Positions 1 through 36,553 of a stretch of 36,553 nucleotides of DNA are shown here, one piece after another. Source of the stretch: Candidatus Izemoplasma sp. GTDB lineage: Bacteria > Bacillota_I > Bacilli_A > Izemoplasmatales > Izemoplasmataceae. Location: NCBI GenBank assembly GCA_029939945.1, contig JAOZRX010000014.1, positions 1 through 36,553 of the forward strand, written 5' to 3'. The position numbers were made by a program, and so were the translations under genes. Each line of letters begins with the position of its first letter. The stretch's first letter is position 1. The notes under the pieces are model-generated. The model was not told where the DNA came from, did no database searches, and worked only from the letters and a program-made list of their open reading frames with translations.

Positions 1-353
1 CAACTACTTTAATTGGACAAAAGACAACAACTTCTCCAAACGGTAGAGATGCTAAAACTCAAGGGTTACCTCTAAGAATAGCTGAAATGATGGCTACAAT
101 ACCTGGTGCTACATTTATTCAAAGAGTTAGTGTACATAATCCTCAACATGTTGCTAAAGCAAAAAAAGCTCTTAAAAAAGCATTTACAATTCAAACTGAA
201 AATAAAGGATTTACACTAATAGAATTTATTTCTACTTGTCCAGTTAACTGGGGAATGACTCCAAAAGATGCAGTTGATTGGGCTGTAGATAATATGATTC
301 CTTATTATCCTCTAGGTGTATTCAAAGATACGACAGTAGGTGAAGAAAAATGA
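1..353 (+). CDS. 2-oxoacid:ferredoxin oxidoreductase, beta (TPP-binding) subunit, 5' truncated
   Basis: This is the C-terminal part of a gene that begins before the window; the first complete codon is at 3 and the reading frame is open from there to TGA 351-353. The visible part starts with a TSPNGRD segment followed by LPLRIAEMMATIPGA and ends with CPVNWGMTPKDAVDWAVDNM, the usual tail of the thiamine-diphosphate subunit of KOR/VOR-type enzymes. These oxidise a 2-oxoacid to acyl-CoA and CO2 and reduce ferredoxin. The stop overlaps the start of the gamma subunit (ATGA at 350-353), so the two are translationally coupled. With ptb and buk downstream, a branched-chain 2-oxoacid (VOR-like) substrate is likelier than 2-oxoglutarate, but the substrate cannot be read from this fragment. 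Confidence 0.85.
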   Translation, partial: TTLIGQKTTTSPNGRDAKTQGLPLRIAEMMATIPGATFIQRVSVHNPQHVAKAKKALKKAFTIQTENKGFTLIEFISTCPVNWGMTPKDAVDWAVDNMIPYYPLGVFKDTTVGEEK

Positions 354-889
354 TTAGTGAAAAAGTAATTATTGCTGGCTTTGGAGGACAAGGTGTTATG
401 TTGATGGGGCAATTATTAAGTTATACTGCAACAGCAAAAGAATTAAACACTTTATGGTTTCCTTCTTATGGACCAGAAACAAGAGGTGGAACTGCAAACT
501 GCAGTATTACAATTAGTGAAACAAGTGTAAACAGCCCAGTAATATCAACACCTGATTCGATTATTATTATGAATAAACCTTCACTAGATAAGTTTCAACC
601 AAAACTAAAAAGTGGTGGACATTTATTCTTAAATACAAGTTTAGTTACTGACGTAGAAGTACGTAAAGATGTAACAGTTCATAATGTTGAAGCAAACGGT
701 ATAGCAATTAAACTGGGAAATCTTAAAGTAGCTAATATGGTTATGCTTGGAGCTTACTTAGAAATCACAAAATTATTTGATTCAGAATCAATTTTAGATG
801 TACTGAAGAAAAAATTCACGGGTTCTAAAGCTTTACTTATTGAAATTAATAAATTAGCTTTAGAAGCAGGAAGAAAAGCAGTTCAATAA
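350..889 (+). CDS. 2-oxoacid:ferredoxin oxidoreductase, gamma subunit
   Basis: A 179-residue protein of the pyruvate/ketoisovalerate oxidoreductase gamma family. It begins with IIAGFGGQGVMLMGQLL, the glycine-rich signature of the family, and carries WFPSYGPETRGGTANC at residues 45-60, also typical. The length matches a stand-alone gamma subunit. It would complete a cytoplasmic complex with the beta subunit just upstream (4-base overlap) and alpha/delta subunits outside the window. The product of the complex, an acyl-CoA, is the substrate of the Ptb-Buk pair that follows after 13 bases, and the reduced ferredoxin could feed the Rnf complex at 29179-33928. Family assignment is firm; the 2-oxoacid used is inferred from context. 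Confidence 0.9.
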   Translation: MISEKVIIAGFGGQGVMLMGQLLSYTATAKELNTLWFPSYGPETRGGTANCSITISETSVNSPVISTPDSIIIMNKPSLDKFQPKLKSGGHLFLNTSLVTDVEVRKDVTVHNVEANGIAIKLGNLKVANMVMLGAYLEITKLFDSESILDVLKKKFTGSKALLIEINKLALEAGRKAVQ

Positions 890-902
890 GGGGTTGAAAT
901 CT

Positions 903-1802
903 ATGTTTCGTAATTTCACACAAGTTGTTGACGACGCAAGAAAACTACAGACAAAAGACTTAATAGTAGTTTGTCCTGAAGATAAGGCAATCTTGATTGC
1001 CACAAATGATGCTTTCCAAATGGGTCTTATTAGGCCTGTTTTGGTTGGGAATAAGAAAAAAATACTTAATCTATTAATGGAACTTGGAATAAGAAAAGAA
1101 GGATATGAGATATATAATGCAGTTGAAAAAAAAGATGCTGCTCTGTTAGGGGTGAAACTAGTCTCTGCGCATGACAACGCTATTTTAGTTAAAGGAATGT
1201 TACAGTCAAGTTTATTACTAAAAGAAGTGACTGATAAAGAACATGGTTTAACGACAAATAAACTATTATCACATCTTGTTGTTATCGATATTCCAACGTA
1301 TCATAAATTATTATTCGTAACTGATTCTGTAATAAATGTCCTTCCATCAGAAGAGGAAAAAATAGAAATAATTAATAATACTTTTAGTTTCGTGAAAAGT
1401 TTAGGGATATTCAAACCTAAGGTTGCATTAATTTCTTCACTTGAAGTAATTGATGCCCATATTCCTTCAACTGTAGAAGCTGCTAATATTGTTGACAAAT
1501 TAAGAGAACAAGATGATTATTATATTGGTGGACCATTTTCAATTGATGTGGCAATAAGCCATGAATCAGCTGAAACTAAAGGAGTAAGTCACGTTGTAGC
1601 AGGTGATGCTGATGTGCTTATATTCCCTAATATAGAATCAGGAAATACTTTTTATAAATCAACTACATTTTTAGCAAATGCAATTCCTGCTGGACTTGTA
1701 CTTGGTGCTTCAAATCCGATTGTAATGACTAGCAGATCAGACTCATATAAATCTAAATTATATTCAATAGCACTAGCTGTTGTAAGCACAGAGATAGAAT
1801 GA
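903..1802 (+). CDS. ptb: Phosphate butyryltransferase (Ptb)
   Basis: A 299-residue phosphate acyltransferase of the PTA/PTB fold; it exchanges CoA for phosphate on butyryl-CoA or a related short or branched acyl-CoA. The N-terminal DLIVVCPEDKAILIATNDAF and the C-terminal half with GGPFSIDVAISHESA and GDADVLIFPNIESGN are characteristic of the family. I place the start at ATG 903 because AAGGGG at 888-893 lies 9 bases before it; an in-frame TTG at 894 would sit directly on that ribosome binding site. The TGA stop overlaps the start of buk (ATGA at 1799-1802). Adjacency to the oxidoreductase suggests it acts on acyl-CoA made by 2-oxoacid oxidation rather than on a dedicated butyrate-synthesis pathway, whose genes are not in view. 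Confidence 0.9.
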   Translation: MFRNFTQVVDDARKLQTKDLIVVCPEDKAILIATNDAFQMGLIRPVLVGNKKKILNLLMELGIRKEGYEIYNAVEKKDAALLGVKLVSAHDNAILVKGMLQSSLLLKEVTDKEHGLTTNKLLSHLVVIDIPTYHKLLFVTDSVINVLPSEEEKIEIINNTFSFVKSLGIFKPKVALISSLEVIDAHIPSTVEAANIVDKLREQDDYYIGGPFSIDVAISHESAETKGVSHVVAGDADVLIFPNIESGNTFYKSTTFLANAIPAGLVLGASNPIVMTSRSDSYKSKLYSIALAVVSTEIE

Positions 1803-2863
1803 AAATATTAGTTGTTAATCCTGGGTCTACTTCAACTAAAGTCGCAGTATTTGAAAATTTAGATTTACTAGTCGAAACAACAATAAGACATACATCAAAA
1901 GTATTGAATAGATATGATGATCTTGTTGATCAAATCAGAATGAGAAAAAAAGTAGTATTAGATTTCTTAAAGAAAAATAAAATCGAGTTAGCTGAGATTG
2001 AAGGATTTATCGGACGTGGTGGATTAATGAAACCTGTCAAAAGTGGAATTTACCATGTAAATAAAAAAATGAGAAACGATTTAGAAACTAATAAATATGG
2101 AGAACACGCGAGTAATTTAGGTGGATTATTAGTTCATGAACTTGCAGAAAGTGTTAATAAGAAAGGTTATATCGCTGACCCTGTAGTTGTTGATGAAATG
2201 AGTAGTGTTGCTAAAATTTCTGGACTTAACGGAATTAGCAGAAGACCTCTTTGGCACGCACTTAACCAAAAAGCAGTTGCTAAAAAGTATGCTAAAAAAA
2301 TTGGTGAAAACTACGAAGATCTAAATCTTATAGTTGCCCACCTTGGTGGGGGAATAAGTGTTGGGCTTCACAAGTTAGGACGTGTAACTGATGTAAATAA
2401 TGCCCTTGATGGTGATGGTCCTTTCAGTCCCGAAAGAACTGGAGGATTACCTGTTGCATCTGTTTATGAATTAGCATTTTCAGGGCAATACACAGAAACA
2501 CAGCTAAGAAAACTAAATCATGGATTTGGAGGATTAGTTTCATATCTTAATACTAATGATGCTGAAAAGGTAGCCGAAATGATTAGTGAAGGTCATGTTT
2601 TTGCTAAAAGAGTTTTAAAAGCAATGGTTTATCAGATAGCAAAAGAGATTGGTTCGTTATGTGGTGTCACTAGAGGTAATTTAGATGCTATAATCATTAC
2701 AGGTGGACTTGCCTACAATCAAGCAGTCTTGCAACCGCTATTAGATTATATTGATCATCTTGGTGAAGTAGTTGTATATCCTGGAGAGGATGAACTTGAG
2801 GCACTTAATTTCAATATGTATCAATTACTTACGAATCAGACTACTCTAAAAAAATATACTTAA
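1799..2863 (+). CDS. buk: Butyrate kinase / branched-chain fatty acid kinase
   Basis: A 354-residue member of the acetate/butyrate kinase (ASKHA) family that makes ATP from acyl-phosphate and ADP, releasing the free acid. The phosphate-binding start VVNPGSTSTKVAVFEN, IGRGGLMKPVKSGIYHVN around residue 76, AHLGGGISVGLHKLGR and the catalytic-region segment DGDGPFSPERTGGLP are all present, and the length is usual for Buk. It overlaps ptb by 4 bases and is followed by a strong terminator, so it closes the oxidoreductase-ptb-buk operon. Substrate range (butyrate, isobutyrate or isovalerate) cannot be decided from sequence; the upstream enzyme makes branched acids plausible. Confidence 0.92.
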   Translation: MKILVVNPGSTSTKVAVFENLDLLVETTIRHTSKVLNRYDDLVDQIRMRKKVVLDFLKKNKIELAEIEGFIGRGGLMKPVKSGIYHVNKKMRNDLETNKYGEHASNLGGLLVHELAESVNKKGYIADPVVVDEMSSVAKISGLNGISRRPLWHALNQKAVAKKYAKKIGENYEDLNLIVAHLGGGISVGLHKLGRVTDVNNALDGDGPFSPERTGGLPVASVYELAFSGQYTETQLRKLNHGFGGLVSYLNTNDAEKVAEMISEGHVFAKRVLKAMVYQIAKEIGSLCGVTRGNLDAIIITGGLAYNQAVLQPLLDYIDHLGEVVVYPGEDELEALNFNMYQLLTNQTTLKKYT

Positions 2864-2904
2864 ATTAAGCTTTAAGATATTTTTTATATGAAAAAAATGT
2901 AAAT

Positions 2905-2941
2905 AAAAAAACAAAAACTAATTTAGTTTTTGTTTTTTTTT
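2905..2941. terminator. Bidirectional terminator between buk and the minus-strand mini-gene
   Basis: A 10-base-pair stem (ACAAAAACTA at 2911-2920 with TAGTTTTTGT at 2924-2933, loop ATT) is flanked by an A-run on the left and a T-run on the right. It can therefore end transcription both from buk on the plus strand and from the 27-codon gene on the minus strand. Confidence 0.85.
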
Positions 2942-2951
2942 AAGTGAATAA

Positions 2952-3035
2952 TTACTCTTCCCTTTTTGGATCGTTAAGCACCCAAACTACTACAATAATA
3001 ATTATTACTACAATAGCTATTATAAGAAATGACAT
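2952..3035 (-). CDS. Single-span membrane peptide, 27 residues
   Basis: A very short minus-strand gene. ATG at 3035-3033 reads MSFLIIAIVVIIIIVV and continues through VWVLNDP to a charged KREE tail and TAA at 2952-2954. Residues 3-20 form one continuous hydrophobic helix followed by a polar end, the layout of small regulatory or complex-stabilising membrane peptides. Support comes from an AGAGGG-type ribosome binding site about 8 bases upstream, a TG-extended -10 box (TGGTATAAT, 3065-3057) and a terminator just beyond the stop. It is divergent from the exonuclease gene. I recognise no family and assign no function; a hydrophobic reading frame of this size could still arise by chance in AT-rich DNA. 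Confidence 0.6.
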   Translation of the reverse strand: MSFLIIAIVVIIIIVVVWVLNDPKREE

Positions 3036-3056
3036 ACGATTTTCCCTCTTTGTATT

Positions 3057-3065
3057 ATTATACCA
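3057..3065 (-). promoter_or_regulatory. Extended -10 promoter for the 27-codon gene
   Basis: TGGTATAAT on the minus strand is a perfect TG-extended -10 box. It sits about 20 bases before the mini-gene start, and no good -35 box is visible. It is divergent from the promoter at 3081-3089. Confidence 0.55.
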
Positions 3066-3080
3066 TATAGAGGTAAGATA

Positions 3081-3089
3081 TGATATAAT
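3081..3089 (+). promoter_or_regulatory. Extended -10 promoter for the DnaQ-like exonuclease
   Basis: TGATATAAT is a perfect TG-extended -10 box. Transcription would start near 3096, giving a leader of only about 12 bases that is essentially the ribosome binding site GAGGTG (3096-3101). Confidence 0.6.
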
Positions 3090-3107
3090 ATTTAAGAGGT
3101 GATTTTA

Positions 3108-3614
3108 ATGGAATACGTCGTATTTGATATTGAAACAACAGGACTAGATACAGAAAATGATAGAATTGTAGAACTTGGAGCTATTAGAATTAAAGATGAT
3201 GAAGTGGTCGGTGAGTTCAACGAGTTAATAAATCCAGGTATTGAAATACCACAAATAGTTACTAATATCAATGGAATTACCAATGAAATGGTGGCTAATG
3301 AGGATTACCCTGGTGTTGTATTGATTCAGTTTGCAAAGTTTATTGACGGAGTAGATTATCTACTTGGTCATAATGCAATTAGATTTGATTATCCATTTTT
3401 AATGAATGAATTTAGAAGAAATTATGTTAAAAGTGAAGAGTATAATGTTAAAGATACAGTAAGGATTGCAAGGCTTAAATTGAGAAGACAATTAAGAAGT
3501 TATTCTTTAAAGAGTATTACAGAGTATTATGGAATAATAAATAGAGAAGCACATCGTGCATTATCGGATGTATATGCAACTTATGAAATATATAAAAAGT
3601 TGAATCAAGAATAA
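3108..3614 (+). CDS. DnaQ-like (DEDDh) 3'-5' exonuclease
   Basis: A 168-residue single-domain exonuclease of the DNA polymerase III epsilon / RNase T fold. All DEDDh residues are visible: D7 and E9 in VVFDIETTG (ExoI), D94 in HNAIRFDYPF (ExoII), and H149 and D154 in HRALSDVYATYEIY (ExoIII). It has no helicase or polymerase domain, so it could serve proofreading, repair or RNA turnover. ATG 3108 is chosen because GAGGTG at 3096-3101 is spaced 6 bases from it; the in-frame GTG at 3099 lies inside that site. It is probably transcribed alone from the extended -10 promoter just upstream and followed by a terminator-like hairpin. The nuclease class is firm; the exact substrate is unknown. Confidence 0.88.
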   Translation: MEYVVFDIETTGLDTENDRIVELGAIRIKDDEVVGEFNELINPGIEIPQIVTNINGITNEMVANEDYPGVVLIQFAKFIDGVDYLLGHNAIRFDYPFLMNEFRRNYVKSEEYNVKDTVRIARLKLRRQLRSYSLKSITEYYGIINREAHRALSDVYATYEIYKKLNQE

Positions 3615-3657
3615 AAAAGGGCATCTCATAAGTATTATATTAATGAGGTGTTTTTTT
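3614..3657 (+). terminator. Terminator-like hairpin that also pairs with the next gene's ribosome binding site
   Basis: CATCTCAT (3622-3629) pairs with ATGAGGTG (3643-3650) with one G-U pair. The stem can lengthen through G-U and A-U pairs into the T-run at 3651-3657, and the loop spans 3630-3642. The right arm contains GAGGTG, the ribosome binding site of the gene starting at 3658. The element looks like an intrinsic terminator for the exonuclease gene and would also hide the next gene's translation start in read-through RNA. A TATTAT at 3633-3638 in the loop might be a -10 box for that gene. Confidence 0.55.
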
Positions 3658-4065
3658 ATGAATAAATGTAGAATTTGTAATGAGGATCTATTTAACAAAA
3701 TAAGTTTTACAAATCTATTTAATATGAATCTTACTGAACATGTCAAATGTAGGAATAATCTATTATTTAACATGGACAGTATTTCTTTTCCAATAACAAA
3801 TAATCTAATCTATTATGATTATGCTTTTTATGATTTAAATCCCAAGTATAATACCAAATATCTTGAAACGATTTATCTAGGAAAGATTATTAAAAGAAAT
3901 CTAGAAAATGAAATACGGTCAATTATTTTAGTCTATGGTGATAGATTATTTAGCAGTTTTAGTGGAGATGATTACAAAATATTATTCTCACTTTCAAATA
4001 GACCGTTTTTACTTATTTCTCTTGTTTATTTCGATTTAAGTGAAATAGTACATAAATATTTATAA
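3658..4065 (+). CDS. Uncharacterised protein with a ComFC-like N-terminal Cys motif
   Basis: A 135-residue protein I do not firmly recognise. It begins MNKCRICNEDLF with a CxxC pair and a further HVKCR about 26 residues later, reminiscent of the zinc-binding start of ComFC-type phosphoribosyltransferases, and then has a YYDYAFYD...YLGKIIKRN stretch that also recalls ComFC. The phosphoribosyltransferase domain with its PRPP loop, expected in a protein of about 220 residues, is absent: the frame stops at 4063-4065. It may be a decayed or shortened ComFC, or an unrelated small protein. ATG 3658 is preferred over ATG 3643 because GAGGTG at 3645-3650 is 7 bases upstream. Its start directly follows a T-run hairpin, so expression may be low or controlled. 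Confidence 0.6.
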   Translation: MNKCRICNEDLFNKISFTNLFNMNLTEHVKCRNNLLFNMDSISFPITNNLIYYDYAFYDLNPKYNTKYLETIYLGKIIKRNLENEIRSIILVYGDRLFSSFSGDDYKILFSLSNRPFLLISLVYFDLSEIVHKYL

Positions 4066-4104
4066 TTTTTTCAAGGTATTTTTGTAAAAAAAGAGTGAGA
4101 AATA

Positions 4105-4113
4105 TGTTATAAT
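4105..4113 (+). promoter_or_regulatory. Extended -10 promoter for hpf
   Basis: TGTTATAAT is a perfect TG-extended -10 box 32 bases before the hpf start. A weak TTGTAA at 4082-4087 could be a -35 at non-ideal spacing. Confidence 0.6.
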
Positions 4114-4145
4114 ATAGATATCAAAAAATAAAGGGAGATGATTTA

Positions 4146-4688
4146 ATGAAAGTACAAGTTCGCGGAAAAAACGGATTAAGAATTACTAATGCCATTGAAG
4201 GTTACGCCGCTGATAAATTATCAAAGGTGGAAAGATACTTCAAAGAAGAACTGGATGCATTTGTGGTTTGTAAAATCTATAAAGATCATCACAAGGTAGA
4301 AGTCACAATCCCGACTAAGTTTTACACAATGCGTGCAGAAGTTAGTAATGATGACCTATACGCAGCGATTGATCTTGCAATTGACAAACTTGAATCCCAA
4401 ATCAGAAAAAACAAAACAAAAGTAACAAGAAGTCTTCAAAAGAAAGAAGGAGTAAGCGAAATATTCGCAGATGCATTAGCCTTAGATTTAGAAGCACTAG
4501 AAAGAGAATTAATTTCTCCAGTTAGGAAAAAAAGTATTGTTCTAGACCATATGAGTGCTGAAGAGGCAATTATGGCGATGGAAATGCTTGGACATGATTT
4601 CTTCATTTTCAGAGATGAGGGTTCACATAAAGTAAACGTTTCGTATTTAAGACATGATGGAAAATACGGAGTAATTGAAACAGAATAA
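4146..4688 (+). CDS. hpf: Ribosome hibernation promoting factor, long form
   Basis: A 180-residue long-form HPF. Residues 1-100 form the S30AE/YfiA domain that sits in the decoding channel of the 30S subunit (MKVQVRGKNGLRITNAIEGY, then DDLYAAIDLAIDKLESQIRK). Residues 120-180 form the C-terminal dimerisation domain (MSAEEAIMAMEMLGHDFFIFRDE, VNVSYLRHDGKYGVIE) that joins two 70S ribosomes into inactive 100S particles. Length and order match the Bacillota long form, which works without a separate RMF. It has its own promoter (4105-4113), GGGAGATG ribosome binding site and a UUCG-loop terminator, so it is a single-gene unit located just before secA, a pairing common in low-GC Gram-positives. Confidence 0.95.
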   Translation: MKVQVRGKNGLRITNAIEGYAADKLSKVERYFKEELDAFVVCKIYKDHHKVEVTIPTKFYTMRAEVSNDDLYAAIDLAIDKLESQIRKNKTKVTRSLQKKEGVSEIFADALALDLEALERELISPVRKKSIVLDHMSAEEAIMAMEMLGHDFFIFRDEGSHKVNVSYLRHDGKYGVIETE

Positions 4689-4691
4689 TTT

Positions 4692-4717
4692 AAAATGCGC
4701 TTCGGCGCATTTTTTTT
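4692..4717 (+). terminator. hpf terminator with UUCG tetraloop
   Basis: A perfect 9-base-pair stem (AAAATGCGC 4692-4700, GCGCATTTT 4705-4713) is capped by TTCG and runs into eight Ts from 4710, four bases after the hpf stop. Confidence 0.93.
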
Positions 4718-4751
4718 GGTATATTATGATATATTATATATATAAATTTAA

Positions 4752-4786
4752 TTGCATAATAAAGTTAAATTATGATATGATATATA
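4752..4786 (+). promoter_or_regulatory. Probable secA promoter
   Basis: TTGCAT (4752-4757) lies 18 bases from TATGAT (4776-4781), which is preceded by TG at the extended position. An overlapping TGATATATA could also serve. The start codon is at 4810, so the leader would be about 20 bases. Confidence 0.45.
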
Positions 4787-4809
4787 TGACAATAATAGAG
4801 GTGGTAAAG

Positions 4810-7314
4810 GTGCTTAAGAAATTTTTTGATATTTCAAGAAAAGAATTAAAGAAATTAGCTCTTATAGCTGATAAAGTTTTAGCTTTAGAGAGTGATTATA
4901 AAAAGTTGTCGGATGAAGAACTACAAGCTAAAACAGAATTTTATAAAGAAAGATATACTAATGGCGAAACCTTAGAAGATTTAATGGTTGAAGCTTTCGC
5001 TACTGTAAGAGAGGCATCTACTAGAGTATTGAAGATGACTCCTTTTAGAGTACAAGTAATGGGAGCTGTTACAATTCATCAAGGTAATATTGCTGAAATG
5101 AAAACAGGTGAAGGTAAAACCTTAACCGCTGTTATGCCTGCTTACTTAAATGCTTTAGGAGGTAAGGGAGTTCACATTGTCACAGTAAATGAATACTTGG
5201 CAAGTCGTGAAGCTGAAGGTGAAATTGGAGAATTATTTAGATGGTTAGGATTAACTGTTGGACTAAACAAAAGAGAACTAACAAAAGAAGAAAAAAGAGC
5301 TGCTTATAACTGTGATATCTTATACTCTACAAACAATGAGATAGGATTTGATTATTTAAGAGATCACATGGTAATATATAAAGAGCAAATTACTCAAAGA
5401 CCTTTAAATTACGCTATTATTGATGAGGTCGATTCAATTTTAATTGATGAAGCAAGAACTCCATTAATAATTTCAGGTGGAGCAAAAAATGTTTCTAACT
5501 TATATTTACAAGCTCAAGCATTTTCAAGAAACTTAGAGATAGATGAAGAGTTTGAAGTTGACATAAAAACTAAATCAGTTACGTTAACTGAATCAGGTAT
5601 GTCAAGGGCAGAAAAATATTTTTCTGTTGAGAATTTATATGATTTAGGTAATGTTGGATTATTGCACAGTATTACCAATGCTTTAAAAGCTAACTTTACA
5701 ATGGATATTGATGTTGATTATGTTGTTCAAGATAACAAAGTAATTATCGTTGATGGGTTTACTGGGCGCTTAATGCATGGTAGACAATTTAGTGAAGGAT
5801 TACATCAAGCATTAGAAGCAAAAGAAGGTGTTGAAATCAAAAAAGAAACATCCACTTTAGCTACTATTACTTTCCAAAATCTATTTAGAATGTATAAAAA
5901 GTTATCTGGAATGACAGGTACTGCAAAAACGGAAGAAGAAGAATTTAGAAACATCTATAATATGTTAGTAATTGAAATTCCAACTAATGAACCAGTTATT
6001 AGAGAGGATTCTAATGATTTAATCTTTGCATCGATGAAAGCGAAATATAGTGCTATCGCAAATGAAATATTAGAAAGATATAAATTAGGACAACCAATGC
6101 TTGTTGGTACTATTTCAATTGAAACATCAGAATTACTTTCTCAGCTTCTTAAAAAAAGAGGAGTTAAGCATGAAGTGCTAAATGCAAAACAACATGAAAG
6201 AGAAGCATACATTGTTGAAAATGCAGGACAAAAACATTCAGTTACTATCGCTACGAATATGGCTGGACGTGGGACAGACATTAAACTTGGTGAAGGTGTT
6301 GTAGATTTAGGTGGACTAGCAGTATTAGGTACTGAAAGACACGAATCACGACGTATAGACAACCAGTTAAGAGGACGTTCAGGTAGACAAGGAGACCCAG
6401 GATTTTCTCGTTTCTTCTTATCCGCAGAAGATGATTTAATGAGAAGATTTGGAGGAGATAGATTCCAAAGACAAATGGAGATGCTAACAAAATCAAGAGA
6501 TTCAAAAGATGAATCTCCGATTGATTTTAGAATTTTTAGTCGTATGGTTGAAAGAGCTCAACTTCAAATAGAAGGTAATAACTTTGATCGTCGTAAAACT
6601 GTTCTTCAGTATGATGAAGTTTTAAGAAAACAAAGAGAAGTTATTTACGGACAAAGAAGAGATATCTTATTCTTAGATTCAATCATTGAAATTGTTGATG
6701 GTATGGTTGAAAGAACAATGAATAAATTAGTGAACGAAAACACAAATTATGATGAAAAACTTCCAAAAGTAAATCGTGATGACTTATATAAAATCTTAAA
6801 TGGTAGATATTTTGCCCCGGGAATTGTATCTATTTCAAAATTAGACAAAGAACCAAGTAAAGTTATAGAATACTTAAAAGAACTTGTAAAATTAGAAATC
6901 GAAGATAAAATTAATAAATTTGCGATTGATAAATTTAATGAATTCTTAAAAGTTGTTGTTTTAAGAGTAGTTGATACTTATTGGGTTCAACATATTGATC
7001 AAATGAGTGAATTAAGACAAGGTATTGGATTACAATCTTATGCCCAAGTTAACCCGCTTCGTGAATATCAAGAAGTTGGGTTCACAATGTTTAATGAACT
7101 TATCTTATCAATTGAAGATAATGTTACAAAATACGTACTAAGAGCGGTTATTAGAGACAACTTACAACGTGTTCAAGTTGCTAAACCAACAGCCACTCAT
7201 TCAGGAAAAGAAGAAGAGACAAAAAGAAAACCACGAGTATCTACAAAAGTAGGTAGAAACGATCCATGTCCTTGTGGTTCAGGTAAGAAATACAAACATT
7301 GTCACGGAAGATAA
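4810..7314 (+). CDS. secA: SecA protein-export ATPase
   Basis: An 834-residue SecA, the ATP-driven motor that pushes preproteins through SecYEG. The first nucleotide-binding fold has TGEGKT (Walker A, residues 99-104) and DEVD (205-208) followed by ILIDEARTPLIISG; the second fold has TNMAGRGTDIKLGEGV and LRGRSGRQGDPG. The protein ends in the SEC-C zinc motif NDPCPCGSGKKYKHCHGR, which contacts SecB or phospholipid and ribosome. I place the start at GTG 4810 (LKKFFDIS follows) because AGAGGTGG at 4797-4804 is 5 bases upstream. The frame is open further back, but an earlier start would run through the hpf terminator. The length is normal for Gram-positive SecA1. Confidence 0.97.
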   Translation: MLKKFFDISRKELKKLALIADKVLALESDYKKLSDEELQAKTEFYKERYTNGETLEDLMVEAFATVREASTRVLKMTPFRVQVMGAVTIHQGNIAEMKTGEGKTLTAVMPAYLNALGGKGVHIVTVNEYLASREAEGEIGELFRWLGLTVGLNKRELTKEEKRAAYNCDILYSTNNEIGFDYLRDHMVIYKEQITQRPLNYAIIDEVDSILIDEARTPLIISGGAKNVSNLYLQAQAFSRNLEIDEEFEVDIKTKSVTLTESGMSRAEKYFSVENLYDLGNVGLLHSITNALKANFTMDIDVDYVVQDNKVIIVDGFTGRLMHGRQFSEGLHQALEAKEGVEIKKETSTLATITFQNLFRMYKKLSGMTGTAKTEEEEFRNIYNMLVIEIPTNEPVIREDSNDLIFASMKAKYSAIANEILERYKLGQPMLVGTISIETSELLSQLLKKRGVKHEVLNAKQHEREAYIVENAGQKHSVTIATNMAGRGTDIKLGEGVVDLGGLAVLGTERHESRRIDNQLRGRSGRQGDPGFSRFFLSAEDDLMRRFGGDRFQRQMEMLTKSRDSKDESPIDFRIFSRMVERAQLQIEGNNFDRRKTVLQYDEVLRKQREVIYGQRRDILFLDSIIEIVDGMVERTMNKLVNENTNYDEKLPKVNRDDLYKILNGRYFAPGIVSISKLDKEPSKVIEYLKELVKLEIEDKINKFAIDKFNEFLKVVVLRVVDTYWVQHIDQMSELRQGIGLQSYAQVNPLREYQEVGFTMFNELILSIEDNVTKYVLRAVIRDNLQRVQVAKPTATHSGKEEETKRKPRVSTKVGRNDPCPCGSGKKYKHCHGR

Positions 7315-7320
7315 AATACT

Positions 7321-7347
7321 GACTCAAGAGAAATCTTGAGTCTTTCT
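7321..7347 (+). terminator. Hairpin between secA and prfB
   Basis: A perfect 8-base-pair inverted repeat (GACTCAAG 7321-7328, CTTGAGTC 7335-7342) with loop AGAAAT is followed only by TTTCT. It may be a weak terminator or an attenuator that lets some secA transcripts continue into prfB, whose ribosome binding site follows at 7350. Confidence 0.6.
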
Positions 7348-7359
7348 ACAGGTGATATT

Positions 7360-8460
7360 ATGCAAACATCAGAATTAAAATATGATTTTAAAGAACTTAC
7401 TAAACTTTATGAAGAAGTTATATCGATGGTGGATTTAGAAAGTTTAGAAAAAAGAATAAAAGAACTTGATCAGTTAACTTATGATCAAGGCTTTTGGAAT
7501 GACTCAAGTTCTGCTCAAAAGATTGTTAAAGAGCTCAAAAAAATGAAAAATAAACAAAATTCAATAAATGAATTAGTTGATTTATATGAAGAACTAAAAA
7601 TAGTTTACGAATTTATCTTATTAGAAGAAGATATGGAAGATGAGTTCTTAAGTTTAAGTAAGAAATTACATTTAGTTGCTGATAAATTAAGTGTCAAATT
7701 ATTACTAGAAGGTGAAACTGATATGCTCAATGCTATTATTGAGATTCATCCAGGTGCTGGAGGAACAGAATCTCAAGATTGGGCAGAGATGCTTTTTAGA
7801 ATGTATAAGAGATATGGTGAAATATCAAATTATGATTTTGAGTTACTGGATTATCAAAAAGGTGATGAAGCAGGAATTAAAAGCGTAACTTTCTCTTTAA
7901 AAGGAGACCATAGTTATGGCTATTTAAAAGCTGAAAACGGTGTTCATAGACTTGTAAGAATTAGTCCTTTTGATTCTGGCGGGAGAAGACATACAAGTTT
8001 TGCAGGAGTTATTATTATTCCTGAAATAGATGATTCAATTGATATCGATATTAATCCAAACGATTTAAAGATTGATACATTTAGATCTAGTGGTGCTGGA
8101 GGACAAAGTGTTAATACAACCGACTCTGCAGTAAGAATTACTCATTTACCTACTAAATTAGTAGTAAATGTTCAAAATGAAAGATCACAATTCAAAAATA
8201 GAGATAAAGCAATGCAAATCTTAAAAGCAAAACTTTATCAATTAGAATTAGAAAAGAAAAAAGAAGAGATATCGAGTTATCGCTCGAATAGTTCTTTAAT
8301 ATCTTTTGGTTCGCAAATAAGAAGTTACGTGATGCATCCATATTCAATGGTAAAAGATCATCGTACAAATATTGAAACAGGTAATGTTTCTAAAGTGCTA
8401 GATGGAAACATTAGTGATTTCATTTTTGGGTACTTGAAGATGCTTGCTAGAGGTGAATAA
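7360..8460 (+). CDS. prfB: Peptide chain release factor 2 (no frameshift site)
   Basis: A 366-residue RF2 that ends translation at UGA and UAA. It carries the RF2-specific SPF tripeptide (S202-F204, in RISPFDSGGRRH) and the GGQ hydrolysis motif (G247-Q249, in SGAGGQSVN). Many bacteria encode RF2 in two frames joined by a +1 shift at an internal UGA near codon 25. Here the N-terminal region runs straight through VISMVDLESLEKRI in one frame, with no internal stop and no CUUUGA slip site, so autoregulation by frameshift is absent. Start ATG 7360 follows AGGTG (7350-7354). It begins a tightly packed gene chain: yitT starts 2 bases after its stop. RF2 shows that UGA is a stop in this organism. Confidence 0.95.
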   Translation: MQTSELKYDFKELTKLYEEVISMVDLESLEKRIKELDQLTYDQGFWNDSSSAQKIVKELKKMKNKQNSINELVDLYEELKIVYEFILLEEDMEDEFLSLSKKLHLVADKLSVKLLLEGETDMLNAIIEIHPGAGGTESQDWAEMLFRMYKRYGEISNYDFELLDYQKGDEAGIKSVTFSLKGDHSYGYLKAENGVHRLVRISPFDSGGRRHTSFAGVIIIPEIDDSIDIDINPNDLKIDTFRSSGAGGQSVNTTDSAVRITHLPTKLVVNVQNERSQFKNRDKAMQILKAKLYQLELEKKKEEISSYRSNSSLISFGSQIRSYVMHPYSMVKDHRTNIETGNVSKVLDGNISDFIFGYLKMLARGE

Positions 8461-8462
8461 TA

Positions 8463-9347
8463 ATGGTCAAACATAAAAAATTAAGAAGAATTACAAAATA
8501 CGAACAGTATTTAATGATAACTATCGGTATTATATTAATGGTACTAGGATTTTATTATTTTCTATTCCCAGCTCATTTAGTAGCAGGAGGAGTAAGTGGA
8601 CTTGGACTTGCATTTAATAAGTTCTTTGGCTTTAGAATTTCATTTGTTGTATTGATATCTAATATGGTCCTTTTAGGATTTGCTTTGTTATTTCTTGGAA
8701 AAAAAGTGTTTATTAAAAGCATTTATGGATCACTATTATTTCCATTAGTCCTATATCTTTTCGAACATTTCTTACCATTATTAGATATTCAAGATGATTT
8801 AGTAATTGCCGTTACCTTCGGTGGATTTTTTCTTGGCCTAGGATTTGGACTTGTAATAAAATATGGTGGAACAAGTGGTGGAACGGATATTCCTATTAGA
8901 ATTTTAAATAAGAAATTAAAACTACCATTAAGTATTTCTATCTACTTAGTAGATGGAATTATTATCCTTTTAGGTGTTTTTGCTTTTTATTCTGAACATG
9001 GGATTAACGCCGGTCTTTACGCGATAATAACAATGTTTATTAGTGGTAAAGTTGCTGATATTGTAATCGTTGGGAATAATTCTAAAAAAGCAGTTCAAAT
9101 TATTACTGATTTTCCTGAAAAAATTAAGAAATCAATATATGATGCAGTTTATAGAGGAGTCACAGAAGTAGAAATACAAGGTGGATACTCCAAAAGTAAA
9201 AAGACAATGCTTGTTACTGTTATTACAAGACAAGAGTATTATTTAGTTAGAAATATAATTGCTGAAATAGACGAGAATGCATTCGTCTATGTAACTCCAG
9301 CAACCGAAATACAAGGTGACTTTGAAGAAAGAGAGAGTGATGAATAA
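8463..9347 (+). CDS. YitT family membrane protein
   Basis: A 294-residue integral membrane protein of the YitT family. The N-terminal two thirds hold about five hydrophobic spans with family features AGGVSGLGLAFNK (around residue 41) and KYGGTSGGTDIPIRILNKK (around 132). The C-terminal soluble DUF2179 domain runs from VQIITDFPEKI through VTEVEIQGGYSKSKK to VTPATEIQG. Its transported substrate is not established, and I assign none. AGAGGTG at 8449-8455, inside the end of prfB, is its ribosome binding site. Its stop shares a base with the start of ctpA (TAATG at 9345-9349), so all three genes are probably on one transcript. Confidence 0.88.
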   Translation: MVKHKKLRRITKYEQYLMITIGIILMVLGFYYFLFPAHLVAGGVSGLGLAFNKFFGFRISFVVLISNMVLLGFALLFLGKKVFIKSIYGSLLFPLVLYLFEHFLPLLDIQDDLVIAVTFGGFFLGLGFGLVIKYGGTSGGTDIPIRILNKKLKLPLSISIYLVDGIIILLGVFAFYSEHGINAGLYAIITMFISGKVADIVIVGNNSKKAVQIITDFPEKIKKSIYDAVYRGVTEVEIQGGYSKSKKTMLVTVITRQEYYLVRNIIAEIDENAFVYVTPATEIQGDFEERESDE

Positions 9348-10777
9348 TGAGTAGAAGAATAGTTATAATTTTATCTTTTGTTACTGCCATAGCTGCTAGT
9401 TATTTTGCTGGTACATACAGCACTAAAATTGATGCTACAGATGAAATTACAGATGAAGTTTTTTTGGAGGTAATGGATGATTTAATGGAAAATCATTATT
9501 TACAACCTACCAGAGAAATGTTGCTAGCTGGCGCAGTTGATGGAATGATAGGATCACTTAATGATCCATTTACGACTTATTTTGATCTTGAAGAAAGAGC
9601 TAGTTATGAAGCTAGTTTTGGAGAGTCTTATGTTGGAATAGGCGTTACAGTTGAGTTTTTAGAAAAACTTATAGTTGTTAAAGCCGTTTCAAAAGATGGT
9701 CCAGCAGATACTGCAGGAATTAGAGTAAACGATATCATCGCAGAAGTTGATGGAGAAGACATTATTAATCTTCCATTTTATGAATCAATTGGCATGATTA
9801 TTGGGGACGTTGACACTGAAGTTTCAATTGGAGTTATTAGAAACGGAGTTGATGGAGTAATCTACTTAACTATGACAAGGAAAGTCATTCCTAATGCTAC
9901 TGTTATTGTTGATTCTTTTATTAGAGATGAAGAACTAATAGGATATATCAAAGTAACAACTTTTGGAGACGAAACTTTAAATCTATTTTTAAGTGCACTT
10001 GCTGACTTAGAAACGGATGGAATCACAGGATTAATAATCGATTTAAGAGATAATGGTGGAGGACATTTATATACAGTTCAAAACATGTTAAATCAATTTT
10101 TAATTGATGATGGAACACCAATGTTTTCAACACAACATTATTCTCAAGGCGAATTAATTACAACTGAATACAATTCAAATAGACCAGAAAAAAGACATTA
10201 CGAAATAGTAACTCTTGTTAATGAAAATAGTGCATCAGCAAGTGAAGTATTTTCTAGTGCAATGCAAGAACATGGAGGATATACTGTCTTAGGTACTACA
10301 ACTTATGGTAAAGGTACAATGCAAACAGATATGTCAATCCTTGCAACAATTGGAGATAAACTACACATAACAATTGGTAAATGGTTTACTACTGATGGTG
10401 GTTGGGTTCATTATGATGGTGGAACTGATGGTGTTATTCCTGATGTTGTTGTTGAAAAAACAGATATTGAAAAAGCCTATAAAGTATTCCTCTTTGATGA
10501 AGAAGAAGACATAATGTATGATACTGTCGATTTAAGAGTAGCTAATATCCAAATAGTATTAAATATGATGGGTTATGATGTTAGAACTGACGGTTATTTT
10601 GATTCTTTTACTAGAACTGCAATTTTAGATATTCAAAATACAAACGGACTTACTGAATCAGGAAATATTGATGGTGATACCTTAGAAGTAATTAATGAAG
10701 CACTTGGAATATACCAAGATGATTTATTAAATGATACTCAATTAGAAGAAGCGATTTTACTATTTCTAAATGATTAA
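9347..10777 (+). CDS. ctpA: C-terminal processing peptidase (S41), membrane anchored
   Basis: A 476-residue serine protease of the Ctp/Prc family acting outside the membrane. Order of parts: signal anchor (residues 4-22), helical segment with GMIGSLNDPFTTYF, PDZ domain (about 90-170, GIGVTVEFLEKLIVVKAV...GPADTAGI), S41 protease domain, and a C-terminal peptidoglycan-binding repeat (about 395-455). The catalytic Ser is S297 in ENSASASEVF, with the Lys partner K322 in TTYGKGTMQ; the 25-residue spacing matches the family, and E300 is in place. The cell-wall-type domain hints at envelope work, though whether this organism has peptidoglycan is not shown here. It overlaps yitT by one base and recX by eight. 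Confidence 0.93.
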   Translation: MSRRIVIILSFVTAIAASYFAGTYSTKIDATDEITDEVFLEVMDDLMENHYLQPTREMLLAGAVDGMIGSLNDPFTTYFDLEERASYEASFGESYVGIGVTVEFLEKLIVVKAVSKDGPADTAGIRVNDIIAEVDGEDIINLPFYESIGMIIGDVDTEVSIGVIRNGVDGVIYLTMTRKVIPNATVIVDSFIRDEELIGYIKVTTFGDETLNLFLSALADLETDGITGLIIDLRDNGGGHLYTVQNMLNQFLIDDGTPMFSTQHYSQGELITTEYNSNRPEKRHYEIVTLVNENSASASEVFSSAMQEHGGYTVLGTTTYGKGTMQTDMSILATIGDKLHITIGKWFTTDGGWVHYDGGTDGVIPDVVVEKTDIEKAYKVFLFDEEEDIMYDTVDLRVANIQIVLNMMGYDVRTDGYFDSFTRTAILDIQNTNGLTESGNIDGDTLEVINEALGIYQDDLLNDTQLEEAILLFLND

Positions 10778-11573
10778 TTTAATTGAAATAACAAAATCAA
10801 AAGGTAATCGCTACAAATTAATCATCAACAATAATTCCGTTGAAGAAAAACACATTGTCTCAGAAAACATAATTATTAAATATAATCTTTTATCACCAAG
10901 AGAACTGTCTCAATTTGAATATAAAACAATCATTAAAGTGAAGATTGAAGATGTTCTTTTTGAAAAAGCTCTTGTCTTTATTGATTTTAAGATGAGAACT
11001 ATCAGTGAAGTAAAAAAACGTCTTAGAAAAGAAGTAGCTGACGAAGAGCTTATTAATAAAGTAATAAAAAAACTTAAAGATAAAAAGTTCTTAAATGATG
11101 ATTTTTATGTTGAAACATATCTTAATGAAAAAATTGAGTATGACCTTGTTGGACCAAGACAAATTAAAGAAAAACTAATCTCTAAAGGGATTCATTTTGA
11201 TTTAATAGACCAACACCTCATTAAGTATGAAGAGAAATATCAGTATGATAAAATTAATACTATTATTAAGAACGAGATTAAGTATAAAATAAAGAAACCA
11301 TATAAAAAGGCATATCTCTCTTTAAAGCAAAAACTAGTTAATAAAGGATTTTCTTTAAACATAATTGAATCTTCATTGTTATCAAATAAAGAAGAGATTC
11401 AAGAGATGATTGATGAATTACCTCTATTAAAAAAAGAACTTACTAAATTACTAAAAAAATATGATATTAATAAGTATGAAGATAAGAACAAAGTAATCAA
11501 ATCTCTTTTAAGTAAAGGATTTGATTATCAATTGATAAAAACTAGTGTGGAAGAAGGTAATCTTTATGACTAA
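10770..11573 (+). CDS. recX: RecX family regulatory protein
   Basis: A 267-residue protein of the RecX family, which binds RecA filaments and modulates recombination. Three-helix repeat units are visible: FKMRTISEVKKRLRKE, FLNDDFYVETYLNEK followed by GPRQIKEKLISKG, and later LSLKQKLVNKGFSLNIIESSL and KVIKSLLSKGFDYQLIKTSV. Length fits the longer Bacillota RecX (about 265 residues). The protein is rich in Lys and Ile, as its AT-rich codons favour. ATG 10770 overlaps the end of ctpA by 8 bases and no strong ribosome binding site precedes it, so translation is probably coupled. recA is not in the window, and the position between a protease and glycogen genes is unusual for recX. Confidence 0.85.
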   Translation: MINLIEITKSKGNRYKLIINNNSVEEKHIVSENIIIKYNLLSPRELSQFEYKTIIKVKIEDVLFEKALVFIDFKMRTISEVKKRLRKEVADEELINKVIKKLKDKKFLNDDFYVETYLNEKIEYDLVGPRQIKEKLISKGIHFDLIDQHLIKYEEKYQYDKINTIIKNEIKYKIKKPYKKAYLSLKQKLVNKGFSLNIIESSLLSNKEEIQEMIDELPLLKKELTKLLKKYDINKYEDKNKVIKSLLSKGFDYQLIKTSVEEGNLYD

Positions 11574-13428
11574 TTTAAATAAAGAGGATCTATATTTTTT
11601 TAATCAAGGAAAATTAATTGATGCTTACCGTATTTTTGGTGCACATTTAGAATTTGATAGCTTAGGAGTTTCTACTGGAACTCGCTTTACAGTATGGGCA
11701 CCTCACGCCAAAGAAGTGAATGTCTTAGGAGAATTTAATGATTATCAAGCTTGGGTTCATAATTTAGAAAAGATTGATGAAACGGGAGTTTGGAGCATTT
11801 TTATAAAGGATGCAAAAGAATGGAATATGTATAAGTATGAAATAAAAACATTTGATGGAAGAACTCTTTTTAAGAGTGATCCTTATGCTTTTTTTAGTAG
11901 TAATAGACCTGAAACATTATCAAAGATATATAACTTAGAAGGTTATAAATGGCAAGACAAAGACTATATGAAAAATCGTCATCTTGACTCACCTTATGAT
12001 AAACAAATGTCAATTTATGAAGTTCACTTAAGTAGTTGGATGACTAAACCTGATGGAACATTTCATAAATATAATGAACTTGTTGATATATTAATTCCTT
12101 ATCTGGTTGATAAAGGATTTACTCATGTTGAATTAATGCCAATAATTGAACATCCACTTGATCAATCTTGGGGATATCAAGGAACTGGTTATTATAGCGC
12201 CACATCAAGATATGGAGTTCCCAAAGATTTAATGTATTTTGTTGATCAATGTCATCAAGCTAATATTAAAGTAATTTTAGATTGGGTCCCCGGACATATT
12301 TGTAAAGACGATCATGGTCTTTATATGTTTGATGGAGAACCACTATATGAGTATTCAGAAGAATGGAAAAGGGAGAATGTTGTATGGGGTACAGCAAATT
12401 TAGATTTAGGAAAAGGAGAAGTACAAAGCTTCTTAATTTCAAATGCTTTATATTGGATGAAATATTTCCATATTGATGGATTTAGAATAGACGCTGTATC
12501 GAATATAATCTATTTTTTAGGAGATAGTTCTCATGGTAAAAACGAAGGAGCAATTGATTTCCTTAGAAAACTAAGTATACAAGTATTTAAAGAACATAAT
12601 AATGCTTTATTAATCGCAGAAGATTCGACTGCTTTCCCTAAAGTAACACATCCAATTGAACATGGTGGATTAGGGTTTAACTATAAATGGAATATGGGTT
12701 GGATGAATGACACCCTAGAGTATTTTGAAAAGGATTCAGTTTACCGAAAATACCATCATGATAATATTACTTTTGGTCTTCAGTATGCTTTTACTGAAAA
12801 CTATGTTTTACCATTATCTCATGACGAAGTAGTCCATGGTAAACACTCCTTAGTTGATAAAATGCCAGGAGATTATTGGCAAAAGTTTGCCAATTATAGA
12901 GCTTTAATGGGTCTTTTATTTACTCATCCTGGAAAAACATTGTTATTTATGGGTGGAGAATTTGCTCAAATGCATGAATGGAAAGACCACACTGAACTCG
13001 ATTGGAATTTACTAGAATATCCAATGCATGCTAGCGCAGCTAGATTTGTAATGGATATGAATTTAGTTGTAAAGGCAGAACCTGCTCTTTATGAACTTGA
13101 TCATAAAATTGAGGGATTTAAGTGGATTGATGCAAAAAATAGTGATTACTCAATTTTCTCTTTTGTAAGATTCGCAAAAGATACAAATGATTTTGTTATC
13201 GTAATCTTAAATCTAACACCTATGGTGCATAATAACTTCAAATTAGGAGTTCCACAAAGTGGTAAATACTATGAAGTTATTAATAGTGATAAACAAGTAT
13301 ATGGTGGTTCAGATTTATTTAATGGAAATGATATTTTATCAGAAAATATAGAATGCAATGGGTTACCTCAGTCAATAAATATTAAACTGAGTCCATTATC
13401 AATCACAATTATGAAACGTGGTGATTAA
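11566..13428 (+). CDS. glgB: 1,4-alpha-glucan branching enzyme
   Basis: A 620-residue GH13 enzyme that creates alpha-1,6 branches in glycogen. An N-terminal E-set/CBM48 domain (about residues 30-120, FTVWAPHAKEVNVLGEFNDY) precedes the barrel. Catalytic residues are visible: nucleophile D309 in GFRIDAVSN, acid/base E352 in IAEDST, and D420 in LSHDEVVHGKHSL. ELMPIIEHPLDQSWGYQGTGY is diagnostic for GlgB rather than an amylase. The in-frame GTG at 11545 is less likely as the start because ATG 11566 has GAAGG 9 bases upstream. It overlaps the end of recX by 8 bases and abuts glgC with no gap, opening the glycogen block. Confidence 0.95.
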   Translation: MTNLNKEDLYFFNQGKLIDAYRIFGAHLEFDSLGVSTGTRFTVWAPHAKEVNVLGEFNDYQAWVHNLEKIDETGVWSIFIKDAKEWNMYKYEIKTFDGRTLFKSDPYAFFSSNRPETLSKIYNLEGYKWQDKDYMKNRHLDSPYDKQMSIYEVHLSSWMTKPDGTFHKYNELVDILIPYLVDKGFTHVELMPIIEHPLDQSWGYQGTGYYSATSRYGVPKDLMYFVDQCHQANIKVILDWVPGHICKDDHGLYMFDGEPLYEYSEEWKRENVVWGTANLDLGKGEVQSFLISNALYWMKYFHIDGFRIDAVSNIIYFLGDSSHGKNEGAIDFLRKLSIQVFKEHNNALLIAEDSTAFPKVTHPIEHGGLGFNYKWNMGWMNDTLEYFEKDSVYRKYHHDNITFGLQYAFTENYVLPLSHDEVVHGKHSLVDKMPGDYWQKFANYRALMGLLFTHPGKTLLFMGGEFAQMHEWKDHTELDWNLLEYPMHASAARFVMDMNLVVKAEPALYELDHKIEGFKWIDAKNSDYSIFSFVRFAKDTNDFVIVILNLTPMVHNNFKLGVPQSGKYYEVINSDKQVYGGSDLFNGNDILSENIECNGLPQSINIKLSPLSITIMKRGD

Positions 13429-14559
13429 ATGAAAAAGAAAGTTGTAGCTATGGTCCTTGTAGGAGGACGTGGAACTAGACTTGAAGCAATCACAAAATCA
13501 ACTGCTAAACCAGCGGTTAATTTTGGTGGAAAATATCGTTTAATTGATTTTGTTTTAAGTAACTTATCTAATTCTGGTATTTCAACAATTGGACTGATTA
13601 CTCAATATGAACCATACGAATTACTAAGTTACGTTGAACATGGAAGCACATGGGATTTAGATGTTAATGAAGGGGGTATTTCATTCCTTACACCTTACAC
13701 TTCAATGGAAGGTGAGTTATGGCAAAAAGGTACTTCGCATGCGATAAAGCAACATTTTAGATTTATCGAACAATACAATCCTGAATATGTCTTAATTTTA
13801 TCTGGAGACCATGTTTACAAGATGAATTATAACTTAATGATACAACAACATATTGAAAGTAAATCTGAAATCACAATTGCTTCTTTCAAGGTGAATGATG
13901 ATCCATCTAGATATGGAATACTTGACATTGATGGCCAATGTAAAGTTATTAGTTTTGATGAAAAACCAGAGTTTCCTAAGTCTAATTTAGCTTCGATGGG
14001 AATATATGTTTTTAATAAATCAGTCCTAAAAGAATTACTAGAAAATAGTGAAGAAGATGATGTTGATTTTGGTAAAGATATCATCCCTTTAGCACTAAAA
14101 CAAAAAGTAGATATCTGTGCTTATGAATTCGAAGGATATTTTAGAGATGTTGGAACAGTAAAAAGCTTATATCAAGCAAATATGGATTTGCTTGATAACC
14201 CTCATTATTTAAAAGTCCAAGATTATAAGGATTTTCCTTTATTCACTAAATCAGTAAACTTACCACCACATCATATCGTTAGTAGTAAGAAAATTACTAA
14301 TTCTATGATTAGTGATGGATGTTTAATTTATGGTGAAATAATTCACTCTATTTTAAGTAGTGGAATCATTGTGAAAGAAGGATCGATAATTAAAGATTCA
14401 GTTATTCATCCAAATGTAAAAATTGGAACAAACTGTCATATTGAAAAAGCAATTATTGTTGAAGGTTCAGTTATTTTAGCCGATACTTCACTCGTTTTTG
14501 ATGAAGTAACTGTTGTTGATAATGATTTTTTATGGAAGATAGGTGAGCTCAATGAATAA
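13429..14559 (+). CDS. glgC: Glucose-1-phosphate adenylyltransferase (catalytic subunit)
   Basis: A 376-residue ADP-glucose pyrophosphorylase that makes ADP-glucose from ATP and glucose-1-phosphate, the committed step to glycogen. The nucleotide-binding signature VGGRGTRLEAITKSTAKPAV (from residue 11) is intact, followed by NFGGKYRLIDFVLSNLSNSG. LSGDHVYKMNY and GYFRDVGTVKSLYQANMDLL mark the catalytic fold, and the last third is a left-handed beta-helix with hexapeptide-like repeats. Its ATG directly follows the glgB stop, and its end overlaps the GlgD-GlgA fusion by 8 bases. In Bacillota, GlgC usually pairs with GlgD; here its partner is fused to the synthase (next gene). Confidence 0.95.
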   Translation: MKKKVVAMVLVGGRGTRLEAITKSTAKPAVNFGGKYRLIDFVLSNLSNSGISTIGLITQYEPYELLSYVEHGSTWDLDVNEGGISFLTPYTSMEGELWQKGTSHAIKQHFRFIEQYNPEYVLILSGDHVYKMNYNLMIQQHIESKSEITIASFKVNDDPSRYGILDIDGQCKVISFDEKPEFPKSNLASMGIYVFNKSVLKELLENSEEDDVDFGKDIIPLALKQKVDICAYEFEGYFRDVGTVKSLYQANMDLLDNPHYLKVQDYKDFPLFTKSVNLPPHHIVSSKKITNSMISDGCLIYGEIIHSILSSGIIVKEGSIIKDSVIHPNVKIGTNCHIEKAIIVEGSVILADTSLVFDEVTVVDNDFLWKIGELNE

Positions 14560-16966
14560 TAACTTATTCGCTGTAGTAGATGCTACTTTCAAAGATAACC
14601 TTGAACAGTTAACCTTGCACCGTATGCCTGGAGCTTTACCTTTTGCAGGGAAGTACCGTTTAATTGATTTTACTTTATCAAATGTCAGAAATTCGCAAAT
14701 TACAAATGTTGCGATTTTTCCATATGGAAATTACCGTTCACTTCAAGATCATGTTGGAAGTGGGAAAAAATGGGATTTAGACAGAAGAAGAGATGGTCTA
14801 TTTATCTTGCCACCTAAGAACCTTTACATATCACCTTCAGAAATGATTACATTCCAAAGAATGTATGAACACATCGAGTTTTTCAAGCGTTCAAGCCAAG
14901 ACTACGCTTTAATTACATCTGCGAATATTGTTTGGAATATCGATTATTATGATTGTTTAGCACAACATATTAAAAATGATGTTGATGTTACTGAAGTGAT
15001 GTACCAAAATATTAGATTAAAGACATTCATTATATCTAAGAAATTATTAGTAGAATATATTATGACTTATGATTCTTTAGAGTATAGAACAATGATTGAA
15101 TTAGTAGAAAAAGCTCCTAACCTAAAAATTAATATTTATAAACATAAAAACTATACAAGAACTATCACAGATACTTTTAATTATTTAAAATCAAATCTAG
15201 ATATGCTTAGATTTGATATTGGAATGAAAATATTTACACCTGAAAGACCAGTCTATTCAAAGGAAAAAACAGCTCCACCAGCAAGATACTTAAAAAATGC
15301 AGTCATTGAGAATTCAATGATATCAAGTGGTAGTATTGTGGATGGTACTGTAATAAATAGTGTAATTGCTAGAGATGTAAAAATAGCTAAAGGAGCAATT
15401 ATAAAAAACAGTTTTGTAATGAGCAATAGTGTTATCGAAGAAAATTCTAATATAAATTACTGTATTTTAGATAAACAAACGATTGTTAAGAAAAATAGTA
15501 ATATTGAAGGAACTTTGAATAGTCCTTATGTATCTCAAAAAGAACAAATAGTGACAAGTTTTGAAGACTTAAAAGTTCTATTTGTTGCAAGTGAATCTTA
15601 TCCGTTCATTAAAACAGGTGGGCTCGCAGATGTAATTGGATCTTTATCTAGAAATTTAGCTAGACAAGGAGTTTCTGCGACAGTTATTTTACCGCTTTAT
15701 AAAAAGATAAGAGAATCATTTATTGAAAGTTTAAAATCAGAATTTACTAAAACCATTATTTATGATGAAGAAAGATATAAAGTACGTATATATAGTTATC
15801 GATATAAAAAGGTTAAATACTATTTTATAGATAGTTTTGACTTCTTTGATACAGAAAATGTTTACGGATATGAAAATGATACTGATCGATTCGCATTTTT
15901 CAATAAAACAGTTGTTGATTTATTAGATGATTTAGATACTTTTGATTTAGTTCACATAAATGATTGGCATGCATCGCTTATCCCAATCTTAATTGATAAT
16001 TCAAAACATAAAGGGCTAAAAACACTTTTAACGATTCATAATATTGATTATCAGGGAATAGCTAAAAATAATATTATTAAGAAAATTGGAATTGATAATT
16101 TTATCTACAAAGATGAAATGATTAATTTCTTAGAAATAGGTATTAATACAGCTTCTAAACTATCAACGGTTTCTCCAACATATAAAGAAGAATTAAAGTA
16201 TGAGTATTACGGTAAGAACTTAACTTATTCTTTATTAAACAGAGAAAGAGATTTTTATGGAATATTAAATGGTATTTCAAGTTCATTTGATCCACAAATT
16301 GATAAAGCTATAAAAACTAACTATTCAGTTGATACTTTTGAGGGTAAATTAGAAAACAAATTATACCTTCAAAAGAAGATGGGACTTGTTGTAAATAAAG
16401 ATAAATTTATAATTGGAATGGTTACAAGAATCGTTGAACAAAAAGGATTTGATTTAATCTTAAATTCATTTGATTCTTTACTTGAAAATAAAGATATCCA
16501 GTTTATTTTACTAGGTGCAGGAGATGAAAAATATATTGCTGAACTAGAAAAACTAGAACAAAGATTTCCGTCTAAAATTAAATTAAATATCGGCTATGAC
16601 GCAACTAATCCAAACTATATTTACAGTGGGGCAGATATCTTCTTAATGCCTTCACGTTTTGAACCATGTGGACTTGGGCAAATGATTGCGCTTAAATATG
16701 GAACATTACCTTTAGTTAGAAAAACAGGAGGGCTTAATGATACTGTCTTAAAGTATGATCCTATTACAAAAAAAGGTAACGGATTCACCTTTAATAACTA
16801 TGATGCGAATGAAATGAAAAACGGGATAATTAGTGCGTATAATTTATACAAAGATAATAAAAAAGACTGGAATAAATTAATTGAAAGAGCAATGAAATCA
16901 GATAATAGTTTAGTAAAATCTACCCAAAAATACATTGAGTTTTACAATGCTATTGTTAAAAACTAA
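14552..16966 (+). CDS. GlgD-GlgA fusion: ADP-glucose pyrophosphorylase regulatory subunit joined to glycogen synthase
   Basis: One uninterrupted 804-codon frame holds two enzymes that are normally separate. Residues 1 to about 335 are GlgD-like: LPFAGKYRLIDFTLSNVRNS and HVGSGKKWDLDRRRDGLFIL are present, but the GGxGTRL nucleotide-binding signature seen in GlgC is missing, as expected for the regulatory partner. It ends in beta-helix repeats. From L340 a complete GT5 starch/glycogen synthase begins, with K354 in FIKTGGLADVIGSL (ADP-glucose binding), HINDWHASL and LLTIHNIDYQG, and ends with PSRFEPCGLGQMIA (E704) and RKTGGLNDTV. ATG 14552 follows AGGTGA (14541-14546). The joining segment is short (about 327-339), with no stop or slip sequence that would suggest a sequencing error. 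Confidence 0.93.
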   Translation: MNNNLFAVVDATFKDNLEQLTLHRMPGALPFAGKYRLIDFTLSNVRNSQITNVAIFPYGNYRSLQDHVGSGKKWDLDRRRDGLFILPPKNLYISPSEMITFQRMYEHIEFFKRSSQDYALITSANIVWNIDYYDCLAQHIKNDVDVTEVMYQNIRLKTFIISKKLLVEYIMTYDSLEYRTMIELVEKAPNLKINIYKHKNYTRTITDTFNYLKSNLDMLRFDIGMKIFTPERPVYSKEKTAPPARYLKNAVIENSMISSGSIVDGTVINSVIARDVKIAKGAIIKNSFVMSNSVIEENSNINYCILDKQTIVKKNSNIEGTLNSPYVSQKEQIVTSFEDLKVLFVASESYPFIKTGGLADVIGSLSRNLARQGVSATVILPLYKKIRESFIESLKSEFTKTIIYDEERYKVRIYSYRYKKVKYYFIDSFDFFDTENVYGYENDTDRFAFFNKTVVDLLDDLDTFDLVHINDWHASLIPILIDNSKHKGLKTLLTIHNIDYQGIAKNNIIKKIGIDNFIYKDEMINFLEIGINTASKLSTVSPTYKEELKYEYYGKNLTYSLLNRERDFYGILNGISSSFDPQIDKAIKTNYSVDTFEGKLENKLYLQKKMGLVVNKDKFIIGMVTRIVEQKGFDLILNSFDSLLENKDIQFILLGAGDEKYIAELEKLEQRFPSKIKLNIGYDATNPNYIYSGADIFLMPSRFEPCGLGQMIALKYGTLPLVRKTGGLNDTVLKYDPITKKGNGFTFNNYDANEMKNGIISAYNLYKDNKKDWNKLIERAMKSDNSLVKSTQKYIEFYNAIVKN

Positions 16967-16969
16967 ACA

Positions 16970-16983
16970 AGGTAACGGTTTCA
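16970..16983 (+). promoter_or_regulatory. Weak cre-like sequence before glgP
   Basis: AGGTAACGGTTTCA matches the right half of the CcpA operator consensus TGWAANCGNTNWCA fully but misses three positions on the left. It lies just before the glgP promoter region. Only suggestive on its own. Confidence 0.25.
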
Positions 16984-17018
16984 TTATCTATTTATAAGAA
17001 TTATTGCTTTCTATAAGC

Positions 17019-17024
17019 TATAAT
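17019..17024 (+). promoter_or_regulatory. Possible -10 box for glgP
   Basis: TATAAT stands 24 bases before the glgP ATG in the 82-base gap after the GlgD-GlgA gene. No -35 at good spacing is visible, so glgP may also be read from upstream. Confidence 0.35.
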
Positions 17025-17048
17025 ATAGATAACAAGGAGTGGTTTAAA

Positions 17049-19445
17049 ATGAATCATTATTTTAAAGATGAATACACATTCATCAAAGAATTTAAAAATC
17101 GAATACAGCAAAGATACATTATAAATATTAATAAAGCTAGTATTAGACAAAAATATAACGTTTTAGGTGAAATGGTAAGTGAAGTTATTTCAAGTGACTG
17201 GCTTAACACAAAAAAAACTTTAAGTGAAAACAACTTAAAAGAAGTCCATTATTTTTCAATGGAGTTTTTAATGGGTCGTTTAATAACAAATAATATTATG
17301 AATTTAGGACTTAGAGATATTATCGAAAAAGGATTAAAAACTGAGAATATTGATATTAATGAAGTAGAAAATTACGAGGCTGACGCCGGACTTGGAAACG
17401 GTGGATTAGGAAGATTAGCTGCTTGCTTCTTAGATTCAATTGCTTCAATTGGTTACCCTGGATTTGGGAATGGGATTAGATATCGATATGGTCTTTTTGA
17501 ACAAAAGATTGAAGATGGATATCAAGTTGAAAAGCCTGATGACTGGCTAAAAGATGGATACGTTTGGGAAGTTAGAAGAGATGAAGAAAGTTTGAATATA
17601 CCTTTTGGAGGTTATGTTAATTTTGAAAATGGAGAAGCAGTTTATTATCCAAATGAGATTATTAATGCGATACCATATGATGTTCCTATTGTTGGAAATA
17701 AAAATGGTATTGTTACTAGTTTAAGACTTTGGAACGCTGAACCTACAGATGTTTATCCTGAGGATACCGATGCTTTTGAGTATGATTTAGCAATTAGAAA
17801 CATTAGTGGATTCTTATATCCTGATGATGCAACTAAAGAAGGTAAAATATTAAGACTTAAACAACAGTATTTCTTTAGTGCAGCTGGAGTTAGAAGTATA
17901 CTAGAAAAACACTATGCTAAATTTGGTACTTTTACTAATTTACCTGATAAATTAGTATTTCAAATAAATGATACTCATCCATCACTAGTAATAGCAGAAT
18001 TAATGAGATTACTAGTCGATGACTACAAACTTTCATGGAATGATGCTTGGGATATTACTAATAAATCATGTGCTTATACAAATCATACTATATTAGCAGA
18101 AGCTCTTGAAAAATGGTCTGTCGATATTTTTAGACCAGTACTTCCAAGGATTTATCAAATTATTGAAGAGATAAATAGTCGTTTTTGCAGTATGTTAATA
18201 GAAAAAGGATATGAACAAGATAAGATTACTAGTTTAGCTATTATCGCTCATAACAGGGTTAGAATGGCTCATCTTGCAATCGTTGGATCGTTTAGTGTAA
18301 ACGGTGTTGCAGCTCTTCATACTGATATTTTAAAAAAAATCGAAATGAAAGATTTTGATATACTTTATCCAAATAAATTTAATAATAAAACAAACGGAAT
18401 AACTCATCGTAGATGGTTGCTTCATTCAAACAGAGAGTTATCTGCTATCATTGACAATGTTAGTGATAACTGGGTTAATGATCCTTTTGAATTAGAGAAA
18501 TTATTACCTAAAGCAAAAACTAAAAAATATAAAAAGCTTATTAGTGACATGAAACTTAAAAAGAAAATTGATTTAGCAGCTCGTATCTATAAAGAACAAA
18601 AAATTAAATTAGATCCTAAATCTATTTTTGATATCCAAGTTAAAAGAATGCATGAATATAAACGCCAACTAATGAATGCACTTCATATAATATATGTATA
18701 TAACAAATTAAAAACAGATGAAGATTTTAAAGCAAATTACCATCCTCATAGTTTTATCTTTGGAGCGAAAGCTGCCTCAGGATATTACTATGCAAAACTT
18801 ATTATTAAATTAATTAATACTATTGCAAAAAAAGTTAACAATGATAAAGATACATCTGATCTTTTAAAAGTAGTATTTGTTGAAAATTACAATGTTACAT
18901 ATGCAGAACTCATTATGCCTGCATGTGATATTTCTGAACAAATTTCAACTGCTTCAAAAGAAGCAAGTGGAACAGGTAATATGAAATTCATGATGAATGG
19001 CGCACTTACTTTAGGTACTATGGATGGAGCTAATGTTGAAATTGCTGAACTTGTTGGTGAAGAAAATATCTTTATCTTTGGATTAAGCAGTGATGAAGTA
19101 AATAAACTTAATAAAGAGAAAACATATAACCCAAAAGGAGTATATAATAATCATTCTGATTTAAAATTAGTGATAGATCAACTTACTAATGGATTCTTTG
19201 AGAATGTAGATGAAAATGAATTCTTAGAAATAAGAGAGAAACTATTAACTAGAGATCAATACTTTGTTCTAGAAGATTTTGAAGGATATAGAGCTGCTCA
19301 TGAAAGAGCAAATATCTATTATAAAGATCAAGATAAATGGAATGAATCATGTATAATAAATATCGCTAAGAGTGGCTATTTCTCAAGTGATAGAACAATA
19401 AATCAGTACGCTAAAGAAATTTGGAAAATAAAAACTATAAAATAA
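17049..19445 (+). CDS. glgP: Glycogen/maltodextrin phosphorylase
   Basis: A 798-residue GT35 phosphorylase that releases glucose-1-phosphate from alpha-1,4-glucan ends using phosphate. HYFSMEFLMGRLITNN near the start, DAGLGNGGLGRLAACFLDS, and the pyridoxal-phosphate segment SGTGNMKFMMNGALTLGTMD with Lys K646 identify it; length is normal. ATG 17049 is chosen because AAGGAG at 17034-17039 is 9 bases upstream; the frame is open to 17004 but without a ribosome binding site. It follows the synthesis genes in the same direction after 82 bases and is closed by a hairpin, so the locus makes and degrades glycogen. The product can be used through the phosphoglucomutase at 27458. Confidence 0.95.
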   Translation: MNHYFKDEYTFIKEFKNRIQQRYIININKASIRQKYNVLGEMVSEVISSDWLNTKKTLSENNLKEVHYFSMEFLMGRLITNNIMNLGLRDIIEKGLKTENIDINEVENYEADAGLGNGGLGRLAACFLDSIASIGYPGFGNGIRYRYGLFEQKIEDGYQVEKPDDWLKDGYVWEVRRDEESLNIPFGGYVNFENGEAVYYPNEIINAIPYDVPIVGNKNGIVTSLRLWNAEPTDVYPEDTDAFEYDLAIRNISGFLYPDDATKEGKILRLKQQYFFSAAGVRSILEKHYAKFGTFTNLPDKLVFQINDTHPSLVIAELMRLLVDDYKLSWNDAWDITNKSCAYTNHTILAEALEKWSVDIFRPVLPRIYQIIEEINSRFCSMLIEKGYEQDKITSLAIIAHNRVRMAHLAIVGSFSVNGVAALHTDILKKIEMKDFDILYPNKFNNKTNGITHRRWLLHSNRELSAIIDNVSDNWVNDPFELEKLLPKAKTKKYKKLISDMKLKKKIDLAARIYKEQKIKLDPKSIFDIQVKRMHEYKRQLMNALHIIYVYNKLKTDEDFKANYHPHSFIFGAKAASGYYYAKLIIKLINTIAKKVNNDKDTSDLLKVVFVENYNVTYAELIMPACDISEQISTASKEASGTGNMKFMMNGALTLGTMDGANVEIAELVGEENIFIFGLSSDEVNKLNKEKTYNPKGVYNNHSDLKLVIDQLTNGFFENVDENEFLEIREKLLTRDQYFVLEDFEGYRAAHERANIYYKDQDKWNESCIINIAKSGYFSSDRTINQYAKEIWKIKTIK

Positions 19446-19478
19446 TAAGAAAGTTCATTAGTACTTTCTTATTATTTA
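19443..19478 (+). terminator. glgP terminator
   Basis: A perfect 12-base-pair stem (TAATAAGAAAGT 19443-19454, ACTTTCTTATTA 19463-19474) with an 8-base loop overlaps the glgP stop codon. The following T-run is only three bases, so termination may be incomplete. Confidence 0.75.
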
Positions 19479-19480
19479 AG

Positions 19481-19509
19481 TTGACTATATCTAAAAACTA
19501 AATTATAAT
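19481..19509 (+). promoter_or_regulatory. Promoter of the FMN riboswitch-ribU unit
   Basis: TTGACT (19481-19486) and TATAAT (19504-19509) are separated by the ideal 17 bases. Transcription would begin near 19516, just before the riboswitch. Confidence 0.85.
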
Positions 19510-19520
19510 ACAAGTGAATT

Positions 19521-19634
19521 AATCTTCAGGGCAGGGTGAAATTCCCGACCGGCGGTAAAGTCCGCGAGCGTGATAAAGACGCATGAATAGGTGTAACTCC
19601 TATACCGATAGTATAGTCTAGATGAAAGAAGATA
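19521..19634 (+). promoter_or_regulatory. FMN riboswitch (RFN element)
   Basis: The conserved core is unmistakable: GGGCAGGGTGAAATTCCCGA, then CCGGCGGTAAAGTCCGCGAG, a variable arm, ACCGATAGTATAGTC and GATGAAAGAAGAT. The closing stem P1 is ATCTTC at 19522-19527 with GAAGAT at 19628-19633. It binds flavin mononucleotide. The second GGTGAAATTCC-like arm is altered (AGGTGTAACTCCTATA) but keeps its pairing. A hairpin with a T-run follows at 19663-19694, so FMN binding should favour early termination and turn off ribU. Confidence 0.97.
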
Positions 19635-19662
19635 TTTTTATATCCTTTTTTTATTTTGTTGC

Positions 19663-19694
19663 CTAACGATGATCTAGTTCGTTAGCTTTTTTTT
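19663..19694 (+). terminator. Riboswitch expression-platform terminator
   Basis: CTAACGA (19663-19669) pairs with TCGTTAG (19679-19685) and is followed by CTTTTTTTT. It lies between the riboswitch and the ribU ribosome binding site, the position of a regulated terminator. Confidence 0.85.
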
Positions 19695-19714
19695 ATTTTA
19701 AAGGAGGAACTATT

Positions 19715-20335
19715 ATGAGAAATAGTCGAGTATTACAAATTGTTATTATTGCTAATTTAACTGCATTATCTTTATTGCTTTATATGTTGAAGTTTCCATT
19801 ACCATTTATTTTCCCAGTATTTCTAGATATTCAATTTTCAAATCTTCCTGCAATCATTGGAGGATTTACATTAGGACCAATAGGTGGAGCAGCTATTGTA
19901 GTTATTAGGACTCTCTTTAAACTTCTAACTTCTGAAACAGCAGGAGTTGGGGAAATGATTGATTTAATAATTGGATTATCAACTGTTCTTACTTCATCTA
20001 TTGTATATAAAAGAATTAAAACAAAAAAAGGAGCTATTATTGCAAGTTTTGCAGGGATGGCAGTTTGGATTATAGTTGCTGTGCTGACAAATTACTTTTT
20101 TGTTCTTGATTTTTATCTCGAGTTATATTTCAATGGAGATGTAGATTTACTTCTTAATTTGTTGACAGTAATTCCTGGAGTTACAGCTGAGAACTACATG
20201 TCAAAATATATTTTATATGCTATTATTCCGTTTAATGTTTTACTATCTGGATTAGTCTATTTAATAACTTTCTTAGTTTATAAAAGAATATCTCATCTTA
20301 TTGATTTATTCGCAGCAAAACTTGAGAAGAAATAG
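19715..20335 (+). CDS. ribU: Riboflavin ECF transporter substrate-binding subunit RibU
   Basis: A 206-residue, six-span membrane protein of the ECF S-component type. The N-terminal ALSLLLYMLKFPLPFIFPVF and the following LDIQFSNLPAIIGGFTLGPI are characteristic of RibU and of S-components in general, with the PAIIGGFTLGP loop conserved. RibU captures riboflavin and works with a shared EcfA/A'/T energising module that is not in this window. A perfect AAAGGAGG ribosome binding site is at 19701-19708. The FMN riboswitch directly upstream independently supports riboflavin as substrate: low FMN should raise expression. It forms a single-gene unit closed by a strong terminator. Confidence 0.95.
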   Translation: MRNSRVLQIVIIANLTALSLLLYMLKFPLPFIFPVFLDIQFSNLPAIIGGFTLGPIGGAAIVVIRTLFKLLTSETAGVGEMIDLIIGLSTVLTSSIVYKRIKTKKGAIIASFAGMAVWIIVAVLTNYFFVLDFYLELYFNGDVDLLLNLLTVIPGVTAENYMSKYILYAIIPFNVLLSGLVYLITFLVYKRISHLIDLFAAKLEKK

Positions 20336-20351
20336 AAAACATAATTACTTT

Positions 20352-20378
20352 AAACGCTTCTTTTGAAGCGTTTTTTTT
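20352..20378 (+). terminator. ribU terminator
   Basis: A perfect 9-base-pair stem AAACGCTTC (20352-20360) / GAAGCGTTT (20365-20373) with a TTTT loop leads into eight Ts. Confidence 0.92.
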
Positions 20379-20386
20379 GTTATACT
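20378..20386 (+). promoter_or_regulatory. Possible extended -10 promoter for the phosphorylase
   Basis: TGTTATACT starts at the very end of the ribU terminator T-run. Transcription would start near 20393, leaving a leader of about 11 bases that is mostly the ribosome binding site GAGGTG. Confidence 0.5.
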
Positions 20387-20403
20387 GTTAGAGAGGTGAT
20401 TTG

Positions 20404-21219
20404 ATGTACAATAAAGCATTAGCAGCTAAGAAATTTATTGAATCAAAATATACAGGTAATCCTAAAACAGCAATTATACTAGGAAGTGGATTAACAAGCA
20501 TAATGGATGAACTATCTAATAAAGTTGAAATTTTATATGAAGATATTCCTAACTTCCAAATTAGCACAGTAAAAGGGCATGTATCTAAATTGATTTATGG
20601 GACATTAGAAGGAAAAGAAGTACTACTTATGAGTGGCAGATTTCATTATTATGAAGGATACACAATGAAAGAAATTACTTTCCCTATTTATGTATTTAAA
20701 TTATTAGGTATAACAAATCTTATATTAACTAATTCTTGTGGTGGGATTAATCTAGAAAAAGTATCTCCAGGAAGTATTATGGTTATAAATGATTTTATTA
20801 ACCTAATGCCTACAAATCCATTAATTGGCGAAAATGATGAAAGATTTGGAGAGAGATTTCCAGATATGACTGAACCTTATTCTCTAGAATTAAGAAAAAT
20901 TGCAAAAGAAAAAGCACTGAAACTCAATATTGATTATGTTGAAGGAACTTACACAGGATTTATGGGGCCTTATTACGAATCAAAAGCTGAAATTAGAATG
21001 ATTAAGGCTATGGGTAGTGATGCTGTTGGTATGTCTACTGTACCTGAAACTATTGTTAGTAACTATTTAGGAATCAACACACTTGCTTTCGCAACTATAA
21101 CAAACATGGCCACAGGAATTCAAAAGATGAAACATTCACATGAAAATGTTGTTGAAATGGCAAACAAGGCAAGTGTAAAATTAGCAATATGGATTAAAGA
21201 AATTGTTAAAGATTTATAG
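20404..21219 (+). CDS. punA: Purine nucleoside phosphorylase (PNP-I, trimeric type)
   Basis: A 271-residue enzyme that splits inosine or guanosine with phosphate to base plus ribose-1-phosphate. IILGSGLTSIMDEL (phosphate-binding start), VKGHVSKLIYG, LMSGRFHYYEGYTM, LTNSCGGIN, GTYTGFMGPYYESKAEIRM and DAVGMSTVPE follow the order known for human-type trimeric PNPs. Asn243-type base recognition is represented by FATITNMATGI. ATG 20404 is chosen since GAGGTG (20393-20398) is 5 bases before it; the in-frame TTG at 20401 is too close. It sits alone between terminators, so it is probably a one-gene unit for purine salvage. Whether it prefers inosine/guanosine or deoxy forms is not visible. Confidence 0.95.
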   Translation: MYNKALAAKKFIESKYTGNPKTAIILGSGLTSIMDELSNKVEILYEDIPNFQISTVKGHVSKLIYGTLEGKEVLLMSGRFHYYEGYTMKEITFPIYVFKLLGITNLILTNSCGGINLEKVSPGSIMVINDFINLMPTNPLIGENDERFGERFPDMTEPYSLELRKIAKEKALKLNIDYVEGTYTGFMGPYYESKAEIRMIKAMGSDAVGMSTVPETIVSNYLGINTLAFATITNMATGIQKMKHSHENVVEMANKASVKLAIWIKEIVKDL

Positions 21220-21264
21220 TCACATATTAGTAATTGTTAATTAGATATCTCTTATTTTATGAGT

Positions 21265-21297
21265 AAAAGATAATGCTAAAAAGCATTATCTTTTTTT
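21265..21297 (+). terminator. Terminator after the purine nucleoside phosphorylase
   Basis: AGATAATGCT (21268-21277) pairs perfectly with AGCATTATCT (21282-21291) around AAAA, with outer A-T pairs and a T7 run. Confidence 0.92.
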
Positions 21298-21316
21298 AAT
21301 AAAATATTTTTTTTAC

Positions 21317-21346
21317 TTGACATTATGACACCGTGTCAACTATAAT
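21317..21346 (+). promoter_or_regulatory. Promoter with embedded palindromic operator (TetR type)
   Basis: The -35 is TTGACA (21317-21322) and the -10 is TATAAT (21341-21346), 18 bases apart. The spacer contains the perfect palindrome TGACAC-C-GTGTCA (21326-21338), and the -35 TTGACA together with TGTCAA (21334-21339) forms a second, wider inverted repeat. A protein bound here would block RNA polymerase directly. The TetR-family gene in the same operon (23554) is the obvious candidate repressor. Confidence 0.8.
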
Positions 21347-21396
21347 GGAAAATGTAGATTTTTACAGAAATAACTTACACACATATGGAGGAAACT

Positions 21397-23535
21397 ATGA
21401 GTAAATATACTAGCTTTATAATAAAAAGAAAAAAATTATTGATTATTATATTAATGCTATTGAATGTTTTTGCTATTATTGGAATTACAAAGATTAAACT
21501 AAATACTGATTTTTCGATGTTTAGTCCTGATGAATCAGTTTATGAAGATAGATTAGAAGATCTTGAAGAAATTTTCGGTGAATTGAATCAGCTTGTTGTT
21601 GTGGTTGAACATAATGACTTTACTAATGGAACTATTTCAGAATTAAGAGATGTTCAAGCGCAAATGGAAGATATGGATAATATTGTTTATGTCCAAGGTG
21701 TTACACCAGAGTTTGTATTAATAAACTCAATTAATGTACCTATTGAAAGCATTAGTGCAGGTGATTTAGAAACTTATTATAGTAATTTTTCAGATTTTTC
21801 TCCATTGACAAAGAAAGATGATGTCTATTATTCATCATTTACAGTTTTCTTAACCAATGATTTTAATAAAGATGATATTAAGACTATTGAAAACATATTA
21901 GATGATACTTCATACACATCTTATATTTCGGGAGATTTATATAATCAATTAAAAATAAGTGACTATATAATAAAAATATTAATGTTTTTACCTCCATTGA
22001 CAATATTAGTAATTCTTATTGTCTTTAGATGGCAAATGGGAGCGATTAAGCCAACACTACTTAGCGTATTACCAGCAGGAATTGGTTCTTTGTGGACATT
22101 TGGTATTATAGGATGGATAGGAAATGAAGTTTCAATATTAACAGCAATAGTTCCAATATTTATAATTGTAATTGGGTCTGCTGATGGACTCCATTTTATG
22201 TCTCATTTCCAAGATTCAAAAAAAGAAGGAAAAGCCAATATTAAATCTTTGAACGAAACTTTACAGATTGTTGGAATTCCAATGATTGTAACAACATTAA
22301 CATCCATGGTAGGATTCATTTCATTGTTATCAATGAATACTAATAGTATCTTTGACTTGGCAGTCTTTTCAGCTTTAGGAATTTTACTTGCCGGGGTTGC
22401 TACTTGGTATGTTCTTACATTATTACTTATTGATAGTAAGAATATATTGCCGAAAAAGGAACATATAAAAAGAAAAGATGTTGGACTATATTTAAGAAAA
22501 TTATGGGGATTCAAAATTATATTTGTAATAGTGTTTATTATTATAGGGAGTTTATTTGCTTATGGTAATATTAATAATGAATTTAACATGTTGATGATAT
22601 ATAAAGACTACACTGTTGTTAATAAAAATGCTGAAAAGATTACTGAAGTTAATGGGGGTAGTATTCCTGTATTTGTAACTGTTGAATTGGATAATTCAGT
22701 TTTAAGTTTAGACTCGATGGATGAAGTGAACTCTTATGTAGAGAGTTTAGAAAAATTAGATGAAGTAAATAAAATCGTTAATCCATATGCATTATTCAAT
22801 ATTGTTTATCAGAATATTGGAGATGGAGATATTCCAAATGATGGTGTTATCCAAATGCTTTACAATAATATAACTACTGATGAAAATAGTGTGATTAATA
22901 ATTTAGTGTCAGTTGATTCCAATGTTGTTAGACTTCTAGTTTTCCCTAGAGATTTAAATAATAAGACACTATCTGTAATCGAAGAAGAAGCTCAATCTTA
23001 TAGTGATAATATTAGTGTTACAGGAGTTCAGTATTTAATGAAAGACTTAAATGTAAATATTCAAGAAATGCAACTATTTAGTATTTTGTTGGCTCTTGGA
23101 GCGGTATTTGGAATGCTGATTCTAACTTTAAGAAGTATTAAGATAGCATTCTATAGTTTGCTTCCAATAATCATTACTGTTATATCTCTTTATGGATTCC
23201 TTGGAATTAGTACTATACCTCTAAACATTACTACTGTAATTATATTTAGTATAACAATCGGAGTAGGAATTGATTATGCTGTTCACTTTAGTAGTGTATA
23301 TAGACATTACTTAAAAGAGGGTAATAACAATAATTTAGCAATTGAAAAAGCATATAATAATACTTCGAGACCTATTATAACTAATGCTTTGGGAATATCT
23401 TTAGGATTAAGCATTTTAATGCTTTCTCCACTTACAATTCATCTCAATGTATCTTTACTGATGTGGATATCAATGATTGTAGGTGTTGTCATTACTCTGA
23501 CACTATTACCTTCGATATTTAGACAAAAATCATAA
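21397..23535 (+). CDS. MMPL/RND family exporter (HAE3-like)
   Basis: A 712-residue membrane protein with the duplicated RND plan: span 1 (residues 13-30), an outside domain (about 31-190), spans 2-6 including GSADGLHFMSHF at 260-271, then a repeat with span 7 near 370, a second outside domain, and spans 8-12 with GVGIDYAVHFSSVYRHYLKE. The two GxxxG/A-DxxHF segments are typical of MMPL and HAE3 proteins, which export lipids, sterol-like or other hydrophobic compounds using the ion gradient. It acts without a visible adaptor or outer-membrane channel, in line with a single-membrane cell. ATG 21397 has GGAGG 5 bases upstream; ATG 21385 overlaps that site. The substrate is unknown. Confidence 0.88.
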   Translation: MSKYTSFIIKRKKLLIIILMLLNVFAIIGITKIKLNTDFSMFSPDESVYEDRLEDLEEIFGELNQLVVVVEHNDFTNGTISELRDVQAQMEDMDNIVYVQGVTPEFVLINSINVPIESISAGDLETYYSNFSDFSPLTKKDDVYYSSFTVFLTNDFNKDDIKTIENILDDTSYTSYISGDLYNQLKISDYIIKILMFLPPLTILVILIVFRWQMGAIKPTLLSVLPAGIGSLWTFGIIGWIGNEVSILTAIVPIFIIVIGSADGLHFMSHFQDSKKEGKANIKSLNETLQIVGIPMIVTTLTSMVGFISLLSMNTNSIFDLAVFSALGILLAGVATWYVLTLLLIDSKNILPKKEHIKRKDVGLYLRKLWGFKIIFVIVFIIIGSLFAYGNINNEFNMLMIYKDYTVVNKNAEKITEVNGGSIPVFVTVELDNSVLSLDSMDEVNSYVESLEKLDEVNKIVNPYALFNIVYQNIGDGDIPNDGVIQMLYNNITTDENSVINNLVSVDSNVVRLLVFPRDLNNKTLSVIEEEAQSYSDNISVTGVQYLMKDLNVNIQEMQLFSILLALGAVFGMLILTLRSIKIAFYSLLPIIITVISLYGFLGISTIPLNITTVIIFSITIGVGIDYAVHFSSVYRHYLKEGNNNNLAIEKAYNNTSRPIITNALGISLGLSILMLSPLTIHLNVSLLMWISMIVGVVITLTLLPSIFRQKS

Positions 23536-23553
23536 AAGATAAGGAGTAAATAG

Positions 23554-24195
23554 ATGCCTAAAAAAATGTTTTTAAATATTTCTAAAGAAAAACAGAAAAA
23601 GATTATCAATGCAGCAATAAAAGAATTTACGAGTAAATCATTTGAGAAAGTTAGCGTAAACTCTATTATTAAAATAGCTGATATTCCAAGAGGATCTTTC
23701 TATACTTATTTTGATAACTTGGAAGATTTATTCAATTATATTATGGTCCAAATAAAGGAAGAAAGATTTATGTATGCAAGACAATTAATTACTAATTCAA
23801 ACAATGATTTTTTTACTTTTATAAAGAAAATATTTGCATATGATTTTGATTCTTATTCAAATAAATATAGATATTCTCTATTTAGAAATTATATTCACTA
23901 TATTCAGTACTATAAAAAAGGATCTTTAAAGAATGATTTACTTATTCCAATGGTTCATTCGATTGATAAAGGTGAAAAACTATCTGAATTATTCAATTTT
24001 AAGAAATATAAATTAAGTATAAATGAGTATTTGGATATTATGGAAATGTCTATGGTATTAATGATTAATACATTTTTAAAGTCTGAGTCTGAAAATATAG
24101 AAAAAGACTTAGCTATTGCATTATTTAATCGCCGAATGGATATTATTAAGTTGGGCATAATTCAAAACAAAAAGAACGAGGAGGAAACAAAATGA
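23554..24195 (+). CDS. TetR/AcrR family transcriptional regulator
   Basis: A 213-residue repressor. Residues 12-60 form the TetR DNA-binding domain: KIINAAIKEFTSKSFEKVSV leads into the helix-turn-helix IIKIADIPRGSFYTYFDN. The rest is a ligand-binding helical domain that varies widely between members, so the inducer cannot be told. It follows the exporter by 18 bases with ribosome binding site AAGGAG (23541-23546), and its TGA overlaps the next ATG. The palindrome TGACAC-C-GTGTCA in the operon promoter fits a TetR-dimer operator, so autorepression with release by an exported or hydrophobic ligand is likely but inferred. Confidence 0.9.
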   Translation: MPKKMFLNISKEKQKKIINAAIKEFTSKSFEKVSVNSIIKIADIPRGSFYTYFDNLEDLFNYIMVQIKEERFMYARQLITNSNNDFFTFIKKIFAYDFDSYSNKYRYSLFRNYIHYIQYYKKGSLKNDLLIPMVHSIDKGEKLSELFNFKKYKLSINEYLDIMEMSMVLMINTFLKSESENIEKDLAIALFNRRMDIIKLGIIQNKKNEEETK

Positions 24196-24791
24196 TTGTA
24201 GTTCCATTTGTGATAATATTCACATTACTTGCATTTTATCAAGGAAAATTTATTCGTAAACATAATGTTAAGTTTTATATAGGGGCATCAATTCTAAGCG
24301 TTATTGCCTTCCTGATTGCCGACAAAGTAAAAATAGTTGAACCATTTATCCAAGGATATTTTGGGTTAAGCTTGTTGTATATAGTTATGGTTACCGGAGC
24401 ATTAAACAAGAAATCAAAACTTAGTTCAAAACTAGCTGGTGTAAGAAGAGAGTATTCGATTATTGGATTTATTTTATTAACACCCCACTCATTAAATTAC
24501 TTTATTGAATTTTTAAGTGACATTACTAAAATTCAAGAGTGGTTAGGAATTGTAGCTTACGCCATCATGGTTCCGCTATTTATAACATCATTTATGGTAT
24601 TTAGGAAGAAGTTTACTTTCAAAGGATGGAAGAAATTACAAAGATGGGCGTACTTATCATATATTTTGATTTTCTTGCATTTAATATTGGTTGCTAAGAT
24701 GCCTAATCTAGTGATCTATATTGTTCTATTTACCCCATACATTTATTTCAAAATTGTTAAAGAATTAAAAATATATAAAAAAAAGAATTGA
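24192..24791 (+). CDS. Ferric reductase-like / MsrQ (YedZ)-like membrane protein
   Basis: A 199-residue protein with about six membrane spans. The arrangement GVRREYSIIGF...LLTPHSLNYF with H99 and KKLQRWAYLSYILIFLHLIL with W152 and H163 matches the haem-b-binding spans of the ferric-reductase-like/MsrQ fold (Arg pair before one span, LxRWxYxxxxxxxxH at another). Known members carry electrons across the membrane to a periplasmic or extracellular partner. No partner such as MsrP is visible. It overlaps the TetR stop (ATGA at 24192-24195), so it is part of the exporter-regulator operon. The family call is by pattern only; confidence in haem binding is moderate. Confidence 0.65.
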   Translation: MIVVPFVIIFTLLAFYQGKFIRKHNVKFYIGASILSVIAFLIADKVKIVEPFIQGYFGLSLLYIVMVTGALNKKSKLSSKLAGVRREYSIIGFILLTPHSLNYFIEFLSDITKIQEWLGIVAYAIMVPLFITSFMVFRKKFTFKGWKKLQRWAYLSYILIFLHLILVAKMPNLVIYIVLFTPYIYFKIVKELKIYKKKN

Positions 24792-24818
24792 TTGCCTAAG
24801 GGCAAATCAATTCTTTTT
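24782..24818. terminator. Bidirectional terminator between convergent genes
   Basis: GAATTGATT-GCC (24785-24796) pairs with GGC-A-AATCAATTC (24801-24813), with one bulged A and loop TAAG, flanked by A4 on the left and T5 on the right. It can serve both the operon ending at 24791 and the antiporter ending at 24817. Confidence 0.88.
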
Positions 24819-26001
24819 AGTTAGCTTTTAAGGGTTTTCTTTTTAATAATTTTGGACTATATATTTCAATAAGTAATAATCCTATTGGTGCAGTAACTAT
24901 AATAGCAAGGGCACTTAAACTTAAGATTATATTACCATTTTGTACTCCATAACTTAGAGGTACGGAACCAAGTACTGCTTGGACTGTTGCCTTTGGCATA
25001 TTTCCGATAATTGAGAAGACTTTTTGATTATTTGTAAAGTCTGATTTATGTAATGCAATTAATACTCCTAAAGTTCTTCCTAGAAGTCCAAGTATGATAA
25101 TTCCTAATCCTATAATTAGATATTCACCAATAATTGAAATATCAGCTAAGAAACCAATTGTGAAGAATAATAATACTTGAGCATATGTCCAAACAATATT
25201 TGTGTACTTTTTCATATAAGTTCCAATATCCTTATTCGCTTCATTCAAATTGTATCCTAAAGTCATAATAGCTATCATCTCTATAATAAAGATATAGTGT
25301 CCATATTCTTTTAGGAGCAGTGAAATTACAATAACAAAAATAAATTGAGCAATTTGTAACTTTTTATTATCTGTATGATTTAAGAAATTACCAAGTCCAT
25401 ATCCAACAACTGCACCAACTATTCCACCAAGAATAATATTGATAGGAGCTAATAGAAGTAGTGACATTGAGTTTCCTTCACCTAAATAAAGAGCCAAAAA
25501 GACACTAAACATTGTTAAACTTACTACATCATCAAAACTAGTCGCAGCTAAGTTTAGAGTTGTAACGTCTTTATCGTATCCTTCATCCATCAATTTAGTC
25601 ATTGAAGGAATTACAACCGCAGGACTTACTGCACTAACTATAAAACCAAACATAAAAGCTTCATAAATTCCAAAATTTAAGAAATAGAAACTAACCGCAG
25701 TTAATATAAATGCTTCAATTATATTAGGAATTGTGCCAAGTAATAAAACTCTAATACCAATTTTCTTAATAATTGCTTTTTCAATTCCAAGCCCAGCTTT
25801 AAGTAAAATAATACTTAAGGCAAAACTAGTAATTATTTTAACAACTTGATCAGTAATCAAATAATCATACGCAAAGAAATTACCAATAACTAGTCCAGTT
25901 AATAAATAACCGAGTAGTCGAGGTAATTTAAGTTTATTAAATAATATTCCTACACCATAAGCTAGGATGAATACTAATACTATAAAAATTATTAAGTTCA
26001 T
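24817..26001 (-). CDS. Cation:proton antiporter (CPA2, Na+/H+ type)
   Basis: A 394-residue, roughly 12-span antiporter on the minus strand. It opens with a hydrophobic helix and KLPRLLGYLLTGLVIG, the usual first span of CPA2 proteins, and carries the paired acidic residues of the ion site in LAATSFDDVVSLTMF. SAVSPAVVIPSM matches the preceding discontinuous helix. No C-terminal RCK/TrkA domain is present, so it is the short NapA-like kind rather than a KefC. With CACCT at 26008-26012 read as AGGTG on the minus strand, the best start is ATG at 26001; the GTG at 26010 would overlap that site. It may balance ions handled by the Rnf pump; whether it moves Na+ or K+ cannot be told. Confidence 0.85.
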   Translation of the reverse strand: MNLIIFIVLVFILAYGVGILFNKLKLPRLLGYLLTGLVIGNFFAYDYLITDQVVKIITSFALSIILLKAGLGIEKAIIKKIGIRVLLLGTIPNIIEAFILTAVSFYFLNFGIYEAFMFGFIVSAVSPAVVIPSMTKLMDEGYDKDVTTLNLAATSFDDVVSLTMFSVFLALYLGEGNSMSLLLLAPINIILGGIVGAVVGYGLGNFLNHTDNKKLQIAQFIFVIVISLLLKEYGHYIFIIEMIAIMTLGYNLNEANKDIGTYMKKYTNIVWTYAQVLLFFTIGFLADISIIGEYLIIGLGIIILGLLGRTLGVLIALHKSDFTNNQKVFSIIGNMPKATVQAVLGSVPLSYGVQNGNIILSLSALAIIVTAPIGLLLIEIYSPKLLKRKPLKAN

Positions 26002-26068
26002 ATTTCTCACCTGTTATAATTATACACATAAAGACTATAAAGTAAACAAAAATAATAGTTCGTTTAAT

Positions 26069-26083
26069 TTGAAATAATTATAA
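26069..26083 (+). promoter_or_regulatory. Candidate PerR box
   Basis: TTGAAATAATTATAA matches the PerR operator TTATAATNATTATAA at 12 of 14 defined positions. It overlaps the -35 of the peroxiredoxin promoter, where a peroxide-sensing repressor would act. AT-richness makes chance matches easier, and no perR gene is in the window. Confidence 0.45.
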
Positions 26084-26097
26084 AAATGTAATAAAAT
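26069..26097 (+). promoter_or_regulatory. Peroxiredoxin promoter
   Basis: TTGAAA (26069-26074) and TAAAAT (26092-26097) are 17 bases apart, 33 bases before the gene start. Confidence 0.7.
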
Positions 26098-26129
26098 TAA
26101 AAGGTAAAATAATAAGGAGGAAATATTAT

Positions 26130-26705
26130 ATGGCTTATGAAAATGATTTTTATGTTACAGGAGCAAAAGTAGGAAAACCTGCTCCGAAATTTGAAATGGA
26201 CGCTGTTATGCCTGATGGTGAGTATTTAGACCGTTTTGGTAAAGTAAACTTAGATGAATTATTAGAACAAGGTAAATGGGTAGTATTATATTTTTATCCA
26301 TTAGATTTTACTTTTGTTTGTCCAACTGAAATTAAAAGATTTAATGCATTAACGAAAAAATTCGAAGAGAAAAATGCAGTCTTGATTGCATGTTCTACTG
26401 ACTCAGTATTTAGTCATCTTGCTTGGCAAGAAAGAAAAGATTTAGAAAGACTAAAACATATACATGCATCAGATAACAATCACGTTGTTAGTGAAGCATA
26501 TGGTGTCTTAGATGATGAATTAGGTGTTGCTTGGAGAGGTACTTTCTTTATTGCACCTGATGGTACGTTGAAAGCTGCTCATGTAAATCATGGTGAGGGT
26601 GGAAGAAACGTTGATGAAGTATTAAGAACATTAGAAGTATTCCAAAACGAAGTAGAAGGTAAAATGGTACCTTGTGGATGGAATCCTGGAGAAGAATTCT
26701 TATAG
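26130..26705 (+). CDS. Typical 2-Cys peroxiredoxin (AhpC/TSA family)
   Basis: A 191-residue thiol peroxidase that reduces hydrogen peroxide and organic peroxides. The peroxidatic Cys is C64 in PLDFTFVCPTE, and the resolving Cys is C182 in VPCGWNPGEEFL, making it a typical 2-Cys dimer. WRGTFFIAPDG and VNHGEGGRNVDEVLR follow the AhpC/Prx order. A strong AAGGAGG site (26114-26120) precedes ATG 26130. No ahpF or thioredoxin reductase is next to it, so its reductant is probably a general thioredoxin or another reductase encoded elsewhere. A PerR-like box overlaps its promoter. The gene stands alone between its promoter and a strong terminator. Confidence 0.95.
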   Translation: MAYENDFYVTGAKVGKPAPKFEMDAVMPDGEYLDRFGKVNLDELLEQGKWVVLYFYPLDFTFVCPTEIKRFNALTKKFEEKNAVLIACSTDSVFSHLAWQERKDLERLKHIHASDNNHVVSEAYGVLDDELGVAWRGTFFIAPDGTLKAAHVNHGEGGRNVDEVLRTLEVFQNEVEGKMVPCGWNPGEEFL

Positions 26706-26715
26706 AAATTAAGAT

Positions 26716-26746
26716 AAAGATTTGAGTTATCTCAAATCTTTTTTTT
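26716..26746 (+). terminator. Peroxiredoxin terminator
   Basis: AAAGATTTGAG (26716-26726) pairs perfectly with CTCAAATCTTT (26731-26741) around TTAT, running into a T8 tract. Confidence 0.93.
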
Positions 26747-26747
26747 A

Positions 26748-26756
26748 TGGTATAAT
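26748..26756 (+). promoter_or_regulatory. Extended -10 promoter for the orphan membrane protein
   Basis: TGGTATAAT directly follows the peroxiredoxin terminator. It would give a leader of about 60 bases that contains an AGGGG/CCCCT hairpin (26776-26780 with 26795-26799). Confidence 0.6.
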
Positions 26757-26823
26757 ACTTAAGATATGCATTCTTAGGGGTATAAATATTAGATCCCCTT
26801 ATAAAATACTAGGAGGTTTTTTT

Positions 26824-27297
26824 ATGCCAAAAAATACAATTAAATTTTATAATTTGATATTTCCGATTTTTATCTTATTTATCATCCCCCCTTATCTTAT
26901 TTTAGCAATTATAGGAAACTTACTAATTGATGGATTAATAGTGTTCATAGTATTAAAATTCAATAAAGTTGAGTTTTTATCAAATACTTTTAAAAAAACT
27001 GTTTTCAAAGTTTTTTTACTCGGATATCTTGCAGATATTATAGGAGCAATCATCTTAATTGGTATATATTCTCTATTTGAACCTACTATTGGGTACTATC
27101 ATATTTGGAATAACCCATTATCAGTTATTGTTCATCTTATTGTTGTTGGATTTGTAGGGTATCTCATATATATGTTTAATAAATATATGTTGAATAAAAC
27201 AATAATAGATGAGATAGTCATCTTTAGATTAGCATTATCACTAGCAATTATTACTGCACCTTGGACCTTCTTGATTTCAGCATCATTATTTTATTAA
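26824..27297 (+). CDS. Uncharacterised four-span membrane protein
   Basis: A 157-residue hydrophobic protein I do not recognise. Spans are suggested at about residues 9-27 (FYNLIFPIFILFIIPPYLIL), 28-45, 59-77 (FKVFLLGYLADIIGAIILIG), 90-110 (LSVIVHLIVVGFVGYLIYMF) and near the C-terminus (LALSLAIITAPWTFLISASL), so four or five in total. The segment between the second and third is basic, placing it on the inside. No catalytic motif is visible. ATG 26824 is set by AGGAGG at 26811-26816, 7 bases upstream; a longer frame from 26722 would cross the previous gene's terminator and this gene's promoter. It is alone on its transcript. No function is proposed. Confidence 0.7.
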   Translation: MPKNTIKFYNLIFPIFILFIIPPYLILAIIGNLLIDGLIVFIVLKFNKVEFLSNTFKKTVFKVFLLGYLADIIGAIILIGIYSLFEPTIGYYHIWNNPLSVIVHLIVVGFVGYLIYMFNKYMLNKTIIDEIVIFRLALSLAIITAPWTFLISASLFY

Positions 27298-27374
27298 TTA
27301 TGAGTATTTAGATTTAACATTTTTTTAATAAATATTAAAAAATCTTATTTAGAATTTATATTTTCATTATCCAT

Positions 27375-27411
27375 AAAAAAGACTGTTTTGCGTTGTAAAA
27401 ATAGTCTTTTT
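27375..27411 (+). terminator. Terminator after the orphan membrane protein
   Basis: AAAAAAGACT-G-TTTT on the left pairs with AAAA-AT-AGTCTTTTT on the right around the loop GCGTTGT, with a small internal mismatch. The loop and right arm also contain a promoter element for the next gene. Confidence 0.8.
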
Positions 27412-27421
27412 ATATTATAAT
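27393..27421 (+). promoter_or_regulatory. Phosphoglucomutase promoter nested in the preceding terminator
   Basis: TTGTAA (27393-27398) begins in the terminator loop, and TATAAT (27416-27421) follows after exactly 17 bases. The gene starts 36 bases beyond the -10. Confidence 0.6.
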
Positions 27422-27457
27422 AAGGATTGGAATTTTTTATAAAGGAGTGATTAATTG

Positions 27458-29155
27458 ATGTACAAACTAGAATATCAAAAGTGGATGAGTTTTAAAGGCT
27501 TAGATAACGAGTTTTTAGATGAACTAAAAACTATGAAGGAAGAAGAAAAAGAAGATGCATTTTACCGTAGTTTAGAATTTGGAACTGGTGGAATGCGTGG
27601 AGTTATTGGAGCTGGGATAAACAGAATCAATACTTATACAATAAGAAAGGCAAATTATGGCTTTGGTAAATACCTTTCACTTCATTATAAAGATGAAGTA
27701 TCTAGGGGTGTTGTGATAGCTCATGATAACCGTAATAAGAGTGTTGAATTTGCAAAAGAGAGTGCTTGTGTGCTCGCTACTTTTGGAATTAAAGCCTATA
27801 TTTTTGAAAGTTTAAGACCTACCCCAGAATTATCATTTGGAGTAAGAAGACTAAACGCCATTGGTGGAATTGTAGTTACTGCATCACATAATCCTCCAAA
27901 ATATAATGGTTATAAAATATATGATGAAGAAGGATGTCAATTAGTTCCAAGATATGCAGATGAAGTAATCAAATATGTTGAAGAAGTAGAAGATGTATTT
28001 AAGATTGATTATGTTGATTACGAAGAAGCAATAGAATCAGGAATGATTGAAATAATTGGAAAAGAAATTGATGAAGAGTATTTAAAATTAGTTGATACTG
28101 TTCAACTTAGAGATAATGAAGAAAAAGAGGTTAAAATAGTGTTTACTCCACTTCATGGAACATCGGCTGATATTGGAGTAAGAGCATTAAGAAATAATGG
28201 ATATAAAGTAATTCCTGTAGAAGAACAAATGGTTCCTGATCCAAATTTTAGCACAGTTAAATCGCCAAATCCTGAAAACAAAGAAGCATTTGAATATGCG
28301 ATAAGATATGGTAAAGAACATAATGCTGATTTACTAATCGCAACAGATCCAGATGCTGATAGATTAGGTGTTGCTTGTTTGCATAAAGGGGAATATATTT
28401 TACTTACAGGAAATCAAACAGGAGCAATTCTTGTTGATTACATTTTAAGAACAAGAAAAGAACAAGGAACTCTTCCGGTAAAAGGAATGGTTTATAATAC
28501 AATAGTTACTAGTGAACTTGGCGCGAAAATCGCTAAAAGTTTCGGTATGGATGTAACAAGTACTCTAACAGGATTTAAATTTATTGGTGAACAAGCTAAA
28601 CTTATTGAAGATACTGATTATGAATTTATGTTTGGATATGAAGAAAGTTATGGATATGTTATTAAAGATTTTGTTAGAGATAAAGATAGTATTCAAGCCT
28701 TATTGTTAATTAGTGAGATTGCTAATATTGGTAAACTAGGTGGTAAAACTTTATATGATTATTTATTATTTTTATATGAAGAATATGGTTATTATTATGA
28801 AGATTTAGCTAATATTGCTCTTGAAGGTGTTGAGGGTGAAAATAGGATTAAAGAAATTATGAATTTCTTTAGACAAAATAAGCCAAGTATGATAAATTCT
28901 TTAAAGGTTGTTAAAGTTGAAGACTATCAAGAAAGTATAAGATTTATTGATGGTAGAGAAGAAGTAATTGATTTACCAAAATCAAATGTCTTAAAGTTTG
29001 TGATGAGTGACAATTCTTGGTTTGTATTAAGACCCAGTGGTACAGAACCTAAACTAAAAATATATATTGCAGTATTAGATAACTCTTTAGAATTATCGAA
29101 AAAGAAAAATGAGAATATAAAAAATGAAATACTTAAGATAATCGAAAATATTTAA
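27458..29155 (+). CDS. pgcA: Phosphoglucomutase / phosphomannomutase (PgcA-like)
   Basis: A 565-residue alpha-D-phosphohexomutase converting glucose-1-phosphate and glucose-6-phosphate. FGTGGMRGVIGAG marks the start of the fold, the phosphoserine S143 lies in TASHNPPKYNGYK, the metal loop is DPDADRLG (D297, D299, D301), the sugar-binding loop is GYEESYGY, and the phosphate-binding loop is RPSGTEPKLKIY near the end. Length and architecture match Bacillus PgcA rather than short GlmM. ATG 27458 is used; TTG 27455 is also possible because AAAGGAG (27441-27447) is 10 bases from the ATG. It connects glycolysis with the glycogen genes at 11566-19445. It precedes rnfC by 23 bases with no terminator between, so read-through into rnf is likely. 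Confidence 0.93.
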   Translation: MYKLEYQKWMSFKGLDNEFLDELKTMKEEEKEDAFYRSLEFGTGGMRGVIGAGINRINTYTIRKANYGFGKYLSLHYKDEVSRGVVIAHDNRNKSVEFAKESACVLATFGIKAYIFESLRPTPELSFGVRRLNAIGGIVVTASHNPPKYNGYKIYDEEGCQLVPRYADEVIKYVEEVEDVFKIDYVDYEEAIESGMIEIIGKEIDEEYLKLVDTVQLRDNEEKEVKIVFTPLHGTSADIGVRALRNNGYKVIPVEEQMVPDPNFSTVKSPNPENKEAFEYAIRYGKEHNADLLIATDPDADRLGVACLHKGEYILLTGNQTGAILVDYILRTRKEQGTLPVKGMVYNTIVTSELGAKIAKSFGMDVTSTLTGFKFIGEQAKLIEDTDYEFMFGYEESYGYVIKDFVRDKDSIQALLLISEIANIGKLGGKTLYDYLLFLYEEYGYYYEDLANIALEGVEGENRIKEIMNFFRQNKPSMINSLKVVKVEDYQESIRFIDGREEVIDLPKSNVLKFVMSDNSWFVLRPSGTEPKLKIYIAVLDNSLELSKKKNENIKNEILKIIENI

Positions 29156-29178
29156 GAATATTAAGAGGACGTGATTAC

Positions 29179-30480
29179 ATGATTAAGAAATCAAGACAAG
29201 TAAGAGACTACAAGTTACTTGATAAAACACTACCTACATTAAGATATGTAAATCCTGAGGAAGTATTTATTCATTTACAAAATAATCGTTGTAAAACTTA
29301 CGATATATTTGTAAAAGAAGGAGATCATGTTTTACTAGGAGAAGTTATCGGAATGCGTCATGGGGGATTCTTTGAACAACCAGTTCACGCTACAGTTAGT
29401 GGGACAGTTGGTAAAATAAGTAAGAAATTCCACCGTACTGGTCGTAAAGTAGATACTGTTCATATTAAAAATGACTTCTTAGATACGATGCATGAAAGTG
29501 TAGTAGATAGATCAATTGAAGAAATAGAGAAACTTACTCAAGATGAAATTGTGGAAATAGTAAAAGAAAAAGGATTAGTAGGACTTGGAGGAAGTGGATT
29601 TCCAACATACATTAAGTTAGCTACTAAGGAAAAGATTGATACCGTTGTTATAAACGCAGTTGAATGTGAACCTTATTTAAGTTCTGATTATCGTATGATT
29701 TTAGAACATCCAGGAGAAATACTAGAAGGTCTAAAATATATTATGCAAGCATTAAATGCAAAAAAGGGACTTATTGCTATTAAATCTAAGAAGACACCTT
29801 TATATCAAATCTTAAGCCAATTACTAAATACAAGATATAAAGATTTGAATGTTGAAGTTGCAAAACTTGGGAATCATTATCCTCAAGGTTGGGAAGTTGA
29901 AGTTTTCAAATGGGCTCTTGGTATTGAAATACCTCATGGACAACTTCCAATGAAGTATGGTGTAATCGGATTTAACGTTACTACTGCTTATGGAATACAT
30001 AGTGCAATAAGACATAATTTACCTGTTTATGAAAGACATTTCACAGTAAATGGAGATGCTGTTAAATTCCCGCAAAATATAAGAGTAAGAGTAGGGACTT
30101 CAGTTAAAAAATTAATTGAAATAAGTGATGGATATGATACATTACAAAAAGAAGTAATAGTTGTGATGGGTGGACCGATGATGGGTACATCTACTGTAAG
30201 TGACGATGTTATTGTTTCTAAAACAACTACATCAGTTTTAATATTTAAAAACGTTGAATACAAAGAAGAACCTTGTGTAAGATGCGGAAGTTGTGTATAT
30301 AGTTGTCCCGCTCATTTAGAACCAGTTCAAATAATGAATGCAGTGAAACGAAATGATAAAGATGTAATGAAAGGTCTTGAAGCTTTTAAATGTATTGAGT
30401 GTGGATTATGTACATATGTTTGTACAAGTAAAATCCATGTTACTGATTACATTAGAAAAGCTAAAAGATTGATTGGGTGA
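29179..30480 (+). CDS. rnfC: Rnf complex subunit C (NADH-binding, two 4Fe-4S)
   Basis: A 433-residue peripheral subunit of the Rnf ferredoxin:NAD+ oxidoreductase, carrying FMN, the NAD(H) site and two iron-sulfur clusters. The N-terminal biotinyl/barrel-like domain (HATVSGTVGKISKK) is followed by GLVGLGGSGFPTYIKL, the FMN/NAD-binding region, and INAVECEPYLSSDYR. Two ferredoxin motifs end the protein: C366, C369, C372, C376 (CVRCGSCVYSCP) and C405, C408, C411, C415 (CIECGLCTYVC). RnfC opens the rnfCDGEA-x-B operon, the clostridial order. It has AGAGGA 9 bases before its start and ends 4 bases before rnfD. Confidence 0.96.
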   Translation: MIKKSRQVRDYKLLDKTLPTLRYVNPEEVFIHLQNNRCKTYDIFVKEGDHVLLGEVIGMRHGGFFEQPVHATVSGTVGKISKKFHRTGRKVDTVHIKNDFLDTMHESVVDRSIEEIEKLTQDEIVEIVKEKGLVGLGGSGFPTYIKLATKEKIDTVVINAVECEPYLSSDYRMILEHPGEILEGLKYIMQALNAKKGLIAIKSKKTPLYQILSQLLNTRYKDLNVEVAKLGNHYPQGWEVEVFKWALGIEIPHGQLPMKYGVIGFNVTTAYGIHSAIRHNLPVYERHFTVNGDAVKFPQNIRVRVGTSVKKLIEISDGYDTLQKEVIVVMGGPMMGTSTVSDDVIVSKTTTSVLIFKNVEYKEEPCVRCGSCVYSCPAHLEPVQIMNAVKRNDKDVMKGLEAFKCIECGLCTYVCTSKIHVTDYIRKAKRLIG

Positions 30481-30484
30481 TAAT

Positions 30485-31549
30485 ATGGAAAATACATTAC
30501 CGAAAATAATAAGGAAAACTAGTCCTTATTTAAAAAGACCAAAAGCAAGCGTTACTAGAATGATGCGAGATGTTACAATTGCCTTGCTTCCTGTAACAGC
30601 ATTTGCCATTTACAAGTTTGGAATGTCTGCTGTTGTAATAATTGTTTTAAGCATTTTATCAATGGCAGTTACAGAATATATTTATTATCAAATAGTTGAT
30701 AAACTAGATGGTGATAAATTTAAATTTAAGAATAAAAATTTCACATTATATAACTTTAGTGTAATTACGAGTGGATTAATATATTCATTAACTTTACCTG
30801 ATAATACACCAGCTTTTGTTGTTGTTATTGGTGCAGCATTTGGGATATTCTTTGGTAAATTAATCTTTGGTGGATTAGGACAAAATGTTTTTAATCCTGC
30901 AGCATTAGGACGAGTATTCATTGTTGTAAGTTTTGGAACGATGATGACTTATGATGTTGATACAGTTGCTGGTGCAACTGCACTTGGAGTATTGAATAAT
31001 GATGTATTCAATATTGCAGTATTAGAAAACTTTAAATTAATGAACTTATTCACAGGAATTGGTATTCCTGGTAGTATTGGAGAAATGAGTGCAATATTAC
31101 TAATTCTTGGTGGAGTATATTTAGCATTTAGAACAAGCTTTGAAGTTAGAATTCCTTTAGTTTATGTAGGAACTGTAGCTTTGCTTGCTGGAGCTGTTGC
31201 TATATATAAAGATCTTGGTATTTGGTATCCAGTATTTCATGTACTAAGCGGTGGATTATTATTTGGGGCTATCTATATGGCAACTGATCCAATAACCTCC
31301 CCAATTACTAAAGGTGGAAGGATCTATTTTGCTTTCGCTCTAGGGGTTCTAACATTCTTTATTAGATTGTTTGGGGCTTATCCTGAAGGTGTAGTATTCA
31401 GTATTTTAATTATGAATATGTTTGTTACTTCATTTGATTATTATAAATGGACTAATCAACAAATTACTAAAAGACAAAAACTTATCTTTACAATTGTCGT
31501 GTTAGTCACGATTGGTATTACGATTGTAGGTGTTAGTTATGTTGGATAA
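30485..31549 (+). CDS. rnfD: Rnf complex subunit D (membrane, covalent FMN)
   Basis: A 354-residue integral membrane subunit with about ten spans. ITSGLIYSLTLPDNTPAFVV and FGGLGQNVFNPAALGRVF are conserved RnfD/NqrB segments. AGATAL (residues 162-167) holds T165, the position of phosphodiester-linked FMN in the family; the usual leading Ser is Ala here. The late MATDPITSPITKGGRI motif is also present. I start it at ATG 30485, with GGGTGAT just before; an in-frame TTG at 30473 lies in the rnfC end and has no separate ribosome binding site. It overlaps the rnfG start by 11 bases. FMN attachment needs an ApbE flavin transferase, which is not in the window. Confidence 0.95.
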   Translation: MENTLPKIIRKTSPYLKRPKASVTRMMRDVTIALLPVTAFAIYKFGMSAVVIIVLSILSMAVTEYIYYQIVDKLDGDKFKFKNKNFTLYNFSVITSGLIYSLTLPDNTPAFVVVIGAAFGIFFGKLIFGGLGQNVFNPAALGRVFIVVSFGTMMTYDVDTVAGATALGVLNNDVFNIAVLENFKLMNLFTGIGIPGSIGEMSAILLILGGVYLAFRTSFEVRIPLVYVGTVALLAGAVAIYKDLGIWYPVFHVLSGGLLFGAIYMATDPITSPITKGGRIYFAFALGVLTFFIRLFGAYPEGVVFSILIMNMFVTSFDYYKWTNQQITKRQKLIFTIVVLVTIGITIVGVSYVG

Positions 31550-32069
31550 ATTAAAAATAGCATTAGTGCTAGTAGTAATTGGAGCACTAAGTGGAATTAT
31601 AATATATGGAATTAATGAACTAACATATGATACTATCCTTGAAAATAGAATCGAACAAGAAAGAGGTTATTATAAAGATTTATTTAACCTTGAACAAGAT
31701 GATATTATAACAACAAGTGAACCTATATTATTAGATGATGGACTTGATGAAGAATTAATATTGTATGATGCAGATGATAATATTATCGGATATATTTATA
31801 AATCAACATTAAAGAATAACTATGGAGATGTAACGGTATTAGTTGGAATAACAACTGATGGTATAATATCAAATGCTGTAATATCTTCTACAACAAACAC
31901 TGTAACTTTCGTACAAACAATTAAATCTAAATATATTGGTAACTTTGCTAATCAAGATGTTACTGATATCCAAATAGATAGTAGAACTGGAGCAACATAT
32001 ACTTATACATCTGTTGTAGATGTAGTAACTTATGCTTCAGAGTACTATTTAGAAAGTAGAGGTGAATAA
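31539..32069 (+). CDS. rnfG: Rnf complex subunit G (covalent FMN)
   Basis: A 176-residue subunit with one N-terminal membrane span (residues 6-25) and an outward-facing FMN domain. The flavin attachment motif is RTGATYT at 149-155, with T155 as the expected modified residue; this differs slightly from the common SGATxT (Thr for Ser at 150). The protein is short and acidic, as in other RnfG. ATG 31539 is chosen because AGGTG (31528-31532) is 6 bases away; GTG 31530 lies in that site. It is translated out of phase with the end of rnfD. It passes electrons between the RnfD and RnfA/E parts across the membrane. Confidence 0.93.
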   Translation: MLDKLKIALVLVVIGALSGIIIYGINELTYDTILENRIEQERGYYKDLFNLEQDDIITTSEPILLDDGLDEELILYDADDNIIGYIYKSTLKNNYGDVTVLVGITTDGIISNAVISSTTNTVTFVQTIKSKYIGNFANQDVTDIQIDSRTGATYTYTSVVDVVTYASEYYLESRGE

Positions 32070-32071
32070 AG

Positions 32072-32842
32072 ATGAGTAAAAAAGAAAACTTTTTAAAAGG
32101 ATTCTTAAAAGAAAATCCAATCTTTGTTTTCCTTCTAGGAATGTGTCCAGCACTTGCTGTAACAGCTACATTTGAAACAAGTTTAGGAATGGGATTACTA
32201 GTTGTATTTGTTTTAACTAGTAGTAACATTGTTGTAAGTGCAGTTAAGAAATGGATTCCTCATGATGTTAGAACACCAGCTTATATCGTAATCATTGCAA
32301 CATTTGTAACAGTTGTTGGAATGGTAACTGAAGCTTATGCACTTGATTTATATCTTGCTCTTGGTGTTTTTATTCCTTTAATAGTAGTTAACTGTTTAAT
32401 ACTAGGTCGAGCTGAAGCATTTGCTTCTAAGAATACTGTCGTAGATAGCGCAATTGACGGTATAGGAATGGGACTCGGGTTTACTTTCGCATTAGTAGTT
32501 ATCGGAATACTAAGGGAGTTCTTAGCAACTGGTGGAATTATGTATGGAGTGTATCTTCCTTTCTTTGTAGATGCACCTATAACAATCTTTAGTTTAGATA
32601 TGATAATTAATTTATTTACTAATGGATTTGTAATATCTGATTATGGATTAAAAGTATTTAGTCTTCCTCCTGGTGCGTTTATCGCTCTTGGAATAATACT
32701 TGCAGTATTCCAATTTAAAAAAGCAAGAAAAGATAGAAAAGCAGCAATTGCAAAAATGGAAAGAATTGCAGAACTGAAAAGAGTTGCACTTGAAAAGAAA
32801 AAACAAGCAGCACTAAAATTAGCAAAGGCAGGTGGTAAATAA
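32072..32842 (+). CDS. rnfE: Rnf complex subunit E (membrane, Fe-S ligand pair)
   Basis: A 256-residue, six-span subunit homologous to NqrD. C25 (GMCPALAV) and C108 (VVNCLILGRAEAFA) are the pair that, with two Cys of RnfA, hold an iron-sulfur centre within the membrane in the Rnf/Nqr family. The last 42 residues (from about 215) form a Lys/Ala-rich helical tail containing KKARKDRKAAIAKMERI and KKKQAALKLAKAGGK, longer than the E. coli-type protein of about 230 residues; its role is unknown and it would face the cytoplasm. The start is 2 bases after the rnfG stop, with AGAGGTGAATAAAG before it. It shares one base with the rnfA start (TAATG). Confidence 0.95.
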   Translation: MSKKENFLKGFLKENPIFVFLLGMCPALAVTATFETSLGMGLLVVFVLTSSNIVVSAVKKWIPHDVRTPAYIVIIATFVTVVGMVTEAYALDLYLALGVFIPLIVVNCLILGRAEAFASKNTVVDSAIDGIGMGLGFTFALVVIGILREFLATGGIMYGVYLPFFVDAPITIFSLDMIINLFTNGFVISDYGLKVFSLPPGAFIALGIILAVFQFKKARKDRKAAIAKMERIAELKRVALEKKKQAALKLAKAGGK

Positions 32843-33447
32843 TGAGTTTTGCTATATTCGCAACAGCAATAATATCAGCTATGCTGATCAATAATGTAAT
32901 CTTAATGCAATTCCTCGGAATTTGTCCTTTCCTTGGTGTTAGTAAAAAAAGTAGTGCAGCAATAGGAATGAGTGCAGCAGTATTATTCGTTATGGTAATA
33001 GCTTCTGCAGTAACTTACACTTTGTATGATTTAGTATTATATCAATATGGTATACCATATATATCTACAATTGCTTTTATCTTAGTAATTGCTAGTTTAG
33101 TACAATTTGTTGAAATGTTTATTAAGAAAACGAGTAAATCTTTATATAAAAGTTTAGGTATTTATTTACCATTAATTACAACTAACTGTGCAATTTTAGG
33201 TGTAAGTGAAGGCAATATTACAAATATCTGGACTAAAACAATTCCTTACTGGGAAGGTTTACTAATTGCTGTAACTACAGCACTAGGAACTGGGTTAGGA
33301 TTTGGATTAATTATCTTCGCATTTTCATCAATTAGAGAAAAACTTGAAGCTAGTAATGTACCTGATGCTTGGAAAGGTGTTCCTATTAGCTTAGTAGTTG
33401 CTGGAATTATGAGTTTAGCATTCTTAGGACTAGCAGGTATAATTTAA
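32842..33447 (+). CDS. rnfA: Rnf complex subunit A (membrane, Fe-S ligand pair)
   Basis: A 201-residue, six-span subunit homologous to NqrE. C28 (LGICPFLGVSKK) and C116 (TTNCAILGVS) mirror the Cys pair of RnfE in inverted topology, together forming the membrane iron-sulfur site. FGLIIFAFSSIREKL and VPDAWKGVPISLVVAGIMSLAF close the protein as in other RnfA. The first base of its ATG is the last base of the rnfE stop, and its own stop shares a base with the start of the 54-codon gene that follows. It is normal in length and all key residues are present. Confidence 0.96.
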   Translation: MSFAIFATAIISAMLINNVILMQFLGICPFLGVSKKSSAAIGMSAAVLFVMVIASAVTYTLYDLVLYQYGIPYISTIAFILVIASLVQFVEMFIKKTSKSLYKSLGIYLPLITTNCAILGVSEGNITNIWTKTIPYWEGLLIAVTTALGTGLGFGLIIFAFSSIREKLEASNVPDAWKGVPISLVVAGIMSLAFLGLAGII

Positions 33448-33611
33448 TGGAGTTCTTAGTGCCGGTTTTGCTTATCGGTGGGTTAGTATCATTATATATT
33501 GGGAGTTACATGCTTAACAAAAGAATCCCAATCCCAGAAGAATGTAAAGTTATAGTTGATGAAGAGAAATGCACTACATGTCATATTTCTACATGTAGCA
33601 ACAAGAAGTAG
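33447..33611 (+). CDS. Cys-rich single-span membrane mini-protein in the rnf operon
   Basis: A 54-residue gene lies between rnfA and rnfB. ATG 33447 overlaps the rnfA stop by one base (TAATG), and TAG ends at 33611. Residues 3-22 (FLVPVLLIGGLVSLYIGSYM) form one membrane span, followed by a basic turn (LNKR) and a soluble tail with four Cys: C33, C42, C45, C50. CTTCHISTC has the same CxxCxxxxC spacing as CGACGFPGC in the neighbouring RnfB. The plan (one span, short cysteine tail, at the end of the operon) recalls NqrM/DUF539, a maturation factor for the membrane iron site in the related Na+-NQR. Complete coupling to rnfA supports a real gene. No family was recognised with certainty; metal binding or delivery is an inference. 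Confidence 0.8.
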   Translation: MEFLVPVLLIGGLVSLYIGSYMLNKRIPIPEECKVIVDEEKCTTCHISTCSNKK

Positions 33612-33622
33612 GAGGAGTAAAT

Positions 33623-33928
33623 ATGACAGCCTTAATTACATTATCAATAATGGGACTAGTTTTAGGACTAGGATTAGCTTATGCAGCTGAAATATTAAAA
33701 GTTGAAGTTGATGAAAGATTAGAAGCAGTAACAAATTTCCTTCCTGGACTAAATTGTGGAGCTTGTGGGTTCCCTGGTTGTGCTGGATTTGCTGAAGGAG
33801 TTATGGATGGAGACGTTGAAAAATTATCTGATTGTAAGCCTGGTAAGGATGTACATTATGATCCGATTATAGAATATTTAGCAGAACATCCTAATCCAGA
33901 TGGAACATTAGTTAAAATTTCAAAATAG
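33623..33928 (+). CDS. rnfB: Short Rnf subunit B with only the first Fe-S domain
   Basis: A 101-residue RnfB-type protein. Residues 1-20 are the membrane anchor, and residues 35-80 are the Fes domain with C45, C48, C53 and C71 (LNCGACGFPGC then SDCKPG), binding one 4Fe-4S cluster. Usual RnfB proteins of about 190-330 residues continue with two or more ferredoxin-like 4Fe-4S motifs; these are absent. The frame ends cleanly at TAG 33926-33928, which lies inside a strong terminator, and no lost coding remnant follows, so this does not look like a fresh frameshift. AGGAGGAG precedes ATG 33623. How ferredoxin docks without these clusters is open; RnfC or another protein may take over. Confidence 0.88.
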   Translation: MTALITLSIMGLVLGLGLAYAAEILKVEVDERLEAVTNFLPGLNCGACGFPGCAGFAEGVMDGDVEKLSDCKPGKDVHYDPIIEYLAEHPNPDGTLVKISK

Positions 33929-33955
33929 ACAAGTCTTCGGACTTGTCTATTTTTT
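33922..33955 (+). terminator. rnf operon terminator with UUCG tetraloop
   Basis: A perfect 14-base-pair stem (AAAATAGACAAGTC 33922-33935, GACTTGTCTATTTT 33940-33953) is capped by TTCG and ends in a T6 run. It overlaps the rnfB stop codon. Confidence 0.95.
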
Positions 33956-33981
33956 AATTGAAACATAGAGCAATATCAAAA

Positions 33982-33997
33982 TGTAAACGCTTTTTCA
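33982..33997 (+). promoter_or_regulatory. cre-like site upstream of ppdK
   Basis: TGTAAACGCTTTTTCA resembles the CcpA operator (TGWAANCGNTNWCA). The first 12 positions fit exactly, but two extra Ts separate them from the final CA. It lies about 65 bases upstream of the predicted start of ppdK transcription, a position more suited to activation or distal control than to blocking. Confidence 0.4.
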
Positions 33998-34020
33998 GCT
34001 CTTTTTTAGGGTTGTATTAG

Positions 34021-34049
34021 TTGAAAAGCAAAATTATAAATGATATAAT
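34021..34049 (+). promoter_or_regulatory. ppdK promoter
   Basis: TTGAAA (34021-34026) and TATAAT (34044-34049) are separated by 17 bases, and TG at 34041-34042 adds an extended -10 element. One of the strongest promoters in the window. Confidence 0.85.
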
Positions 34050-34098
34050 TATGTCGGACTTTTTAGAAAAAATATATAATATAGAAAGGTGAAAATCT

Positions 34099-36553
34099 AT
34101 GAAAAGAATTTATATGTTTGGTGAGGGTACTAAAGAACAAAAGAATTTACTTGGTGGTAAAGGTGCTAACTTATCAGAAATGAAAACAATGGGTGTTCCA
34201 GTTCCTTCTGGGTTCACTATTACTACTGAAATGTGTACTGATTACTACAAAAATGGAGGAAAGAACTCAAAAGAGTTACTTGCTGATATGAGAGTATATG
34301 TTACAAAACTTGAAAAGGAAACTAATAAAGAATTTGGTAGTAATACTGATCCTTTATTACTTTCAGTAAGAAGCGGGGCAAGAGTATCAATGCCTGGAAT
34401 GATGGATACTATCTTAAACTTAGGTTTAACTGAAGAAGCTGTTTTAGGAATGGTTGAAAGAACTGGTAATCCTAAATTTGTTTATGATATCTACAGAAGA
34501 TTCATTCAAATGTTTGCTGAAGTTGTTCAAGGGTTAGAATACAATTTATTTGGAGACGTTATTGATAGCGTTAAAGAAGAAAAAGGATATTCTGGTGACT
34601 TAGAAATGACTGCAGAAGATTGGAAAAAAGTTGCTGAAGCATTTTTAGTAACAGTTGAAAAAGAAACGGGAGCTCCATTCCCACAAGATCCATTCATTCA
34701 ATTAGAAATGGCAGTTAATGCTGTATTTGAATCATGGGATACACCACGTGCTAGAATTTATCGTGATCATAACAAAATCGATCATTCTTGGGGAACAGCA
34801 GTTAGTGTTCAACAAATGGTATTTGGTAATACTGGAGAAAATTCAGGTACTGGAGTTTTATTTACAAGAAATCCTAAAACTGGAGAAAAAGAAATCTTTG
34901 GAGAATTCTTATTTAATGCACAAGGTGAAGATATTGTTGCTGGAATCAGAACTCCATTAAAACTTGATGAATTCGCAGTTAAATCTCCTAAGATTTACAA
35001 AGAATTAACTACTATCTTAGATAACTTAGAAGCTCATTATAGAGATATGCAAGATATTGAATTTACAATTGAAGATGGAATTTTATTCTTACTTCAAACA
35101 AGAAATGGTAAAAGAACTGGTGCAGCAGGAATTAAAATTGCAGTTGATATGGTAACTGAAGGATTGCTAACAAAAAAAGAAGCAGTAGCTTCAATTGATG
35201 TTAATGCAGTTGATCAATTATTACATCCAGTATTTAATCAAGCATCTTTAGACGAAGCATCTATTATTACTAATGGACTTGCAGCAAGCCCTGGGGCTGC
35301 TACAGGTAAAATCGTATTTAGTTCTGAAAGAGCTAGTGAATTAAAAAAAGAAAGCAATCAAAAATTATTATTATTCAGAAAAGAAACTTCTCCTGAAGAT
35401 ATTGAAGGTATGATCTTATGTGAAGGTTTTGTTACTCAACTTGGTGGTATGACAAGTCATGCTGCAGTAGTTGCTCGTGGTATGGGTAAATGCTGTGTAT
35501 CTGGTTGTGGAGAACTTCAAATTAATGAAGAAGAAGCTTATATGATTATTAATGGCGTTAAATATCCTGAACTTACTCCATTCAGTATTGATGGAACTAC
35601 AGGTAATGTTTACGCTGGAACTATCGAAACAAAATCACCTGAATTTAGTGAAGATTTCCAAACTATTCTTTCTTGGTCTAAAGAAATCAAACACTTAGGT
35701 GTTAAAGCTAATGCTGATAACGAAAGAGATAGCTTACAAGCATTAAAATTTGGTGCTGAAGGTATTGGACTTTGTAGAACTGAACATATGTTCTTCGATG
35801 ACACAAGAATCACGGACGTTCGTCGTATGATTATTGCTGATTCATTAGAAGAAAGAGAATTAGCTTTAGAAAAATTATTACCTCACCAACTTAAAGATTT
35901 CACTGAACTCTTCACAGTTATGGAAGGTAAAACAGTTTGTATTCGTTTACTAGATCCACCACTTCATGAATTTTTACCTCAAGCTGACGAAGTTGACGAA
36001 GTTGCTGCTAAATTAGATATTACTCCAGAGAGATTACATAGAGCACTTGAAACTTTACACGAATTCAACCCAATGTTAGGACACCGTGGTTGTAGATTAG
36101 GAGTTTCTTATCCTGAAATTAGTGTAATGCAAACTAAAGCAATCATTATGGCGGCTATTGCTGTTGCCAAATCTGGTAAAGTTGTTAAACCAGAAATTAT
36201 GGTACCACTTGTATCAACTATAAAAGAATTATCTTACTTAAAAGAATATATTATCAATACTGCTGATGCATTAATTGCTGAATCAGGAATTGAATTAGAA
36301 TACAAAGTAGGAACTATGGTTGAAACTCCTCGTGCTGCTTTAATCTCAGACGAAATTGGAGAAATTGCTGATTTCATTAGTTTCGGAACAAACGATTTAA
36401 CACAAATGACATTCGGATTTAGTCGTGATGACGCTGGTAAATTCTTAAAAGATTATAAAGAAAAAGATATCTTAGATTCAGATCCATTTGCTGCTGTCGA
36501 TCAAAAAGGTGTTGGGAAATTAGTTCAAATCTCAACTGCTGCAGCTCAAAAAG
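34099..36553 (+). CDS. ppdK: Pyruvate, phosphate dikinase, 3' truncated by window end
   Basis: The frame is open from ATG 34099 to the last base: 818 residues of a protein that is usually about 875-880. It converts pyruvate, ATP and phosphate to PEP, AMP and PPi, or runs in reverse in PPi-using glycolysis. The nucleotide-binding domain opens with YMFGEGTKEQKNLLGGKGAN and has SVRSGARVSMPGMMDTILNL. The phosphocarrier His is H454 in GGMTSHAAVVARGMG. The PEP/pyruvate barrel shows GIGLCRTEHMFF, RLLDPPLHEFLP, FNPMLGHRGCRLG and FISFGTNDLTQMTFG. The final segment with the catalytic Cys (GxCGEHGGDP region) lies beyond the window. AAGGTG at 34086-34091 sets the start. It is a monocistronic start with its own strong promoter. 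Confidence 0.96.
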   Translation, partial: MKRIYMFGEGTKEQKNLLGGKGANLSEMKTMGVPVPSGFTITTEMCTDYYKNGGKNSKELLADMRVYVTKLEKETNKEFGSNTDPLLLSVRSGARVSMPGMMDTILNLGLTEEAVLGMVERTGNPKFVYDIYRRFIQMFAEVVQGLEYNLFGDVIDSVKEEKGYSGDLEMTAEDWKKVAEAFLVTVEKETGAPFPQDPFIQLEMAVNAVFESWDTPRARIYRDHNKIDHSWGTAVSVQQMVFGNTGENSGTGVLFTRNPKTGEKEIFGEFLFNAQGEDIVAGIRTPLKLDEFAVKSPKIYKELTTILDNLEAHYRDMQDIEFTIEDGILFLLQTRNGKRTGAAGIKIAVDMVTEGLLTKKEAVASIDVNAVDQLLHPVFNQASLDEASIITNGLAASPGAATGKIVFSSERASELKKESNQKLLLFRKETSPEDIEGMILCEGFVTQLGGMTSHAAVVARGMGKCCVSGCGELQINEEEAYMIINGVKYPELTPFSIDGTTGNVYAGTIETKSPEFSEDFQTILSWSKEIKHLGVKANADNERDSLQALKFGAEGIGLCRTEHMFFDDTRITDVRRMIIADSLEERELALEKLLPHQLKDFTELFTVMEGKTVCIRLLDPPLHEFLPQADEVDEVAAKLDITPERLHRALETLHEFNPMLGHRGCRLGVSYPEISVMQTKAIIMAAIAVAKSGKVVKPEIMVPLVSTIKELSYLKEYIINTADALIAESGIELEYKVGTMVETPRAALISDEIGEIADFISFGTNDLTQMTFGFSRDDAGKFLKDYKEKDILDSDPFAAVDQKGVGKLVQISTAAAQK

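Follow-up and report, generated by a model that had tools for sequence, protein, structure and literature searches.

A predicted autoregulatory TetR operator in the promoter of an Izemoplasma MMPL transporter operon and a putative residue-to-base rule in its TetR group

The operator of HrtR, the haem-responsive TetR regulator of hrtRBA in Lactococcus lactis, is a 15-bp site. HrtR (PDB 3vok, 3vox and 3vp5) governs an autoregulated operon that includes a transporter, the ABC system HrtBA, and its haem ligands are His72 (PMC11442138) and His149. In Staphylococcus aureus, the TetR protein FarR controls the MmpL/RND pump FarE (PMC12671165); the two genes are divergent, with several operator sites. 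TetR_0692 of Clostridium thermocellum is autoregulatory and is reported, from DAP-seq and EMSA, to bind TGACCACGTGGTCA before its own gene, a perfect palindrome that is unique in the genome (PMC8457756). Finally, FhtR, a TetR protein of Enterococcus faecalis, has its palindromes in the region of the -10 and -35 elements of a promoter driving haem efflux, and its operator is TTATCAATCGATAA (PMC7858072).

The locus analyzed here lies in a 36,553-nucleotide stretch of DNA from Candidatus Izemoplasma sp. (contig JAOZRX010000014.1), hereafter the window, and resembles each of these systems in part. As in hrtRBA, a transporter is encoded in what we predict to be an autoregulated operon, whereas the transporter is of the MMPL type and the HrtR haem ligand His72 is not kept in the TetR protein. 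An MMPL/RND pump and a TetR regulator occur together as in FarR/FarE, but in a single operon with a single operator. The predicted operator is, like that of TetR_0692, a perfect palindrome, found once in the assembly, whereas the TetR_0692 half-site ends in C and has a spacer of 4, as in the Lys46 proteins of the N4 branch described below. Its position within the promoter recalls FhtR, but its letters are unrelated to those of the FhtR operator. The features of the locus are as follows.

21317 to 21322, + strand: -35 hexamer TTGACA, from sequence and promoter scoring; identical or one base off in relatives.
21326 to 21338, strandless: predicted TetR operator TGACACCGTGTCA (TGACAC-C-GTGTCA), with half-sites at 21326-21330 and 21334-21338.
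21341 to 21346, + strand: -10 hexamer TATAAT, from sequence and promoter scoring.
21387 to 21391, + strand: ribosome-binding sequence GGAGG, from sequence, upstream of the probable start codon (21397).
21397 to 23535, + strand: MMPL/RND transporter gene, from profile matches, in a frame open from 21385.
23554 to 24195, + strand: gene for a TetR-family repressor with recognition helix IPRGSFYTYF, including Arg46, from a profile match, a structure model and alignments.
24192 to 24791, + strand: gene for a Ferric_reduct-type membrane protein, whose start has a 4-base overlap with the tetR stop.

The operon thus runs, on the + strand, from the MMPL transporter through TetR to the ferric-reductase-like membrane protein, and the tetR gene is its second, as a first-pass annotation of this DNA had recorded. 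The same annotation had described a perfect TetR-type operator between the -35 and -10 elements of a near-consensus promoter. An exact palindrome does fill that spacer, and the hexamers are in fact perfect: the promoter scores 12/12 as TTGACA-N18-TATAAT, with an 18-base spacer. Since seven promoter-like sites were found in the kilobase around positions 21317-21346 against 6.6 expected, a promoter-like match is by itself weak evidence. For the palindrome with up to two mismatches, 0.21 occurrences are expected per window, and the single place found is exact. Positions 21267-21300 hold a hairpin rich in AT (AAAGATAATGC/GCATTATCTTT), which is followed by T and ends just before the promoter; it probably terminates transcription of the purine nucleoside phosphorylase gene, and it is absent from the list returned by the terminator scan.

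The suggestion that the -35 element and TGTCAA form an outer repeat of the operator was not upheld. The centre between TTGACA and TGTCAA (21334-21339) falls at 21328 and that of the palindrome at 21332, so the pair cannot be an outer arm of the same palindrome, and the -35 hexamer simply repeats the left half-site in direct orientation, 8 bases upstream of it. As the hexamer remains TTGACA in Lys-type relatives, where the half-site reads TGACC, its likeness to the half-site is owed to the promoter, and we rejected it as an operator arm.

Profile searches place the MMPL protein above the Pfam MMPL cut-off (88.6 bits against 20.5) and, over nearly its full length, below that of the HAE3 subfamily TIGR00921 (129.1 bits against 351.9). 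Its translation more likely starts at 21397 than at 21385, because of the GGAGG sequence at 21387-21391 and because most relatives begin with M-x-K-Y. The TetR protein carries a TetR_N helix-turn-helix (35.5 bits, cut-off 24) and is modelled with an all-helical TetR fold (pLDDT 92.7). In the Ferric_reduct-type protein, His99 and His163 are invariant across nine homologues, and the product of this third gene may bind haem. Proteins of its type often pair with TetR proteins of the window's type.

Structural comparison of the modelled TetR returned, among the best 50 matches listed, many named TetR regulators at Z scores of 13-16. By analogy with FarR/FarE, we slightly favour a lipid signal as a guess at the ligand, with the MMPL protein exporting free fatty acids or other lipids that TetR senses. 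The kinship of FarE, itself an MmpL/RND pump under a TetR regulator, and the appearance of the lipid-binding TetR proteins FadR and DesT among the structural matches are consistent with this reading, but farR and farE are divergent where the window genes form one operon, and matches at Z 13-14 are common to many TetR proteins, QacR included. We hold lipid sensing only tentatively, as somewhat less likely than not.

Haem sensing in the manner of HrtR or HatR, with the MMPL protein exporting haem and the Ferric_reduct-like protein acting as a haem-binding partner, appears improbable. Admittedly, the PDB entry closest in sequence is HrtR (E 3e-13, residues 1-91), and its holo form is the best structural match among those listed (Z 16.1, rmsd 3.4 over 179 residues, 22% identity; next match 14.5). 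The two invariant histidines of the third gene's product point the same way, as do two genes of HrtR type (60% identical over 91 residues, with His72 retained) in two genomes of the same class, both of one genus, which share the TGACA-N3-TGTCA core with the window. In both (L172:2200-2246 and L173:2200-2246), two copies of the core stand before the gene upstream of tetR, at the head of the operon, one of them overlapping that gene's start. However, in an alignment covering residues 1-92, the haem ligand His72 of HrtR falls on Arg71 of the window TetR, invariant in seven aligned sequences, and His115 of the window TetR is replaced by Tyr in a relative (L039). A common DNA-binding helix accounts for the common operator without a common ligand, and HrtR matches only at Z 13.9 in its DNA-bound form and at 13.6 in its apo form, level with many TetR proteins.

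Whatever the ligand, the identity of the operator can be addressed through its conservation. The subclade of the window TetR comprises 12 loci (the window, L032-L040, L043 and L184); the contig of L036 ends before the promoter, which leaves the window and ten testable relatives. The first-pass reading had been made to depend on the palindrome persisting in relatives, and an exact TGACA-N3-TGTCA precedes the first gene of the operon in the window and in all ten. Ten of the 11 loci have the core between the -35 and -10 elements, nine of them exactly; L034 has a spacer copy with one mismatch and an exact copy downstream of the -10 element, and in L040 the site is downstream of a possible -10 element. 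In nine loci registered on the operator, L040 and L184 not among them, identity is 0.96 and 1.0 in the two half-sites, values that this registering favours, 0.44 at the three central positions and 0.34-0.40 in the flanking sequence. In the same loci it reaches 0.96 in the -10 element, a value free of such bias, and 0.78 in the -35 element, which is shifted by one in L043. The conserved part is hence TGACA-N3-TGTCA, the central three bases varying among relatives.

The genes around the site are less constant. No MMPL gene is present in the operon in three of the 12 loci (L032, L033 and L038), where the operator stands directly before tetR; since these loci keep both site and TetR without the transporter, the constant pair is site and TetR. 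A Ferric_reduct-like gene follows in eight of the 11 loci whose sequence extends that far (L043 is truncated). Pairs of operators, in many cases spaced 22-28 bases apart, occur in L032, L034, L039, L055 and many of L187-L256; one of the two copies carries a mismatch in L032 and L034.

The genome-wide search for the palindrome that the first-pass annotation had proposed locates TGACACNGTGTCA once in the assembly (1.72 Mb, 84.75% complete), with no occurrence of the reversed control pattern. The TGACA-N3-TGTCA core occupies three places, one at this locus and the other two upstream of a paralogous tetR, all of them ahead of tetR-containing operons; as three is near the single place of the reversed control, it is the position of these sites, and not their number, that constitutes the evidence. 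The paralogous gene (L041:5848-6453; G000:C133) is followed by two ABC-transporter genes, and its two operators lie 28 bases apart upstream. Its product has His at position 72, the place of a HrtR haem ligand, and is a candidate haem sensor. Altogether, 13 TetR_N matches were detected in this assembly, of which 12 exceed the cut-off. An N4 core in the assembly (G000:C122), at the end of an open stretch, before another start codon and with no recognised tetR, was taken as chance (control 3), and a TGACC core occurs nowhere in it. The likely targets in this assembly are the window operon and, through possible cross-talk, the paralogous operon.

To follow the site beyond the subclade, we assembled a first set of 131 TetR loci, consisting of the window, ten relatives and 120 homologues from 101 genomes, the homologues being taken in list order down to E ~9e-12. 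In an open count of all 5-letter palindromes with spacers of 0-8 in the 200 bases before 129 tetR genes, TGACA-N3-TGTCA was the most frequent (56 loci), followed by TGACA-N4-TGTCA (43) and then, among independent words, by CCTAC-N4-GTAGG (13). CCTAC-N3/4-GTAGG was rejected as an operator: the 20 matches listed precede T-rich sequence, and we read them as terminators of the upstream gene. Counted per locus over all 131, 57 have the N3 site, 43 the N4 site, 12 an N3 and two an N4 site with one mismatch, and 17 none. The 14 loci with only a mismatched site include one of Lys type. Seven of the siteless loci, including the window, have the site before the MMPL gene and seven are of Lys type; the remainder are L036 (off the contig), L144 (at a contig edge) and L170, which has neither the RGSFY helix nor a site. 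The sites tend to lie in promoters, a promoter of at least 9/12 surrounding 60 of 115, compared with 9.5% of positions drawn at random from these sequences; two exact sites occur in 30 of the 115 promoters and three in one.

A second, named set of 80 tetR loci, mostly from Lachnospiraceae and other Clostridia and coinciding with first-set places in at least 10 cases, was gathered by demanding RGSFY[TN]YF or YSLFRN[YF]I, so that it is silent on other helices. TGACA-N3-TGTCA lies within 300 bases of 69 of these 80 genes. Among the other 11, six follow an MMPL gene, one (L222) carries three sites of N4 type, and the last four lack a site. On a 139-row tree, which adds L222, nine N3 rows and the four siteless loci of the named set, L222 groups among the N4 proteins. 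The four (L232, L250, L253 and L254) have the RGSFYTYF helix without TGACA-N3-TGTCA in the 300 bases upstream and form one clade inside the N3 proteins; this clade is so far a true exception to the rule proposed below.

Operator class (N3, N4 or Lys-type) follows the TetR phylogeny, with two changes on the tree against 43.6 for shuffled labels; the 125-row tree left out L036 and L144, whose operator region is off the contig, L170, and three proteins of fewer than 180 residues. In the structure model, the recognition helix spans residues 46-52 and is opened by Arg46, which is invariant in 64 mostly N3-type TetR proteins. Eight TetR proteins of the first set instead have Lys46, in I[SP]KGSFYQYF, and at the same promoter position they have TGACC-A[CG]T-GGTCA (seven exactly, L124 with one mismatch), whereas TGACC-N3-GGTCA is found within 200 bases upstream in none of the other 123 loci. 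A scan for TGACCACGTGGTCA across 391 genomes of the class of G440 (Clostridia bacterium) found the word seven times; five occurrences immediately precede a tetR gene encoding I[PA]KGSFYQYF, and the other two have none within 1.5 kb. When a Lys-type TetR was used to query 24 genomes of the named loci, 20 matches were obtained. No match was itself of Lys type, and 18 of the 20 have TGACA-N3 or -N4 sites within 300 bases; most were already in the named set.

We placed the five Lys46 proteins with N4 sites on a 71-row tree built from a random 26 of 43 N4 and 30 of 70 N3 rows, with three long-branch rows omitted. They nest with the N4 proteins (99; this tree has SH-aLRT support alone, and the rows L172 and L053 are long in it), apart from the eight Lys-type N3 proteins. 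Spacer length changes once on this tree and Arg/Lys twice, each time together with TGACA/TGACC. Because Arg and Lys differ within both spacer classes, the exchange has occurred at least twice, each time with the A/C change; residues linked to the spacer are not separable from shared descent, since the trees show a single change of spacer. These comparisons suggest that in the large [RK]GSFYxYF group of TetR proteins (MPxxxF...) residue 46 probably determines position 5 of the half-site, which is TGACA with Arg and TGACC with Lys, while the branch of the family sets a spacer of 3 or 4. Such an Arg/Lys operator rule was not found in the literature searched, which was open-licence, with most subscription journals outside it.

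The association of the site with the TetR type, and the joint change of half-site and residue 46, is an observed covariation. It makes it very unlikely that the palindrome belongs to another regulator, or that the operon's own TetR acts elsewhere, as the site travels with the window's TetR type across genomes and neighbouring genes. Speaking for another regulator is the paralogous TetR with the same operator core, whose existence makes cross-talk possible. A chance palindrome in an AT-rich promoter, for which one might cite the reversed core pattern occurring once in the assembly, is refuted by retention in all ten testable relatives amid variable middle and flanking bases.

The 13-base palindrome is thus very probably the operator through which, much as with HrtR, the operon's own TetR is predicted to repress its operon, by blocking RNA polymerase. 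For this locus we infer binding, repression, a ligand and a direction of transport as follows. A TetR dimer would place one recognition helix, starting at Arg46, in each TGACA half-site; the position of the site and the biology of TetR proteins suggest that a dimer on 21326-21338, between the -35 and -10 elements, would exclude RNA polymerase from the promoter. The operon would in this way keep its own TetR, MMPL transporter and membrane protein repressed as long as no ligand released TetR; the ligand is probably hydrophobic and a compound that the transporter handles. Because the operon would repress its own repressor, the release could be quick. The first-pass annotation had proposed a self-controlled efflux switch with an exactly located site. 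Self-control and the site are supported by the relatives, by tetR homologues with other neighbours and by the covariation with the recognition helix, whereas efflux is inferred from the neighbouring MMPL/RND gene, which is missing in a quarter of the subclade.

Taken as a locus, this is an ordinary, well-conserved autoregulated TetR operator, a kind of switch already known, and the Arg/Lys rule is of more interest than the locus itself. The analysis fixes a predicted operator and a likely regulon in a lineage that is most likely uncultured and wall-less. It also points to two independent natural switches of specificity, each associated with an Arg/Lys exchange, and offers a testable residue-to-base rule. 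If this rule is true, the operators and regulons of many unstudied TetR proteins in the Izemoplasmatales, other Bacilli and Clostridia would be readable from protein sequence alone.

Follow-up and report, generated by a model that had tools for sequence, protein, structure and literature searches.

A membrane-buried [2Fe-2S] cluster at RnfA/E has been reported only from the Rnf and Nqr complexes (PMC11889175), and in Rnf it receives electrons from the mobile Fes domain of RnfB (PMC12174285, PMC11889175). In Nqr, the iron centre of NqrD/E (equivalent to RnfE/A) requires NqrM (PMC12174285); no Rnf counterpart of NqrM was found in the literature searched. Other proteins have been linked to Rnf: RnfH of Azotobacter vinelandii Rnf1 was reported to lack both a cofactor and homologs in other complexes (PMC12174285), and RseC (PF04246) is needed for autotrophy via Rnf in C. 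ljungdahlii (PMC9124969). Short forms of RnfB are already known, as the T. maritima protein reportedly comprises nothing but the FdI domain (PMC9588780). Outside Rnf, FeoB-associated Cys peptides, which exist as free proteins or form the C-terminal domain of FeoB, carry an iron-binding-type motif (PMC8749426).

The window analysed here, a stretch of 36,553 nucleotides from Candidatus Izemoplasma sp. (contig JAOZRX010000014.1), contains an rnf operon arranged as rnfC-D-G-E-A-P54-rnfB, with a phosphoglucomutase gene upstream and a pyruvate phosphate dikinase gene downstream:
29179..30480, plus strand: rnfC (TIGR01945)
30473..31549, plus strand: rnfD (PF03116, TIGR01946), with the ATG at 30485 as probable start
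31530..32069, plus strand: rnfG, FMN-binding (PF04205, TIGR01947)
32072..32842, plus strand: rnfE (PF02508, PRK12405), with a Lys/Ala-rich C-terminal tail without Cys
32842..33447, plus strand: rnfA (PF02508, TIGR01943)
33447..33611, plus strand: P54 (the name used here), 54 codons plus stop, translation MEFLVPVLLIGGLVSLYIGSYMLNKRIPIPEECKVIVDEEKCTTCHISTCSNKK
33623..33928, plus strand: mini-RnfB, 101 aa (PF04060, 46.7 bits; AlphaFold2 pLDDT 92)

The ATG of P54 overlaps the rnfA stop codon by one base (taATG), and ahead of the rnfB gene that follows lies a strong ribosome site (aggaggag). Within the window's own family, 41 of 49 genomes had homologs at E<=1, though chance may explain the weakest matches; in the wider group, 113 of 392 genomes had them at good E-values, and five more genomes listed as carriers were dropped as chance helix-only matches. 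The members gathered comprised 142 distinct sequences with Rnf context and 26 with other surroundings. They share a single membrane helix, the motif N-[KR]-x-T-P-x-P, in most cases an upstream Cys, and finally C-x2-C-x4-C, corresponding in the window protein to N24-K-x-x-P-x-P30, C33 and C42-x2-C45-x4-C50. AlphaFold2 predicted one long helix spanning residues 4-26 (mean pLDDT 82). Across the 142 Rnf-context members, P30, C42, C45 and C50 are about invariant and N24 is kept in 92%, while C33 is kept in 82%, several near relatives of the window having lost it; 26 members have three Cys only. Lys/Arg residues follow rather than precede the helix in 130 of 142 members, and the Cys side is therefore predicted to be cytoplasmic. 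Minimal versions of 35-40 aa still keep the helix and the Cys; such forms occur in family f12 (e.g. MIGFVIVLLLFILTFILYRVNKTKEKCKGCDLCQL), where visual inspection of position, helix and Cys, rather than profile score, identified them. With a median dN/dS of 0.10 (60 close pairs among relatives), the conservation, the predicted helix and the bias of basic residues reject a chance ORF, confirming P54 as a genuine gene. The preliminary description of this DNA had the gene, its coupling to rnfA, its membrane span and the positions of four Cys right, and the frame and the last three of these Cys are indeed conserved in relatives; the first, C33, proved not to be invariant.

Placement within the operon is similarly stable. 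P54 lies inside the rnf operon in 45 of 47 named loci, for which the order rnfC-D-G-E-A-P54-rnfB was read only as far as the contigs extend, and its start falls within -8 to +6 nt of the rnfA stop in 123 of 140 cases. Nearly all of the 142 Rnf-context members sit between rnfA and a short rnfB. Being encoded in the rnf operon and conserved alongside it, P54 has the hallmarks of an accessory subunit and, like RnfH, would stand beyond the six standard ones. The family spans kin of Izemoplasma, Anaeroplasma, Erysipelotrichales, Acholeplasma and Haloplasma in the host class, with named carriers including Candidatus Izimaplasma/Izemoplasma, Anaeroplasma bactoclasticum, Faecalicoccus pleomorphus, Solobacterium, Paracholeplasma vituli and a Haloplasmataceae MAG. 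The neighbouring mini-RnfB consists of an N-terminal helix and the Fes [4Fe-4S] domain, whose four Cys are invariant in its family; the ferredoxin-like input domains are absent, and the family profile aligns with residues 4-90 of the 274-aa C. tetanomorphum RnfB.

Each of the 392 genomes was searched for P54, the Fes domain and RnfA/E, and misses were inspected by hand. A P54-type protein was found in 121 of 121 genomes with a short-RnfB Rnf, short meaning about 90-135 aa or, in Haloplasmataceae, 183-187 aa with two Fes domains. P54 was found in none of the four genomes with full-length RnfB (G275, G373, G380, G399), none of the 11 with RnfA/E-like proteins but without RnfB, and none of the 256 without RnfA/E. 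Among the 11 RnfB-less genomes, four are NQR-type with an NqrF-like protein (G064, G100, G279, G296), three share a genus with most of the NQR-type ones, and four give weak, divergent RnfA/E matches. Since the surveyed genomes are related, a Fisher test of this co-occurrence overstates independence; within each of five families (f9, f10, f12, f13, f16), both presence and absence of P54 occur, in agreement with Rnf type. In a tree of RnfA and RnfE, short RnfB and P54 fall in one common lineage, and their link may therefore be one of descent rather than function.

In 11 of the 121 short-RnfB genomes, P54 is located outside the operon yet retained (G158, G189, G229, G248, G254, G338, G339, G351, G353, G362, G409). 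In families f2 and f3, the relocated gene lies between the phosphoglucomutase and uracil-DNA glycosylase genes (a placement seen at L167, L181, L195, L306 and L307), which is the spot where relatives of the window hold the rnf operon; in f21, f22 and f25 it adjoins a dCMP deaminase gene. Extra Rnf-like operons in Izemoplasmataceae, including one in the window genome, have no P54 between rnfA and rnfB. This second operon of the window genome (L239 1326-7649, G000:C6) encodes a 794-aa RnfG-like ORF and a short rnfB after rnfA, with no P54 between them. Paralogs outside Rnf adjoin genes for Cu-type ATPases, PAP2/rhomboid proteins and dCMP deaminase; at L031, L047 and L048, they stand next to a copper-type P-ATPase and a two-component system. 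A search of a plasmid collection for P54 gave no match.

Where P54 is absent, a similar module may be found on RnfE. In all four full-length-RnfB genomes of the class, the last RnfE helix is followed by a Cys tail, for example at L263, where it reads ...AIQNKLKLPSATNIEHSSTLECGGDCTHCHGITCFEEYKKEAQKK; the loci with such tails (C-x2-C-x4/5-C and similar) and no P54 include L260, L263, L264 and L265. Outside the class, 7 of 11 fetched Rnf loci bear such a tail, namely Subdoligranulum (L335) and six human-gut contigs (L329-L332, L334, L338); this proportion is not a frequency, as some loci were chosen because their match extended into the RnfE tail. Acetoanaerobium, Vescimonas, Monoglobus and the gut contig L333 (a single Cys) have neither an RnfE Cys tail nor P54. 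Among 175 RnfE entries, all from loci with an in-operon P54 and with some genomes entered twice, none bears a Cys tail. Like P54, the tail joins a helix to basic residues, often Pro, and C-x2-C-x4/5-C past the last helix; unlike P54, it is fused to a core subunit. Wherever RnfB is fully readable, the tail goes with its full-length form. The two profiles match at 88.7%, a value reached by none of 60 permuted controls, the match being limited to the 15-column Cys motif. As P54 and the RnfE tail were never found together in the examined loci, where the tail was seen only in the absence of P54, the Cys module appears to be either fused to RnfE or free.

We considered what such a module might do. 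In the reading we favour, to which we give about an even chance, P54 would be a dedicated micro-subunit, or a tightly bound assembly partner, of the short-RnfB type of Rnf. Its helix would pack onto the RnfA/RnfE core and place the cytoplasmic C-x2-C-x4-C, often with a fourth Cys, by the mouth of the RnfA/E membrane [2Fe-2S] cluster, in the place where other Rnf complexes bear the RnfE Cys tail. This site would most likely bind iron or an Fe-S cluster, and P54 might load, guard or repair the cluster chain leading from the RnfB Fes domain to RnfA/E, functioning like NqrM or the FeoB Cys tail, homology to NqrM aside. The preliminary description had likewise suggested iron handling near RnfA/RnfE, and a metal or Fe-S role there is favoured because other complexes bear a like Cys motif as RnfE tail. 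We count for the subunit reading the order rnfE-rnfA-P54-rnfB, the co-occurrence, the retention after relocation and the exclusion of the RnfE tail, as well as the Cu-type ATPase neighbours of non-Rnf paralogs, the PF12669 matches described below and the persistence of helix and Cys in minimal forms.

Several observations count against a general need for such a protein in Rnf. The four loci outside the class with neither P54 nor an RnfE tail belong here, as does E. coli, in which rsxA abuts rsxB. NQR-type operons of the class keep all four RnfA/E cluster Cys and have no P54; together with the several outside Rnf lacking either form, they count against a universal maturation role. The dispensability of C33, the confinement of the likeness between P54 and the RnfE tail to the Cys motif and the extra Rnf-like operons without P54 also weigh against the subunit reading. 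A broader version, in which a cytoplasmic Cys site at RnfE, either fused or as a free form of 35-80 aa, builds or repairs the [2Fe-2S] cluster without NqrM, is one we advance tentatively, with the balance somewhat against it; the same holds for its corollary that the two forms are interchangeable and the free form obligatory in a whole bacterial class.

Among the alternatives, P54 could carry an Fe-S cluster and form, together with mini-RnfB, a split input module that relays electrons from ferredoxin to the Fes cluster and stands in for the missing ferredoxin-like domains of RnfB. Its strict tracking of short RnfB, its absence alongside full-length RnfB and its position next to rnfB as well as rnfA fit this view. 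The spacing C42-x2-C45-x4-C50 equals that of the first three Fes Cys of RnfB (C45-x2-C48-x4-C53), a correspondence the preliminary description had rightly pointed out, and hhalign aligned P54 with mini-RnfB at 86-87%, with helix and Cys in register and none of 40 permuted controls as high. The Fes (FdI) domain shares with P54 the N-terminal helix and C-x2-C-x4-C, but it is a folded domain, bears the signature C-G-x-C-G and has its fourth Cys some 18 residues further on; this fourth Cys is absent from P54, and PF04060 gave no match on P54. Since the comparison involves a single helix and three or four Cys, descent is inseparable from convergence on C-x2-C-x4-C, so that the earlier proposal of a split-off part of RnfB holds at the level of the motif and no further. 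Replacement of lost RnfB domains was once the favoured explanation, and was demoted when RnfE tails were seen in complexes with full-length RnfB, where a simple substitute for RnfB domains would not be expected. As the three-Cys members and the extra short-RnfB operons without their own P54 also speak against a relay, we regard it as unlikely.

A purely structural or redox-sensing accessory, which would stabilise the complex or sense its state through a disulfide or metal switch and deliver neither cofactor nor electrons, seems to us quite unlikely. It would account for the dispensable C33, the weak constraint beyond the motif, the retention of P54 upon relocation and the extra Rnf operons that do without it, but not readily for three Cys invariant in almost all members, even in 35-aa versions, nor for their predicted position in the reducing cytoplasm.

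P54 might also be a general Cys membrane peptide of the PF12669 (FeoB_associated) type, trapped in the rnf operon and serving general iron handling rather than Rnf. PF12669 was matched at E<=1 by 33 of 87 members (best E 1.2e-4), and not at E<=10 by the window protein itself. FeoB-associated proteins (here L209-L215, L217, L221 and L238) resemble P54 in their single helix, basic residues, C-x2-C...C tail and fused-or-free pattern, but their partner is FeoB rather than Rnf and the N-K-x-T-P-x-P motif is absent. Profiles scored 81-92%, across only 13-22 columns, suggesting a weak relationship. While the genomic neighbours of the non-Rnf paralogs would suit a general peptide, the absence of P54 from all 256 genomes without RnfA/E, and its persistence in 11 of 11 surveyed genomes in which it was relocated and Rnf remained, make this explanation highly unlikely.

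Finally, descent from NqrM, with P54 as an iron deliverer for the RnfA/E [2Fe-2S] cluster, has a next to negligible chance of being right: both are small single-span Cys proteins encoded with homologous complexes, of the same size class and with basic residues and Cys after the helix, and hhalign sets these elements roughly in register, but a search with PF04400 (DUF539) of the window genome and of five relatives, of which three are close and P54-bearing, brought up nothing at E<=10, and comparison with 12 real NqrM sequences, obtained from plasmid records with an NqrM-like sequence as bait, scored 27-49%, equalled or bettered by 7 of 40 column-permuted controls. NqrM further differs in its GSCGG signature, its Cys spacing and its setting, being encoded with the nqr operon and NqrF rather than in rnfCDGEA-P54-rnfB. 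The NqrM-like kinship proposed in the preliminary description is thus not supported at sequence level, leaving that interpretation partly supported overall. Viral contigs scanned for NqrM and RnfE yielded no relatives.

P54 was also considered as a replacement for RseC. The latter is likewise a small membrane protein linked to Rnf, but it has two helices and is a proposed regulator. The class has no convincing RseC (2 of 392 genomes were just above the cut-off), whether P54 is present or absent, and this candidate was rejected. NCBIfam scans of P54 members assigned no family, and neither Foldseek nor a comparison with solved-structure sequences returned anything useful. In the open-access literature searched, a scope that most subscription papers fall outside, we found no account of P54 or the RnfE Cys tail, nor of a swap between the two or of the joint occurrence of P54 and short RnfB; the family appears undescribed so far, in line with the preliminary remark that no Rnf subunit of this kind was known. 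With P54, the Rnf operons of many bacteria from gut and sediment gain a small gene that had gone unannotated. We rate P54 as a Cys micro-partner in a redox complex that pumps ions, not as a categorically new system. Together with the Cys tails, it suggests that a metal-handling part of Rnf has been overlooked, and as a micro-subunit that swaps with such a tail it is a concrete, testable candidate for the Rnf counterpart of NqrM, with named residues for mutation.

Some further loci were recorded in passing. The tandem double Fes RnfB of Haloplasmataceae (183-187 aa; L162 3925-4488, minus strand, and G261:C151 near 30919-31278) showed no further recognisable ferredoxin domain. In another family of the class, NQR-type operons (L283, L287, L293, L294, L296, L297) encode an NqrF-like protein of 358-362 aa after the RnfE/A-like subunits, without P54. 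Stretches of rnf operons also occur in human-gut entries labelled "bacteriophage" (MT835478, MT835964, MT837537, MT835735 and others), which look like bacterial contigs filed as phage.
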